From Deltaproteobacteria bacterium (GTDB taxonomy: Bacteria; Myxococcota_A; Polyangia; JAAYKL01), in the NCBI GenBank assembly GCA_028713995.1, contig JAQTNF010000009.1:1-64000 (forward strand): DNA of 64,000 nt, read 5' to 3'. The translations under genes were made by a program, and so were the position numbers. The notes under the pieces were generated by a model. That model ran no database searches. It had not been told where the DNA came from and worked only from the letters and a program-made list of their open reading frames with translations. This document shows positions 1-64,000 of this stretch, piece by piece (within the stretch, counting starts at the first letter, position 1; each line of letters begins with the position of its first letter).

Positions 1-1080
1 GATCATGTAGCTCGGATCGATGTACTTGAGGGTGAACCGCTCGCGACCGCCGAAGCGCCTTTCGATGATTTCTTTGAGGAACACGCCGATATCGCCGAAC
101 TTCCGGTTGCCCGAGGCGTCGGCCCCGGCCGCGGCCTTCATGTGCTCCTGTCCCGCGCCCTCGGCCGCCACGATGACCGTGGGCTTGCGCTTGGCGAACC
201 GGCCTTCGAGGTACCTGAACAGGCCGTGCTCCCCTTCGAGGTCGAACGGAACCTCCGGGATGAGCACCAGGTTCGCGTTGCCCACGGCCAGGGCCGCGCT
301 CGCCGCGATGAACCCGGCCTCGCGCCCCATGAGCTTGACGAGCCCGATACCGTTCTCGACCGAGGACGCCTCGAAGTACGCGGCCCGGATGGCGTCCGCG
401 GCGAGCCCCACCGCGGTCTCGAAACCGAACGTCTGATCCACGAGCGGGATGTCGTTGTCGATGGTCTTGGGGACGCCGATGAGCCCGATGCTCACCTGGC
501 GCCGCCCGACCTCCTCGGCGAGCGCCATGAGGCCCCGGAACGTGCCGTCGCCGCCCACCGCGAACAGGAGGCCGATGCCCAGGCGCTCGAGGGTGTCGGC
601 CATCACCTCGGACTTCTCGGGCCCGCGCGAGGTGCCGAGGAGCGTGCCGCCGGCCCGGTGGATGTCCTTGACCGCGTCGGGCTCGAGCGCGACGATCGGG
701 TGTCCGTTCTTCGGGTTGAGGCCGGCGTAGCCGTAACGGAACCCGTGGATCGCACGCACGCCATAGCCGTGGTACAGGGTCATGACCAACCCGCGGATGA
801 CGTTGTTGAGGCCCGGGCACAGGCCGCCGCAGGTCACGATGCCCACGGCGAGCCCTTCCGGCCGGAAGAAGATGCGCTGCCTCGGCCCGGCCAGCTCCAG
901 CGAAGGCGGCTCCTTGCCGCTTGCCAGGTGCGCGCGTACGGAATCCATGGACGGGTCCGCGATGGCCCGCGCGTCGTCGGGCGTGAAGTCCGCGAGCACG
1001 TCACCCGGCTCGGTGCCCAGGTTGATGGGCGACTGCACGGTCGCCGGTCCCAGCGTCCCGATCGCGAACTTGTCCGTCAT
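1..1080 (-). CDS. pfk: 6-phosphofructokinase, PPi-PFK-like group, partial at left edge
   Basis: Glycolytic enzyme phosphorylating fructose 6-phosphate. The 360 codons seen start MTDKFAIGTLG and run off the window without a stop. Residues about 83-96 contain GGLCPGLNNVIRG, 176-180 are GGDGT and 204-210 are PKTIDND. PKTIDND is typical of the PPi-PFK/plant/trypanosomatid branch. Gly in GGDGT, where strict PPi enzymes usually have GGDD, argues for ATP as phosphoryl donor; this is inferred from family rules. There are two adjacent ATG codons (1083 and 1080). The second is preferred because GGAGG then lies 5 nt upstream. Transcribed divergently from the lipoprotein gene at 1290. Confidence 0.88.
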   Translation of the reverse strand, partial: MTDKFAIGTLGPATVQSPINLGTEPGDVLADFTPDDARAIADPSMDSVRAHLASGKEPPSLELAGPRQRIFFRPEGLAVGIVTCGGLCPGLNNVIRGLVMTLYHGYGVRAIHGFRYGYAGLNPKNGHPIVALEPDAVKDIHRAGGTLLGTSRGPEKSEVMADTLERLGIGLLFAVGGDGTFRGLMALAEEVGRRQVSIGLIGVPKTIDNDIPLVDQTFGFETAVGLAADAIRAAYFEASSVENGIGLVKLMGREAGFIAASAALAVGNANLVLIPEVPFDLEGEHGLFRYLEGRFAKRKPTVIVAAEGAGQEHMKAAAGADASGNRKFGDIGVFLKEIIERRFGGRERFTLKYIDPSYMI

Positions 1081-1172
1081 CATTTCCTCCGCGTGGCGCG
1101 CCTCGCCGCCTCGAGGCCATCGTGCGGCGCGCCGGGAGCTGCGTCAATATGATTGGTCGCACCAAGTTTTCT

Positions 1173-1198
1173 CACAGGTCGATCGCACAGGTCGATCG
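1173..1198. repeat. Perfect 13-bp tandem direct repeat, operator-like
   Basis: CACAGGTCGATCG occurs twice head to tail. Each copy contains the palindrome CGATCG. The array ends 7 bp before a consensus TTGACA in the divergent pfk/lipoprotein intergenic region, a position suited to an activator or repressor site. No regulator is identified. Confidence 0.6.
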
Positions 1199-1205
1199 CG
1201 CGCGC

Positions 1206-1234
1206 TTGACATTTCGCGCCCCCTTGCCTAGTGA
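1206..1234 (+). promoter_or_regulatory. Candidate promoter for the 1290 lipoprotein gene
   Basis: A perfect -35 TTGACA (1206-1211) is followed by a 17-bp spacer and a weak -10 TAGTGA (1229-1234). It would give a 5' leader of about 50 nt before the ATG at 1290. The -10 match is poor, so this rests on the -35 box, the spacing and the upstream tandem repeat. Confidence 0.35.
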
Positions 1235-1289
1235 GTCGATAGAAAAAACATCGTGAGATACTGGGAAGGAAGGGAGGAGGTCATTGAGC

Positions 1290-1931
1290 ATGACGAAGAG
1301 ATTGCTTGCCGTCGCCCTCTGCGCCATGGCCGTCGCGTGCGGCGGCGCGGCACAAGACAGCGCTCAACGCCCCATCGTCGGGATCGGGCAGGGACGGGTG
1401 GTCCTGGCCGCGCAGGATCTGCTCCTCGAGAAGGGTTACTCCTGCACCAAGGTCGACGCCCAGCAGGGGCTGTTGTCGACGGATTGGAGCAACCAGCCAC
1501 GCCGCTCGACACGCTACGAGGTGCAAGCTGTGCCGTCGGACAAGACGCCGGGAGCCGTCGTCGTCACGGTGCGCGCCTTGTCTCGAGACCGTACGCTCGG
1601 CGGTTGGAGCCCCGAATACGGCTCGCAGAGCGATGCCGAGAACCTCTTGGAGGACATCCTCGGGTGGGAGGACACCGCAACCGAAAAGCCGCCGATCACG
1701 CCCACCGAGCCTTCGTGCAAGGGCTCCGCGGATTGCCCGGCCGGGCAGCATTGCGGCTCGGGGCGGTGCGTGTCGGAGTGCACGGGGAGCACGGATTGCG
1801 GGGCGCAGGAGCAGTGCGACGGCAAGGGCCGGTGCGTCCAGGTCGTGGAGCCTGTGCCGCCCGCGCCTGACATGGCTGTCGAGAAGCGGCCGGCTGCCAA
1901 GAACGGCAAGAACACGAAAACAACCAATTGA
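1290..1931 (+). CDS. Cys-rich lipoprotein of unknown function
   Basis: 213 residues. The N-terminus MTKRLLAVALCAMAVAC has basic residues, a hydrophobic core and a Cys at 17 in a lipobox-like AVAC context, so export and probable lipidation are expected. The middle domain is unassigned. The C-terminal third has two short Cys-rich repeats (pattern C-x4-DC-x4-xC-x-x-G-x-C) like small disulfide modules common in secreted deltaproteobacterial proteins, then a Lys-rich tail. The ATG at 1290 is chosen over the in-frame TTG at 1284 because GGAGGAGG sits 9 nt upstream. First of three consecutive exported proteins, possibly an operon. Confidence 0.75.
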   Translation: MTKRLLAVALCAMAVACGGAAQDSAQRPIVGIGQGRVVLAAQDLLLEKGYSCTKVDAQQGLLSTDWSNQPRRSTRYEVQAVPSDKTPGAVVVTVRALSRDRTLGGWSPEYGSQSDAENLLEDILGWEDTATEKPPITPTEPSCKGSADCPAGQHCGSGRCVSECTGSTDCGAQEQCDGKGRCVQVVEPVPPAPDMAVEKRPAAKNGKNTKTTN

Positions 1932-1954
1932 ACATGAGGAAGGAGGAGGGAATC

Positions 1955-3112
1955 ATGCGCGTGAAACCAACAAGGAAGTGGCTGCCTATCCTGGCCGCGG
2001 TCACGCTGTTCACTGCCTACGCCGTGCCGGCGTTGGCCACCGAGGCCCGCAAGGCCGCCCTGGTGGACAACCCGATGGTCACGGACGACACGGATATCGT
2101 TTACTTCCCGGGCGTGCTCACGACCTACACCAACATGGTGTTCCTCGACGTGATGCCGGACATCGACGCGGTCAACGGCGACGCGGGCCTCATCGTCGGC
2201 AAGAACGTCGCGTTCGGGTTCTGGGTCCATCGGGATGCCCGGTGGCACGACATCGCCGACACGGCCGACACCTTCGCCATCCAGGGCATGCCGGAGGTCT
2301 ATGATCTGTTCGACCTCTTCTTCGCCATGAAGAACGGGTTCGGCCTGCGGCTCTCCATGTCCGCCGGGCTCGACACGCGCAACGTCGACAAGCCGGACGA
2401 CACGGGCGGCGCGGCCGTTGTGACCGAGCTGCAGCCCGGGTACAGTCTCGACACGGGCTCGTACCACGGTGACTTCGGCGTCGGGCTCAGCCTCCCCTAT
2501 TACGAGATCGCGAACGCCGGGGACACGCAGTACAAGACGGGCTGGCTCCCCTCGTTCTCGCTCCATCACCGCTCGATCATCCTGCCCCAGGCGGACATGG
2601 CCTGGGTCGCCGACGTGCTGCTCACGCGCCGCGCGTATTCCGTGGAGACCAAGGGCAGCGGCGGCGTTTCGGGCGACGTCGGCAGGTGGGAGACGGCGCT
2701 CGTGATCGGGCCCCGGCTCAGGCTGCCCGAGAGCCTCACGCTGTGGGTCGGCGTGCGTCTCGGGCTGGAGAACCTGTCGGGGACCCTCGACGACAAAGAC
2801 ATCCCGGCGCTGACGGCCGTGAGCTTCCCCGGTGTCATGGCATCGGCCGAGATCACGCTCGTCGACATCCTTCACCTGCGCGCCGGCGCCAACTACGACG
2901 TATTCTGGACGGTTGCCGACGACTCGGACGGCGACACGCAGCAGCGCGGCATGGGCCAGCGCTTTAGGTGGTCGACGGGCATCGGCGTGTCGCCCAAGAG
3001 CTTCCAGATCGACGCCACGATTTCGGACAATCTCTACTTCAACGGGCCCCAGATGATCGGCGGCAACAACCCGGGCTTCCTCGGGATGATCTCGGCCGCC
3101 TATAACTGGTGA
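1955..3112 (+). CDS. Putative outer-membrane beta-barrel protein
   Basis: 385 residues starting MRVKPTRKWLPILAAVTL. A classical signal peptide ends near ALA-TE (about residue 29). The rest has no further hydrophobic helix but many alternating polar/aromatic stretches and ends in AAYNW, an aromatic C-terminus as in barrel proteins inserted by BamA. The ATG at 1955 is chosen because AAGGAGGAGG lies just upstream; earlier in-frame starts would disrupt the signal peptide. It follows the Cys-rich lipoprotein by 23 bp. I recognise no specific family; transport or structural roles are equally possible. Confidence 0.65.
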   Translation: MRVKPTRKWLPILAAVTLFTAYAVPALATEARKAALVDNPMVTDDTDIVYFPGVLTTYTNMVFLDVMPDIDAVNGDAGLIVGKNVAFGFWVHRDARWHDIADTADTFAIQGMPEVYDLFDLFFAMKNGFGLRLSMSAGLDTRNVDKPDDTGGAAVVTELQPGYSLDTGSYHGDFGVGLSLPYYEIANAGDTQYKTGWLPSFSLHHRSIILPQADMAWVADVLLTRRAYSVETKGSGGVSGDVGRWETALVIGPRLRLPESLTLWVGVRLGLENLSGTLDDKDIPALTAVSFPGVMASAEITLVDILHLRAGANYDVFWTVADDSDGDTQQRGMGQRFRWSTGIGVSPKSFQIDATISDNLYFNGPQMIGGNNPGFLGMISAAYNW

Positions 3113-3125
3113 GAGGAGGACGACC

Positions 3126-3470
3126 ATGAAGACGCACATCATCAGGGTTTTGGGGACGGCCACGTGCTTAAGCCTCCTGATGCTCGGGCTCTCGGCGTTG
3201 TCATGCTTGGACGCCGGCGGCTCCCCGAGCGGCGCGGCTGGGCTCGGCCTCGATCTCCACCTCGACGGCTTCCCGTTCGCGGTTGAGATCGACGGCGGAA
3301 ACGGCGACACGGACACCGAAGAGATACACGGCTGCCCGGAAACGAACTACCAGGACTGCCTGCTGAGCTTCCAGGAGTGCCTCCAGTCGGACTTCGACGG
3401 CGGGGACTGCACATCGGAGATGTGCAACTGTCTCACGACCTACGGATGTGACCTGCCCTACGGTTGCTGA
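3126..3470 (+). CDS. Small exported Cys-rich protein
   Basis: 114 residues with a hydrophobic N-terminus and a Cys at 27 (SALSC context), so either a lipoprotein or a secreted protein. A Gly/Asp-rich linker is followed by a compact C-terminal block containing at least eight Cys in about 45 residues, consistent with a disulfide-stabilised mini-domain. A strong SD (GAGGAGG) lies 13 bp after the preceding stop codon, so it is probably co-transcribed with the barrel-like protein. Function unknown. Confidence 0.65.
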   Translation: MKTHIIRVLGTATCLSLLMLGLSALSCLDAGGSPSGAAGLGLDLHLDGFPFAVEIDGGNGDTDTEEIHGCPETNYQDCLLSFQECLQSDFDGGDCTSEMCNCLTTYGCDLPYGC

Positions 3471-3502
3471 TCTGTTGAGCTCTGCTTTGGCGAACGCCTT
3501 CA

Positions 3503-3534
3503 TTGACACGACCGGCGCCGCGAAGCGATAGAAT
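3503..3534 (+). promoter_or_regulatory. Possible leaderless promoter of mutS2
   Basis: TTGACA (3503-3508) and TAGAAT (3529-3534, five of six matches to consensus) precede the ATG at 3542, which lies 7 nt after the -10 box. Start codon and transcription start would nearly coincide, and no SD is visible. The 20-bp spacer is longer than ideal, so the -35 assignment is doubtful. Confidence 0.3.
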
Positions 3535-3541
3535 CACGGCC

Positions 3542-5947
3542 ATGATCTTCCCCGAAAAGACGCTCCACGATCTCGAGTGGCCGCGGCTGCTCGAGCACTT
3601 GTCCCAGCGTTGCACCGGCTCCGCGGCGGCGCAGGCGAGCCTTCACCTGCCCTTCCTTCCGCCGGAACGTGCCTGGAAGAGGCTCGCGCTCGTCGCGGAG
3701 CTCATGGAGTGCATCCGCAAGGGCGATCCACCGCCCCCGTTGCCCGCGGATTCCATCTCGCAGTGGTTGGCCCTCGTTCGCGGCGAGGGTGCCATCCCGG
3801 CCGAGGGCCTCCTCGCCATCGCCACCGACGTGCGCCTGTTCGTGGCTGTGGCTCGGTACCTGGACGCGCGGCGCGACGTCTGTCCCGGCAATGCGGCGCT
3901 GGTCATTCCCGCAAGCGGCCCCCAGGCGCTCGTTCCGCTCGCGCGGCTCGCGTCCGAGATCGAGGGCTCGTTCGAGCCCGACGGCACACTCTCCGACTTC
4001 GCGAGCCCGGAGCTCGGCCCGTTGCGGCGCAAGGCCGCGAGCCTGCGCAGCGGCATCCTCACGCGCCTCGAACGGATGGCCGAGGCCGAGCAGGATCTGC
4101 TGCAGGACAGGTCCGTCACCATGCGCGGCGATCGTTACGTGCTTCCGGTCCGGGCCGACGCGCACAGGCGGCTGCCGGGCATCGTCCACGGCGCCTCGGG
4201 CTCCGGAGCCACGGTCTTCCTGGAGCCCGAGGAGATGGTGGGACTCGGCAACGACCTCATGCTGGCGCGCGAGGAGATTCTGCGCGAGGAGGCGCGCATC
4301 CTGCGGGCCCTCGGGGAGGCGGTCCGCGATCTCCTGCCCGAGGTGACGGGTGCGTTCGAATCGCTCGTCGAGACCGAGGTGCGCATCGCCTCGGCCCGCC
4401 TGGCCACCGACTTGGGCGCCGCCCTGCCGATCCGCGCCGACTCCGGGATCGCGGATCTCGTGGCCGCGCGACATCCCCTTCTCGTGCTGTCGGGCGTGCA
4501 CGTGGTGCCGAGCCGCATTGAGGTGACGCCGGGAGAGTGCCTCGTGGTCTCCGGTCCCAACGCGGGCGGCAAGACCGTGGTGCTCAAGACCGTGGGCCTG
4601 TGTGGGCTCATGCTCGCCGCGGGACTGCCTGCACCGCTCGACCCCACCTCGCGCCTGGGCGTTCCAACGGGCGTGCTGACCGACATCGGCGACGAGCAGA
4701 GCCTCGTCAAGAACCTGTCCACGTTCTCGGCCCACATGACGAACATCGCCGCCATCCTCGGATCCGCGGGCCCGGGCGTCATCGTGCTCCTCGACGAGCT
4801 GTCCGCGGGGACCGATCCGATCGAGGGCGCCGCGCTTGCGGAGGCGATTCTCGAGGACATGTGCGCACGCGGAGCGTCCGCCCTGTGCACGACCCACTTC
4901 GACGCGCTCAAGGCCCGCGCGCAGGATGGCAGGGGCTTCGTCAACGCGGCCGTGGGATTCGACGTCGAGGCCTTGAGTCCCACGTTCGAGCTGCGCCGGG
5001 GAACGCCGGGCAGCTCGAGCGCGCTCGCCATCGCGGGCCGCTTCGGGATTTTCCCGGTCCTGGTCGAGCGGGCGCGGGCCCTCCTGCCCGACGGCATTCG
5101 GGATCTCACGCGCGTGATCGAGTCGCTCGAACAGGAGCGGCGCAAGGCCGCGTTCGAGAAGACGGCGCTCACCGAGGAACGCCGGGCGCTCGCGGCGCTC
5201 GCCGAGCGTCACAAAGAAGAGCTCGCGCGGCTCAAGGCGCGGCAGGACCGGATCATCGAGGAGGAGGCCGCAGCCCTGTGGGCCTCGATCCGGGCCGCGC
5301 GCGAGAAGGTCCGCGATGCGGAGACGCGCCTACGCAGACGGGGGACCGACGCGTCTGTGGTTCGCGACGTCCGCAAGACCGTCAACCAGATCGCGGAGGA
5401 GATCGACTCGCGCGGGCCGAGCGCGGGCGGCAAGGGCGAAGCGGGATGGGACCGTGTGCCACGAGCCGAGGACCTCGCGCTCGGCGTGAAGGTGCACGTG
5501 ATTCCACTGCGCGGGACGGGTGTCGTCGACACCGTACCCAAGGGTGGCAAGCTCTTCGTGCGCGTGGGCGGGGCGAGAGCGCGGGTTTGTGTCGACGAGT
5601 TGCGCCTGCCGAGCGAGCCTGCTCCGGCCGCCCGTTCGGCCGTGGCCCGCAAGCCCGCACCGAAAGTCGACCGGAACACCGCGGAGGAACACCCGATCCG
5701 GACGTCCGACAACACGCTCGATCTGCGCGGCATGACCTCGGACGAGGCGGTCGCGGCGACCGAAGCGTTTCTCGACCGCGCCTTACGCGACGGAACCGGC
5801 ACCGTCTTCGTGCTGCACGGCTTCGGCACGGGCGCTCTGCTCAAGGCCGTGCGCGCCTATCTTGGTTCTTCGGCGTATGTGGAAAAGTGGCGACCCGGTG
5901 AGCCTGACGAGGGCGGCGACGGCATCACGGCGGCGTGGCTCCGCTGA
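3542..5947 (+). CDS. mutS2: Endonuclease MutS2 (Smr-domain DNA/ribosome-associated ATPase)
   Basis: 801 residues, the usual MutS2 length. The order is a MutS-like clamp/lever region, an ABC-type ATPase with Walker A GPNAGGKT near residues 338-345 and a Walker B region VIVLLDE, a long Arg/Glu-rich coiled coil (about 510-620), and a C-terminal Smr nuclease domain starting with LDLRGMTSDEA near 725 and including VLHGFGTG. It lacks the mismatch-recognition domain of MutS. The family is linked to suppression of recombination and, in Bacillus, to rescue of collided ribosomes. The start is taken at ATG 3542 (MIFPEKTLHDLEW); no SD is present. The 3' end overlaps the convergent gene at 5925 by 23 bp. 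Confidence 0.93.
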   Translation: MIFPEKTLHDLEWPRLLEHLSQRCTGSAAAQASLHLPFLPPERAWKRLALVAELMECIRKGDPPPPLPADSISQWLALVRGEGAIPAEGLLAIATDVRLFVAVARYLDARRDVCPGNAALVIPASGPQALVPLARLASEIEGSFEPDGTLSDFASPELGPLRRKAASLRSGILTRLERMAEAEQDLLQDRSVTMRGDRYVLPVRADAHRRLPGIVHGASGSGATVFLEPEEMVGLGNDLMLAREEILREEARILRALGEAVRDLLPEVTGAFESLVETEVRIASARLATDLGAALPIRADSGIADLVAARHPLLVLSGVHVVPSRIEVTPGECLVVSGPNAGGKTVVLKTVGLCGLMLAAGLPAPLDPTSRLGVPTGVLTDIGDEQSLVKNLSTFSAHMTNIAAILGSAGPGVIVLLDELSAGTDPIEGAALAEAILEDMCARGASALCTTHFDALKARAQDGRGFVNAAVGFDVEALSPTFELRRGTPGSSSALAIAGRFGIFPVLVERARALLPDGIRDLTRVIESLEQERRKAAFEKTALTEERRALAALAERHKEELARLKARQDRIIEEEAAALWASIRAAREKVRDAETRLRRRGTDASVVRDVRKTVNQIAEEIDSRGPSAGGKGEAGWDRVPRAEDLALGVKVHVIPLRGTGVVDTVPKGGKLFVRVGGARARVCVDELRLPSEPAPAARSAVARKPAPKVDRNTAEEHPIRTSDNTLDLRGMTSDEAVAATEAFLDRALRDGTGTVFVLHGFGTGALLKAVRAYLGSSAYVEKWRPGEPDEGGDGITAAWLR

Positions 5948-6542
5948 CCGGATCTTCATCCTCGTCGATCCCCGGCGCCGCGCTCGTCTCTGCCAGCATC
6001 TTGCGAATGGCATCGGTTCGTCTCACGGTCCGCGGTGACACCGAATACACGGACGAGAGGCCGGACCAGCACTTGGTCCAGATCTCGGAGCCGACCTCGC
6101 CGTCGGCGAGTCGTCCGAGCACCTCCCAGTAGGTCCACTCCAGCCGGCGCCACCTCTTCTGCGCGGTGAGGATCTCCTGGAGCGAAGCGAGGGCGCACAC
6201 GCACGTCGGATCCTCGCGCAGGGCACGCAGGAAAAACCCCACGGCCAGAGCGGGCCTTTTGAGATGGTTCAGGCTCAAGTTGCCCGCGGCGCAGTGATGC
6301 GCGGCCCGCAGCGACGGGGACCCTGCGGCGGCGGCGCGCCTTTCCACGGCCCGGAGCGCCTCCCGCGTCTTGCCCGTCTTCCTGGCCTCCTCGAGAATTG
6401 CGACGAGCTCGGGATCCATGGGGCCGGGCATGCACGTCTCCCCTACGGGAATGCGGCGGGCCACCAAGTAGCCGCGCACCAGTCGAGCGACGAGCAGGAC
6501 GATGAACAGGCCTGCCAGGACCGCGAGGATCGGGCTTTGCAT
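5925..6542 (-). CDS. Membrane-anchored helical-repeat (TPR-like) protein
   Basis: 205 residues. The start MQSPILAVLAGLFIVLLVARL gives one N-terminal transmembrane anchor. The rest is Ala/Leu/Arg-rich and helical, with patterns such as ALAVGFFLRALREDP and ALASLQEIL that resemble TPR units. The architecture resembles LapB/YciM-type or other inner-membrane TPR scaffolds, but I see no rubredoxin-like metal motif, so only the fold is proposed. Convergent with and overlapping the end of mutS2. A promoter match leaves about 7 nt before the ATG. Confidence 0.6.
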   Translation of the reverse strand: MQSPILAVLAGLFIVLLVARLVRGYLVARRIPVGETCMPGPMDPELVAILEEARKTGKTREALRAVERRAAAAGSPSLRAAHHCAAGNLSLNHLKRPALAVGFFLRALREDPTCVCALASLQEILTAQKRWRRLEWTYWEVLGRLADGEVGSEIWTKCWSGLSSVYSVSPRTVRRTDAIRKMLAETSAAPGIDEDEDPVSGATPP

Positions 6543-6549
6543 GCCCTCA

Positions 6550-6577
6550 ATGATAACCTGCGACCGATCCGAGTCAA
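6550..6577 (-). promoter_or_regulatory. Promoter with near-leaderless spacing for the 6542 gene
   Basis: Read on the minus strand: -35 TTGACT (6577-6572), 16-bp spacer, -10 TATCAT (6555-6550, five of six), then 7 nt to the ATG at 6542. The start of transcription would fall on or next to the start codon. Confidence 0.5.
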
Positions 6578-6709
6578 TGAAACTCGTGAATCCAGCGTGG
6601 CGAACGCCGATGCGACGAGTGGCAACCAGCCTCTTGCGGGGAATGCGGGAATGGAGCAGAATCCTGGTCAATCCGTTTCATGAAAGAAAAGAAGGGAGCG
6701 TCGAAGACC

Positions 6710-7444
6710 ATGAGAATGAACCTCATCACGATGTTGGTCGCGTGCGCGTTTGTCGGGTTGGCCGCGGTCGCCTGCGAGAACAGCCCGGTCCAGATCCCAG
6801 GTTTCAGCCAGTCCGCGCCTGCTCCGGCCCAGCCTTTGCCTCCGGCCCTGCCCGCACCTTCGGCCGTGCCCCAGGTGCCGGCTATGCCCCCTGCGGCCCC
6901 GCCGGTCCCCCAGCCGATCCCGGCCCCTCTTCCGATCCCGGCTCCGGTTCCGGCCACTCCTCCGGTCCCGGTCCCGGCTCCGATCCCGGGCGCCGCTGCA
7001 GCTCCGGCCCCGGCTCCGGCTCCGGTTGTTCCGGTGGCGACGGCTCCGGTTGCCCCGACCGTGGCGCCTCCGCCCGCGCCCACGGGCGACGAGCTCGTTG
7101 ACCTGATGAACGCGACACAGCAGAAAGTGGCTGCGGATCGCATACCCACTGGCGGCACGACCCTGACCCGCATGGAGCTCAAGAAGGGGAAGAAGCAGGC
7201 CTACGACGTACAGCTGCCGGGCCCGCCGTTCTGCCACACCTATGTCGCGGTGGGCGGCAAGGGCGTCGAGAACCTCGATCTCTCCATCGCCTCCCCCACC
7301 GGTGCGATCGAAGGCAGCGACGGCACCGAAGACGCGACCCCGGTCATCGCGAACCACTGCCCGATCGCTCCCGGGAACTACCGGCTCACGGTCACCATGA
7401 CCAAGGGCAGCGGCGAGTTCGCGATCCAGGTCTTCTCGAAGTAG
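6710..7444 (+). CDS. Pro/Ala-rich lipoprotein with C-terminal globular domain
   Basis: 244 residues. The N-terminus MRMNLITMLVACAFVGLAAVAC places a Cys at 22 after a hydrophobic stretch, probably a lipoprotein. Residues about 30-125 are a low-complexity Pro/Ala/Val linker (runs of PAPAPAP type) that could span periplasm or cell wall. A C-terminal domain of about 115 residues contains two Cys and looks beta-rich (GNYRLTVTMTKGSGEFAIQVF), similar in style to PPC-like domains. ATG 6710 is chosen over 6680 because AAGGGAG is upstream and it gives a clean signal. Function unknown. Confidence 0.7.
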   Translation: MRMNLITMLVACAFVGLAAVACENSPVQIPGFSQSAPAPAQPLPPALPAPSAVPQVPAMPPAAPPVPQPIPAPLPIPAPVPATPPVPVPAPIPGAAAAPAPAPAPVVPVATAPVAPTVAPPPAPTGDELVDLMNATQQKVAADRIPTGGTTLTRMELKKGKKQAYDVQLPGPPFCHTYVAVGGKGVENLDLSIASPTGAIEGSDGTEDATPVIANHCPIAPGNYRLTVTMTKGSGEFAIQVFSK

Positions 7445-7458
7445 TCGCCCCCGAAACC

Positions 7459-8397
7459 TCAATCACCGAAAAGAGAACCGGCCTCCAGCCTCGCACCCAC
7501 GGCGAATGCGTGCGCGCTCATGCGCGCCCTGCCCTCTCTCTGAAGCTCGACGAGGCGCAGGATCCCTCGACCGCAGGCCACGTCGATACCTGTCCTGCCC
7601 ACGGCTACGACCGTACCCGGGGCGCCGGACCGCATATCAGCGTCGATCACCCGAGCGGCGTGAACGAGGAGCGGTGCGCCACGCATCTTCGTGGAGGCGC
7701 ATGGCCACGGGTGCATGCCGCGCACATGGCATCCCAGCTCCGCGGCTGTCCGCGTCCAGTCTACGCGACCGTCCCCCTTCGCGAGCATGCGCGCAACCGT
7801 CGCCTTCGAGGGGTCCTGGGGCCTGGCGACGAGCCGATCCCAGGAACGCAAGGCGGCGATCAGGGTTTCTGCTCCAAGAGCCGCGAGCCGCTCGGTCAGC
7901 TCGCCGGCAGTCTCGTCGTTCAAGATGTCGACGCCGACTTCAAGCAGCACCGGACCGGTGTCGAGCCCCTCGTCCATGCGCATGATGGAGACTCCAGTGC
8001 GGGAGTCGCCCGAGAGAATGGCCCAGTTCACTGGCGCCGCGCCGCGGTGGCGAGGCAGGAGGGATGCGTGCACGTTGAGGCACCCCAGGCGAGGCGTTGC
8101 GAGGAGGCGACGTCCCATGAGCTTTCCGAATGCGGCCGTTACGATCAGGTCCGGCGACAGGCCTCCAATCTCCTCCGCGAACCCGCTGCCCTTGACGCTC
8201 TCCGGCTGGAGCACCGCGACACCGAGCCTGCCGGCCGCATCCTTGACCGGCGGCGCGACGAGCTTGCGCCCCCTGCCGGCGGGACGATCCGGCTGGGTGA
8301 CGACGAGCCGTACGTCGGTTTCGGATGCGAGCGCTTCGAGGATGGGCACGCCGAAGGATGGGGTTCCCATGAAGACCGTTTTCAGGCGCTCGGTCAT
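7459..8397 (-). CDS. fmt: Methionyl-tRNA formyltransferase
   Basis: 312 residues, normal length. It formylates Met-tRNAi with 10-formyl-THF to make the initiator fMet-tRNA. The N-terminal Rossmann domain begins LKTVFMGTPSFGVPIL. The formyl-transfer signature is visible as NVHASLLPRHRGAAPVNW followed by GVSIMRMDEGLDTGP. The C-terminal domain contains VDWTRTAAELGCHVRGMHPWP. It lies 5 bp downstream of def, the usual pairing of formylation and deformylation enzymes. The end is convergent with the lipoprotein gene, 14 bp away. Confidence 0.97.
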   Translation of the reverse strand: MTERLKTVFMGTPSFGVPILEALASETDVRLVVTQPDRPAGRGRKLVAPPVKDAAGRLGVAVLQPESVKGSGFAEEIGGLSPDLIVTAAFGKLMGRRLLATPRLGCLNVHASLLPRHRGAAPVNWAILSGDSRTGVSIMRMDEGLDTGPVLLEVGVDILNDETAGELTERLAALGAETLIAALRSWDRLVARPQDPSKATVARMLAKGDGRVDWTRTAAELGCHVRGMHPWPCASTKMRGAPLLVHAARVIDADMRSGAPGTVVAVGRTGIDVACGRGILRLVELQREGRARMSAHAFAVGARLEAGSLFGD

Positions 8398-8402
8398 GGG
8401 AA

Positions 8403-8909
8403 TCAGCCCGCGCTCTTGTCCTTGGAGAGCTGGCGATGGATCATCCGCCTCTTGAGAAAACTGACTTTATCGATGAGGCTTACCCCGTCGAGGTGATCAA
8501 TCTCGTGCTGCAGCGCCGTGGCGAGAAGCCCGTCGGCCCTGATCTCGACGGGGCGTCCGTCACGATCGAGGGCCCTGACGGCCACGCACGCGGCCCGCTT
8601 GATGTCCTCCTTGATCGACGGGAAGCTGAGGCACCCTTCTTCATTCACCGCCTCGCCCACGCACTCCACGATCTCCGGGTTCACGAGGGCGATGAGGTTG
8701 GGCTCGCCGTCGACGTACGAGACGTCGATGACGACCACCCGTTTCAGGACACCGACCTGATTCGCCGCGAGGCCGACACCGGGTGCCGCGTACATGGTCT
8801 CCGCCATGTCGTCGATGAGACGACCTATCTCGTTGTCGACCGCCGAGACCATGCGGGACTTGGTTCGCAACACTTCGGCCGGGTAGGTGAAAATTGTCAG
8901 GCGCGCCAT
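8403..8909 (-). CDS. def: Peptide deformylase
   Basis: 168 residues. It removes the N-formyl group from nascent proteins. All three motifs are intact: GVGLAANQVG (44-53), EGCLSFP with metal ligand Cys93, and HEIDHLDG with His135, Glu136 and His139. This is a type 1 enzyme by length and motif wording. It is followed directly by fmt, with which it is probably co-transcribed. AAGGGA about 11 nt upstream is a weak SD. Confidence 0.97.
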   Translation of the reverse strand: MARLTIFTYPAEVLRTKSRMVSAVDNEIGRLIDDMAETMYAAPGVGLAANQVGVLKRVVVIDVSYVDGEPNLIALVNPEIVECVGEAVNEEGCLSFPSIKEDIKRAACVAVRALDRDGRPVEIRADGLLATALQHEIDHLDGVSLIDKVSFLKRRMIHRQLSKDKSAG

Positions 8910-8953
8910 ATTCGCGTGCGTCCCTTGAGCGGGTGCGCACCTCCTCGAACGCT

Positions 8954-10786
8954 TTATAGCTCCCTTGCGAGCGCTTGGCGATAAGACTCCCGCATGGCCG
9001 GGTCCCGCAGGACTTCATAGGCCTCGTCGACGACCGCGCGAACCAGGGAGAGCTTGCGCTCCACCTCCTCGATCCGAGGAAGACGCGTGAAACGCTCGGG
9101 GCTGAACTGCGCGTGGAGGACCCTGTAGGCCTTCCGGATCTCGTAGCCAGACGCCTCGGGGGCGATCCCGAGGATCTCGAAATACGATCCATCCTCGACC
9201 TGTGACAGCTTGTCCGCGAGCCTCGCCCGCGCGAGCTGTTGATCGTCCGCGTGTCCCGCTTTCCTCTCGACCGGGAGCGCCCGCGCGCCGCGGCTCGCAT
9301 CGGAGCGCGTGACGAGCCCGAGCACCGACATCCCGGCCAGCAACGCACACAGATCCCGCTCCGGCATGGCGAACCTGGCGGCGAGCTCCGTTGTCGTCGT
9401 GAGCCCGTCGCACGCCTCGATGATTTCCAACTCCTCGGGGAGAAGGTCCACATCGCGCAGCGCGCAGACACCCTCGGCCCCCCCCACGGGACTCGACCCC
9501 GCAGGAATCAGACGCTCCACATCTTCAGGAGAGGTCCGCGATCGGATCCCCTCCAGGATCAGCACGGGCGCCGGCAGATCGAGCAGGATCCTCTCACCGA
9601 GAGGACGCGCCGACGGATCCCAGCACCACGTCCCCTCGCGCCAGCCGAACGAATCAAAGATGATCGTCTCGTATTGGTGGCGAACGAGGGGAAAGAGCTC
9701 CCGCGCCATTATGATCCCGTGCTCAACGAGGATCGCGCCGGCTCTTCGGCCGCTCGCGCCGACCTTCTCCGACGCGTTCCGGTATTCGGCGTCCGAAAGA
9801 CGCCCCTCTCGCAGCAGCAGCTCGACCAAGCGATCCTCGAGCACGGTGGATGTGGCCACCATGGGCTCTCCCTGATCCACGTAGATCCGACGCTCTTGAT
9901 CTTCGCGCTCGAGCACGACCGCTCCCGTCGATTTTGCCGCATAGGTCGTCGCAAGCAGTGTCCATACAGGATCATCGGACAGCGAGCCGCGATTTTTCGT
10001 CCCCGTCGTCAGGCGGATCGCGTCGTCCGCGTCCACCACGGACGTGGCCTCGCGCCGCTCAACCTCGACCTCGTCGTTAACCGGTGCTTCCACGCCCATT
10101 TCGGGCCTCGCTTCCGCCTCCGGCGCTTCGGAAACCCGGGCGGCCCGAACCGGATTCGCGACAAGTTCGAGAACATCGAAGTCATCTGCCGCGTCAATTG
10201 CCTGTTCGACGGGCATCTCCGAGGGAGCCTGCAATCGCTGCTCCACTTGATCGATGAATTGTCGCAACGACGTTCCGACGGGCACGAAGGGCTCCTCGTG
10301 ACCCGATGCCACCTGATGTTCGTGGGCCGGCGAAGCCATGGAGGCGGCGATGGCGAGCGCCTCCGCAACAGCTCCACTCTCCGAAGAGGAGTTCCCGTCC
10401 TCCACGATCTCCTCTTCAATCCCGACCAGCGTCCGCACCATATCCGCTACGCTCTCGAGCGAGGCCGTTTCGTCCATGAAGCTGTCCGCTCCGGCGGCCA
10501 GCGCAGCACCCCTGTCCGAAACCGTCGTTTGCGTCCCCCCAATGACGAGAACGGGGGTCACGGCGCCGCGCGCCGTCGCCCGCAAGCTCGCGACGAAGGC
10601 CGATGAATCGATCGCCCGCGCCTGCACCACACAGATATCGAACGAGATCTTGCACAGGAGCTCCGCCGCATCACGCTCGTCGTGGGCGACCGTGACCAGA
10701 ACCCCCTTCTCCTCGAGCACGGCGGCGAGAGGCTCCCCCTCGGCCTGCAGCAGGAGGACGTTACGCGGCGCGTCCTTTCCCATCAC
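8954..10786 (-). CDS. Receiver-like / DUF4388 / degenerate J-domain protein
   Basis: 610 residues from GTG 10786 (an ATG follows at 10783). Three regions are seen. Residues about 8-125 resemble a response-regulator receiver (VLLLQAEGEPLAAVLEE... FDICVVQA). A DUF4388-like domain covers about 270-400 (DPVWTLLATTYAAKSTGAVVLER). A C-terminal J-like domain covers about 530-605 (SYFEILGIAPEASGYEIRKAY). In the J domain the HPD tripeptide is replaced by SPE (FSPERF), so normal DnaK stimulation is unlikely. DUF4388 proteins of gliding or predatory deltaproteobacteria are tied to signalling and polarity; the role here is unproven. No SD is seen. Confidence 0.75.
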   Translation of the reverse strand: MMGKDAPRNVLLLQAEGEPLAAVLEEKGVLVTVAHDERDAAELLCKISFDICVVQARAIDSSAFVASLRATARGAVTPVLVIGGTQTTVSDRGAALAAGADSFMDETASLESVADMVRTLVGIEEEIVEDGNSSSESGAVAEALAIAASMASPAHEHQVASGHEEPFVPVGTSLRQFIDQVEQRLQAPSEMPVEQAIDAADDFDVLELVANPVRAARVSEAPEAEARPEMGVEAPVNDEVEVERREATSVVDADDAIRLTTGTKNRGSLSDDPVWTLLATTYAAKSTGAVVLEREDQERRIYVDQGEPMVATSTVLEDRLVELLLREGRLSDAEYRNASEKVGASGRRAGAILVEHGIIMARELFPLVRHQYETIIFDSFGWREGTWCWDPSARPLGERILLDLPAPVLILEGIRSRTSPEDVERLIPAGSSPVGGAEGVCALRDVDLLPEELEIIEACDGLTTTTELAARFAMPERDLCALLAGMSVLGLVTRSDASRGARALPVERKAGHADDQQLARARLADKLSQVEDGSYFEILGIAPEASGYEIRKAYRVLHAQFSPERFTRLPRIEEVERKLSLVRAVVDEAYEVLRDPAMRESYRQALAREL

Positions 10787-10792
10787 CCGGGA

Positions 10793-10822
10793 ATCCTATT
10801 TCGCCAGCAGGCGTAGAGTCAA
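10793..10822 (-). promoter_or_regulatory. Leaderless-type promoter for the DUF4388/J protein
   Basis: Minus strand: -35 TTGACT (10822-10817), 18-bp spacer, -10 TAGGAT (10798-10793), then six nt to GTG 10786. A transcript starting 7 nt after the -10 box would begin on the GTG, which explains the missing SD. The promoter lies in the 75-bp gap after rplQ. Confidence 0.45.
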
Positions 10823-10861
10823 ATCGCGGTTCAAGAATAGCTGCTGCAGGAAGGTGCGAGG

Positions 10862-11302
10862 CTACGCCTCGGGAAGGATCTCGACCAGTGCGATCTTCGC
10901 GTTGTCGCCGACACGGTTCCCGATCTTGGCCATCCTCGTGTATCCGCCTGGCCGATCCTTGAACCTGGGTCCGAGCACGAAGAACAGCTTGTGCAGCACG
11001 TCCACGAGCTCACCCTGCCCATCGTCGTAAACACGTGGCAAGAAGCGGCCCACCACTCGCCTAAGGTGCAGCTGCCTCGCACGATCTTCGGCGCTCAGCG
11101 ACTCAAGCGACTTGCCTACCATCTCGCCCGCCTTGGCCGCCTTTGTTATGAGCCGCTCCGTGATACGCCTGAGCTCGCCCGCTTTGCCCTCGGTCGTCTC
11201 GATCTTCTCGTGCACGAGCAGGGCGGCAGCCATGTTGCGGAACATGGCCCTGCGATGGCTCGAGTTGCGGCCCAGCTTGTGCCCTCTCTTCCTGTGCCTC
11301 AT
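10862..11302 (-). CDS. rplQ: 50S ribosomal protein L17
   Basis: 146 residues; begins [20 protein letters not shown], the L17 signature, with the usual basic N-domain. It is longer than E. coli L17 because of an insertion in the second half ([18 protein letters not shown]). It is the last gene of the supercluster, 7 bp after rpoA. I see no obvious intrinsic terminator after its stop. Confidence 0.97.
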
Positions 11303-11309
11303 CTTACCC

Positions 11310-12323
11310 TCACGACTGATGCTGCTGTTTCCAGCGAGCGAGGAGCTGGTCCCAGTTGTCGATCTTCATCCCCAGCTGAAGCTCCATCTCGGCCAGCAGG
11401 TCGCGGATCTCTTTAAGAGACTTGCGACCGAAGTTCTTGGTCTTGAGCATCTCGGCTTCCGTCTTCTGGACGAGCTCGCCGATGAGTGTGATTCCCGCGT
11501 TCTGCAGGCAGTTCGCCGAGCGAACCGAGAGCTCCAGCTCGTCGACGGAACGGAACAGGTTCTCGTTGACCGCCTGCTCTGCCTGATCCGCCGCTCCTGA
11601 CAGGGTCTCCTCCTCCTCTTCGAAATTGATGAAGATGCTGAGGTGCTCTTTCAGGATCTTGGCCGCGTAGGCCACCGCATCCTCGGGCCGCACGCTGCCG
11701 TTGGTCCAGGTCTCGAGCGTCAACCGGTCGTAGTCCGTGATCTGACCCACGCGCGCATTGGTCACCGTATAGTTCACCTTCCGGATGGGAGAGTAGAGCG
11801 CATCGAGCTGTATCCACCCGATCTCGGTCGACTCCTCCGTTACGCGACGATCCGTCGGCAGGTAGCCGCGGCCTGGGCCGGCAACGAGATCGCAGGCCAG
11901 TCGTCCGCCCTCGGCCACCGTGGCGATGTGGTGATCCGGATTCAGGATCTCCACGAGGTTCGATCCTTGAATGTCTCGAGCCTTGACCTCCGCCGGTCCT
12001 GCCACGTCGATGCGCAGGTTGTGGCTCTTCGGCTCGTGGATTCGGAGGATGACCTCCTTCAGGTTGAGCACGATGTCGGTCACGTCCTCTACGACGTCGG
12101 GTACCGACGTGAACTCGTGCGAGACCGACTCGAACTTGACGGCCGTAATGGAGGCACCTTGCAGCGAGGACAGGAGCACCCTCCTCAAAGAATTGCCCAA
12201 CGTGATTCCGAACCCTCTTTCGAGCGGCTCACAAGTGAACCGGCCGTACGTACCGGTGAGGCTCTCCTGGTCGACGATCAGCCCTCGAGGGCGGATGAGC
12301 TCACGCCAGTTGCGTCTGTACAT
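11310..12323 (-). CDS. rpoA: RNA polymerase alpha subunit
   Basis: 337 residues. It dimerises to nucleate RNAP assembly; its C-terminal domain contacts UP elements and activators. The N-domain has [30 protein letters not shown]. The C-domain shows helix-hairpin-helix type text ([21 protein letters not shown] and [14 protein letters not shown]). The ATG is preceded by GGAGGAGA. Placed between rpsD and rplQ as in typical alpha operons. Confidence 0.98.
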
Positions 12324-12342
12324 GCTTATCTCCTCCGTTCCT

Positions 12343-12969
12343 CTACCTCGAGTAGAACTCGACGATGAGCTGCTCCTCGATGGGAAGTTGGAGGTCCTTC
12401 ACCGCCGGGATCGCTTTCAATACCCCTTTGAAATTCTTGGTATCCACTTCAATCCAAGAAGCGAAGCCCAGCCGCTCCCTGGATTCGAGCGACGACTGGA
12501 TCGAGGCGATCTTCCGAGACGGCTCTTTGATGCTCACCTCGTCCCCTGCCTTCAGCAGATACGACGGGACGTTCACACGTCGGCCATTAACGAGAACGTG
12601 ATTGTGGCGAACCATCTGGCGTCCCGCCCGACGTGTCAGCGCGAATCCCATCTTAAAAACGACATTGTCGACCCTGCGCTCGAGCATACCGAGCAGATTC
12701 TCGCCGGTCACTCCCTTCAGCCGATCGGCCTTCTCGAAATAGTTTGAGAATTGCCTCTCGAACACACCGTAAATGCGCCTGGCCTTCTGCTTCTCCCGAA
12801 GGTGCCTGGCATATTCCGACGCCTTGCCGCGCCGCTGCCCGTGCTGTCCGGGCGGGTACGGCCGTCTGTCGAAGGAGCATTTGTCCGTGAGGCAGCGATC
12901 ACCCTTGAGAAACAGCTTCATGCTCTCGCGCCTGCACAACTTGCATACTGGGCCTGTGTTGCGTGCCAC
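12343..12969 (-). CDS. rpsD: 30S ribosomal protein S4
   Basis: 208 residues, GTG start with SD GGAGGAAGAG. Primary 16S rRNA-binding assembly protein. The N-terminus carries four Cys (CKLCRRE...CLTDKC), the zinc-binding C+ form. The S4 RNA-binding fold appears around residues 95-155 ([35 protein letters not shown]). Between rpsK and rpoA, the common bacterial order. It may autoregulate the operon as S4 does elsewhere; no leader structure was identified here. Confidence 0.97.
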
Positions 12970-12990
12970 GTCTCTTCCTCCTGACCGATG

Positions 12991-13383
12991 TCAGACCCTA
13001 CGCCGCTTCGAAGGCCGGCAACCGTTATGCGGAATGGGCGTCACGTCGCGAATCAACGTAATCTTGAGCCCCGATGTCTGGAGCGCCCGCAGCGCCGACT
13101 CCCTCCCCGCACCCGGCCCTTTCACGAGCACGACCACCTGGCGCATCCCGTTCTCTACCGCCTTTTTCGCAGCGTCCTCCGCGGCGAGCTGGGCCGCAAA
13201 CGGCGTGCTCTTCCGTGAGCCCTTGAATCCCCGGGTTCCGGCGGTCGCCCAGCTCACGGTGTTGCCCGTGGGATCGGTAATCGTCACAAGGGTGTTGTTG
13301 AACGTCGACTGGACATGCACAACTCCTGTCGGAACGCTCTTCTTGACTTTCTTCGTCCTGCCACCTTTTGTCGTCTTCGCCAT
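12991..13383 (-). CDS. rpsK: 30S ribosomal protein S11
   Basis: 130 residues. Platform protein near the mRNA exit region of the small subunit. Recognised by [40 protein letters not shown] and the C-terminal [18 protein letters not shown], all typical. It begins 12 bp after rpsM and ends 21 bp before rpsD. Confidence 0.98.
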
Positions 13384-13395
13384 TGCTCCGTCCGA

Positions 13396-13767
13396 TCACT
13401 TCTTCTTCTTGATTGCCTGGCCGCGCCTCGGTCCCTTGCGTGTTCGTGCGTTCGTGTGCGTCCTCTGGCCTCTACACGGCAGCCCTCGCCTATGCCGAAG
13501 GCCTCTGTAGCAGCCCAGATCCATGAGCCGCTTGATGTTCATGGAGACATCCCTGCGCAGATCGCCCTCGACCTTGAAATCATCGTTGATGATATCGCGA
13601 ATCGATTTGACCTCGCCTTCCGTGAGATCCTCGGCTTTCTTCGCGGGATCGACGCCGGCCTTGCTGCAGATCTTCTCCGCAGAGGATCTCCCGATGCCGA
13701 AAATGTAAGTCAGCGCAATCCGGATGTGTTTCCTGCGCGGCAGATCCACGCCCGCTATACGTGCCAC
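13396..13767 (-). CDS. rpsM: 30S ribosomal protein S13
   Basis: 123 residues from a GTG codon with GGAGG upstream (within the end of rpmJ). Head protein that contacts the P-site tRNA and L5. Starts [21 protein letters not shown] and ends in a Lys tail after [20 protein letters not shown], the standard C-terminal motif. Confidence 0.98.
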
Positions 13768-13776
13768 GTTCGCCTC

Positions 13777-13890
13777 CTAGCCTTGCCGCTGCTTGTGGCG
13801 GGGGTTCTCACAAATCACGCGCACCACACCGCGACGGCGCACGATTTTGCACTTGTCGCAAATCTTTTTGACCGACGGTCTGACCTTCAT
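13777..13890 (-). CDS. rpmJ: 50S ribosomal protein L36
   Basis: 37 residues, [20 protein letters not shown]...RHKQRQG. The zinc ligands C-x2-C...C-x4-H are intact (CDKC, CENPRH), so this is the C+ form. It lies 9 bp before rpsM and 23 bp after adk. infA and map, which usually sit between adk and rpmJ, are absent. Confidence 0.95.
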
Positions 13891-13913
13891 CGCCGCCTCA
13901 CGCCGCCTCTCCG

Positions 13914-14561
13914 TTAGAGCGCCAGCGCCTCCTTTACCTTCTTAAAAACACCCTCGGGCGTCTGGCCCGTGCCCGTGATCCTGCGCAGGTTTCCGCGCCC
14001 CGCGTAGAACGAAACGAGCGGCGCTGTCTGGCTGTGGTATGTCTTCAGCCGCTGACGCACCGTGATCTCATTGTCGTCGTCCCTCTGGCGCAGATCCGTA
14101 GAGCCGCACTTGCACTTTCCCGACGCCGGCGGTGGGGAAAACGAGAGGTGGTAGATCGCACCGCATGCCCCACAGGTCCGTCTTCCGGTGATACGGAGCA
14201 CGAGCTCCTCGTCGTCGACCTCCATGAGCACCACGTGGTCGATGCGGCGTCCCATACGCTTCAGCATCTTCTCGAGGGCTTCAGCCTGAGCCACTGTTCT
14301 CGGAAAACCGTCGAGCATGAAACCCTTTGCACAATCCGGTTTCTTGAATCGCTCTTCGACGAGCCCGATGACAACCTCGTCCGTCACGAGGCGCCCGGCG
14401 TCCATGAATTCCTTGGCCTTGCGGCCGAGCTCAGTGCCCTCGGCCACCGCGGCCCGCAGCATATCGCCTGTGGAAATCTGCGGTATTCCCATCACGTCGA
14501 TAAGCTTCTTGGCTTGAGTGCCCTTCCCCGCTCCCGGCGGACCTAGAAGAATGATATCCAT
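13914..14561 (-). CDS. adk: Adenylate kinase with Cys-type (zinc) lid
   Basis: 215 residues, long form. It interconverts ATP + AMP and 2 ADP. The P-loop [10 protein letters not shown] is at residues 7-16; [10 protein letters not shown] and the ITGRR lid hinge are present. The lid has CGAC and then CKC, suggesting metal-binding as in the zinc-lid Adks of Gram-positives and some proteobacteria, with the second pair as C-x-C instead of C-x2-C. The ATG lies 1 bp after the secY stop, so translation is coupled. Confidence 0.97.
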
Positions 14562-14562
14562 C

Positions 14563-15879
14563 TTACGCTCTCGCTCTCCGGCCGCGAACCCTCGCGCCCT
14601 TCGGTCCCGTGAACCCGTCGTAATGCCGCGTGATGAGATGTGATTCGATTTGTTGCGCGGTGTCGAGGGCCACGCCGACCACAATCATGAGCCCCGTACC
14701 GCCCAGGTAGAACGGTACGTGGAACTTGGTGATGAGAAACGATGGGAGAACGCAGACCGCTGCCACGTACATGGCCCCGCCGAAGGTGATACGATTCAGA
14801 ACCTTGTCGATGTATTCGGCCGTCCTCTTGCCGGGCCTGATCCCCGGGATGAACGCACCCTGCTTCTTCAGGTTATCCGCCACATCCGTCGGCTGGAACG
14901 TGATCGCCGTGTAGAAATAGCAGAAAAACACGATCAACATGGCGTAGATCACGTTGTACTGCCAGTTGCCGTACACGAAAATGTTGTTCAACCAGTTCCA
15001 GCCCGTGAAGTTCGCCACCGTGTTGGGAAACATGAGCAAAGTGGACGCGAAAATCGGAGGGATCACGCCCGACTGGTTGACGCGCAGCGGCAGGAATGTC
15101 GAATGTCCGCCGTAGACCTTGCGTCCCACCATCCGCTTCGCGTGCTGGATGGGGATTCGTCTCTGCCCTCGTTCGAAGAAGATGATGAACGCCACCACCG
15201 CGACGAGAACGACCGTCACGAACATCAGGTCGATGGGGGTCAGGTCTCCGCTGCCCGCCTGCCTGAAGGTCTGCAGGATCGCGTCGGGCAGCCGGGACAC
15301 GATACCGGCAAAGATGATGAGAGAGATCCCGTTTCCGATGCCGCGCTCCGTGATCTGTTCCCCGAGCCACATGATGAACGCAGTTCCGGTCGTCAGCGAG
15401 ATCATCGTCAGCAGCCTAAATCCCCATCCGGGGTGGGCCACGACCGCACCGAACGTGCTCGTCTGGTTCAGGCTCTCGAGATACGTCGCGATGCCCAGAG
15501 ACTGGATGAAGCTCAGGATGACCGTCCCGTAGCGCGTGTACTGATTGATCTTGCGGTGTCCGGCCTCGCCTTCCTTCCTGAGCTCCGCGAGTCGCGGAAC
15601 GACCGACGAAAGGAGCTGCAAGATAATGGACGAGCTCACGTACGGCATGATCCCGAGCGCCATGATCGAAAGCTGCTCGAGAGCGCCGCCTGAGAACATG
15701 TTGAATAGACCCAGGAACGAGCCAGAACCCTGGGCCACCAGCTTCCGCATGACCCCGCGGTCCACGCCTGGCGTGGTCACGAAGATACCGATGCGGTAGA
15801 CCGCGAGCAAGCTCAAGGTAAAGAAGATCCTTTTCCTGAGCTCCGGTATCTTCCCGATATTTGCTATGCCGCTCGCCAC
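14563..15879 (-). CDS. secY: Protein translocase subunit SecY
   Basis: 438 residues, ten predicted transmembrane helices. Channel subunit of the Sec translocon. Typical motifs: [41 protein letters not shown], the long cytosolic loop with [20 protein letters not shown], and [15 protein letters not shown]-like [17 protein letters not shown]. Located between rplO and adk, as in the classic spc operon. Confidence 0.98.
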
Positions 15880-15913
15880 TTGAATCCTCTGTCCCTATCC
15901 CGGCGTCCGTCGT

Positions 15914-16372
15914 CTATCGACGCTGCATGATCTCCTCGTAGGAACCGCCCGCCTTCTCGATTTTCTCGCGCGCACCTGCCGAAATAAAATGGGCACGGAT
16001 CTTGAGTTTCTTCTTTAGATCTCCCTTGCCAAGGATCTTCACGCCGTCCCCGACACGTCGGATGAGCCCTCTGGCGATCAGCGCCTCCGGATCGACCACC
16101 GCGCCCGCTTCGAACACATCGAGCCTGCCGACGTTCACCGATACGATATCCTTGCGGAAAGGGTTCGTGAAGCCGCGCTTGGGGAGGCGTCGTTGCACCG
16201 GCATCTGGCCGCCCTCGAAGCCGCGGCCCGGCTTGCGCCCCGCACGTGCCGTCTGGCCCTTGCCGCCCTTGCCAGAGGTCTTCCCGAGGCCGGAGCCCGG
16301 CCCTCGTCCAACCCTCTTGCGCTTCGTCCTCGAACCAGGTGGCGGCGATAACCTGCTCAGAATGTCAGACAT
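15914..16372 (-). CDS. rplO: 50S ribosomal protein L15
   Basis: 152 residues. The Gly/Lys-rich N-terminus KRVGRGPGSGLGKTSGKGGKG is diagnostic; the C-domain (IRAHFISAGAREKIEKAGG) matches. Start taken at the ATG of MSDILSRLSPPPG (16372), which overlaps the rpmD 3' end by 8 bp and has GAGG upstream. Confidence 0.97.
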   Translation of the reverse strand: MSDILSRLSPPPGSRTKRKRVGRGPGSGLGKTSGKGGKGQTARAGRKPGRGFEGGQMPVQRRLPKRGFTNPFRKDIVSVNVGRLDVFEAGAVVDPEALIARGLIRRVGDGVKILGKGDLKKKLKIRAHFISAGAREKIEKAGGSYEEIMQRR

Positions 16373-16556
16373 CGAATGCCTCAACGCGAAGGAGATGAAT
16401 CACCTTCTTGATCATCCCGCGAAACGCGGGTGTGTTCTCTACGACAACACATTTGCCGACCCTCGTGAGGCCGAGCCCCTTCACGACCGCCCGATTTCGC
16501 GCGCTCTGTCCGATCAGACTTCTCACTTGCGTGACCTTCAATTTGAAACTTGCCAT
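16365..16556 (-). CDS. rpmD: 50S ribosomal protein L30
   Basis: 63 residues from MASFKLKVTQVRSLIGQSAR. The short form of L30, with VVKGLGLTRVGKCVVVENTPAFRGM typical of the family. It follows rpsE by 38 bp and overlaps rplO by 8 bp. Confidence 0.96.
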   Translation of the reverse strand: MASFKLKVTQVRSLIGQSARNRAVVKGLGLTRVGKCVVVENTPAFRGMIKKVIHLLRVEAFDV

Positions 16557-16594
16557 TGCGCCACCTCTCCTCGCGCGCCTGTCACCCCCCGCCG

Positions 16595-17110
16595 TCAACG
16601 AACGTCCTCGATCCTCTTCCCGCGCCGGCGCGAAACCATCCCGACGTCTTCCAAGGACACGAGAGCGGCCACGGTCGCATTGATGACGTTCCGAGGCGTA
16701 TTGGAACCAATGCTCTTTGTAAGCAGATCGCGGATTCCCGCAGCCTCCACCACGGCGCGTACCGGCCCACCGGCGATGACACCCGTTCCTGGACTTGCCG
16801 GTTTGAGCAGTACACAGCCCGATCCCGCACGTCCGACGATCTCATGCGGGATCGTCCCGCCATCGACAGGCACCGCGAACATCGAGCGGCGCGCTTTCTC
16901 GTTGCCCTTGCGAATGGCCTCCGGAACCTCGTTGGCCTTGCCATAACCCACGCCAACCCTGCCCTGGCCGTCCCCAACGACAACAAGCGCCGAGAAGTTG
17001 AACCTGCGGCCGCCTTTGACCACCTTGGCGACTCGGTTGATATAGACGACCTTCTCGATGAGCTCTTCTGCGTCGGTCTGCGGAAGATCTTGGTGCTCTT
17101 GCTGGGCCAT
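16595..17110 (-). CDS. rpsE: 30S ribosomal protein S5
   Basis: 171 residues. Located at the mRNA entry channel and contributing to decoding fidelity. The N-terminal dsRNA-binding fold includes [20 protein letters not shown] and [20 protein letters not shown]; the C-domain has [21 protein letters not shown]. Stands 8 bp after rplR. Confidence 0.98.
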
Positions 17111-17118
17111 GCGCGCTC

Positions 17119-17475
17119 CTAGAACTCCAGGCCCGCTTCGCGCGCCGCGTCAGCAAGCGCTCGAATTCGGCCGTGGTAGATGAAACCGTTTCGATCAAAG
17201 ACGACCTTCTTGATGTTTTTTTCGATACACTTCTGCGCAAGCAGCGCTCCTACCTTGCGCGCCACGTCGGTCTTATTCCCGGCGGCGCCGTCGGTGAGCT
17301 CTTTTGAGAGCGATGAGGCGGCCAGCAGCGTCTTCTGCTGGTCGTCGTCGATCACCTGCGCGTAAATGTGCGAAGCGCTCCTGAACACCGAAAGCCGCGG
17401 ACGGGAGGCCGTCCCGCGCACCTTCTTGCGAATTCGCTTCTTGCGCCAGTCCCTGATCTCCGCCTTTGTCTTCAT
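17119..17475 (-). CDS. rplR: 50S ribosomal protein L18
   Basis: 118 residues. Binds 5S rRNA with L5. It shows [30 protein letters not shown] and the C-terminal [26 protein letters not shown], all conserved. Between rplF and rpsE with short spacers (18 and 8 bp). Confidence 0.98.
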
Positions 17476-17493
17476 CGCCGAGACCCCTTGCTC

Positions 17494-18036
17494 CTACTTC
17501 GCTCCGGCCTTGCCGGCTTTCTGACGGACCACCTCGTTGGCGTACCGGATGCCCTTGCCCTTGTATGGTTCGGGTGGCCTGAACCCTCTCACCGTGGCGG
17601 CCGTCTGGCCGAGCTTCTCGCAGTCGATGCCCTTCAACGTGAATGTCACGCCCTTCTCGCCCACTGCCGCGTCGACCCCCTCGGGCAGCGGGAACTCGAC
17701 CGGGCCTGAGAATCCCAGGTTAAACAACAGGTTGCGCCCCTGCATGGATACGCGGTAACCGACGCCAACGATCGACATGTCCTTCTTGAAGCCCTCGGTC
17801 ACGCCCTTGACCATGTTCTGAATGAGCGCGCGCGCCATGCCCTGGAAAGCGCCGAACCTGCGCTCCTCACCTTGGCGCACTACCTGGACGACCGACGCAC
17901 TGACCTCGACGGCCACATCGGGCGGCAGCTCGCGGCGCAGCGTTCCCCGCGGTCCCTTAATCGAAAGGCTCCGGCCTTTCAGGTCCACTGTCACTTCCTT
18001 CGGTATCGCGATCGGCTTTTTGCCTATACGAGACAT
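17494..18036 (-). CDS. rplF: 50S ribosomal protein L6
   Basis: 180 residues. Located near the factor-binding site beside the sarcin-ricin loop. Two repeated L6 folds; starts [20 protein letters not shown] and has the C-terminal [16 protein letters not shown] motif. Its 45-bp upstream spacer carries a perfect 17-bp tandem repeat. GAGGTG serves as SD. Confidence 0.98.
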
Positions 18037-18045
18037 CTTTTCACC

Positions 18046-18079
18046 TCGAGCATCCCGTCTTGTCGAGCATCCCGTCTTG
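18046..18079. repeat. Perfect 17-bp tandem repeat in the rpsH-rplF spacer
   Basis: TCGAGCATCCCGTCTTG (plus strand) is present twice, 18046-18062 and 18063-18079, filling most of the 45-bp gap between rpsH and rplF. It looks like a recent slippage duplication, since neighbouring spacers in this operon are mostly under 25 bp. Confidence 0.7.
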
Positions 18080-18081
18080 GG

Positions 18082-18477
18082 TCACCAGACCTCGCACAGC
18101 AACTCGCCTCCGACGTTCAGACGCCGCGCGTCGCGGTCCGTGAGCACACCTTTGGAGGTCGACACGATGGCGATTCCCAATCCGGAACGCACCTTCGCGA
18201 GATTCTTGCCCGGGAAATACTGTCTCCGCCCGGGCTTGCTCACGCGGCGCATGCCGCGGATCGCGGGTTGCGTCCCGTCAACGTATCTCAAGTGGATCAA
18301 CATCTCCCGGCTCGGACCGATGCCATCTTCCACCGAAAACGATTCGACGTAACCCTCGTCCCGCAAGATCTCCACGAGCCTCAGCTTGACCTTCGAGACC
18401 GGCACCCGCAAGGAGACGTGGCGTGCCATGCCCGCATTACGGATTCTCGTCAACAAATCAGCAATAGGATCGACCAT
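18082..18477 (-). CDS. rpsH: 30S ribosomal protein S8
   Basis: 131 residues from [19 protein letters not shown], the invariant start. Binds 16S rRNA helix 21 and in E. coli represses the spc operon. The C-terminus [21 protein letters not shown] is typical. ATG 18477 is 8 bp after rpsN. Confidence 0.98.
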
Positions 18478-18485
18478 CACCCACC

Positions 18486-18671
18486 TCACCAACTCGACTT
18501 GATGACGCCCGGGATCTCGCCGCGAAGCGCCAGCATCCGCAAGCAAATGCGGCAAATGCCGAACTTCTTGTAGTAGGCCCGCGGACGCCCGCAGAGCGAG
18601 CACCTGTTACGATGACGCACCTTGAACTTGGGCGTCTTCTTCAACTTCGCCATTTGGCACTTTCTGGCCAC
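18486..18671 (-). CDS. rpsN: 30S ribosomal protein S14, zinc (type Z)
   Basis: 61 residues from a GTG with AAGGAGG upstream. The short type Z form with CSLCGRP and CRICLR zinc ligands and the C-terminal [11 protein letters not shown]. The length and the start MARKCQMAK align with 61-residue type Z proteins, which supports the GTG over the internal ATG at 18653. Confidence 0.97.
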
Positions 18672-18689
18672 AGAAGCCTCCTTGACCCT

Positions 18690-19244
18690 CTACTTCCTGA
18701 ACGGAACACCCAAGAGTTCGAGCAGTCCAACACCCTCTTCGTCGGTGTGAGCCGTCGTGACGAATGTCACGTTCAACCCTTTGACCTTATCGATCTTGTC
18801 GTAATTGATTTCCGGGAAAATGAGTTGCTCCTTAATACCAAGTGTGTAGTTGCCACGCCCATCGAACCCCTTGCGCGAGACACCCTTGAAGTCGCGAACG
18901 CGCGGCAGAGCGAAGGTGATGAGCCTGTCGAAAAACTCCCACATCCTGTCCCGCCGCAACGTGGCAGCGCAGCCGATGGGCATTCCCGACCGGAGCTTGA
19001 AGTTGGCGATCGAGCGTCTTGCTCTCGTGACCACGGCCTTCTGGCCTGTGATCTGCGCCAGCTCTCCCGCAGCGGAATCCAAGATCTTGTGATTCTGGAT
19101 GGCCTCGCCCAGCCCCATGTTCACGACAATTTTCGACAGCCTCGGAACCTGCATCTGGTTCGTGTAGCTGAAGCGCTTCATCATGGCCGGGACAACCTCG
19201 GCCTCATACTTCTCACGCAAACGCGGTTTCGTCATCTCTCCCAT
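18690..19244 (-). CDS. rplE: 50S ribosomal protein L5
   Basis: 184 residues. Binds 5S rRNA and contacts the P-site tRNA. It shows [40 protein letters not shown] and [21 protein letters not shown] 19244 is retained because AGGA lies about 9 nt upstream; an internal ATG three codons later is possible. Confidence 0.98.
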
Positions 19245-19255
19245 GATCTTTCGTC

Positions 19256-19570
19256 CTAGTCGAAAACCGTGCCGGACTTGACTGCCACACGAACCCTGCT
19301 CTCGTCCTTGCCCGCTGCGATCTTGAAACGGGTTCCCTTGCCCGTCTTGCCATCGAGAAGCATCACGTTCGACATCTGGATTGGAGCCTCGATGTCGACG
19401 ATGCCACCAGTTCGGTTCTTCTGATTCGGCCGCTGGTGCTTCTTGACGATATTCGCCTGCTCCACGATGACCGCGTTCTTCTCCGGAAGTACGCGAATGA
19501 CCCGTCCGGTCTTCCCGCGATCCTTGCCGGTGACGATGATCACGGTGTCGTTTTTCTTGATTCGACGCAT
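19256..19570 (-). CDS. rplX: 50S ribosomal protein L24
   Basis: 104 residues. Assembly-initiating protein of the large subunit. A KOW motif lies near the N-terminus ([20 protein letters not shown]), followed by [22 protein letters not shown]. It sits between rplN (23 bp) and rplE (11 bp). Confidence 0.98.
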
Positions 19571-19593
19571 GGTCCGCCTCTCTAGCTCGACCT

Positions 19594-19962
19594 TCAGAGA
19601 ACTTCCGGCGCCAGCGAGAATATCTTCATGAATTTCTTCCCTCGAAGCTCCCGCGCCACCGGGCCGAAAATGCGAGTGCCGATCGGTTCATTCTGCGCGT
19701 TGATCAGCACTCCCGAGTTTCCGTCAAAACGTATGTACGATCCGTCGGGCCGTGCGATCTCCTTCGCCGTACGGACAACGACCGCCCTCGCTACGTCGCC
19801 CTTCTTGACCTTGGCGTTCGGCATCGCCTCGCGTATTGACACGGCGATGATGTCGCCGACCGTCGCGTACTTACGCTTCGATCCACCGAGCACCTTGATG
19901 CAGGTCAACCTCTTCGCGCCGGAGTTGTCGGCCACATCGAGTGTGGTCTGCATCTGAATCAT
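19594..19962 (-). CDS. rplN: 50S ribosomal protein L14
   Basis: 122 residues, exactly the normal length, from [18 protein letters not shown]. Interface protein of the large subunit that forms bridge B8. C-terminal [18 protein letters not shown] is diagnostic. ATG 19962 follows the rpsQ stop by 2 bp. Confidence 0.98.
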
Positions 19963-19964
19963 GG

Positions 19965-20225
19965 CTACACCTCCACCGCCTTCTCCACGATCCTCTTCAC
20001 GACCCACCTCTTGTCGCGCGACAACGGCCTCGACTCCACGATCTCGACGAGATCACCTACTCCGCATTCGTTCTGTTCGTCGTGGGCCTTGTAGCGCACG
20101 CGAGTTTGCACGAACTTTCCGTAGCGCGGGTCGCGAACGCGACGATGGGTCTCCACCACCACTGTCTTGTCCATCTTGTCGCTGCGAACACGTCCGAGCA
20201 TCGTCCGTTTGCGTTCCTCGGTCAT
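19965..20225 (-). CDS. rpsQ: 30S ribosomal protein S17
   Basis: 86 residues. OB-fold 16S rRNA-binding protein. Typical text: [42 protein letters not shown]. It lies 3 bp from rpmC and 2 bp from rplN, so it is tightly coupled. Confidence 0.98.
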
Positions 20226-20228
20226 GTC

Positions 20229-20450
20229 TCACTCCTCGTCGCCGACCGCTTTTGCGGCTGGCCGCCCGGCGCGCTCGGCGAGTACCGTGTTGATCCTCGC
20301 CACTTCACGACGCGCCTTTGCGATTTTGCTCGTGTTGTCGAGCTGGTGCGTCGCATTCTGCAGACGGGCCTTGAAAAGTTGCTCCGTCATCTCATTCCTG
20401 AGCCTGGCGAGCTCCTCGTCGCTGCGTTCCCTCAATTCCTTGGCCCTCAC
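20229..20450 (-). CDS. rpmC: 50S ribosomal protein L29
   Basis: 73 residues from a GTG whose last bases overlap the rplP stop (GTGA). Near the exit tunnel; docking site for SRP and trigger factor. The sequence reads [20 protein letters not shown] and then [21 protein letters not shown], the usual L29 pattern, plus a short acidic tail. Confidence 0.94.
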
Positions 20451-20863
20451 AGCACACCTCCGCGCGCCACGAACTTCGTCTTCACCGCAAGCTTGTGAGC
20501 TGCCAGGTCGAACGCCTCGCGTGCAACCTGCTCGGACACACCCAGGATCTCGTAGAGAATACGGCCCGGGCGGACCACCGCAACCCACTCCTCCGGGCTC
20601 CCCTTGCCTTTCCCCATTCGCGTCTCAGCCGGCTTCTTGGTGAGCGGTTTGTCCGGAAAGATCCGGATCCAGAGCTTGCCCGACCGTTTCACGTGGCGCG
20701 TAACCGCCATGCGAGCGGCCTCGATCTGCCGGGCTGTGATCCACCCGCACTCGGCGGCCTGGAGTCCGAAATCGCCGAATTCCACGTCGCTTCCACGGTG
20801 CGCCATGCCGCGCATGCGGCCCTTCATCTGCTTACGGTACTTGACCTTCTTCGGACTGAGCAT
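20447..20863 (-). CDS. rplP: 50S ribosomal protein L16
   Basis: 138 residues. Helps position A- and P-site tRNAs. Starts [20 protein letters not shown] and contains [20 protein letters not shown] and [20 protein letters not shown], both highly conserved. Overlaps rpmC by 4 bp. Confidence 0.98.
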
Positions 20864-20871
20864 GTCGATAC

Positions 20872-21516
20872 CTATTTGGGGGCCGGTGCCTTCTTCAGCA
20901 CCTCACCCTTGAAGATCCAAGCCTTGACCCCGATGACACCGTAGGTCGTCCTGGCCTCCGAGAACCCGTAGTCGATGTCGGCCCTGAGCGTGTGCAGCGG
21001 CACGCGGCCAGCGCGGTACTGTTCACGTCTCGACATCTCGGCCCCCCCGAGCCGCCCGGAGCACTCGACCTTCACGCCCTTGGCCCCGAATTTCATGGCA
21101 GTCGTAAGCGCCTTTTTCATGGCGCGGCGGAAGGCGACCCGGCGCTCGAGTTGCGTGGCGATGTTCTCGGCCACGAGCTGTGCGTTCGTCTCGGCCTTGC
21201 GCACCTCCTGAATGTCGATGAACACCTCGTTCTCGGTGAGTTTCTGGACATCGCTCTTGAGGGTCTCGACCCCGGCGCCACGCTTGCCGATGATGATGCC
21301 GGGGCGCGAGGTCTTGATGACAATCTTGCACTTGTTAGCCGCGCGCTCAACCTCGATCTCGGCAATGCTCGCGTGGTGCAGCTTGTCCTTGATGTACCGC
21401 TTGATTGCGATGTCCTCGTGCAGCCACTTGGCGTACGTCTTGTCTTGATACCATTTCGACGTCCAAGTTCGGATAATTCCGAGCCGCAAACCGTAAGGAT
21501 GTACCTTCTGCCCCAC
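20872..21516 (-). CDS. rpsC: 30S ribosomal protein S3
   Basis: 214 residues from a GTG. Forms the mRNA entry pore with S4 and S5. Starts [20 protein letters not shown]-type motif [20 protein letters not shown]-domain [20 protein letters not shown]. It is 14 bp after rplV. Confidence 0.98.
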
Positions 21517-21530
21517 TGGGTCCTCCTAGA

Positions 21531-21872
21531 TCACCGGATGCCGAGAACCACGCTGACGTGGCTCGTTCCCTTGATAATACGTGTGGCCCTGCCCTGTGCC
21601 CGCGGCCGCCATCTCCGCATGTGCCTGGTCGGCCCCATGTCGACCGTGAGGTTCTTGATGAAGAGCGCGTCGACATCGACCGCAGAAGAGGCCTGCTTCG
21701 CATTGGCGATGGCCGCTTCGACGAGCTTCTTGAGCGGAGACGCGGCTGCTCTCCTCGTGAACGAGAGCATCTTTATCGCCTCCCCGACGTCCTTGCCCCG
21801 AATCAGATCGGCCACGACGCGTACCTTGCGTGGGGACATCTTGAGAAAACGTGTCTTCGCCTTGGCTTCCAT
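21531..21872 (-). CDS. rplV: 50S ribosomal protein L22
   Basis: 113 residues. Its beta-hairpin lines the exit tunnel. It has MSPRKVRVVADLIRGKDVGEA and MRRWRPRAQGRATRIIKGTSH, diagnostic of the family. Unlike in most S10 operons, it is separated from rpsS by 230 bp that hold a promoter match, so it may head its own transcript. Confidence 0.98.
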   Translation of the reverse strand: MEAKAKTRFLKMSPRKVRVVADLIRGKDVGEAIKMLSFTRRAAASPLKKLVEAAIANAKQASSAVDVDALFIKNLTVDMGPTRHMRRWRPRAQGRATRIIKGTSHVSVVLGIR

Positions 21873-21880
21873 GGTGTCCT

Positions 21881-21988
21881 CTAGCGTTCCTCGCTCTTGC
21901 TCGCCGTATCGTGCGCCGCCGGTTCCCTTGAATCTGTTTCGAGATGCGGGTCCGGGGTTGCCACAAGCCCGTTACTACTCGAAATCAT
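21881..21988 (-). CDS. Possible 35-residue ORF in the rpsS-rplV spacer
   Basis: An ATG at 21988 opens a frame (start MISSSNGLVATPDP) ending in TAG at 21881, just before the rplV SD. It is acidic and polar and looks disordered. GAGGAG lies about 13 nt upstream, which is distant. Another 14-codon frame starts at 22019 (MEPFEELDFINDFE). Either could be a leader peptide or chance; there is no homologue I recognise. Confidence 0.2.
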   Translation of the reverse strand: MISSSNGLVATPDPHLETDSREPAAHDTASKSEER

Positions 21989-22033
21989 TGATAAAATCCA
22001 ACTCCTCAAAAGGTTCCATTCAAAGAACGCCGG

Positions 22034-22062
22034 TTGATATCACATCCTTTTCACTCAGTCAA
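22034..22062 (-). promoter_or_regulatory. Internal promoter upstream of rplV
   Basis: Minus strand: -35 TTGACT (22062-22057), exact 17-bp spacer, -10 TATCAA (22039-22034). The predicted transcription start near 22027 is about 155 nt before rplV. It lies in the anomalous 230-bp spacer and would drive rplV and downstream genes. Confidence 0.5.
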
Positions 22063-22102
22063 GCGAATCGTCCCTGAAAAACGAAATGATTTCGCCGACC
22101 TT

Positions 22103-22390
22103 TCACTTCTTGACCGCGACCTTGCCCTTGCGGTCGCCGGAATGCCCGTGAAACGTTCGAGTCGGCGCGAACTCCCCAAATTTGTGGCCGACCATGTTCT
22201 CGGTCACGAACACCGCGATGAACTTCCTGCCGTTGTGGACCGCAAACGTGAGCCCCACTGCATCAGGCACGACAGTCGAGCGCCGGGACCAGGTTTTGAT
22301 GACGCGCTTGCTCTTGTTCTTGACCGCATCCTCGATCTTCTTGGCAAGATGAATATCAAGAAACGGTCCCTTCTTCAGCGATCTGGCCAT
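22103..22390 (-). CDS. rpsS: 30S ribosomal protein S19
   Basis: 95 residues. Head protein near the A site. Starts [21 protein letters not shown] and has [21 protein letters not shown] and [21 protein letters not shown], fully typical. Lies 23 bp after rplB. Confidence 0.98.
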
Positions 22391-22413
22391 TGGGATCTCC
22401 TTCTACCTACTAC

Positions 22414-23244
22414 CTACTTGTTCCCGCCGCGACGTTTGACGATGAACTTGTCCGTGGCCCTGTTCTTCCTGGTCTTGTAGCCTTTGGCCGGCATGCCCCA
22501 AGGGCTGCACGGATGACGTCCGCCGGACGAACGGCCTTCGCCGCCACCCATTGGATGGTCGACCGGGTTCATCGCGACGCCGCGAACCTTGGGTTTGCGC
22601 CCGAGCCAACGCTTGCGGCCGGCTTTCCCCAAACGGATTTGGGCGTGCTCGATGTTGGAGACCTGGCCTATTGTGGCGCGGCAGTCCACGTTCACGAGGC
22701 GCACCTCGCCGGACGGCAAACGCACATGTGCGTAATTCTCATCCTTCGCAAGCAGCTGGGCAGCTGTTCCTGCCGAGCGGACCATCTGGCCGCCTCTGCC
22801 GCGCTTGAGCTCGATGTTGTGGATCATCGTACCGAGCGGGATGAAACGCAGCGGCAGAGCATTTCCGGGCCTGATGTCCGCATGCCTGCTTGAGATGATC
22901 TCATCGCCGACTTTGAGTTGATCGGGCGCCAGGATGTACGTCTTCTCACCGTCCGCGTAACACAGGAGCGCAATGCGCGAGGAACGGTTGGGGTCGTATT
23001 CGATCGAGACGACCCGCGCCGCAATTCCGACTTTGTTACGCCTGAAGTCGACGACCCGGTATCTCCTCTTGTGTCCGCCGCCGCGATACCGGCTCGTGAT
23101 CCGGCCCGAATTGTTCCTTCCGCCCGACCGTTTGAGCGGCCGCAGAAGAGCGGCCTCGGGTTCGCCGCGCGTGATCTCCGAAAAGTCCGCCCCGGTCATG
23201 AGGCGTCGCCCTGGCGAAGTCGGCTTGTATTGCTTGATGCCCAT
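22414..23244 (-). CDS. rplB: 50S ribosomal protein L2
   Basis: 276 residues from [20 protein letters not shown]. Core large-subunit protein near the peptidyl-transferase centre. Conserved C-terminal region [20 protein letters not shown] carries the essential His. Four bp after rplW. Confidence 0.98.
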
Positions 23245-23248
23245 GGTT

Positions 23249-23542
23249 CTAGACTCCCTCGAAGAATTCGATGGTGTCCCCATCTCTTAGGGTGACGATC
23301 GCCTTCTTCCAGTTCGGACGCTTGCCCGCGCGCCTGCCCATCCGGCCGATTTTGCCGCGGGCAACCAGGGTATTGACGTCGAGAACCTTCACCTTGAAAA
23401 GCTTTTCAATCGCCTGTTTGATCTCGATCTTGTTCGCACCGAGAGCGACCTGGAAGAGCAACTTGTTGCCGCCCTCCTTCATCCTTTCGCCCTTCTCCGT
23501 GAGGATGAGAGGCCGAACGACGACTTCGTGAAGAGCCTTCAT
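23249..23542 (-). CDS. rplW: 50S ribosomal protein L23
   Basis: 97 residues. At the tunnel exit; binds trigger factor and SRP. Shows [39 protein letters not shown] and a C-terminal [10 protein letters not shown]. Its ATG overlaps the rplD stop by 4 bp, a translational coupling. Confidence 0.98.
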
Positions 23543-24189
23543 GCGCCTGCCCTCCTGGATTTCAACGAGCGTCCCACTCGCTCTTGGACGTCAAGAACGG
23601 CCCTCCTGGTCATGACGAGTTGGTCGTGCCTCAAGATGTCATAGACGTTGAGCCCCTCGGGCGGAAGGTACTGGTGGCATGCGAGATTTCGTGCGCTCAT
23701 GCGCAGCATCTCGTTGTCGTTGCCGTCCACAATCAGGGCTTGCTCACATCCCAGCGTTCCGAGGACGTTGAGCAGCCCGTGGGTTTTCGTCTCGGGAAGA
23801 TTGAAGTCCTCGACCACGATGAGCCTTCCCTCGCTCGCAAAGAGCGAGAGCGCGCTGCGCATGGCCCCGCCACGAACGCGCTTGGGCGGGGAGAAATCGT
23901 AGGACCTGGGGCGCGGCCCGAAGATGGTGCCGCCGCCCACGTGATTCGGAGCGCGCTCCGAGCCCTGCCGCGCGCGGCCGGTGCCCTTCTGCCGGTAAGG
24001 CTTCTTACCTCCGCCCGCCACTTCGCAACGCTCCTTGGTGCTGGCCGTACCGCTGCGCTTGCGGTTCTGCTGCATCCTCACGATTTCATGCAGCAGGTGG
24101 TATTTGACCTCAACGCCGAAAATTTCGTCGTTGAGGTTGATTTCGCCCACCTCTGCGTTGCTCAGATTCCTAACTTTCAACTTCGGCAT
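23539..24189 (-). CDS. rplD: 50S ribosomal protein L4
   Basis: 216 residues from MPKLKVRNLSNAEVGEINL. Assembly protein with a tunnel-lining loop (RQKGTGRARQGSERAPNHVGGG), which in E. coli also represses the S10 operon. It follows rpsJ across only 75 bp, where rplC (L3) is normally found; rplC is absent. Confidence 0.98.
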   Translation of the reverse strand: MPKLKVRNLSNAEVGEINLNDEIFGVEVKYHLLHEIVRMQQNRKRSGTASTKERCEVAGGGKKPYRQKGTGRARQGSERAPNHVGGGTIFGPRPRSYDFSPPKRVRGGAMRSALSLFASEGRLIVVEDFNLPETKTHGLLNVLGTLGCEQALIVDGNDNEMLRMSARNLACHQYLPPEGLNVYDILRHDQLVMTRRAVLDVQERVGRSLKSRRAGA

Positions 24190-24264
24190 TGCTGCCTCCG
24201 TCACCCGTGCCCTCAGCGGGAATCGCACGGGCGCATTCGTTTCTTCCGACCGTTCGCCTACGGC
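24190..24264 (-). other. rpsJ-rplD junction lacking rplC
   Basis: Only 75 bp separate the rpsJ stop from the rplD ATG. The stretch is open in the rplD frame directly after the rpsJ stop, but the translated residues (about AVGERSEETNAPVRFP) do not resemble the L3 C-terminus. GGAGG before rplD is a usable SD. Confidence 0.8.
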
Positions 24265-24570
24265 CTAGCTCTTTATCTCCACGTCGACACCCGCGCTCAA
24301 ATCAAGCTTCATGAGTGCGTCCAGCGTCTGCTGGGTCGGCTCGAGGATGTCGATGAGACGCTTGTGCGTGCGGATCTCGAACTGTTCGCGCGACTTCTTG
24401 TCCACGTGCGGACCGCGCAGCACGCAGTATTTGTTGATCCTCGTCGGCAGCGGGATCGGGCCCGCCACCCGCGCCCCGGTGCGTTTGGCGGTTCCCACGA
24501 TTTCCGACGTGGATTGATCGAGAAGCTTGTGGTCATACGCCTTCAACCGGATTCTGATTTTCGTCGTCAT
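24265..24570 (-). CDS. rpsJ: 30S ribosomal protein S10
   Basis: 101 residues from [20 protein letters not shown]. Head protein and NusB partner in antitermination. [23 protein letters not shown] is characteristic. 13 bp after tuf1, so the S10 genes continue directly from the str genes. Confidence 0.98.
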
Positions 24571-24583
24571 TGAATAGCCACCT

Positions 24584-25787
<1,204 letters not shown>

Positions 25788-25821
25788 ACGTTCTGCTCCT
25801 TGGGCTCTTCTGACTCCCATA

Positions 25822-27888
25822 TCACCCGACGATCGTCTTCGCGATCTGCTCCGGTACAATATCAAAATGCGCGAACTGCATCGTGTACGTCGCACGGCCC
25901 TGGGTCACGGTCCTCAGGTCCGTCGTGTATCCGAACATCCGCCGCAACGGCACATTTGCGTCGAGCACTTGAACAACTCCTCGGCTCGCCACACCGGTAA
26001 TCTTGCCCTGGCGTCGGTTAAGGTCCCCGACGACTTCTCCCATGAACTCCTCGGGGACGATCACCTGTATGGCCATGATCGGTTCGAGAAGCACCGGTTT
26101 AGCCGCCCTCATGGCGTCCCTGAGGCCAGCGGAAGCGGCCATTTTATACGCCAACTCGGTGCTGTCAACATCATGATGCATCCCACCCGTCAGGGTCACC
26201 ACCAAGTCGACCACCGGAAATCCGGCTAGTACTCCGTTGCCGAGAGACCCGCTGACGCTCTCCTCTATCCAGTCCACACCAGATTTGGGAACCTGCTCCA
26301 CGGAAGCTTCGTTCTTGAAGACGATGCCAGATCCTCTCTGTCCCGGACCGAGCCTCAACGTCACCGACACCTCGTGTGTCTTGCCGCCAATCTGTTTGAT
26401 GAAAGAGCCCTCGGCCTCGGCTTCCACGGTCACGGTTTCCCGGAAGGCCACGCGCGGATCACCCACGTTGGCCTCCACGTTGAACTCGCGACGTAGCCTG
26501 TCGACGATGATTTCAAGATGGAGCTCACCCATGCCCCTGATGAGGGTCTGCCCAGTCTCCTCCTCCATTTTTACAACGAAGGTCGGATCCTCGAGGACGA
26601 GCTTGCCGAGCGCCTGTGCGAGCTTCTCCTGGTCTGCCTGGGTCTTCGGTTCGATCGCAATGGAAATGACCGGTTCAGGAGCGTTGATGCTCTCGAGCAG
26701 CAACGGGTGCCCGATCCCGCAAAGAGTGTCGCCCGTGACCGTGAACCGAAGCCCGACCGCTGCCGCGATCTCTCCGGTACAAACCTCCTTGAGCTCTTCA
26801 CGCTTATTGGCGTGCATATGGAGGATGCGCCCGAACCGCTCCTTCTTGTTGCGGACCGCGTTTTGGGCCGCCTTGCCCGCCTCGAGGACCCCCGAGTAAA
26901 CCCGAAAATACGTGAGCTGCCCCGCATAGGCGTCATTCTGGACCTTGAAGGCGAGCGCTGTGAAAGGCTCGTCGTCGGAGGGCTTGCGACTCTCTTCTTT
27001 GCCCGTGTCGGGGTTCGTCCCCTTGACCGGCGGCAGATCCTCCGGCGAAGGGAGATAATCGACAACCGCATCCAGTACAGGCTGTATGCCCTTGTTTCGA
27101 AACGCAGCCCCGCACAGGACCGGAACGATCGCGCCCTTGATGGTTCCACACCTGATGGCGCGGCGGATATCGTCACCCGTAACCGGCTCGCCGGCAAGGT
27201 ACCTCTCCATGAGCGCCTCATCGAAGTCCGCCGCCACCTCAAAGATCGCCTCTCGACCCGCGGACACCTCTGCGACGAAATGAGGGGGGATCTCTCGCAC
27301 CTCGAAGCTCGCACCCAGGGAACCATCATCCCAAACGATCACCTTTTGTTCGATGAGGTCAATCACGCCCGCGAAGGTATCCTCCACACCGAACGGGAGC
27401 TGAAGGGACACGGGCCTCGCGCCGAGCCGCTCGCGGATCATCTCGATGCAACGTTCGTAGTTCGCCCCGACGCGATCCATCTTGTTGACGAAGGCGATGC
27501 GCGGAACACCGTAGCGGTCGGCTTGGTGCCATACCGTTTCGGACTGCGGCTCAACCCCGGCCACGCCGTCAAATACGGCAATCGCGCCGTCCAGCACGCG
27601 CAAGGATCGCTCGACCTCAATGGTGAAATCCACATGCCCCGGCGTGTCCAGGATGTTGATGCGGTGCCCGCGCCAGTGGCACGTCGTGGCGGCGCTCGTG
27701 ATGGTGATTCCTCGCTCCTGCTCCTGTGGCATCCAGTCCATCTGGGCGGTCCCTTCGTGGACTTCTCCCATCTTGTGCGATACGCCGGTATAGAAAAGCA
27801 CCCGCTCTGTGAGGGTGGTCTTCCCAGCATCGATGTGGGCCATGATCCCGATGTTTCGGATCAAGCCGATTGGCACACGCTTGGCCAA
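25822..27888 (-). CDS. fusA: Elongation factor G
   Basis: 688 residues from a TTG codon ([20 protein letters not shown]). The translocation GTPase. G motifs [17 protein letters not shown] and NKMDRVGA; domain IV/V text [11 protein letters not shown]-like and [25 protein letters not shown] lies upstream as SD. No in-frame ATG fits better. Between rpsG (103 bp) and tuf1 (47 bp), the standard str order. Confidence 0.97.
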
Positions 27889-27991
27889 GACATCTTCTCC
27901 CAGCCGCCTTTACCCTTTGGCGACGGCTATAGATCCTTTTCCGGCATCGTTCGGCGCGGAGATGCACCCGCCGGAAGGACCCGGGAACCTG

Positions 27992-28462
27992 TTACCAGCG
28001 ATAGTGGGCGAAAGCTTTGTTCGCCTCAGCCATCTTATGCGTATCTTCCCGCTTCTTTATCGAGTTCCCGCGGTTCTGCGAAGCGTCGACCAACTCGGCC
28101 GCAAGCCGTTCCCTCATCGTATGCTCGCCACGGTCGCGGGAATAGTTGATGATCCAGCGCATGGCCAAGGCCAACCTCCGGTTGGCGCGAACCTCGACCG
28201 GAACCTGGTAGGTCGCACCGCCGACGCGCCGCGACTTGACCTCGGTCTTCGGCTTGACGTTCTCGATGGCCTTCTTGAAGACCTCGAGAGGATCCTGCTT
28301 AAACCTCTGCTCGATGATGTCGAACGCCCCATACAACGCCCGCTCCGCCACGCTCTTCTTGCCGCACACCATCATCTTGTTGACAAATTTCGAGACGATC
28401 CGGTTGCGGAACTTGGGATCGGGCTGAATTTTCCTCTTCGGGACTTCTCTGCGACGCGGCAT
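27992..28462 (-). CDS. rpsG: 30S ribosomal protein S7
   Basis: 156 residues. Primary assembly protein of the 30S head and, in E. coli, the str operon repressor. Starts [20 protein letters not shown]; has VMVCGKKS-like [15 protein letters not shown] and the C-terminal [15 protein letters not shown]. 15 bp after rpsL. Confidence 0.98.
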
Positions 28463-28477
28463 GCGTACCTCTTCTCG

Positions 28478-28852
28478 CTACTTCTTCGGGCGCTTAGCGC
28501 CGTACTTGCTCCGCCCCTGGCGCCGCTCCTCGACACCCGAAGCGTCCATGGTCCCTCTGATTACGTGGTAGCGCACGCCCGGCAGATCCTTGACACGACC
28601 GCCGCGAATGAGCACCACGGAATGCTCCTGCAAGTTGTGGCCTTCGCCCGGGATGTACGTGGTGACCTCCATCCCGTTGGTAAGGCGCACCCTGGCGACC
28701 TTGCGCAGAGCCGAGTTCGGCTTCTTTGGCGTGGAGGTGTAGACTCTCACGCAGACCCCCCGTTTTTGCGGGCAGGAGCGCAAGGCAGGAGCCGCAGTCT
28801 TGGCGATCTGCTTGCTACGACCCTTCCGGACCAATTGGTTTATCGTCGGCAT
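28478..28852 (-). CDS. rpsL: 30S ribosomal protein S12
   Basis: 124 residues from [18 protein letters not shown]. Decoding-centre protein. The loops altered in streptomycin resistance are wild type here: KKPNSALRK keeps its lysines, and [10 protein letters not shown] keeps its Lys. First gene of the str part, 73 bp after rpoC, with a promoter-like sequence overlapping the rpoC stop. Confidence 0.98.
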
Positions 28853-28900
28853 ACCGTCTGTTTCCTCAATGCTCTCGACCACTCAGCCTAAAGCGGTCGG

Positions 28901-28925
28901 TAATTAAAGGAACCATCACTCTTTG

Positions 28926-28929
<4 letters not shown>
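28901..28929 (-). promoter_or_regulatory. Candidate str promoter overlapping the rpoC stop codon
   Basis: Minus strand: perfect TTGACA (28929-28924) whose TGA is the rpoC stop, then 17 bp and an AT-rich TAATTA (28906-28901), a weak -10. It would start a transcript about 45 nt before rpsL. Confidence 0.4.
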
Positions 28930-33104
<4,175 letters not shown>

Positions 33105-33117
33105 CTACCTCCCGGCC

Positions 33118-37242
<4,125 letters not shown>

Positions 37243-37327
37243 GGATTCAGCTCCCTTTCAGGCCCGAGGCTCCAGGGACAACTCCCCCCCGACGGGATCC
37301 CTGTTCGAGGTGACACCGAGCCCTCTC

Positions 37328-37347
37328 CCCCGGAAGGGCTTCCGGGG
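37328..37347 (-). promoter_or_regulatory. Hairpin in the rplL-rpoB spacer
   Basis: CCCCGGAAG and CTTCCGGGG form a perfect 9-bp inverted repeat around two bases (8-bp stem with a tetraloop in practice). No U-run follows, so it is not a typical intrinsic terminator. The position matches the attenuator/RNase III processing region known between rplL and rpoB in E. coli. Confidence 0.5.
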
Positions 37348-37400
37348 ACGTGAGGGACCTAGATTTCGATACCAGACGCTCCTGCAAAGGAACATCCACC

Positions 37401-37784
37401 CTACTTCACTGTGACAGTCGCGCCGGCTTCCTCGATCTTCTTCTTGATATCAGCCGCCTCGTCCTTGGACACGCCTTCCTTGATGATCTTTGGCGCGGCC
37501 TCGACGAGATCTTTGGCTTCCTTCAACCCGAGGCTGGTGATCTCACGGATCACCTTGATGACGTTGATCTTCTTTTCGCCGACCGCAGTCAGTTCCACGT
37601 TGAACTCCGTCTTCTCCTCCGCAACTGCCGCACCCGCGTCGCCAGCCACAACGGCTCCCGCCATCGCCACCGGAACGGCGGATACGCCCCACTTGCCCTC
37701 GAGGTCCTTGGTCAGCGCCGCGATGTCCATCACGGAAAGGCTGCTCAGGTACTCAACCACTTGCTCATGCGTAATCTCAGCCAT
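37401..37784 (-). CDS. rplL: 50S ribosomal protein L7/L12
   Basis: 127 residues from [20 protein letters not shown]. Stalk protein, present in several copies per ribosome, that recruits translation GTPases. Ala/Val-rich hinge ([21 protein letters not shown]) and C-domain [22 protein letters not shown] are typical. The 158-bp gap to rpoB is consistent with differential expression. Confidence 0.98.
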
Positions 37785-37867
37785 TTGTCTTTTCTCCCTC
37801 ATTTCGCGGGTCCCTCATGGACCCGGACGTGAAAACCGCGAAACGCACCGTTCCGTACAGTGCCACC

Positions 37868-38389
37868 CTAGCCTCCGAGCGCACGCTTGCGCGCCTCAAG
37901 CAAATACACGAAGTTGGTCGGAGCGGCCGCGAGCAGCCGCACGAATCCCTGCGCCGGCGCCATGAACGTGGCGAGCAGTTTGCTCATGACTTCGGCCTTA
38001 CCGGGCATCTTGGACAGCATTGCGACGCCGGCGGCGTCCAGGACCTGATTGCCGACGACGGCACACTTGATCTTGAGCTTGTCGTGATCCTTGGCGAAGC
38101 CCACCGTCACCTTGGCCGGAGCCACCGGGTCGTCGAACGACCACGCGATTGCCGTTGGACCGGCCAAGTGCTCCGAGAGCCCGTCGTGGTACTTCGCATC
38201 CTTTGTCGCAAGACCGACGAGCGTATTCTTGACGATTTTGTATTCGATCCCCTTCTTGCGGAATTCGTTACGCAACTGGTTCAGGGTCTCGACGTCGAGA
38301 CCCCGAAAATCGGTCAGTATGGCCGCAGCCATCCGACCAAACCGGTCGCGGATGGCGTTCACTTCGGCGTGCTTCTGTGTCCGGTTCAT
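37868..38389 (-). CDS. rplJ: 50S ribosomal protein L10
   Basis: 173 residues. Stalk base protein. Begins MNRTQKHAEVNAIRDRFGRM and contains KGIEYKIVKNTLVGLATKDA; the C-terminal helix binds L12. It lies only 9 bp after rplA, so the long L10 leader seen in E. coli is not present here. Confidence 0.97.
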   Translation of the reverse strand: MNRTQKHAEVNAIRDRFGRMAAAILTDFRGLDVETLNQLRNEFRKKGIEYKIVKNTLVGLATKDAKYHDGLSEHLAGPTAIAWSFDDPVAPAKVTVGFAKDHDKLKIKCAVVGNQVLDAAGVAMLSKMPGKAEVMSKLLATFMAPAQGFVRLLAAAPTNFVYLLEARKRALGG

Positions 38390-38398
38390 GACGACCTC

Positions 38399-39100
38399 CT
38401 ACTTCTTGGCTCCGATGATCTGGGGATCGATCTTCACGCCCGGCCCCATGGTTGACGAGACGGTTATGGTACGCAGGTACGTGCCTTTCGCCGTCGACGG
38501 CTTGGCCTTCAAGATGGCCTCCATGAGCGCATCGAAATTGTCGGCCAGCTTGACGGCTTCGAAGGACGCCTTGCCGATTGGAGCGTGGACGATACCTGCC
38601 TTCTCCACGCGGAACTGCACCTTGCCCGCCTTGGCCTGCCTGACGGCCTCGCCGATCTCGTTGGTCACGGTCCCGACCTTGGGGTTGGGCATGAGGCCGC
38701 GCGTGCCCAAGATGCGGCCGATCTTGCCGACCTTGGCCATCATGGACGGAACGGCGATGGCCGATTCGAACTCGAGCCAGCCTTCTTTGATCTTTTCGAT
38801 CAAATCATCTCCGCCGACGTAGTCTGCACCCGCGTCCTGGGCCTCCTTCTCTTTGTCTCCGGTGGCGAAGACGAGGACCCTCACCTTCTTGCCGAGCCCG
38901 TGCGGAAGGACCACCGCGCCGCGGACCATCTGGTCGGCATGTTTGGGGTTGACCCCGAGCCTGATTGCCGTGTCCACGGTCTCGTCGAATTTGGCGCCAG
39001 CGGTTTCCTTGACCTTCTCCATGGCCTCGGCAACCGTGTACAGCTTTAGCCGGTCGATCTTGGATCTCGCGGCCGCAACTCTCTTGGCTAGCTTTCCCAT
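38399..39100 (-). CDS. rplA: 50S ribosomal protein L1
   Basis: 233 residues. Mobile L1-stalk protein that helps release E-site tRNA; represses its own operon in many bacteria. Has [40 protein letters not shown] and the C-terminal GPGVKIDPQ. 73 bp after rplK. Confidence 0.98.
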
Positions 39101-39173
39101 GACGGCTTTCGCCTCCCATGCGCCTCGCTACGAAGGCAGCGTGGTGAATGGACCCCGAAAAGGGGTCGTCCTG

Positions 39174-39602
39174 TCAATCCACGACTTCGATGCCCATCGA
39201 ACGCGCCGTGCCCCTGACCGAACGGCACGCCGCGTCGACGTCCTGCGTGTTCAAGTCGGCGATCTTCATCTCCGCGATCTTTCTGACCTGCTCCGCGGTG
39301 ACTTTGCCGACCTTGTCCTTGTTTGGCGTGCTCGCGCCCTTCTCGAGCTTCGCTTCCTTGAGCAGCAGGCGGGACACCGGCGGCGTCTTTGTGATGAAAG
39401 AGAAGCTGCGGTCGGCGTAGACCGTGATCACGACTGGAATCACCATATTGTCCGCTGCCTGCGACTGGGTTTTCGCATTGAAGGCCTTGCAGAACTCCAT
39501 GATATTGACCCCATGTTGGCCGAGGGCCGGCCCGATGGGTGGTGATGGGTTGGCCTTCCCCGCGGGGACCTGCAGCTTGATTTGTCCAATGACCTTCTTC
39601 AT
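39174..39602 (-). CDS. rplK: 50S ribosomal protein L11
   Basis: 142 residues from [20 protein letters not shown]. GTPase-associated centre and RelA sensing. Shows [21 protein letters not shown] and the C-domain [10 protein letters not shown], normal in length and content. 25 bp after nusG. Confidence 0.98.
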
Positions 39603-39627
39603 GGCTCTCCCTTTTGAAAACGCTGTC

Positions 39628-40158
39628 CTAGCCGAGCTTCTCCACCTGCGTATACTCGAGCTCAACCGGAGTCGCCCTGCCGAAGATACTGACCAGGACG
39701 ACCACCTTCTGCTTCTCCGGCTTCACGATATCGACGGTCCCCGAGAATCCGGTGAACGCCCCGTCGATGACCCTGATGCTGTCCCCTTCTTCGAAACGGA
39801 TGATGGGCGTGGGCTTGGCCGCCCCCGCCTCCATCTGGTTCATGATCTTGGCGATCTCGTGCTCCGGAACGGGCGTTGGCTTCTGGTTGCCCACGAAATT
39901 GGTGACCTTGGGCGTGTTCTTTACGAGATGCCAAGTCTCCTCGTTGAGATCCATCTCGACAAAAATGTAGCCGGGAAAGAACTTGCGCTCGCCGATCCGC
40001 TTCTTTCCGCGCACGACCTCCTGCACGGTCTCCGTCGGGATGAGGATGGCACCGAAGTGCTGCTCGAGCCCTTCAGATTTGATCCGTTCTTCGAGAGACG
40101 ACTTCACCTTGTTCTCGAAACCGGAATACGTGGTCACAACGTAGTACTTCTTCGCCAT
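39628..40158 (-). CDS. nusG: Transcription termination/antitermination factor NusG
   Basis: 176 residues. Binds the RNAP clamp through its NGN domain ([20 protein letters not shown]...[12 protein letters not shown]) and Rho or S10 through its KOW domain ([20 protein letters not shown]). Follows secE by 13 bp, the near-universal pairing. Confidence 0.98.
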
Positions 40159-40171
40159 GTTCCCTAAATCC

Positions 40172-40585
40172 TCATAGATAGACGAGATCCGTGGCCCATG
40201 CCCAAAAGAAGTCGTAGAGCCCCAGGATGATCGCGGCGATCACCGAGGTGACGATGACGACAACCGTGGATGTCGACGTCTCCTTCCGCGTCGGCCAAGT
40301 CACCTTCGACAATTCCGTGACGATCTCCACGACGAGGCGGTTCACCTTCGGATGCCGCCACAGATAGAAGGTGGACCCCGCCGACAGAATGGCTCCGATA
40401 AGGATGCTCTTCCATCCACTCGGCGGCGGGACCGCCACAATGGCCAGATTCAAAGACGTCCACACGCTTTCGACGACGTTCACAAGTAACCACGCGAGCA
40501 CCACCCCACCCACGAAGAAAATGAGGTGGACGTATTTCATGAGTCCGAAGGTGCTCGGGGTTGCGCTTTCTTCCAAGTCGGTCAT
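40172..40585 (-). CDS. secE: Preprotein translocase subunit SecE (three-helix type)
   Basis: 137 residues, longer than the single-helix form. Hydrophobic segments lie near residues 18-36, 58-75 and 108-130; the conserved amphipathic motif EIVTELSKVTWPTRKET precedes the last helix. The E. coli-like three-helix layout fits a proteobacterium. Between tRNA-Trp and nusG. Confidence 0.95.
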   Translation of the reverse strand: MTDLEESATPSTFGLMKYVHLIFFVGGVVLAWLLVNVVESVWTSLNLAIVAVPPPSGWKSILIGAILSAGSTFYLWRHPKVNRLVVEIVTELSKVTWPTRKETSTSTVVVIVTSVIAAIILGLYDFFWAWATDLVYL

Positions 40586-40614
40586 GCGTGCCTCTCGTTT
40601 CCCGCCAGTTGCTG

Positions 40615-40687
40615 TAGGCCAGGAGGGACTCGAACCCCCAACCTATGGATTTGGAATCCATCGCTCTACCATTCGAGCTACTGGCCT
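40615..40687 (-). tRNA. trnW: tRNA-Trp (CCA)
   Basis: 73 nt. A 7-bp acceptor (AGGCCAG/CTGGCCT), anticodon loop TTCCAAA with CCA, and TPsiC arm GGGTTCGAGTC are all good. The 3' CCA is not encoded. Located between rpmG and secE, the common tuf-rpmG-trnW-secE arrangement. Confidence 0.97.
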
Positions 40688-40735
40688 CTATGGCTGGGCG
40701 CTTCTCGAGCTCAGCGTCCCTTTCCCCGATCACCT

Positions 40736-40897
40736 CTATTTGGTCTCCCGGTGCTCGGTGTGAGTCCGGCAACGGGGACAGTATTTCTTAAACGCGAGCT
40801 TTCCGGGTGTCGTCCGCTTGTTCTTTGTGGTCGTATAGTTGCGCTCCGAGCACACCCGGCACTCCAATGTGATAATAATACGATTTCCAGCAGCCAC
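40736..40897 (-). CDS. rpmG: 50S ribosomal protein L33
   Basis: 53 residues from a GTG with GGAG 8 nt upstream. Start reads (M)[15 protein letters not shown]; the zinc Cys pairs CRVC and CPRC make this the C+ form. It is 11 bp after tuf2, and its end lies 48 bp before tRNA-Trp. Confidence 0.95.
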
Positions 40898-40908
40898 GTT
40901 CCAATCTC

Positions 40909-42112
<1,204 letters not shown>

Positions 42113-42134
42113 TGGTTGCCGTCTCCGGCGTCAG

Positions 42135-42207
42135 AGCCCACGACCGGATTTGAACCGGTGACCTCCTCCTTACCAAGGAGGTGCTCTACCTCCTGAGCTA
42201 CGTGGGC
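42135..42207 (-). tRNA. trnT: tRNA-Thr (GGT)
   Basis: 73 nt with acceptor GCCCACG/CGTGGGC, anticodon loop TTGGTAA (GGT), and T arm CGGTTCAAATCCG. CCA not encoded. It is the last of four tRNAs before tuf2, corresponding to thrT of E. coli. Confidence 0.96.
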
Positions 42208-42276
42208 AGTGCTAGCCTCTCAACTCGTCAGCGCGCTCCCTTGAAACCATGCGCCTTACCCGCCAGGCGGGACCTG

Positions 42277-42349
42277 AGCGGGAGACGGGAATCGAACCCG
42301 CGACCCTCAGCTTGGAAGGCTGATGCTCTACCAATTGAGCTACTCCCGC
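42277..42349 (-). tRNA. trnG: tRNA-Gly (TCC)
   Basis: 73 nt. Acceptor GCGGGAG/CTCCCGC, anticodon loop CTTCCAA (TCC), T arm GGGTTCGATTCCC. CCA not encoded. Equivalent of glyT in the tRNA-tufB operon. Confidence 0.96.
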
Positions 42350-42382
42350 CAAACGTTCCTCCTCCCGCAACCAAGGCGCTGA

Positions 42383-42466
<84 letters not shown>

Positions 42467-42498
42467 ATGTCGTTGTATTCCTGGCGGGCCAAAGGCGG

Positions 42499-42571
42499 AG
42501 CTGGCGATGGGACTTGAACCCGCAACATCCTGATTACAAATCAGGTGCTCTGCCAATTGAGCTACGCCAGC
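42499..42571 (-). tRNA. trnT: tRNA-Thr (TGT)
   Basis: 73 nt. Acceptor GCTGGCG/CGCCAGC, anticodon loop TTTGTAA (TGT), T arm GGGTTCAAGTCCC. CCA not encoded. First tRNA of the operon, about 120 nt downstream of a strong promoter. Confidence 0.96.
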
Positions 42572-42696
42572 AAACATGGCGCCGGCCATGTCCGACGCCG
42601 CGCTCCTGTCTCCGCCTTGCCACCTCTCCAATTTCGACCTTCCTTCAACCGCAGCGTACACAGATACACAACCGCCGCTCCGCAAGGCGAGCGGTA

Positions 42697-42725
42697 TGTA
42701 TAGAAGCGAGTATTGGTATTGTCAA
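42697..42725 (-). promoter_or_regulatory. Strong stable-RNA-type promoter of the tRNA-tuf2 operon
   Basis: Minus strand: perfect TTGACA (42725-42720), exact 17-bp spacer, TATACA (42702-42697), then a GC-rich discriminator (TACCGCTCG). GC-rich discriminators are typical of promoters under stringent control, so ppGpp regulation is inferred. Confidence 0.75.
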
Positions 42726-42805
42726 GCAGTATTTGTTCCAAAATCCCGCGCCGACAGGGGGTTGGTTTGAACGTATAAAATCATGTAGTTACAAAACACT
42801 AAACT

Positions 42806-44053
42806 TCACTGGTCTTCTAGAACCAACCTATGGCGATGCTTCCGGCCCGCCCGGACAAGAGCCTCGCCTCCCGGGAAATCCGTTATACCGACAACTTCGT
42901 TGTGGTCGCGCAACTGCCGCTCCCCGATCCAGCCACCGCCAGCCTTGAACAGCTTGGCGGCCTCGCCTTTCGAGGACATAAGACCGATCTCGACAAACAG
43001 TTCGGTGGCCCGCACCCCGTGCTCGACCCTCTCGCGTGACAGGCGAGTCGTCGGTATGCCGTCCGAAGCGCCATCTGCACCTCCGAACGCGGCGGCCGCT
43101 CCGTCCCGCGCCGCCTCAGCAGCCACGGCCCCGTGACAGACCGACGTCGCCTCGAACGCCAGGATCCGCTTGGCCTCCCGTGCCTCCTCGCCCGCAAGCG
43201 TTTCGAGCCGGCGCACCTCGTCCATAGGCAGGAAAGTGAAAAGGCGAAGGAATCTACCAACGTCCCGGTCGTCCGTATTGACCCAGTATTGATAATACTC
43301 ATACGGAGAGGTGAGCTTGGGATCGAGCCAGAGAGCACCCTTGGCCGTCTTCCCCATTTTCGCGCCGGAGGCTGTCTCGAGCAGGGGAAATGTCAACCCA
43401 TGAGCGTCCACGCCCTCCACGCGGCGGATGAGCTCCGTGCCGGCCACGATATTACCCCACTGGTCGTCGCCGCCCATCTGCAGGCGGCAGCCGTGCCGCT
43501 GGAAGAGCACGAGGAAGTCGTAAGCTTGCAGCAGCTGGTAGTTGAACTCGAGGAAGCTCAAACCTTTCTGCAAACGAATGCGGTACGATTCGAAGGACAG
43601 CATACGGTTCACCGAGAAGTGCCTCCCAATGTCGCGCAGGAACTCAATATAATTGAGTTTTTCTAGCCAATCTGCGTTATCCACGGCAATGGATTGCCCA
43701 CCATCGATGTCAAGAAAACGCCCGATCTGGGCCTTGATTGCGTCGAAATTGGATCGGAGATCGTCGCGCGTAAGAATCTGGCGCTGCTCGGTCTTGCCGG
43801 ACGGATCACCGACGAGGCCGGTCCCTCCCCCCACGAGAGCGATGGGGTGATGACCGGTCCGCTCCATGTGCATGAGCGCCATGATCGGCACGAGGCTCCC
43901 GGCATGGAGGCTGCGCGCTGTGGGATCGAAGCCGATGTAGGCGACGACCGGGCCGGCCGAGAACATCCCTCGCACCACTTCGTCAGAGGTGCACTGTTTG
44001 AAGAAGCCGCGCTCGCGAAAGATGTCGAACAGGTTGGAACTCTCGTGCGCCAT
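42806..44053 (-). CDS. tyrS: Tyrosyl-tRNA synthetase
   Basis: 415 residues from MAHESSNLFDIFRERG, with GGAGG 10 nt upstream. Charges tRNA-Tyr, whose gene lies 340 bp downstream. Class I motifs: HIGH-like SLHAGS after YIGFDPTA, and the KMSKS equivalent KMGKT (in GAKMGKTAKGALWLDP). Tyrosine-pocket text QLLQAYDFLVLFQRHGCRLQ is present. The C-terminus has an S4-like RNA-binding domain (SSKGEAAKLFKAGGGWIGER). Upstream in the same direction as the tRNA operon but separated by its promoter. Confidence 0.97.
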   Translation of the reverse strand: MAHESSNLFDIFRERGFFKQCTSDEVVRGMFSAGPVVAYIGFDPTARSLHAGSLVPIMALMHMERTGHHPIALVGGGTGLVGDPSGKTEQRQILTRDDLRSNFDAIKAQIGRFLDIDGGQSIAVDNADWLEKLNYIEFLRDIGRHFSVNRMLSFESYRIRLQKGLSFLEFNYQLLQAYDFLVLFQRHGCRLQMGGDDQWGNIVAGTELIRRVEGVDAHGLTFPLLETASGAKMGKTAKGALWLDPKLTSPYEYYQYWVNTDDRDVGRFLRLFTFLPMDEVRRLETLAGEEAREAKRILAFEATSVCHGAVAAEAARDGAAAAFGGADGASDGIPTTRLSRERVEHGVRATELFVEIGLMSSKGEAAKLFKAGGGWIGERQLRDHNEVVGITDFPGGEALVRAGRKHRHRLVLEDQ

Positions 44054-44188
44054 GCGCTCTTTGCCTCCGGAATCTGCACCCACCTATCACGGGACGCGGC
44101 GATTCGAAAACCCGCTTCGCGCCGGCCTTGACTCGAAGTGCTTTTCGCTATGACGGAAACGAGATCCCTTACGGGACGATTGGAATGA

Positions 44189-44539
44189 CTACCAGCGGTC
44201 CCGACCGCCGCCGCCCGGCCTGCCGCCGCCGCCCGGCCTGCCGCCGCCGCCTGGCCTGCCGCCACCGCCCGGCCTGCCGCCACCGCGCGGGCCTTTGTCT
44301 TCAGCTTCATTGACCTTGATGGTGCGGCCGTCCAGGCTCTGGCCGTCCATTTGGGAAATCGCGGCTTGAGCCTCCTCGTCCTGCGCGAAGGTCACGAACC
44401 CGAAGCCGCGCGAGCGGCCAGTCTCCCGGTCCGTGATGACCTTCACTTCCGTCATCTCGCCGAACCTCTCGAAGGCCTGACGCAGGCCGTCGTCGGTCGT
44501 GTTCCAGCTCAGGCCACCGATAAACAGTTTCTTGGACAT
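44189..44539 (-). CDS. Glycine-rich RRM RNA-binding protein
   Basis: 116 residues. A single RRM (residues 4-82) with RNP2 LFIGGL (5-10) and RNP1 RGFGFVTF (44-51), then a C-terminal tail of four GGGGRP units ending GGGGRDRW. Architecture matches bacterial/cyanobacterial Rbp and plant GRP proteins, which act as RNA chaperones, often in cold response. Start MSKKLFIGGLSW chosen by family alignment. A promoter match gives a 5' leader of about 110 nt, longer than most here. Confidence 0.93.
   Translation of the reverse strand: MSKKLFIGGLSWNTTDDGLRQAFERFGEMTEVKVITDRETGRSRGFGFVTFAQDEEAQAAISQMDGQSLDGRTIKVNEAEDKGPRGGGRPGGGGRPGGGGRPGGGGRPGGGGRDRW
44216..44287. repeat. Four 18-bp tandem repeats encoding GGGGRP
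   Basis: Unit CGGCCTGCCGCCGCCGCC (plus strand) repeated at 44216, 44234, 44252 and 44270 with few substitutions, mostly at wobble positions. It encodes the Gly-rich tail of the RRM protein and is a likely site of length variation. Confidence 0.85.
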
Positions 44540-44657
44540 GCGCTCTCGTTTCCGTTTCGACCGCGTCACTCTCGGCGCGGCCCGTTGGTTCCGCGGGTCC
44601 CCGCGACCCGCCGACCGAAGGCGGCCACAATGACCGCCTCGGGGCTGTAAGTATTAA

Positions 44658-44686
44658 TTTCTACGAACTCGCCTGCGGAAAGTCAA
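44658..44686 (-). promoter_or_regulatory. Promoter of the RRM protein gene
   Basis: Minus strand: -35 TTGACT (44686-44681), 17-bp spacer, -10 TAGAAA (44663-44658). Predicted start near 44651, leaving about 110 nt of 5' UTR, which could hold a temperature-responsive structure. Confidence 0.5.
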
Positions 44687-44742
44687 TGGATTCTAGTATC
44701 CCAGAATCCACCATCAACCCGCGCGGGCAGTCGAGGGCGTTG

Positions 44743-44773
44743 CCCCGTCGGGGCCGAATCGGCGCCGACGGGG
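44743..44773. other. Strong inverted repeat
   Basis: CCCCGTCGG (44743-44751) and CCGACGGGG (44765-44773) form a perfect 9-bp stem; the inner bases can pair further (CCGA/CGGC). There is no T-run. It lies between the RRM promoter and the transposase remnant and may be a terminator-like element or a relic of the insertion. Confidence 0.5.
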
Positions 44774-44920
44774 AGGCTGGGGGCTCGCGAGACGTCGTGG
44801 GGCGGGAGTCGGGAGTCGCGCTCGCCGAAAAGATGACCGCCGGACCGTCCCGCGGGCAGACCCGTCCCGCGGTTCTCGCTCAGGGACCAGCCATCGTCGT
44901 CTCCTCCTCGCGCAACGCGC

Positions 44921-45208
44921 TCAGCCAGGCGGGGCTTGGGCCAGAGCCCGAATCCGCACCCGCGCTTCGATGATTTCACAGACCACCTCGCGGCGTCCCG
45001 ACAGCTTCACGATCAGCCTCCGGGCGTGGTTGACGATGCGGCCCACGACGTTGATGAACCCGAAGCGCACGGCCTTGAGCCGGCGGCTCACCCATGTGCC
45101 GCCGAGCGCCAGCCGCTTCATCGCCGCGTGGATGTTGAACGCCAGAATCATGAGCTGCCACCACGCCGCGTTCGCGCCGAACAGACCGGACGGCAGCGTG
45201 CCGCCGGC
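44921..45208 (-). pseudogene. Transposase C-terminal remnant (DDE type, IS1380-like by memory)
   Basis: About 96 codons remain, from an in-frame stop at 45209 down to a stop at 44921. The text LPSGLFGANAAWWQLMILAF, then NIHAAMKRLALGG, TWVSRRLKAVRFGFINVVGR and HARRLIVKL resembles the end of DDE transposases of IS1380-type elements. The catalytic residues and N-terminus are missing and no terminal inverted repeats were found, so it is a dead fragment. The family name is from memory and unverified. Confidence 0.6.
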
Positions 45209-45579
45209 TCAGCATGACCACGAACAATGAAGGGAAAGGGAGCGGGAAGGATCAAGGAGAGCGAGGGGAAAGCGCGAGCGCCCCTCGAAAAATTTGATCC
45301 AGTCGTTCGAGGGGGCTCGACTCTGGGTTGTGGAAAACCAGAGGCGGAAAGACGTGTCATGAAATCCGGTTCGATGTCAGCTTTTTCGAGTTGCTCCGAG
45401 AGATAGACGAGGCGATCGCGGAGGCGGTGCAGGCGGGGAGGTGTCTGTTCTGCGGGGCCCGTCTGGACCGAGCGGACTATTCGCGGAAGCCGCGGGGCGG
45501 GGAGTCCGCTTCGAGATCACTCAGGCTGCCTTCCACCGCCGTCACCAGCGCCCGCTCACCCCTCGGTGCCTTTCACCAA
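45209..45579. other. Decayed accessory DNA
   Basis: No intact gene. It includes the plus-strand fragment at 45328-45510 listed separately and otherwise short broken frames. Composition drifts from high GC to lower GC towards 45580, as expected of a junction between inserted segments. Confidence 0.5.
45328..45510 (+). pseudogene. Fragment with a CxxCG motif, transposon-associated type
   Basis: A frame covering FFELLREIDEAIAEAVQAG, CLFCGARLDRADY and SRKPRGG is followed by sequence that no longer looks like protein in this frame. The pattern resembles the N-terminus of short zinc-binding proteins found beside transposases in deltaproteobacteria (from memory). Probably truncated by frameshift; opposite in strand to the transposase remnant. 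Confidence 0.35.
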
Positions 45580-45801
45580 TCAGACCTTGCTCAAGGTCGG
45601 CCCGGAACAACGGCACTGAATAACATTTTCGCATAAGGGGCATATTGCCACAGTCTCGGTTCCGGCAAGAATCGCTCGACGGCACGACTGGCAATAACTT
45701 TCGTGTAAAATCATACAAATCGCCTTGCGTTGATATTGGCGGTAGAAACGCTTGCTTTTTCGGTTTCGGGCGATATATCTGACTCGTTTTCCCGGTCGCA
45801 A
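45580..45801 (-). CDS. Possible small zinc-ribbon-like protein
   Basis: 73 residues from TTG 45801, or 45 from the internal ATG (MILHESYCQSC). Cys arrangement CQSC, CPLC and CRC in the C-terminal half could bind zinc; the N-terminus is strongly basic. Base composition is clearly lower in GC than the surroundings, suggesting recent acquisition. No SD is obvious. It may be a real small protein or part of a degraded element. Confidence 0.35.
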   Translation of the reverse strand: MRPGKRVRYIARNRKSKRFYRQYQRKAICMILHESYCQSCRRAILAGTETVAICPLCENVIQCRCSGPTLSKV

Positions 45802-45809
45802 AGCGGATC

Positions 45810-45959
45810 ATGGACAAAGAGAAACACCTCCTCTTCATGAAACAAAAAGAACGATGGTTCGACATCCTCGAGGCATTGACGGGCCGGTTTTCAGGCAGCC
45901 AAGACGGGCTGCCTTCGAAAGGAGAACATTATGTCAAAGATTCTGATTGTCGACGATGA
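45810..45959 (+). CDS. Possible 49-residue ORF overlapping the receiver gene
   Basis: Opens MDKEKHLLFMKQKERWFDIL and ends at TGA 45957-45959, overlapping the next gene by 29 bp. The first 27 residues could form an amphipathic helix. The later part is read through the hairpin and SD of the following gene and looks less protein-like. No convincing SD. Confidence 0.25.
   Translation: MDKEKHLLFMKQKERWFDILEALTGRFSGSQDGLPSKGEHYVKDSDCRR
45893..45914 (+). promoter_or_regulatory. Hairpin just before the receiver gene SD
   Basis: AGGCAGCC and GGCTGCCT form a perfect 8-bp stem with a 6-nt loop, ending about 5 nt before the SD AAGGAGA of the gene at 45931. It could limit or protect translation initiation, or be a terminator lacking a U-run. 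Confidence 0.45.
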
Positions 45960-46311
45960 CCCCGATGTCGTCGATGCGTGCCGTCTCTTCCTGGAGAAGA
46001 AGGGGCACTCCGTGTCGGGCTCGCACAACCGCGCCGACGGGATGAAGGCTGTCAAATCCGTCAAGCCGGATCTCATCATCCTTGACGTGATGATGGAGCA
46101 GCCGGACGACGGGATCGCCATGGCCCAGGATCTGAGGCGCGAGGGCGTGAAGACGCCGATCCTCATGCTGACCAGCATCGCCAAGGTCACGGGCATGAGC
46201 TTCGGCGCAGACAGCGATCTCGTCCCGGTCGACGAGTTCCTCGAGAAGCCCGTGGATCCGGCGACCTTGGTGGCCAAGGTCGGCAAGCTCCTCGGAAAGA
46301 AGGAGGGATGA
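45931..46311 (+). CDS. Stand-alone response-regulator receiver protein
   Basis: 126 residues, receiver domain only. Acidic pocket Asp8-Asp10, phosphorylation site Asp52 (PDLIILDVMM), Thr81 and Lys106 (EFLEKPVD) are all in place. There is no output domain, so it must signal by protein contact, as CheY-like or DivK-like proteins do. Good SD AAGGAGA. It ends 4 bp before the hydrogenase genes and so is probably part of their operon, which is unusual. Confidence 0.9.
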   Translation: MSKILIVDDDPDVVDACRLFLEKKGHSVSGSHNRADGMKAVKSVKPDLIILDVMMEQPDDGIAMAQDLRREGVKTPILMLTSIAKVTGMSFGADSDLVPVDEFLEKPVDPATLVAKVGKLLGKKEG

Positions 46312-46315
46312 CACC

Positions 46316-46834
46316 ATGCTGGTCACCGAACGCGAAAGATTGAGGGACGACATCCAGGCGATGGCGGACAGGATGGGCCGCAAGCGCGACGCGCTCATCC
46401 CGATCCTTCAGGAGGTGCAGACGAAGCACCAGCAGATCTCCGACTACGCCATGCAGGTCGTGGCCGACCTGCTCGACATCCACCCGGTCGAGGTCTACAG
46501 CGTGGTCTCGTTCTACAGCTTCCTCGACAACAAGCCCAAGGGGCGCTTCGTCGTCCGCCTGTGCCGCACCATCTCGTGCGACATGGCCGGCAAGGAGGCC
46601 GTGGCGCGCCAGCTCATGAACGACCTGGGCGTGTGCTTCGGCGAGTCGACCAAGGACGGCAAGTTCACGCTCGATTGGGCCAACTGCATCGGCATGTGCG
46701 ATCAGGGCCCGGCCCTGCTCGTCAACGAGCAGGTCCACACCAAGGTCACTCCCGAGGGCGTCCACGAGATCCTCGAGGCCTGCCGCAAGACCTTCGGCGT
46801 CTATGCGCAGGAGAAGAAGGAGGAGCGCGCATGA
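46316..46834 (+). CDS. hydC: [FeFe]-hydrogenase NuoE-like subunit (HydC/HndA type)
   Basis: 172 residues. Thioredoxin-fold [2Fe-2S] subunit. Ligands Cys83, Cys88 (RLCRTISCD) and Cys124, Cys128 (ANCIGMCDQGP) match the C-x4-C...C-x3-C pattern of NuoE/HndA. The N-terminal helical part has IPILQEVQTKHQQISDYAM and HPVEVYSVVSFYSFL. It passes electrons between the NuoF-like subunit and other partners. SD AAGGAGGG; stop overlaps the next ATG (ATGA). Confidence 0.93.
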   Translation: MLVTERERLRDDIQAMADRMGRKRDALIPILQEVQTKHQQISDYAMQVVADLLDIHPVEVYSVVSFYSFLDNKPKGRFVVRLCRTISCDMAGKEAVARQLMNDLGVCFGESTKDGKFTLDWANCIGMCDQGPALLVNEQVHTKVTPEGVHEILEACRKTFGVYAQEKKEERA

Positions 46835-48042
46835 CCGCCAAGATCACATTCGCGACGATCGAGGCCGGCGCCGGGCTCAAGGCCGCCCTCGGCAAGGGCC
46901 GCGCCGACATCATCGGCGAGCTGTCCGCGTCTGGCATCAAAGGCCGCGGCGGGGCGGGCTTCCCGGTGGGCGTGAAGTGGAACCTGTGCGCCGCCGCGCG
47001 CGGCGAGAGCAAGTACGTGGTGTGCAACGCCGACGAGGGCGAGCCCGGCACGTTCAAGGACCGCGTCATCCTCATGGAGCACGCGGACCTGGTGTTCGAG
47101 GGCATGACCATCGGCGGCTACGCCACCGGCGCCAGGGAGGGCATCGTCTACCTGCGCGGCGAGTACGCGTACATGCGGGCGCACCTCGAGGCGGTCCTGG
47201 CCAAGCGGCGCGAGAAGAAGCTTCTCGGCAAGAACGCCGCGGGCAAGCAGGGCTTCGAGTTCGACATCCGCATCCAGATGGGGTCGGGCGCTTACGTGTG
47301 CGGCGAGGAGACCGCGCTCATCGAGTCGCTCGAGGGGCACCGCGGCGAGCCGCGCAACCGCCCGCCGTTCCCGGTCGACACGGGCTACATGGGCCGGCCG
47401 ACCGTGGTCAACAACGTGGAGACCCTGGCGTGGGTGGCCTGCATCATGGCCAAGGGCGCGGGTTGGTTCAAGAGCGTGGGCACCGAGAAGTCAACGGGCC
47501 TCAAGCTCTTCAGCGTGTCGGGCGACTGCAAGAACCCGGGCGTCTACGAGTTCCCCATGGGCATCACGATCTCCAAGCTCATGCAGGAGGTCGGCGGCGA
47601 GGGCGCCAAGGCCGTGCAGGTGGGCGGCGCCTCGGGCCACTGCGTGCCCGCGGCCGATTTCGGACGGACGATCGCGTTCGAGGACATCTCGACCGGCGGC
47701 TCCATCATCGTGTTCGGCAAGGGCCGGGACATGCTGGCCGTGGCCAGGAACTTCCTCGACTTCTTCGTGGAGGAGTCGTGCGGACAGTGCACGCCCTGCC
47801 GCGAAGGCAACCACAAGCTGCTCGAGGGTGTCACGATGCTGGCCGAAGGCCGCTGCTCCATGGCGTACCTCAAGGAGCTCATGTCGCTGGGCGAGACCAT
47901 GCAGCTCGCCTCCAAGTGCGGGCTCGGGCAATCGAGCTCGAACGCGTTCTTGTCGATCGTGAAGAATTTCAAGGACGAGATCATGGGCCGCGCAACCCAA
48001 GGCTCACTGACCCATAGGAGACAAGGAGCCGATCATGGCTGA
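46831..48042 (+). CDS. hydB: [FeFe]-hydrogenase NuoF-like flavoprotein subunit (short HydB)
   Basis: 403 residues. NAD(H)- and FMN-binding subunit. It shows GRGGAGFPVGVKW near 38-50, the FMN-site text YVVCNADEGEPGTFKDR, GSGAYVCGEETALIESLEG, and the [4Fe-4S] motif ESCGQCTPCREG near 315-325 with a later Cys in SKCGLGQ. HydB/HndC proteins of bifurcating enzymes are usually about 550-630 residues, with an N-terminal [2Fe-2S] and a C-terminal 2[4Fe-4S] domain. Both are absent here, and the frame is intact, so this is a minimal form. The start overlaps hydC by 4 bp and the end overlaps hydA by 8 bp. Confidence 0.93.
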   Translation: MTAKITFATIEAGAGLKAALGKGRADIIGELSASGIKGRGGAGFPVGVKWNLCAAARGESKYVVCNADEGEPGTFKDRVILMEHADLVFEGMTIGGYATGAREGIVYLRGEYAYMRAHLEAVLAKRREKKLLGKNAAGKQGFEFDIRIQMGSGAYVCGEETALIESLEGHRGEPRNRPPFPVDTGYMGRPTVVNNVETLAWVACIMAKGAGWFKSVGTEKSTGLKLFSVSGDCKNPGVYEFPMGITISKLMQEVGGEGAKAVQVGGASGHCVPAADFGRTIAFEDISTGGSIIVFGKGRDMLAVARNFLDFFVEESCGQCTPCREGNHKLLEGVTMLAEGRCSMAYLKELMSLGETMQLASKCGLGQSSSNAFLSIVKNFKDEIMGRATQGSLTHRRQGADHG

Positions 48043-49969
48043 CAACAAGAAGAACATCGAGGACGTCTCCCGCGCGCCGGTGAGCCAGAGGGGCCCGGCC
48101 ATGGAGAGGGTGGCAGAGGGAGAAGGCGGCATCGGGGCCCAGGTCGCGGTGAACATCGACGGGCGGGACGCCAAGGTGCCCATGGGCACCACCATCCTGG
48201 ACGCCGCCAAGAAGCTCGGGATCCGCATCCCGACGCTGTGCCACCACCCGGACCTGTGCGTGGCCGGCGTGTGCCGCGTGTGCGTGGTGGAGGTGGAGAA
48301 CCAGCGCACGCTGCAGGCGGCCTGCGCGTATCCCATCACGCAGCCGACCAAGGTGAAGACGCACACGCGCAAGGTGCGCCAGGCGCGTAGGCACGTGGTC
48401 GACCTGCTGCTCTCGCAGCACTACGGCGACTGCTATGCGTGCACGCGCAACAACAACTGCGAGTTGCAATCGCTCGCCAAGGAGTACGGCGTCGACTTCT
48501 TCCGCTTCGGTCATCCGACCGAGGCGCGCTACGAGAAGGACCTGTCGAGCCACTCCGTGCTGCGCGACATGAACAAGTGCGTCCTGTGCCGGCGCTGCGT
48601 GCGCACCTGCATCGACCTTCAGGAGGTGGGCGTGCTCGAGGCGGTGGGCCGCAGTTGCGAGACCAAGATCGCCACGTTCCTCGACAAGCCGCTCGCCGAG
48701 GTCGTGTGCATCAACTGCGGGCAGTGCATCAACCGCTGCCCCACGGGCGCCCTGCGCGCCAACGACCCGACCGACGAGGTGTGGGCCGCCATCGACGATC
48801 CCAAGAAGCACGTGGTCATCCAGACCGCGCCCGCGCCGCGCGCCGCCATCGGCGAGTGCTTCGGGCTCGAGCCGGGCCACGCGCTCACGTTCGAGATGAA
48901 CACGGCCCTTCGGATGTGCGGCTTCGACAAGGTGTTCGACACCAACTTCACCGCGGATCTCACGATCCTCGAGGAGGGCACCGAGCTCATCCTGCGCCTC
49001 TACAAGGCGCTCGTGCAGAAGGACAGGTCGGTCGCGCTGCCGCAGTTCACGAGCTGCTCGCCGGGCTGGGTCAAGTACATCGAGCACTTCTACCCCGAGT
49101 ACCTGCCCAACGTGTCGAGCGCCAAGAGCCCGCAGCAGATGTTCGGCGCGATCATCAAGACGTACTACGCGCAGATGCACAAGATCGACCCCAAGGACAT
49201 CGTCACCGTCGCGCTCATGCCGTGCTCGGCCAAGAAGTTCGAGTGCAACCGGCCCGAGATGATGGACAGCGGGTACAAGGACGTGGACTACGGCCTCACC
49301 ACCCGCGAGCTCGCCAAGATGATCTCGGAGGCGGGCATCGACCTGCCGACCATCCCCAAGAGCGACTTCGACGATCCGTTCGGCTCGGCCACCGGCTCGG
49401 GCGTCATCTTCGGCGCGTCGGGCGGCGTGATGGAAGCCGCGCTGCGCACGGTCATCGAGCTCGTGGTCGGCATCAAGGTCGAGGATCTGTACGCCCACGC
49501 GGACATCATCCCGATGCGCGGCTTCGACGGGGTCAAGTACGCCGAGATCAACATCCCGAAGGTGGGCCCGGTGCCCGAGCTGCTCAAGAAGCTCGTGCCG
49601 AGCTGGGACTGGCTCAAGGGCGCCACGCTCAAGGTCGGCGTCGCCCACGGGACGGCCAACGCCAAGCGCGTGATGGAGGACATCAAGGCGGGCGGCAAGC
49701 TCTCCGAGTGCCACTTCATCGAGTTCATGGGGTGCCCGGGCGGGTGCCTCGGCGGCGGCGGCCAGCCCATCCCCACGAGCCCCGAGATCCGCGCGGCGCG
49801 AGCCAAGGCGATCTACGACGAGGACGCGCACTACGAGATCCGCAAGTCGCACGAGAACCCGGTCGTGGCCAAGATCTATAAGGAGTTCCTGACCGAGGGA
49901 CCGTGCGGCCACCTCTCGCACAAGCTCCTGCACACCCACTACACTCCGCGCGGGAAGTACATCGTCTGA
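48035..49969 (+). CDS. hydA: [FeFe]-hydrogenase catalytic subunit HydA
   Basis: 644 residues. N-terminal extension (1-37), [2Fe-2S] ferredoxin domain (Cys69, 80, 83, 97), His-ligated [4Fe-4S] (His129, Cys133, 136, 142), 2[4Fe-4S] (Cys182-192 and 225-235), then the H-cluster domain with L1 TSCSPGW (339-345), L2 MPCSAKKFE (395-403) and L3 EFMGCPGGCLGGGGQP (563-578), and a C-terminal small-subunit domain (AKIYKEFLTEGPCGHLSHKLL). Catalyses reversible H2 oxidation/proton reduction. L1 has Ser where many enzymes have a second Cys. SD AAGGAGCC. Maturases HydEFG are not in this window. Confidence 0.97.
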   Translation: MADNKKNIEDVSRAPVSQRGPAMERVAEGEGGIGAQVAVNIDGRDAKVPMGTTILDAAKKLGIRIPTLCHHPDLCVAGVCRVCVVEVENQRTLQAACAYPITQPTKVKTHTRKVRQARRHVVDLLLSQHYGDCYACTRNNNCELQSLAKEYGVDFFRFGHPTEARYEKDLSSHSVLRDMNKCVLCRRCVRTCIDLQEVGVLEAVGRSCETKIATFLDKPLAEVVCINCGQCINRCPTGALRANDPTDEVWAAIDDPKKHVVIQTAPAPRAAIGECFGLEPGHALTFEMNTALRMCGFDKVFDTNFTADLTILEEGTELILRLYKALVQKDRSVALPQFTSCSPGWVKYIEHFYPEYLPNVSSAKSPQQMFGAIIKTYYAQMHKIDPKDIVTVALMPCSAKKFECNRPEMMDSGYKDVDYGLTTRELAKMISEAGIDLPTIPKSDFDDPFGSATGSGVIFGASGGVMEAALRTVIELVVGIKVEDLYAHADIIPMRGFDGVKYAEINIPKVGPVPELLKKLVPSWDWLKGATLKVGVAHGTANAKRVMEDIKAGGKLSECHFIEFMGCPGGCLGGGGQPIPTSPEIRAARAKAIYDEDAHYEIRKSHENPVVAKIYKEFLTEGPCGHLSHKLLHTHYTPRGKYIV

Positions 49970-49992
49970 AGCGATCCCGTTCGAGATCGCCC

Positions 49993-50021
49993 TTGTCACG
50001 CTCGCGCTCGTCCCGTAGATT
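49993..50021 (+). promoter_or_regulatory. Leaderless-type promoter of the 50028 gene
   Basis: -35 TTGTCA (49993-49998), exact 17-bp spacer, -10 TAGATT (50016-50021), then six nt to the ATG at 50028. The predicted transcription start is the A of the ATG. Confidence 0.5.
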
Positions 50022-50027
50022 TTATTG

Positions 50028-50780
50028 ATGAGAACGGACACGAGACACACACGCGTCACCACGCTCGTCACAGCCCTGTCACTCCTGACCCTTGCGCCTC
50101 CGCTCGCCGCGCAGGAGGCAGCGCCGCAGCCTGCGCAGGGCCGAGCGGCAAAAGGCCCGCCCGTGGAAGACGGGTCCGTAAAAGCCGAGGACGAAAAGGA
50201 CGGTCACGATTTCGCGTGGTTCTCCGTCGCGCCCGAGGCCGGCTACACGTACTTCGCGCCCGCCACCATCACGGTCCAAGGTGTGGACTTCCACGTGGCC
50301 GCGCGCAGCAGCGTGCTCGCGAAGCTGCACCTCGACCTGGGCGGGGACGGGCTCGCGGTGGAGATCGCGCCGCTGTACTCGTGGGAGTCCGGTGGTGGGC
50401 GGTTCGGAAACTTCAACTCCGTGGGCGCGGAGCTCACGCTCGCATGGCGCTTCAAGCTGGGAAGCTTCTACCCCGGCCTGGGGGTCGGCTTTCATGGCAC
50501 GTACATCATGGGCGACGACATCGCGCTCGGCGCCGAGTGCTATGGGCGCCTGCCCGTGGGCTTCACCTGGTACTTCAGCGAGTACGCGGCGCTCGTACTC
50601 GAGGTGGGCCTCATGTACGGCGGCACCGGAATCCGCGCCAAGGACATCGTGGTGGACGTGGGCGCCGCGGCGGCGGGCAATGAGACCAAGGAGCAGGCCG
50701 CGAACAACGCTCTTGCGTCCAACATCGCGTTCGGCGCCGGGTTCGCCGTTGACGCTGTGCTCGGCATCAGGTTCCCCTGA
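50028..50780 (+). CDS. Exported protein, probable outer-membrane barrel
   Basis: 250 residues. Signal peptide MRTDTRHTRVTTLVTALSLL continuing to about LAA-QE (residue 29), a charged linker, then alternating strands rich in Gly and aromatics (SVAPEAGYTYFAPATITV, WRFKLGSFYPGLGVGFHGTY, YFSEYAALVLEVGLMYGG). It ends AVLGIRFP. It looks like a small OmpA/OmpW-style barrel, but no named family is recognised. No SD; promoter placement suggests a leaderless message. Convergent with the large gene to the right. Confidence 0.65.
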   Translation: MRTDTRHTRVTTLVTALSLLTLAPPLAAQEAAPQPAQGRAAKGPPVEDGSVKAEDEKDGHDFAWFSVAPEAGYTYFAPATITVQGVDFHVAARSSVLAKLHLDLGGDGLAVEIAPLYSWESGGGRFGNFNSVGAELTLAWRFKLGSFYPGLGVGFHGTYIMGDDIALGAECYGRLPVGFTWYFSEYAALVLEVGLMYGGTGIRAKDIVVDVGAAAAGNETKEQAANNALASNIAFGAGFAVDAVLGIRFP

Positions 50781-50805
50781 CGCGAGCATTCCATCCACGA
50801 GCTCC

Positions 50806-53800
50806 TCAGGCTCCGCTCTTCGTCTCATCCCTTGTCGGCCGCGGCGGACGCGGACGCCACAGCAACTCGTGGCTCACGCACCTCCACGCCCACACCATCC
50901 ACTTGACGAGGCTCGCCGCCATCCATAGCGCCCACAGCAGCATGGCCACGCGGAACACCCACAGGGGCAGGCTCAGCACCCACGGTTCGGGCAGCCCAAG
51001 GGCCATGCGGTCCACGTACCAGGAGAGCTCGGTGTTCGTGCTGCCGCCGCCGGCCACCTGCATGTCGGGCTGCACGAGGAGCCCCATGTGCACGGCGCCG
51101 TACAGGCAGCCGAGCGCGACCAGGGTCCACAGGGCGAGCACCACCTGCAGCCCGTTGTGCACGACGAAGTGCTGAAGCGGGCGCCGCCTGCGCCACGTGA
51201 GGGCGAAGAACCACCCCACGATGACAATGGCCGCGGGCGCCGGGATCTGGGTGAGCCCCGCGCCGAGCAGCACCCACTGCCAGGTCTTGAGCGGGCTCGT
51301 GGGGATGCGGCCGAGCACGAACGCGGCGAGCAGCACGACGACGAGGTAGCCCCAGAAGAGCACGGCCGGGCCCCACGAGGGGCCGCCCGCGAAAAGCAGC
51401 CACCGGTCCTCGGGCAGCACGATGGTCACTCGCGCGTTGACCGCCTCGCCGTTCAGGCTCACGGCAGGCGCCTTCTGACGGGCCGAGATGCCGCCGGGCT
51501 GCTGCCAGTCGACGTCGATGGCCTGCGTGCCGGGCTTGAGGGTGATCTCGATGGTGTTGCCGCTTTGGCGCAGGGGGAGCTTCGCCCCGCCCACCGAGAG
51601 GTCCTGGACGCGCGCCCCCGGAGGCAGGGCGATCTTCTGGACGCCGCCGCGGCTCGAGCGCACCTGAAGGGCGAGATGGGCCTTTTGCAGTCGCACGCCG
51701 GGCCACGCCCGCAGCTCGGCCGAGTCGATGGTCACGGACCGGCCCGCCATCCCCTCGGGACGCCGGAACGCGAGGCTCAAGGACTCGCCGGGCCACGGCC
51801 GAAGCTCGGGCTCGAAGCGACCCTCGATCTGGTGACGCACGGGCGTGAGTCCTTTGAACGCGCACTGCCACACGGGGCTGCACTTGAGGATCCAGACCTC
51901 GGACCAGGGCTTGCCCGCGGGCGCGTCGAGCTCGAACGACGGACGCTCCTCGAGCGTGGATGACCAGCGCACCTCTTCGTCGTCGCGTCCCATGGACAGC
52001 ACCACCTCGCGACCCTCCACCTCGAGCTCGGACTCGGTCACGGACTCGCCCGGCAGGAGCGGCACGCGAACGAGCACCGGCGAACCGGTGGGGCTCACGC
52101 GGCGCACGGCCGTGTGCACGAGCCACGGGATGCCGATGTCGAGCGTGCGCGTGATCTCGAGCCACGGCGGATAGGACCCCTCCTCCGCCACCCTGACCGC
52201 GCCCGCCTCCACGGCGCGCGTGATCTGGATCGAGCTCTCGGCCCGGCCGTCCTCGCGCAGGCCGTCGATGGTGAAGCCCGGGGCCGTGGCCGTGACCCTG
52301 TGCGGCGCGTCGCCGAACTGCAAGGTGACCGTGTCGCTCGGGGGCATGGGGCCCACGGCCTCGACCACATGGCGCCCCGCGTCGAGGCGCACGTGGATGA
52401 AGCCGTCCTCGCGCAGGGCGAGCGCGGTGGCGCGCCTTCCGTCCACTTTGACCGTGGCCGGGACCCAGTTCTGGGCCGGGCCGGGCAGCCGGAAGCTCGA
52501 GGCCTCGCCCGCGTGCGCCTCGGCCACGAGCCTGAGCGACGCGCCCTTCACCTCGATGTCGAGAGCCGGGATCGACACGCAGTCGGGCCGGCACTCGGCG
52601 GGCCGCGTGAGCCGGGCCTTCAGGTCTTGGAGCACGGTCTGCTCCGGGGCCTCGGTCGAGAAGGCGGACCAAGGAGAGAGGAGCAGGGCGAGCCCGGTGG
52701 TGACGGCCGCGGCCCCGGCGACTGGAGCGGACACCAGCTTCACGTTCGACCACGAGCCGCGCACGAGGCGGTACGCGAGCGCCAGCACGAGCAGCACGCG
52801 CAGGAGCGAAAGGATCAGGTTGACGCGCGGGGAGAGGAGCCACAGCCCGATCTCGTGGTCCTTGGTGACCGGACCCGACCAGTTCAGGTTCCATCTGTGC
52901 CAGGTCCAGCGCGGCACGCCGGGACCTGTCTGCACCACGGCCTTGGGATCTTGCTGCAAGGCCGTCTGGTAGCGCATCTTGCCGCCGAGGCGCCCCTCCC
53001 CTCTGCCCCATCCCGATCCGGGCCTCGTGGAGATCACGCCCACGTCCAGGCTCTGCGCCGCCTGCTGGGCCATCCGGCCATCCGACTCCGACTCCGCGGC
53101 CTTTTGTTCCTTGCCCTTGGCCGGGGCCTGCACGGGCATGGGCTCCAACGGGGGCGCGGACGCCGCCCTCTCGGCCATGCCCATGGGGCCGAAGCCGAAC
53201 GCGTCGCCGGACTCCTCGATCTGCGGGAAGAGCCCCGTGCGCACCTGGCCCACGGAGAACGGCACCACCGCGACGGCGAGCGCGATCGCGGAGAGCCACC
53301 ACCATGCGCGGTTCGCGAGCTTGATGCGGCCCTCGGGCAGCACGCGCAGGAGCCCCATGGCCGCGAGCAGGGACAGCCACTCGTAGAACGGCGCGCCGTC
53401 CTCGTTGTGGCACAGGGCCAGCATGACGAGCGTGAGGGCGCCCCAGGGCCAGCCGGCGAGCTTGCCCACGGCGAGCGACAGGAGCAGCACGAAGAAGAAG
53501 CTGAACAGGGTCCACTCCGCGACCCACGTGCCCGGAAGCTCGTCCACGCCCGAGGCCGTGAGCAGGGTCCAGCCCGGCGGCAGGTGCAGCGTGGCCGAAA
53601 GAGACTGGACGTCCTGCGACCAGGCCACGGCCGGCACGTCGCGCGCACGGCCCTCAACTCGCCACTCGGCCTGCATGGCGACCGCGCCCCGGCGCAGCTC
53701 CACGCCCGCGAGCCCTGACGAGGGATTGCGCGTGATGAGCTGGTCCGCGCCATCCACGGACACGTGACCGAGCGCGCCGGGCTTGCCGAGATCGAGGCGC

Positions 53801-54933
53801 GACGCGCGGCTCAAGGAGCCCGACAGGTTGTCGCGCACCGTGAAGCCCTTGCCCGAGAGGTCCATCCACATCTCGCGGCGCAGCTCGAGCTTGTCCGGGG
53901 GCGGGTCGGGCTCCCCGCGCCTCGTCGTGGCGACAGTGAGCTTCGCGCCGCCCGAGAGCAGGAACGCGGGCAGCTTGCGCCACTCCTCGGAGATGCCGGT
54001 GCGCGACGGATCCACGCCGGGCGGCCCGGAAAGAGCCGCCTGCCTGAAGACCTCGTTGGCCTCGAAGACCCACGTCTCCTCGGCCGGCCAGGGCGGGTCC
54101 TTGCGCGGCGCGACGAGCGTCTCGGGCGAGCCGTCGGTGCGCGCCAGGATCTCGATGGAGTGCGTGCCTGCCCGCACCTGCACCCGGAGAGCGCCCTCCT
54201 TGTCGAGGCGCGCGGGCACGTTCGCGGTGAGGGACATGGGGATCGTGCCCTCGAGGAGCACGCGGCCCAGGTTCTGCTCGCGCGCCTTGCCCGCGGCCCG
54301 CAGCACGATGCGCGTGGTCACGAGGAGCGGGATGCCGTCGGCGACCTTGCGCGAAACCTCGAGGTCGAGCCGCTCGCCCTCCTGCCCGGCCCGCGCGGCG
54401 TTCTGGAGCCACAGGAGCCCGTCCGCGTCGCGCCTGGGAAACGGCATCGGCACGCGGTCGACGGTGAGACCGATGCGCGCCGTGGCCGCCGGGATGCGGA
54501 TGCCCTCGGGCCGCTTGGCCCACGGGAGTCGTCCCGCGACGCGGTGCTCTCCGGGCGCGAGCATCACGGCGGGCCGGCCCTCGCGCGCGAGCACGGCCGC
54601 GGGCTTGCCGTCCACGGTCACGCCCTGCGGCCACAGCGTGGGATCGCCCGGGAGCTCGAGGAACATGGCCATGTCCACGTGCGCGTCCTGCGAGAACGCG
54701 GCGCCGTCCGCCTCCACGGAGAGGACGAGCTCGCCGGGCCACAGGCACGCCGCCGCACCGGCCACAACAGGGCAGGCGTGCTCCGGCACCTCGTCGAGCA
54801 CCCACGGCACCCACGGCGCGAGCCCGGGCGGCAGAGCGCGCGGGTCGAGCGGGCCGGCGACGGCGGGCCCGGCGCACAGCGAAAGCGCGAGGGCCGAAAG
54901 TGCGATCCGGAATGCGGTGTTGCGTGGCGACAT
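50806..54933 (-). CDS. Large exported polytopic membrane protein with two similar halves
   Basis: 1375 residues, ATG 54933 with GGAGG 5 nt upstream. Signal peptide MSPRNTAFRIALSALALSL up to about AVA-GP. Hydrophobic clusters lie near 472-570, 700-760 and 1185-1360; between them are long beta-rich, presumably periplasmic regions. The first (40-470) and second (780-1185) regions look alike: each has an LPG-x(4,5)-W segment followed by a VDG and a GxHxV stretch, a GIPxLVxT segment, and a final LP-x2-W-xLL just before transmembrane helices. No enzymatic motif seen. Family unknown to me; a transport, adhesion or envelope-sensing role is speculation. Confidence 0.7.
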   Translation of the reverse strand: MSPRNTAFRIALSALALSLCAGPAVAGPLDPRALPPGLAPWVPWVLDEVPEHACPVVAGAAACLWPGELVLSVEADGAAFSQDAHVDMAMFLELPGDPTLWPQGVTVDGKPAAVLAREGRPAVMLAPGEHRVAGRLPWAKRPEGIRIPAATARIGLTVDRVPMPFPRRDADGLLWLQNAARAGQEGERLDLEVSRKVADGIPLLVTTRIVLRAAGKAREQNLGRVLLEGTIPMSLTANVPARLDKEGALRVQVRAGTHSIEILARTDGSPETLVAPRKDPPWPAEETWVFEANEVFRQAALSGPPGVDPSRTGISEEWRKLPAFLLSGGAKLTVATTRRGEPDPPPDKLELRREMWMDLSGKGFTVRDNLSGSLSRASRLDLGKPGALGHVSVDGADQLITRNPSSGLAGVELRRGAVAMQAEWRVEGRARDVPAVAWSQDVQSLSATLHLPPGWTLLTASGVDELPGTWVAEWTLFSFFFVLLLSLAVGKLAGWPWGALTLVMLALCHNEDGAPFYEWLSLLAAMGLLRVLPEGRIKLANRAWWWLSAIALAVAVVPFSVGQVRTGLFPQIEESGDAFGFGPMGMAERAASAPPLEPMPVQAPAKGKEQKAAESESDGRMAQQAAQSLDVGVISTRPGSGWGRGEGRLGGKMRYQTALQQDPKAVVQTGPGVPRWTWHRWNLNWSGPVTKDHEIGLWLLSPRVNLILSLLRVLLVLALAYRLVRGSWSNVKLVSAPVAGAAAVTTGLALLLSPWSAFSTEAPEQTVLQDLKARLTRPAECRPDCVSIPALDIEVKGASLRLVAEAHAGEASSFRLPGPAQNWVPATVKVDGRRATALALREDGFIHVRLDAGRHVVEAVGPMPPSDTVTLQFGDAPHRVTATAPGFTIDGLREDGRAESSIQITRAVEAGAVRVAEEGSYPPWLEITRTLDIGIPWLVHTAVRRVSPTGSPVLVRVPLLPGESVTESELEVEGREVVLSMGRDDEEVRWSSTLEERPSFELDAPAGKPWSEVWILKCSPVWQCAFKGLTPVRHQIEGRFEPELRPWPGESLSLAFRRPEGMAGRSVTIDSAELRAWPGVRLQKAHLALQVRSSRGGVQKIALPPGARVQDLSVGGAKLPLRQSGNTIEITLKPGTQAIDVDWQQPGGISARQKAPAVSLNGEAVNARVTIVLPEDRWLLFAGGPSWGPAVLFWGYLVVVLLAAFVLGRIPTSPLKTWQWVLLGAGLTQIPAPAAIVIVGWFFALTWRRRRPLQHFVVHNGLQVVLALWTLVALGCLYGAVHMGLLVQPDMQVAGGGSTNTELSWYVDRMALGLPEPWVLSLPLWVFRVAMLLWALWMAASLVKWMVWAWRCVSHELLWRPRPPRPTRDETKSGA

Positions 54934-55091
54934 GTCATCCTCCGACGCGGTTTGTCTTCGGTTCCGCGAAGAGACGTTTCTGATGATGCTGCCGAGGATA
55001 TCACGCCGGTCGCCCGCAGGCACGCGTGGCGTCGTCGTCCTTAGGAAAGCATTTTTCAGGGGTGGGAGCCGAAGGAAGCGCCGGACCGAGG

Positions 55092-56201
55092 CTATTCGTC
55101 CGGGCCGAACACGGGCGTCCATTCCATGCCGTCATGGCGCCAGATCTCGGGTTGCCACGACGTGATGGGGTAGCCGTACCCGTAGCCCCCGGCCGCATAG
55201 AACTCCGTGGCGGAGCAACCGTGGATATCCTGCACAAAGGCCTCGCCGACGGGGCTCAAGGGATCGAGCTCCGTCCACTGCGTTCCGTCGAAATGGTAGA
55301 GCTCGGGAGCGCTGCTGACTGTATAGACGTTTTCGGCCGAGGAGCCCCACAACGAGAGGAAGGGCCCCTCCGACACGCAAGTATTCTTGAAAACCTCCTT
55401 CCACGCCAACCCGTCGAAGTGCGCGATGCTGACCCCCCAGCAATCCTCGAACGGATTCAATTCATTGTCGCCCGCGATGTAGACGTCGCCGGGCGAAGCT
55501 CCCCACACCGCATGCTGGGGAAAGTACCGGGGAGACGGCGAAGGGTCCGGATTCGGCGGTACGTCTTCAAGATAGCTCCAGCTCGATCCGTCGTAGTGCA
55601 GGACCACGCCGTCGTCGGTTGGCTCGCCGACCGCGTAGACGTCGCTGGATGAGCTTCCCCAGACTCCGCTCAGATTCGACACGGTTCCGCTCCCCATGGG
55701 CGTCCACTGTTCGCCGTCGAAGCGGACGATGGTCCCCTCTTTGCCGACCGCGAAGACTTCGCCGTCGGCCACTCCCCACACGTCGACGAGATCTACCCCG
55801 GTGGGGCTGCTCATAAACTGCCAGCCGTCCCCGTCGAACCGAATGAGCGTGCCGCCGCGGCCGACCGCGAAAACGTTGTCGTGCGAGTTGCCCCAGAGTC
55901 CCGACAAGAATTCCTTGGTCGGGCTCTCCATCCAGGTCCAGTCGAGGCCGTCGTAGTGAAGGATCTTCCCGTTCGTGCCCACGGCGAAGACGTCGCCAGA
56001 GGCAACGGCGAAGATCGCGTCGAGGTAGTCGCCGTTCGGCACGGTCGACCCGGTATCCGTGTCGCCGTCGGTGCCAGAGTCCATGTCACCATCTGCCCCC
56101 GCGTCCTTGCAGGTATTAAAGTTCCGCTCGTTGTCGCACCCGGCGACAAATCCGAGCAGCCCGGCCACAAGCAAACCAATCAGCCGCCCTCGAGTCTTCA
56201 T
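55092..56201 (-). CDS. Lipoprotein with seven DG-x2-W repeats, probable beta-propeller
   Basis: 369 residues. Lipobox FVAGC (Cys22), then an Asp/Gly-rich linker with DGD, DTD repeats (34-52). From residue 58 to the end there are seven repeats of about 40 residues built on a WG-x-S-x2-DV-(Y/F)-AVG ... HFDG-x2-W pattern, with DG-x2-W near the end of each. Seven units suggest a seven-bladed propeller, a common protein- or glycan-binding scaffold. SD GGAGGAAC. Divergent from the kinase gene at 56309. Confidence 0.75.
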   Translation of the reverse strand: MKTRGRLIGLLVAGLLGFVAGCDNERNFNTCKDAGADGDMDSGTDGDTDTGSTVPNGDYLDAIFAVASGDVFAVGTNGKILHYDGLDWTWMESPTKEFLSGLWGNSHDNVFAVGRGGTLIRFDGDGWQFMSSPTGVDLVDVWGVADGEVFAVGKEGTIVRFDGEQWTPMGSGTVSNLSGVWGSSSSDVYAVGEPTDDGVVLHYDGSSWSYLEDVPPNPDPSPSPRYFPQHAVWGASPGDVYIAGDNELNPFEDCWGVSIAHFDGLAWKEVFKNTCVSEGPFLSLWGSSAENVYTVSSAPELYHFDGTQWTELDPLSPVGEAFVQDIHGCSATEFYAAGGYGYGYPITSWQPEIWRHDGMEWTPVFGPDE

Positions 56202-56225
56202 GAAGTTCCTCCCGCCGAGGTCTTC

Positions 56226-56234
56226 AGTATATCA
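56226..56234 (-). promoter_or_regulatory. Extended -10 promoter for the propeller lipoprotein
   Basis: Minus strand TGATATACT, an exact TGN extension plus TATACT. No good -35 is seen at 17 bp, which is usual for extended -10 promoters. Gives a leader of about 18 nt that includes the SD. Confidence 0.35.
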
Positions 56235-56270
56235 CGGACACGCAGAACCCCGAGCCTTCACAAGTTTCCC

Positions 56271-56299
56271 TTGTTTTGGCCGGGGCGAGAAAATATCAT
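56271..56299 (+). promoter_or_regulatory. Near-leaderless promoter of the kinase gene
   Basis: TTGTTT (56271-56276), 17-bp spacer, TATCAT (56294-56299, five of six). The ATG at 56309 lies 9 nt after the -10 box, leaving at most a few nt of leader; no SD. Confidence 0.45.
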
Positions 56300-56308
56300 G
56301 ATTCGCAT

Positions 56309-57931
<1,623 letters not shown>

Positions 57932-57949
57932 ATGACGAAAGGATACGTC

Positions 57950-59164
57950 ATGCGAACCGCCGTGTTGATGGTTGCGCTGGGCATGTGCCTGCTCGCCTGC
58001 CCGCAGCCCGCCCGGGCCGGGGACAAAGCCGGGGACAAGGCCTCGGCGCAGAAGCACTTCCAGACCGGGCTCGCCCTCATGAAGGCGGAGGACTTCGCCG
58101 GCGCGTCCGCGGAGTTCGAGACGTCGGTCTCGCTCTTCCCCACCAAGACGGGCCTGTTCAATCTGGCCAACTGCTACAAGGCGCTCCACCGCTACAGCAA
58201 GGCCCTGGACGCGCTCGAGAAGCTCGACGAGAAGTTCGGGGAAGACCTCGATGACGAGATGAAGGGATCGGTCAAGCGCCAGGAGAACGAGATCCGGGCC
58301 CTCATCGCGGACGTGGAGATCGCGGTGAAGCAGACCGGCGCCGTCATCAAGGTCGACGGCCGCGAGGTGGGCGCAAGCCCGCTCGCGGAGGCTGTTGTCG
58401 TGGGGCCGGGCGAGCACGCCATCGAAGTGTCCCTCGACGGTTACGAAGCGGTCTCGCGCAAGATCACCCTCGTTTCCGGGGCCAAGGCCAAGGAGTCTTT
58501 CGACCTCGAACCGTCGCGCGTGCAGCTCACCGTCACGGCCAAGCCCGACGGCGCCGTGGTCACGGTCGACGGCAAGAAACAGGGTGAGACCCCGCTCAAG
58601 GAACCGTTGCGGCTCGCGCCGGGCAAGCACACGGTGCGGATCTCCAGGGACGGCTACGCGGACGCGGAGCGCGAGGTGACGCTCGAGCCCAAGGAGAACA
58701 TGGCCCTCGACCTCACCCTCGACGAGGCGACACAGGCGGCGGCGGTCGTCCCGGCGGCCGGGCCCGAGAACAAGCCCGCGGCCGGGCCCGCGACACCCTC
58801 GCCCCCGAAGGCCGAGCAGGAATCCGGCAACAAGCCGTCGATCCTGTTCTGGACCGGTCTCGGACTGACCGCGGCGACCGGGATCGCGGCCGGGACGTTC
58901 TGGATCCTGGCCGACACGAGCTACGACTCCTTCACCAAGTCCCGCGAGGACTACCGCGACGGAAAGATCGACGCGGACAACTCCAAGCTCAAGAACGCCA
59001 AGGAGTTCACGGATCTGTACGGCAAGATCGCGCTCGGCACGGGCATCGCGGCCGGCGCGCTGGCGCTCGGGACCGCGATTGTGCTCGTGCTCGACATGAC
59101 CGGAGAAGAGTCCGGAAACGCCCAGGCCTCAGTCGTGCCCGGCGGCGTCGTGGTGAGGTTCTAG
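57950..59164 (+). CDS. TPR/PEGA-domain exported membrane protein
   Basis: 404 residues. Signal or lipoprotein-type N-terminus MRTAVLMVALGMCLLACPQP. A TPR-like helical region (25-110; AQKHFQTGLALMKAEDFAGA) precedes two PEGA repeats (about 115-175 and 185-250; GAVIKVDGREVGASPL and GAVVTVDGKKQGETPL). The C-terminal part has two hydrophobic helices (SILFWTGLGLTAATGIAAGT and IALGTGIAAGALALGTAIVL). ATG 57950 is preferred to 57932 because AAAGGA is 6 nt upstream. PEGA domains bind envelope components. Adjacent to the kinase, a likely partner or substrate. Confidence 0.88.
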   Translation: MRTAVLMVALGMCLLACPQPARAGDKAGDKASAQKHFQTGLALMKAEDFAGASAEFETSVSLFPTKTGLFNLANCYKALHRYSKALDALEKLDEKFGEDLDDEMKGSVKRQENEIRALIADVEIAVKQTGAVIKVDGREVGASPLAEAVVVGPGEHAIEVSLDGYEAVSRKITLVSGAKAKESFDLEPSRVQLTVTAKPDGAVVTVDGKKQGETPLKEPLRLAPGKHTVRISRDGYADAEREVTLEPKENMALDLTLDEATQAAAVVPAAGPENKPAAGPATPSPPKAEQESGNKPSILFWTGLGLTAATGIAAGTFWILADTSYDSFTKSREDYRDGKIDADNSKLKNAKEFTDLYGKIALGTGIAAGALALGTAIVLVLDMTGEESGNAQASVVPGGVVVRF

Positions 59165-59166
59165 CC

Positions 59167-60657
59167 ATGAAACAATATCTATCCATCGGTCTTCAAGCGT
59201 CTTGGGCCGCATGCGCGGCGACGGCTCTGCTTGTCGCCGGGTGCTACGATCTGAGCCTCGGCTCGGTGAGGGACACCGGATCGGACAACGACACTGGCTC
59301 TGACAGTGACTCCGACGGCGACTCCGATTCCGACAGCGATTCCGACTCCGACTCCGACAGCGACTCCGACTCCGACAGCGACTCGGACTCCGACTCCGAC
59401 TCGGATTCCGGCTCCGACACGGATTCCGGCTCCGACACGGAAACGGGCACTGCGCCGTGGGTCGGCGCGCCGTGCACGCAGTCGAACCCGGATCCCTGCC
59501 CGGAACTGACCGGCGTGACCGATTCATTCTGCTTCATGTGGTCCGGGGCTTCCGGCGGCATCTGCACGAAGAAATGCACGCCCGCCACGGACAGCAATCC
59601 AGTGGACGGATGCGGCATCGACGGGGTCGTGTGCATGGATATCTCGGGATTGACGTCCGACACCGCGGACGACGCGTCAGGCTACGGGCTCTGTGTGGAG
59701 AAGTGCGTGCCCTCGACGTCCGGCAGCGAGTGCCGGGCCGGTTACGTCAAGTGCGATCCTCAATCGTGGTCGTTCGAGGCCCATTTCGCAACCTGCCTGC
59801 TTACCAAATGCCAAACAAACGCGGATTGCGGGCTCGGAGGAAAGGACTGCACGACGGACTCCACGGTGTGCGACACGCCGAACGGCGAGGCATGCGAGGA
59901 CCAGGGCGACGGCACGAAGCTCTGTGTGAGCTACGGCACGTGCGACACGCTCACCGGCCGCTGCTCCTGGGCCGGCAACCCCGACGCCGAGATCGGGGAT
60001 CCGTGCGAGTTCAACTCGCAGTGCGGCGACAACATGATCTGCTTCGAGGAGTCCAAGGATGCGGAGAGCAAGGCGCTCCTGCGCAACGGCATGTGCACGA
60101 AGACGGGCTGCGGGGCCGCGAGCCAGACGGCTCCCAACGGCTCCGGCTCGACCGAGCAGGCGATCATCGATCGCTACGGGTGCACCTCGTCGGGGGTCTG
60201 CAACAGGGCCTTCTACGGAGGCGGCCTGTGCTTCAGGAGCTGCCTCCCGAACAATCCCACCTCCTGCCGCCAGCCGGCGTGGGGCGGCGGCACGGTGCTC
60301 GACCAGAACGGCGATTATGATTGTTACGACAAGAGCGGGTGGACATACGGAATCAACGCGGACGGAGGATCGGGCGCGGGAAAGAAAATAAAGGTTATCG
60401 ACGGTCCGTATTGCTTCTGGGTCTCGTCCCAGAATTATGGGAAGTGCCAGGTCTACGACGGGACGCTCGAGCTCGCGGACGACTGCACCGCCTCGACCGC
60501 ATCGCGTTGCTTCACGTGCGACGAGTACTATGGACAGAACAGCGGCGGGACGAGCTGGGGCATGCAGATGATGTGCCGCAACCCGGTCACCGGCGCGGCC
60601 CAGAGCGACGGCTACTGTCTCGACAGCACGACCTCCGGCCAGACGGGATCGTGGTGA
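59167..60657 (+). CDS. Cys-rich lipoprotein with Asp/Ser-repeat linker (paralog 1)
   Basis: 496 residues. Lipobox LVAGC (Cys26). A long Asp-Ser/Asp-Thr linker (about 36-95) precedes a Cys-rich ectodomain with more than thirty Cys. Distinctive segments include NPVDGCGIDGVVCMDIS, DPQSWSFEAHF, CGLGGKDCTTDS, EDQGDGTKLCVSYG and SGTSWGMQMMCRNPVTG, nearly all shared with the next gene. No enzymatic motif. Probably a surface-exposed lipoprotein on a flexible stalk. It follows the PEGA protein by 2 bp and so is probably in the kinase operon. Confidence 0.85.
   Translation: MKQYLSIGLQASWAACAATALLVAGCYDLSLGSVRDTGSDNDTGSDSDSDGDSDSDSDSDSDSDSDSDSDSDSDSDSDSDSGSDTDSGSDTETGTAPWVGAPCTQSNPDPCPELTGVTDSFCFMWSGASGGICTKKCTPATDSNPVDGCGIDGVVCMDISGLTSDTADDASGYGLCVEKCVPSTSGSECRAGYVKCDPQSWSFEAHFATCLLTKCQTNADCGLGGKDCTTDSTVCDTPNGEACEDQGDGTKLCVSYGTCDTLTGRCSWAGNPDAEIGDPCEFNSQCGDNMICFEESKDAESKALLRNGMCTKTGCGAASQTAPNGSGSTEQAIIDRYGCTSSGVCNRAFYGGGLCFRSCLPNNPTSCRQPAWGGGTVLDQNGDYDCYDKSGWTYGINADGGSGAGKKIKVIDGPYCFWVSSQNYGKCQVYDGTLELADDCTASTASRCFTCDEYYGQNSGGTSWGMQMMCRNPVTGAAQSDGYCLDSTTSGQTGSW
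59298..59445 (+). repeat. Asp-Ser codon repeats
   Basis: Runs of GACTCC/GATTCC/GACAGC hexamers, about 25 copies with wobble changes, encode the DS linker of the lipoprotein. Such linkers act as flexible acidic stalks and are prone to slippage. Confidence 0.85.
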
Positions 60658-60713
60658 CACGGGCTCGAGCACCGGCGAGATGACCCAAACGATTGCAAAA
60701 AGGAGGGGCTGAC

Positions 60714-62330
60714 ATGAAATCAAAGAAAATCTTCAATGGTGGAGTGCTGTGGGCCGCGGGGTTGGCGGCGACCTTCATGTCCGGGTGTTACATCACGCAC
60801 GACGGCTCGGACGACGACACCACAACAGATACCAATGGTGGAGGCTGCCAGACCGACGAATGGGCGTGCAGCAGCGGCTTGTGCATCGACGCGGCTTCCC
60901 GTTGCAACGGGATCGTCGACTGTCCCACCGGCGACGACGAGACAGGCTGCGACACGGGCGGCGGCGACACGGACTCCGATTCCGACTCCGATACGGATAC
61001 GGACGGCGATGCGGATACGGATGGCGATACGGATACCGATTCCGATTCCGACACGGATACGGACACAACGACGGACACAACGACGGACACAACGACAGAC
61101 ACGAGCGCCGGCGATTGGGTGGGCTCGCCGTGCGACGTCCCGGACGGGGGAGCGGATCCCTGCCCCGACCTCACCGGCGTGGCCGAGTCGGCGTGCTTCT
61201 CTTGGTCCGGGGCTCCGGGCGGATTCTGCTCGATGCAGTGCACGCCCGCCACGAGCGACAACCCGGTGGACGGGTGCGGCATGACCGGCGTCGTCTGCAC
61301 GGATATCTCGCCGCTGACCGGCAGCACCGACGACGACGCGACCGGCTTCGACATCTGCGTCGAAAAATGCGTGCCGTCCACCACGGGCGCAGAGTGCAAG
61401 GCCTCGTACATCCGGTGCGATCCGCAATCCTGGTCGTTCGAGGCCATGTTCAGCACGTGCCTCCTTTCCAAGTGCCAGGGTGACGCGGATTGCGGGCTCG
61501 GAGGGAAGGACTGCACGACGGGCTCCGCAGTGTGCGACACCCCGAACGGCGAGACCTGCGAGGATCAGGGCGACGGCACGAAGCAGTGCGTCTCCTATGG
61601 GGTCTGCGACGTCGTCACCGGCCGCTGCTCCTGGACCGGCGACCCCAATGCCAAGATCGGGGATCCTTGCGAGTTCAACTCGGAGTGCGGCGACAACATG
61701 ATCTGCCTCGACGAGATGGTGGACACGAACGGCAAGACGGTTCCCGCGAACGGGGTGTGCCTGAAGCAGGGCTGCGCCGTGGCCAACCAGTCGTCCCCAA
61801 ACAACTCCCACTCCACGGAGCAGGCGATCATTGATCGCTATGACTGCACCGCGTTCGGCGAGTGCCACATCGGGTGGATGGGCGGCGGCTTCTGCCTGCG
61901 CCGCTGCCTGCCGGACGGCAGCAACCCCTCGTTCACCTGTCGCCAGGCGGCGTGGGACACCGAAACGGTCCTCGATGGCGACGGCGATTACGACTGTTAC
62001 GATCAGAGCAGCTTTGCTTACAGCATCCTGGCGGGCGGGGGCCAGTACCCGGTCGTGGCGGGTCCGTTCTGCCAGTGGATCTCAGAGGGCGCGATGGCGA
62101 AATGCGGCCTTTACGGCGGCCTGGAGATCGCAAGCGATTGCACGGGCTCGACGGCTCCGACCTGCCGGACCTGCGACGAGTCCTTCGGCCGCAAGAACAG
62201 CGGCACGAGCTGGGGCATGGACATGATCTGCCGCGACCCGGTCACGGGTCAGCCGGCGGCCGACGGCTACTGTCTCGACGGCACGACCTCCGGACCGACC
62301 GCGGTCTGGGATGCGGACTCGGGCATCTAG
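60714..62330 (+). CDS. Cys-rich lipoprotein with LDL-receptor class A module (paralog 2)
   Basis: 538 residues from MKSKKIFNGGVLWAAGLAAT, with SD AAAAGGAGG. Lipobox MSGC (Cys25). Residues 45-79 form an LDLa-like module: six Cys spaced C-x6-C-x4-C-x6-C-x5-C-x8-C, with the acidic end DCPTGDDETGC resembling the calcium site. A DT/DS-rich linker (81-130) follows, then the same Cys-rich ectodomain as the upstream gene, well over half identical by eye. The upstream paralog has no LDLa module. Probable tandem duplication with later domain gain or loss. Confidence 0.87.
   Translation: MKSKKIFNGGVLWAAGLAATFMSGCYITHDGSDDDTTTDTNGGGCQTDEWACSSGLCIDAASRCNGIVDCPTGDDETGCDTGGGDTDSDSDSDTDTDGDADTDGDTDTDSDSDTDTDTTTDTTTDTTTDTSAGDWVGSPCDVPDGGADPCPDLTGVAESACFSWSGAPGGFCSMQCTPATSDNPVDGCGMTGVVCTDISPLTGSTDDDATGFDICVEKCVPSTTGAECKASYIRCDPQSWSFEAMFSTCLLSKCQGDADCGLGGKDCTTGSAVCDTPNGETCEDQGDGTKQCVSYGVCDVVTGRCSWTGDPNAKIGDPCEFNSECGDNMICLDEMVDTNGKTVPANGVCLKQGCAVANQSSPNNSHSTEQAIIDRYDCTAFGECHIGWMGGGFCLRRCLPDGSNPSFTCRQAAWDTETVLDGDGDYDCYDQSSFAYSILAGGGQYPVVAGPFCQWISEGAMAKCGLYGGLEIASDCTGSTAPTCRTCDESFGRKNSGTSWGMDMICRDPVTGQPAADGYCLDGTTSGPTAVWDADSGI
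60965..61104 (+). repeat. Asp-Thr/Asp-Ser codon repeats
   Basis: GATACG/GATTCC/GACACG hexamers followed by three GACACAACGACG units encode the acidic linker (DTDSDSDSD...DTTTDTTT). Distinct from the linker of the paralog, so it has evolved rapidly. Confidence 0.85.
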
Positions 62331-62350
62331 GCAACAGAGGATCCCCCCAG

Positions 62351-63616
62351 GTGACCACATTCACGAGCGCCCTGCCCTGCCTGACCGCCGACGTGCCGCC
62401 GGTCGGCGCGGCCATCCGCCGTCACCTCGCCGACTTCGAGGTCGACGAGATCCCGGCCTATCTGCCGAGCGGGGACGGAGATCACGTCTACTTCCGCATC
62501 GAGAAGAGCGGGCTCGCCACGTCGCGGGCCGTGCGCGAGATCGCCCGGGCGCTCGGCGCGGCGCCGCGCGACGTCGGGTTCGCGGGACAGAAGGACGCGG
62601 GCGGGGTCACACGGCAGACGCTCAGCCTGGAGCACGTCGATCCGGATCGGGTGCGCGCGCTCGACCTGCCCCGGATCCGGGTGCTCGAGGTGAGCCGCCA
62701 CCGCAACAAGCTTCGCATGGGGCATCTCAAGGGAAACCGGTTCAGGCTCCTGCTTCGCGAGGTCGCTCCGGATCGCGTCGGCGATATCCGGACCGTCCTC
62801 GCCCTGCTCGGCTCGCGGGGCGCGCCCAACTACTTCGGCGATCAGCGCTTCGGCCTGCGAGGCGACACGGGAGAGACGGGCCGAGCCCTGCTCGCGGGCG
62901 ACTTCGGCGCCGCGGCAGAGATCGTGGCCGGTCGGCCCGGCGATGCGGATTCGGGCCCGGTTCTCGAGGCACGAACGCTCTTCGCCCGGGGCGCGTTCGA
63001 AGAGGCGGCCCGGGCATGGCCGCGCGGGTTCGACGAAGCGCGAAGGGTTTGTCTGGCCATGCTCCGGTTCCGGGGCGACCCCAGACGGGCGATGATGTCC
63101 CTCGACAGGCGCGCGCTCGGTTTCTACGTGTCCGCGTTCCAGTCGCAGGTCTTCAACGCCGTGGTGGCGGCACGCGTGCGTGGGCTCGACCGCGTGATGC
63201 AAGGCGATCTGGCCTGGAAGCACGACTCGGGCGCGGTGTTCCGCGTGGACGATCCGGCCGCGGAGCAGCAGAGGACCGATGCCTTCGAGATCTCGCCGAC
63301 CGGTCCGCTTTTTGGGCCGCGCATGACCGAGCCCCGGGATGAGCCCGCGCGCATGGAAGACGATGCGCTCGCTTCCGCCGGGGTGGATCGTCGCGCGTTC
63401 GAGGCCAAGGGACCGCTCTCGTGCCCCGGGGGCCGGCGCCCCTTGCGCTTCCGTCCCGAGGGTGCCGAGGTCGAGCCCGGCTCGGACGAGCACGGTCCGT
63501 TCCTGGAGCTGCGTTTCACCTTGTCCCCGGGGTGCTACGCCACCGCGATCCTGCGCGAGATCGGCAAGGACCGGCTCCAGGAGGACGATCCCATCGCGAC
63601 CCGCAGCCGTCCGTAG
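62351..63616 (+). CDS. truD: tRNA pseudouridine(13) synthase TruD
   Basis: 421 residues from a GTG (MTTFTSALPCL) with AGAGGA upstream. Isomerises U13 of tRNA-Glu. The catalytic Asp lies in GFAGQKDAGGVTRQTLSLEH; NYFGDQRFG and the insertion domain are typical. Start set by the N-terminal VDEIPAYLPSGDGDHVYFRI motif (FxVxExP...G.H). Convergent with the partial receiver gene, 8 bp away. Confidence 0.95.
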   Translation: MTTFTSALPCLTADVPPVGAAIRRHLADFEVDEIPAYLPSGDGDHVYFRIEKSGLATSRAVREIARALGAAPRDVGFAGQKDAGGVTRQTLSLEHVDPDRVRALDLPRIRVLEVSRHRNKLRMGHLKGNRFRLLLREVAPDRVGDIRTVLALLGSRGAPNYFGDQRFGLRGDTGETGRALLAGDFGAAAEIVAGRPGDADSGPVLEARTLFARGAFEEAARAWPRGFDEARRVCLAMLRFRGDPRRAMMSLDRRALGFYVSAFQSQVFNAVVAARVRGLDRVMQGDLAWKHDSGAVFRVDDPAAEQQRTDAFEISPTGPLFGPRMTEPRDEPARMEDDALASAGVDRRAFEAKGPLSCPGGRRPLRFRPEGAEVEPGSDEHGPFLELRFTLSPGCYATAILREIGKDRLQEDDPIATRSRP

Positions 63617-63624
63617 CAACACGT

Positions 63625-64000
63625 CTACGAAACGCGGCCGACGTCCAGGACGCGGCGCACGCTGTCCGCGAGCGCCTGCACCGAGAACGGCTTTTGCACG
63701 AAGCCCGCCCCGGCGCCGGGCACGCCCTCCCCGGCCACCACGTCGTCCGGATAGCCGGACATGAAGAGGACCTTCATCCCCGGCCTCGTCTCGGCCAGCC
63801 GGTCGTGCAGCTCGCGCCCGTTCATGCGGGGCATGACCACGTCCGTGAGCAGGAGGTGGATCTCGCCCGCGAACGCGCCCGAGATCGCGAGCGCCTCGGC
63901 CGCGCTTCCCGCGTCCATGACCCTGTAGCCGTGGTCCTCCAGGATCTCGCAGGCCATCTTGCGCACGGCCTCCTCGTCCTCGACCACCAGGACGGTCTCG
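63625..64000 (-). CDS. Receiver domain, C-terminal end of a larger protein, partial
   Basis: The final 124 codons are visible and remain open at the right edge (ETVLVVEDEEAVRKMACE...). Acidic pocket, phospho-Asp in LLLTDVVMPRMNG, and Lys in FVQKPFS are present. ETVLVVEDE immediately before a receiver is typical of hybrid histidine kinases, so the missing 5' part probably encodes PAS/kinase domains. It may instead start just outside the window as a lone receiver. Confidence 0.85.
   Translation of the reverse strand, partial: ETVLVVEDEEAVRKMACEILEDHGYRVMDAGSAAEALAISGAFAGEIHLLLTDVVMPRMNGRELHDRLAETRPGMKVLFMSGYPDDVVAGEGVPGAGAGFVQKPFSVQALADSVRRVLDVGRVS

Follow-up and report, generated by a model that had tools for sequence, protein, structure and literature searches.

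A genuine LDL-receptor class A module in an apparently exchangeable collar position of a stalked Myxococcota lipoprotein

The locus and the architecture of the lipoprotein

The window, by which we mean the whole 64,000-nucleotide stretch of contig JAQTNF010000009.1 that was analysed, contains between 56309 and 63616 a run of five genes on the forward strand. A Ser/Thr protein kinase gene (56309–57931; PF00069, E 3.5e-47) is followed by a gene for a TPR and PEGA-domain protein (57932–59164; PF08308, E 1e-28), which ends 2 bases ahead of the first of two lipoprotein genes whose products share a head domain (59167–60657 and 60714–62330). Because these four genes (56309–62330) lie on a common strand with short gaps they may constitute one operon. 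The tRNA pseudouridine synthase gene truD is situated downstream (62351–63616; PF01142, E 1.7e-96).

The second lipoprotein gene specifies a protein of 538 amino acids. Its signal peptide (60714–60788) ends in an MSG-C lipobox, recognized by inspection and by a lipobox scan, with 24 residues ahead of the lipidated Cys25. A linker of 19 residues (60789–60845) leads to an LDL-receptor class A (LDLa) module (60846–60950), which begins 20 residues past the lipobox cysteine. There follows a low-complexity stalk rich in Asp and Ser/Thr (60951–61112, to about residue 133), and then a Cys-rich head (61113–62330). The description of this protein in the initial annotation as a stalked lipoprotein is thus borne out on both counts. 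Its position in the sequence puts the LDLa module next to the membrane, at the base of the stalk, and the head at the far end.

The head is defined by its paralogs in this genome and by one relative within the family. It produced no match to PDB or Pfam, and a search of the whole protein against Pfam returned LDLa as the sole match. Alignment of the head against the genome collection matched a single Myxococcota contig, a kinship that places the organism in the Myxococcota, and an AlphaFold2 model of the head built with three sequences reached a pLDDT of only 31.3.

The stalk is recognizable by its composition and by matches to a DNA pattern; at the protein level it gave only weak matches, to the SD repeats of the Sdr/Clf adhesins. 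Stalk DNA occurs twice in the window (59301–59440 and 60966–61100). Over the entire genome a five-repeat version of the pattern gave 803 overlapping matches, compared with none for the reversed control, and we estimate, by extrapolation from the first 101 matches listed, that there are about 190 stalk loci. The pattern is present in 12 of 13 listed family relatives, ten of which have hundreds to thousands of matches (maximum 5139), and is rare or missing in most other families of the class.

The LDLa module and its calcium site

Residues 45–79 constitute a genuine member of the LDLa family. PF00057 matches this region with 30.7 bits (E 3.5e-7) over the full profile (positions 3–37 of 37), above the curated cut-off of 24.1 bits. 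The cysteines are spaced C-x6-C-x4-C-x6-C-x5-C-x8-C, which is the canonical six-Cys arrangement and agrees with the exact LDLa spacing reported earlier for these residues; the span first assigned to the module (60843–60952) was correctly placed, and was 2–3 bases too wide at each end. An Ile directly after Cys3 and a Trp two residues ahead of Cys2 are both typical of the family.

Against a profile built from 15 other bacterial LDLa modules the lipoprotein scored 42.2 bits. When the module was shuffled with its cysteines held in place (n = 20,000) none of the shuffles reached this value, the best scoring 29.7 on the same profile, and the best of approximately 20,000 full shuffles scored 16.0. 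A phmmer search matched the module to many solved LDLa structures, including those of VLDLR, LDLR, LRP2 and complement factor I. AlphaFold2 modelling of the module alone gave a pLDDT of 41.7.

The acidic, calcium-site-like end noted in the initial annotation is present in the form of D69 immediately before Cys5 and the Asp-Glu pair D75/E76; the first ligand position, directly after Cys4, is occupied by an asparagine (N65). The Asp-Glu pair is invariant in 89 of 89 bacterial LDLa modules, all of which also carry Asp or Asn after Cys4. Most have Asp there, and the Asn form is restricted to 15 of the 89. Judged by its residues, the calcium site of this module appears near-canonical rather than perfect.

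LDLa modules are further characterized by disulfides joining Cys1-3, 2-5 and 4-6. Among the inner modules of LDLa arrays in related genomes, where the modules within an array cannot be counted as independent, Cys1 and Cys3 are both present in 36 and both missing in 20, the single discordant case being a first module mislabelled by our script. Since the two residues come and go together, these counts support, for that pair only, the known Cys1-Cys3 disulfide in bacterial LDLa modules. Four-Cys LDLa-like modules without Cys1 and Cys3 are found in relatives (L014, L016–L018, L020, L022, L030, L032, L034 and L035); such modules are mostly C-terminal on short lipoproteins.

Occupants of the slot between lipid anchor and stalk

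The neighbouring lipoprotein (59167–60657) has a lipobox, an SD stalk and the same head. It aligns with the LDLa-bearing protein over the head only (62% identity over 410 residues) and has no Pfam match, which agrees with the earlier remark that the paralog next door lacks the module. In a sequence search over the head, identity amounted to 64% for this neighbour, 61% for a paralog on contig 89 and 45% for the family relative; a separate comparison of the heads gave 0.644, 0.618 and 0.478, respectively. LDLa was absent from all three, and from the more distant head relatives that were examined; in the neighbour and the contig 89 paralog the slot between lipobox and stalk is empty. It had been left open whether the module was gained or lost after duplication. 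As every close relative of the head is without LDLa, a gain by gene 60714–62330 would be the simplest reading.

The genome (a draft of 218 contigs, 97% complete with 0.88% contamination) carries nine LDLa ORFs, distributed over eight contigs. In all nine a single module starts 12–20 residues past the lipobox cysteine, with an Asp-Ser/Thr stalk behind it. Inspection of the heads, on the other hand, shows at least five kinds, which have no Pfam domain in common. Residues of the calcium site, and not the cysteines alone, are kept in every copy. A tree built from 39 six-Cys modules, which at 35 columns is too short to be firm, separates the nine from the other modules by one branch (92/86) and pairs the module described here with that of lipoprotein L009 (96/92). 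This grouping suggests that LDLa probably spread within this genome.

L009 is informative in a second respect, in that its head has paralogs (L082 and L083) in which a different Cys-rich mini-module, CxPG..xxCxC...GxxxC..DG.xWxxCxC, takes the place of LDLa between lipobox and stalk. This CxPG mini-module, for which neither Pfam nor NCBIfam gave a matching model, was found 10 times in the genome with a single-sequence search and 13 times with a profile; among those that were read, most lie 11–20 residues past the lipobox cysteine and ahead of a stalk. It was detected in 108 of 284 Myxococcota genomes, and in most of the readable loci of relatives it follows closely behind the lipobox. Many Myxococcota lipoproteins have it 6–20 residues past the lipobox (L089–L099, L102, L103, L106, L107, L110, L111, L113 and L117). 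Since related lipoproteins have LDLa, the CxPG module or nothing in this slot, the membrane-proximal position accepts different small disulfide modules.

LDLa modules were identified in 61 of 379 sampled Myxococcota genomes, whereas the 14 control genomes had none. The initial annotation regarded LDLa as mainly an animal domain; for Myxococcota, at least, this overstated its rarity in bacteria. In other genomes the module is often placed elsewhere, either in tandem arrays or at C-terminal ends. In the lipoproteins L010, L012, L013 and L015 of relatives about 7–14 modules stand in tandem, and some of these proteins have Asp-Ser/Thr stretches inside the chain or at its C-terminal end. No match came from two scans of viral sequences with LDLa queries, nor from tblastn searches against phage and plasmid sequences.

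Possible role of the module and comparison with known systems

Because LDLa shares its slot in nine proteins and the CxPG module replaces it in homologs, the module looks like one exchangeable membrane-proximal collar rather than a tip-mounted receptor for prey or host. We would suggest that it reached the lipoprotein by domain shuffling inside the genome and fills a collar slot just behind the lipid anchor, ahead of a stalk with an unrelated head. Following export it would presumably form three disulfides and take up one calcium ion as it folds. From its position, and from that only, we infer a biochemical role as a compact element for membrane-proximal interaction or positioning, which might dock to a shared envelope partner or fix the base of the stalk; outward-facing work would fall to the head at the far stalk end. 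Counting against it are the Asn in place of the first calcium-site Asp, the low pLDDT of the models of module and head, the small number of columns in the module tree, and the frequent placement of LDLa elsewhere in other genomes. We consider the chances of this combined reading to be about even. A broader version is improbable in our estimation: it would make the position 6–20 residues past the anchor a general collar slot of Myxococcota lipoproteins, with exchangeable disulfide mini-modules (LDLa, CxPG...WxxCxC and perhaps others) that the cell would read as a docking label or address when it displays proteins at its surface, LDLa having been co-opted for the purpose.

Animal LDLa modules bind proteins in a calcium-dependent manner, and the module might act here as a surface receptor for prey, host or sibling proteins, as was originally proposed for host or prey. 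The arrays of about 7–14 modules in relatives do resemble receptor arrays, and there has been speculation on a host-ligand role of the LDLR-like genes in Endozoicomonas (PMC9743535). The proposal is nevertheless weakened by the position of the module, which in this protein sits 20 residues from the lipidated cysteine and in nine of nine genome copies is single, membrane-proximal and below a long stalk, and by the unrelated mini-module that takes this slot in other lipoproteins. A receptor is less likely for this architecture, since it is the head and not LDLa that occupies the distal end of the stalk; we consider it unlikely.

The module might alternatively be a passive shuffled spacer, a swappable disulfide knot that folds and has no specific partner, selected only for stability near the membrane. 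Its replacement by a different Cys-rich module, or by nothing as in the neighbour and the contig 89 paralog, is what such a spacer would permit. The retention in all nine copies of the calcium-site residues, and not just the cysteines, suggests however that selection acts on more than a knot, and we regard the spacer as rather doubtful. Eukaryotic contamination or an assembly artefact might be suspected in a draft of this many contigs, but is extremely improbable: the module is in frame within a bacterial lipoprotein gene flanked by its tandem paralog and truD, LDLa is found on eight contigs, the genome shows little contamination, and 61 of the 379 Myxococcota genomes sampled possess the module.

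A receptor module best known from animals is used repeatedly on bacterial lipoproteins, at a site which argues against the obvious receptor interpretation. Because LDLa and the CxPG module swap in one slot of homologous proteins, the function of bacterial LDLa becomes a testable question, namely whether the two collars give a protein the same localisation or the same partner. The CxPG mini-module itself is widespread in the phylum and stands outside the Pfam and NCBIfam models.

Like the LDLa modules of LDLR, VLDLR and LRP2, that of the lipoprotein has the family Cys spacing, the hydrophobic Phe/Trp and Ile positions and an acidic calcium-site end; it differs in being single, in lying beside a lipid anchor and in having Asn for the first calcium-site Asp. 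Members of the endocytic LDL-receptor family have a transmembrane segment and add EGF and YWTD propeller modules to an array of LDLa modules. The lipoprotein does not belong to that family: Pfam found no EGF or beta-propeller modules alongside its one LDLa match, and it is held by a lipobox lipid anchor.

Our search for LDLa in myxobacteria found nothing in the open-access literature, a weak result as most subscription journals fell outside its range. LDLR-like genes in bacteria are already known from Endozoicomonas clade A1, where they show a close relationship to coral host genes and were interpreted by the authors as host-adaptation genes (PMC9743535). The two cases are alike in the occurrence of an LDL-receptor-like sequence in a bacterium. 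They differ in that the Endozoicomonas genes are host-like, whereas LDLa as described here is widespread in Myxococcota and, in this genome, is carried on stalked lipoproteins.

The long Ser-Asp repeat stalk recalls the staphylococcal Sdr/Clf adhesins, with a match that is limited to low-complexity repeats and falls far below the cut-offs. In those adhesins the stalk lies at the C-terminal, wall-anchored end of the protein. Here, by contrast, it comes after a lipid anchor at the N terminus and bears unrelated heads.
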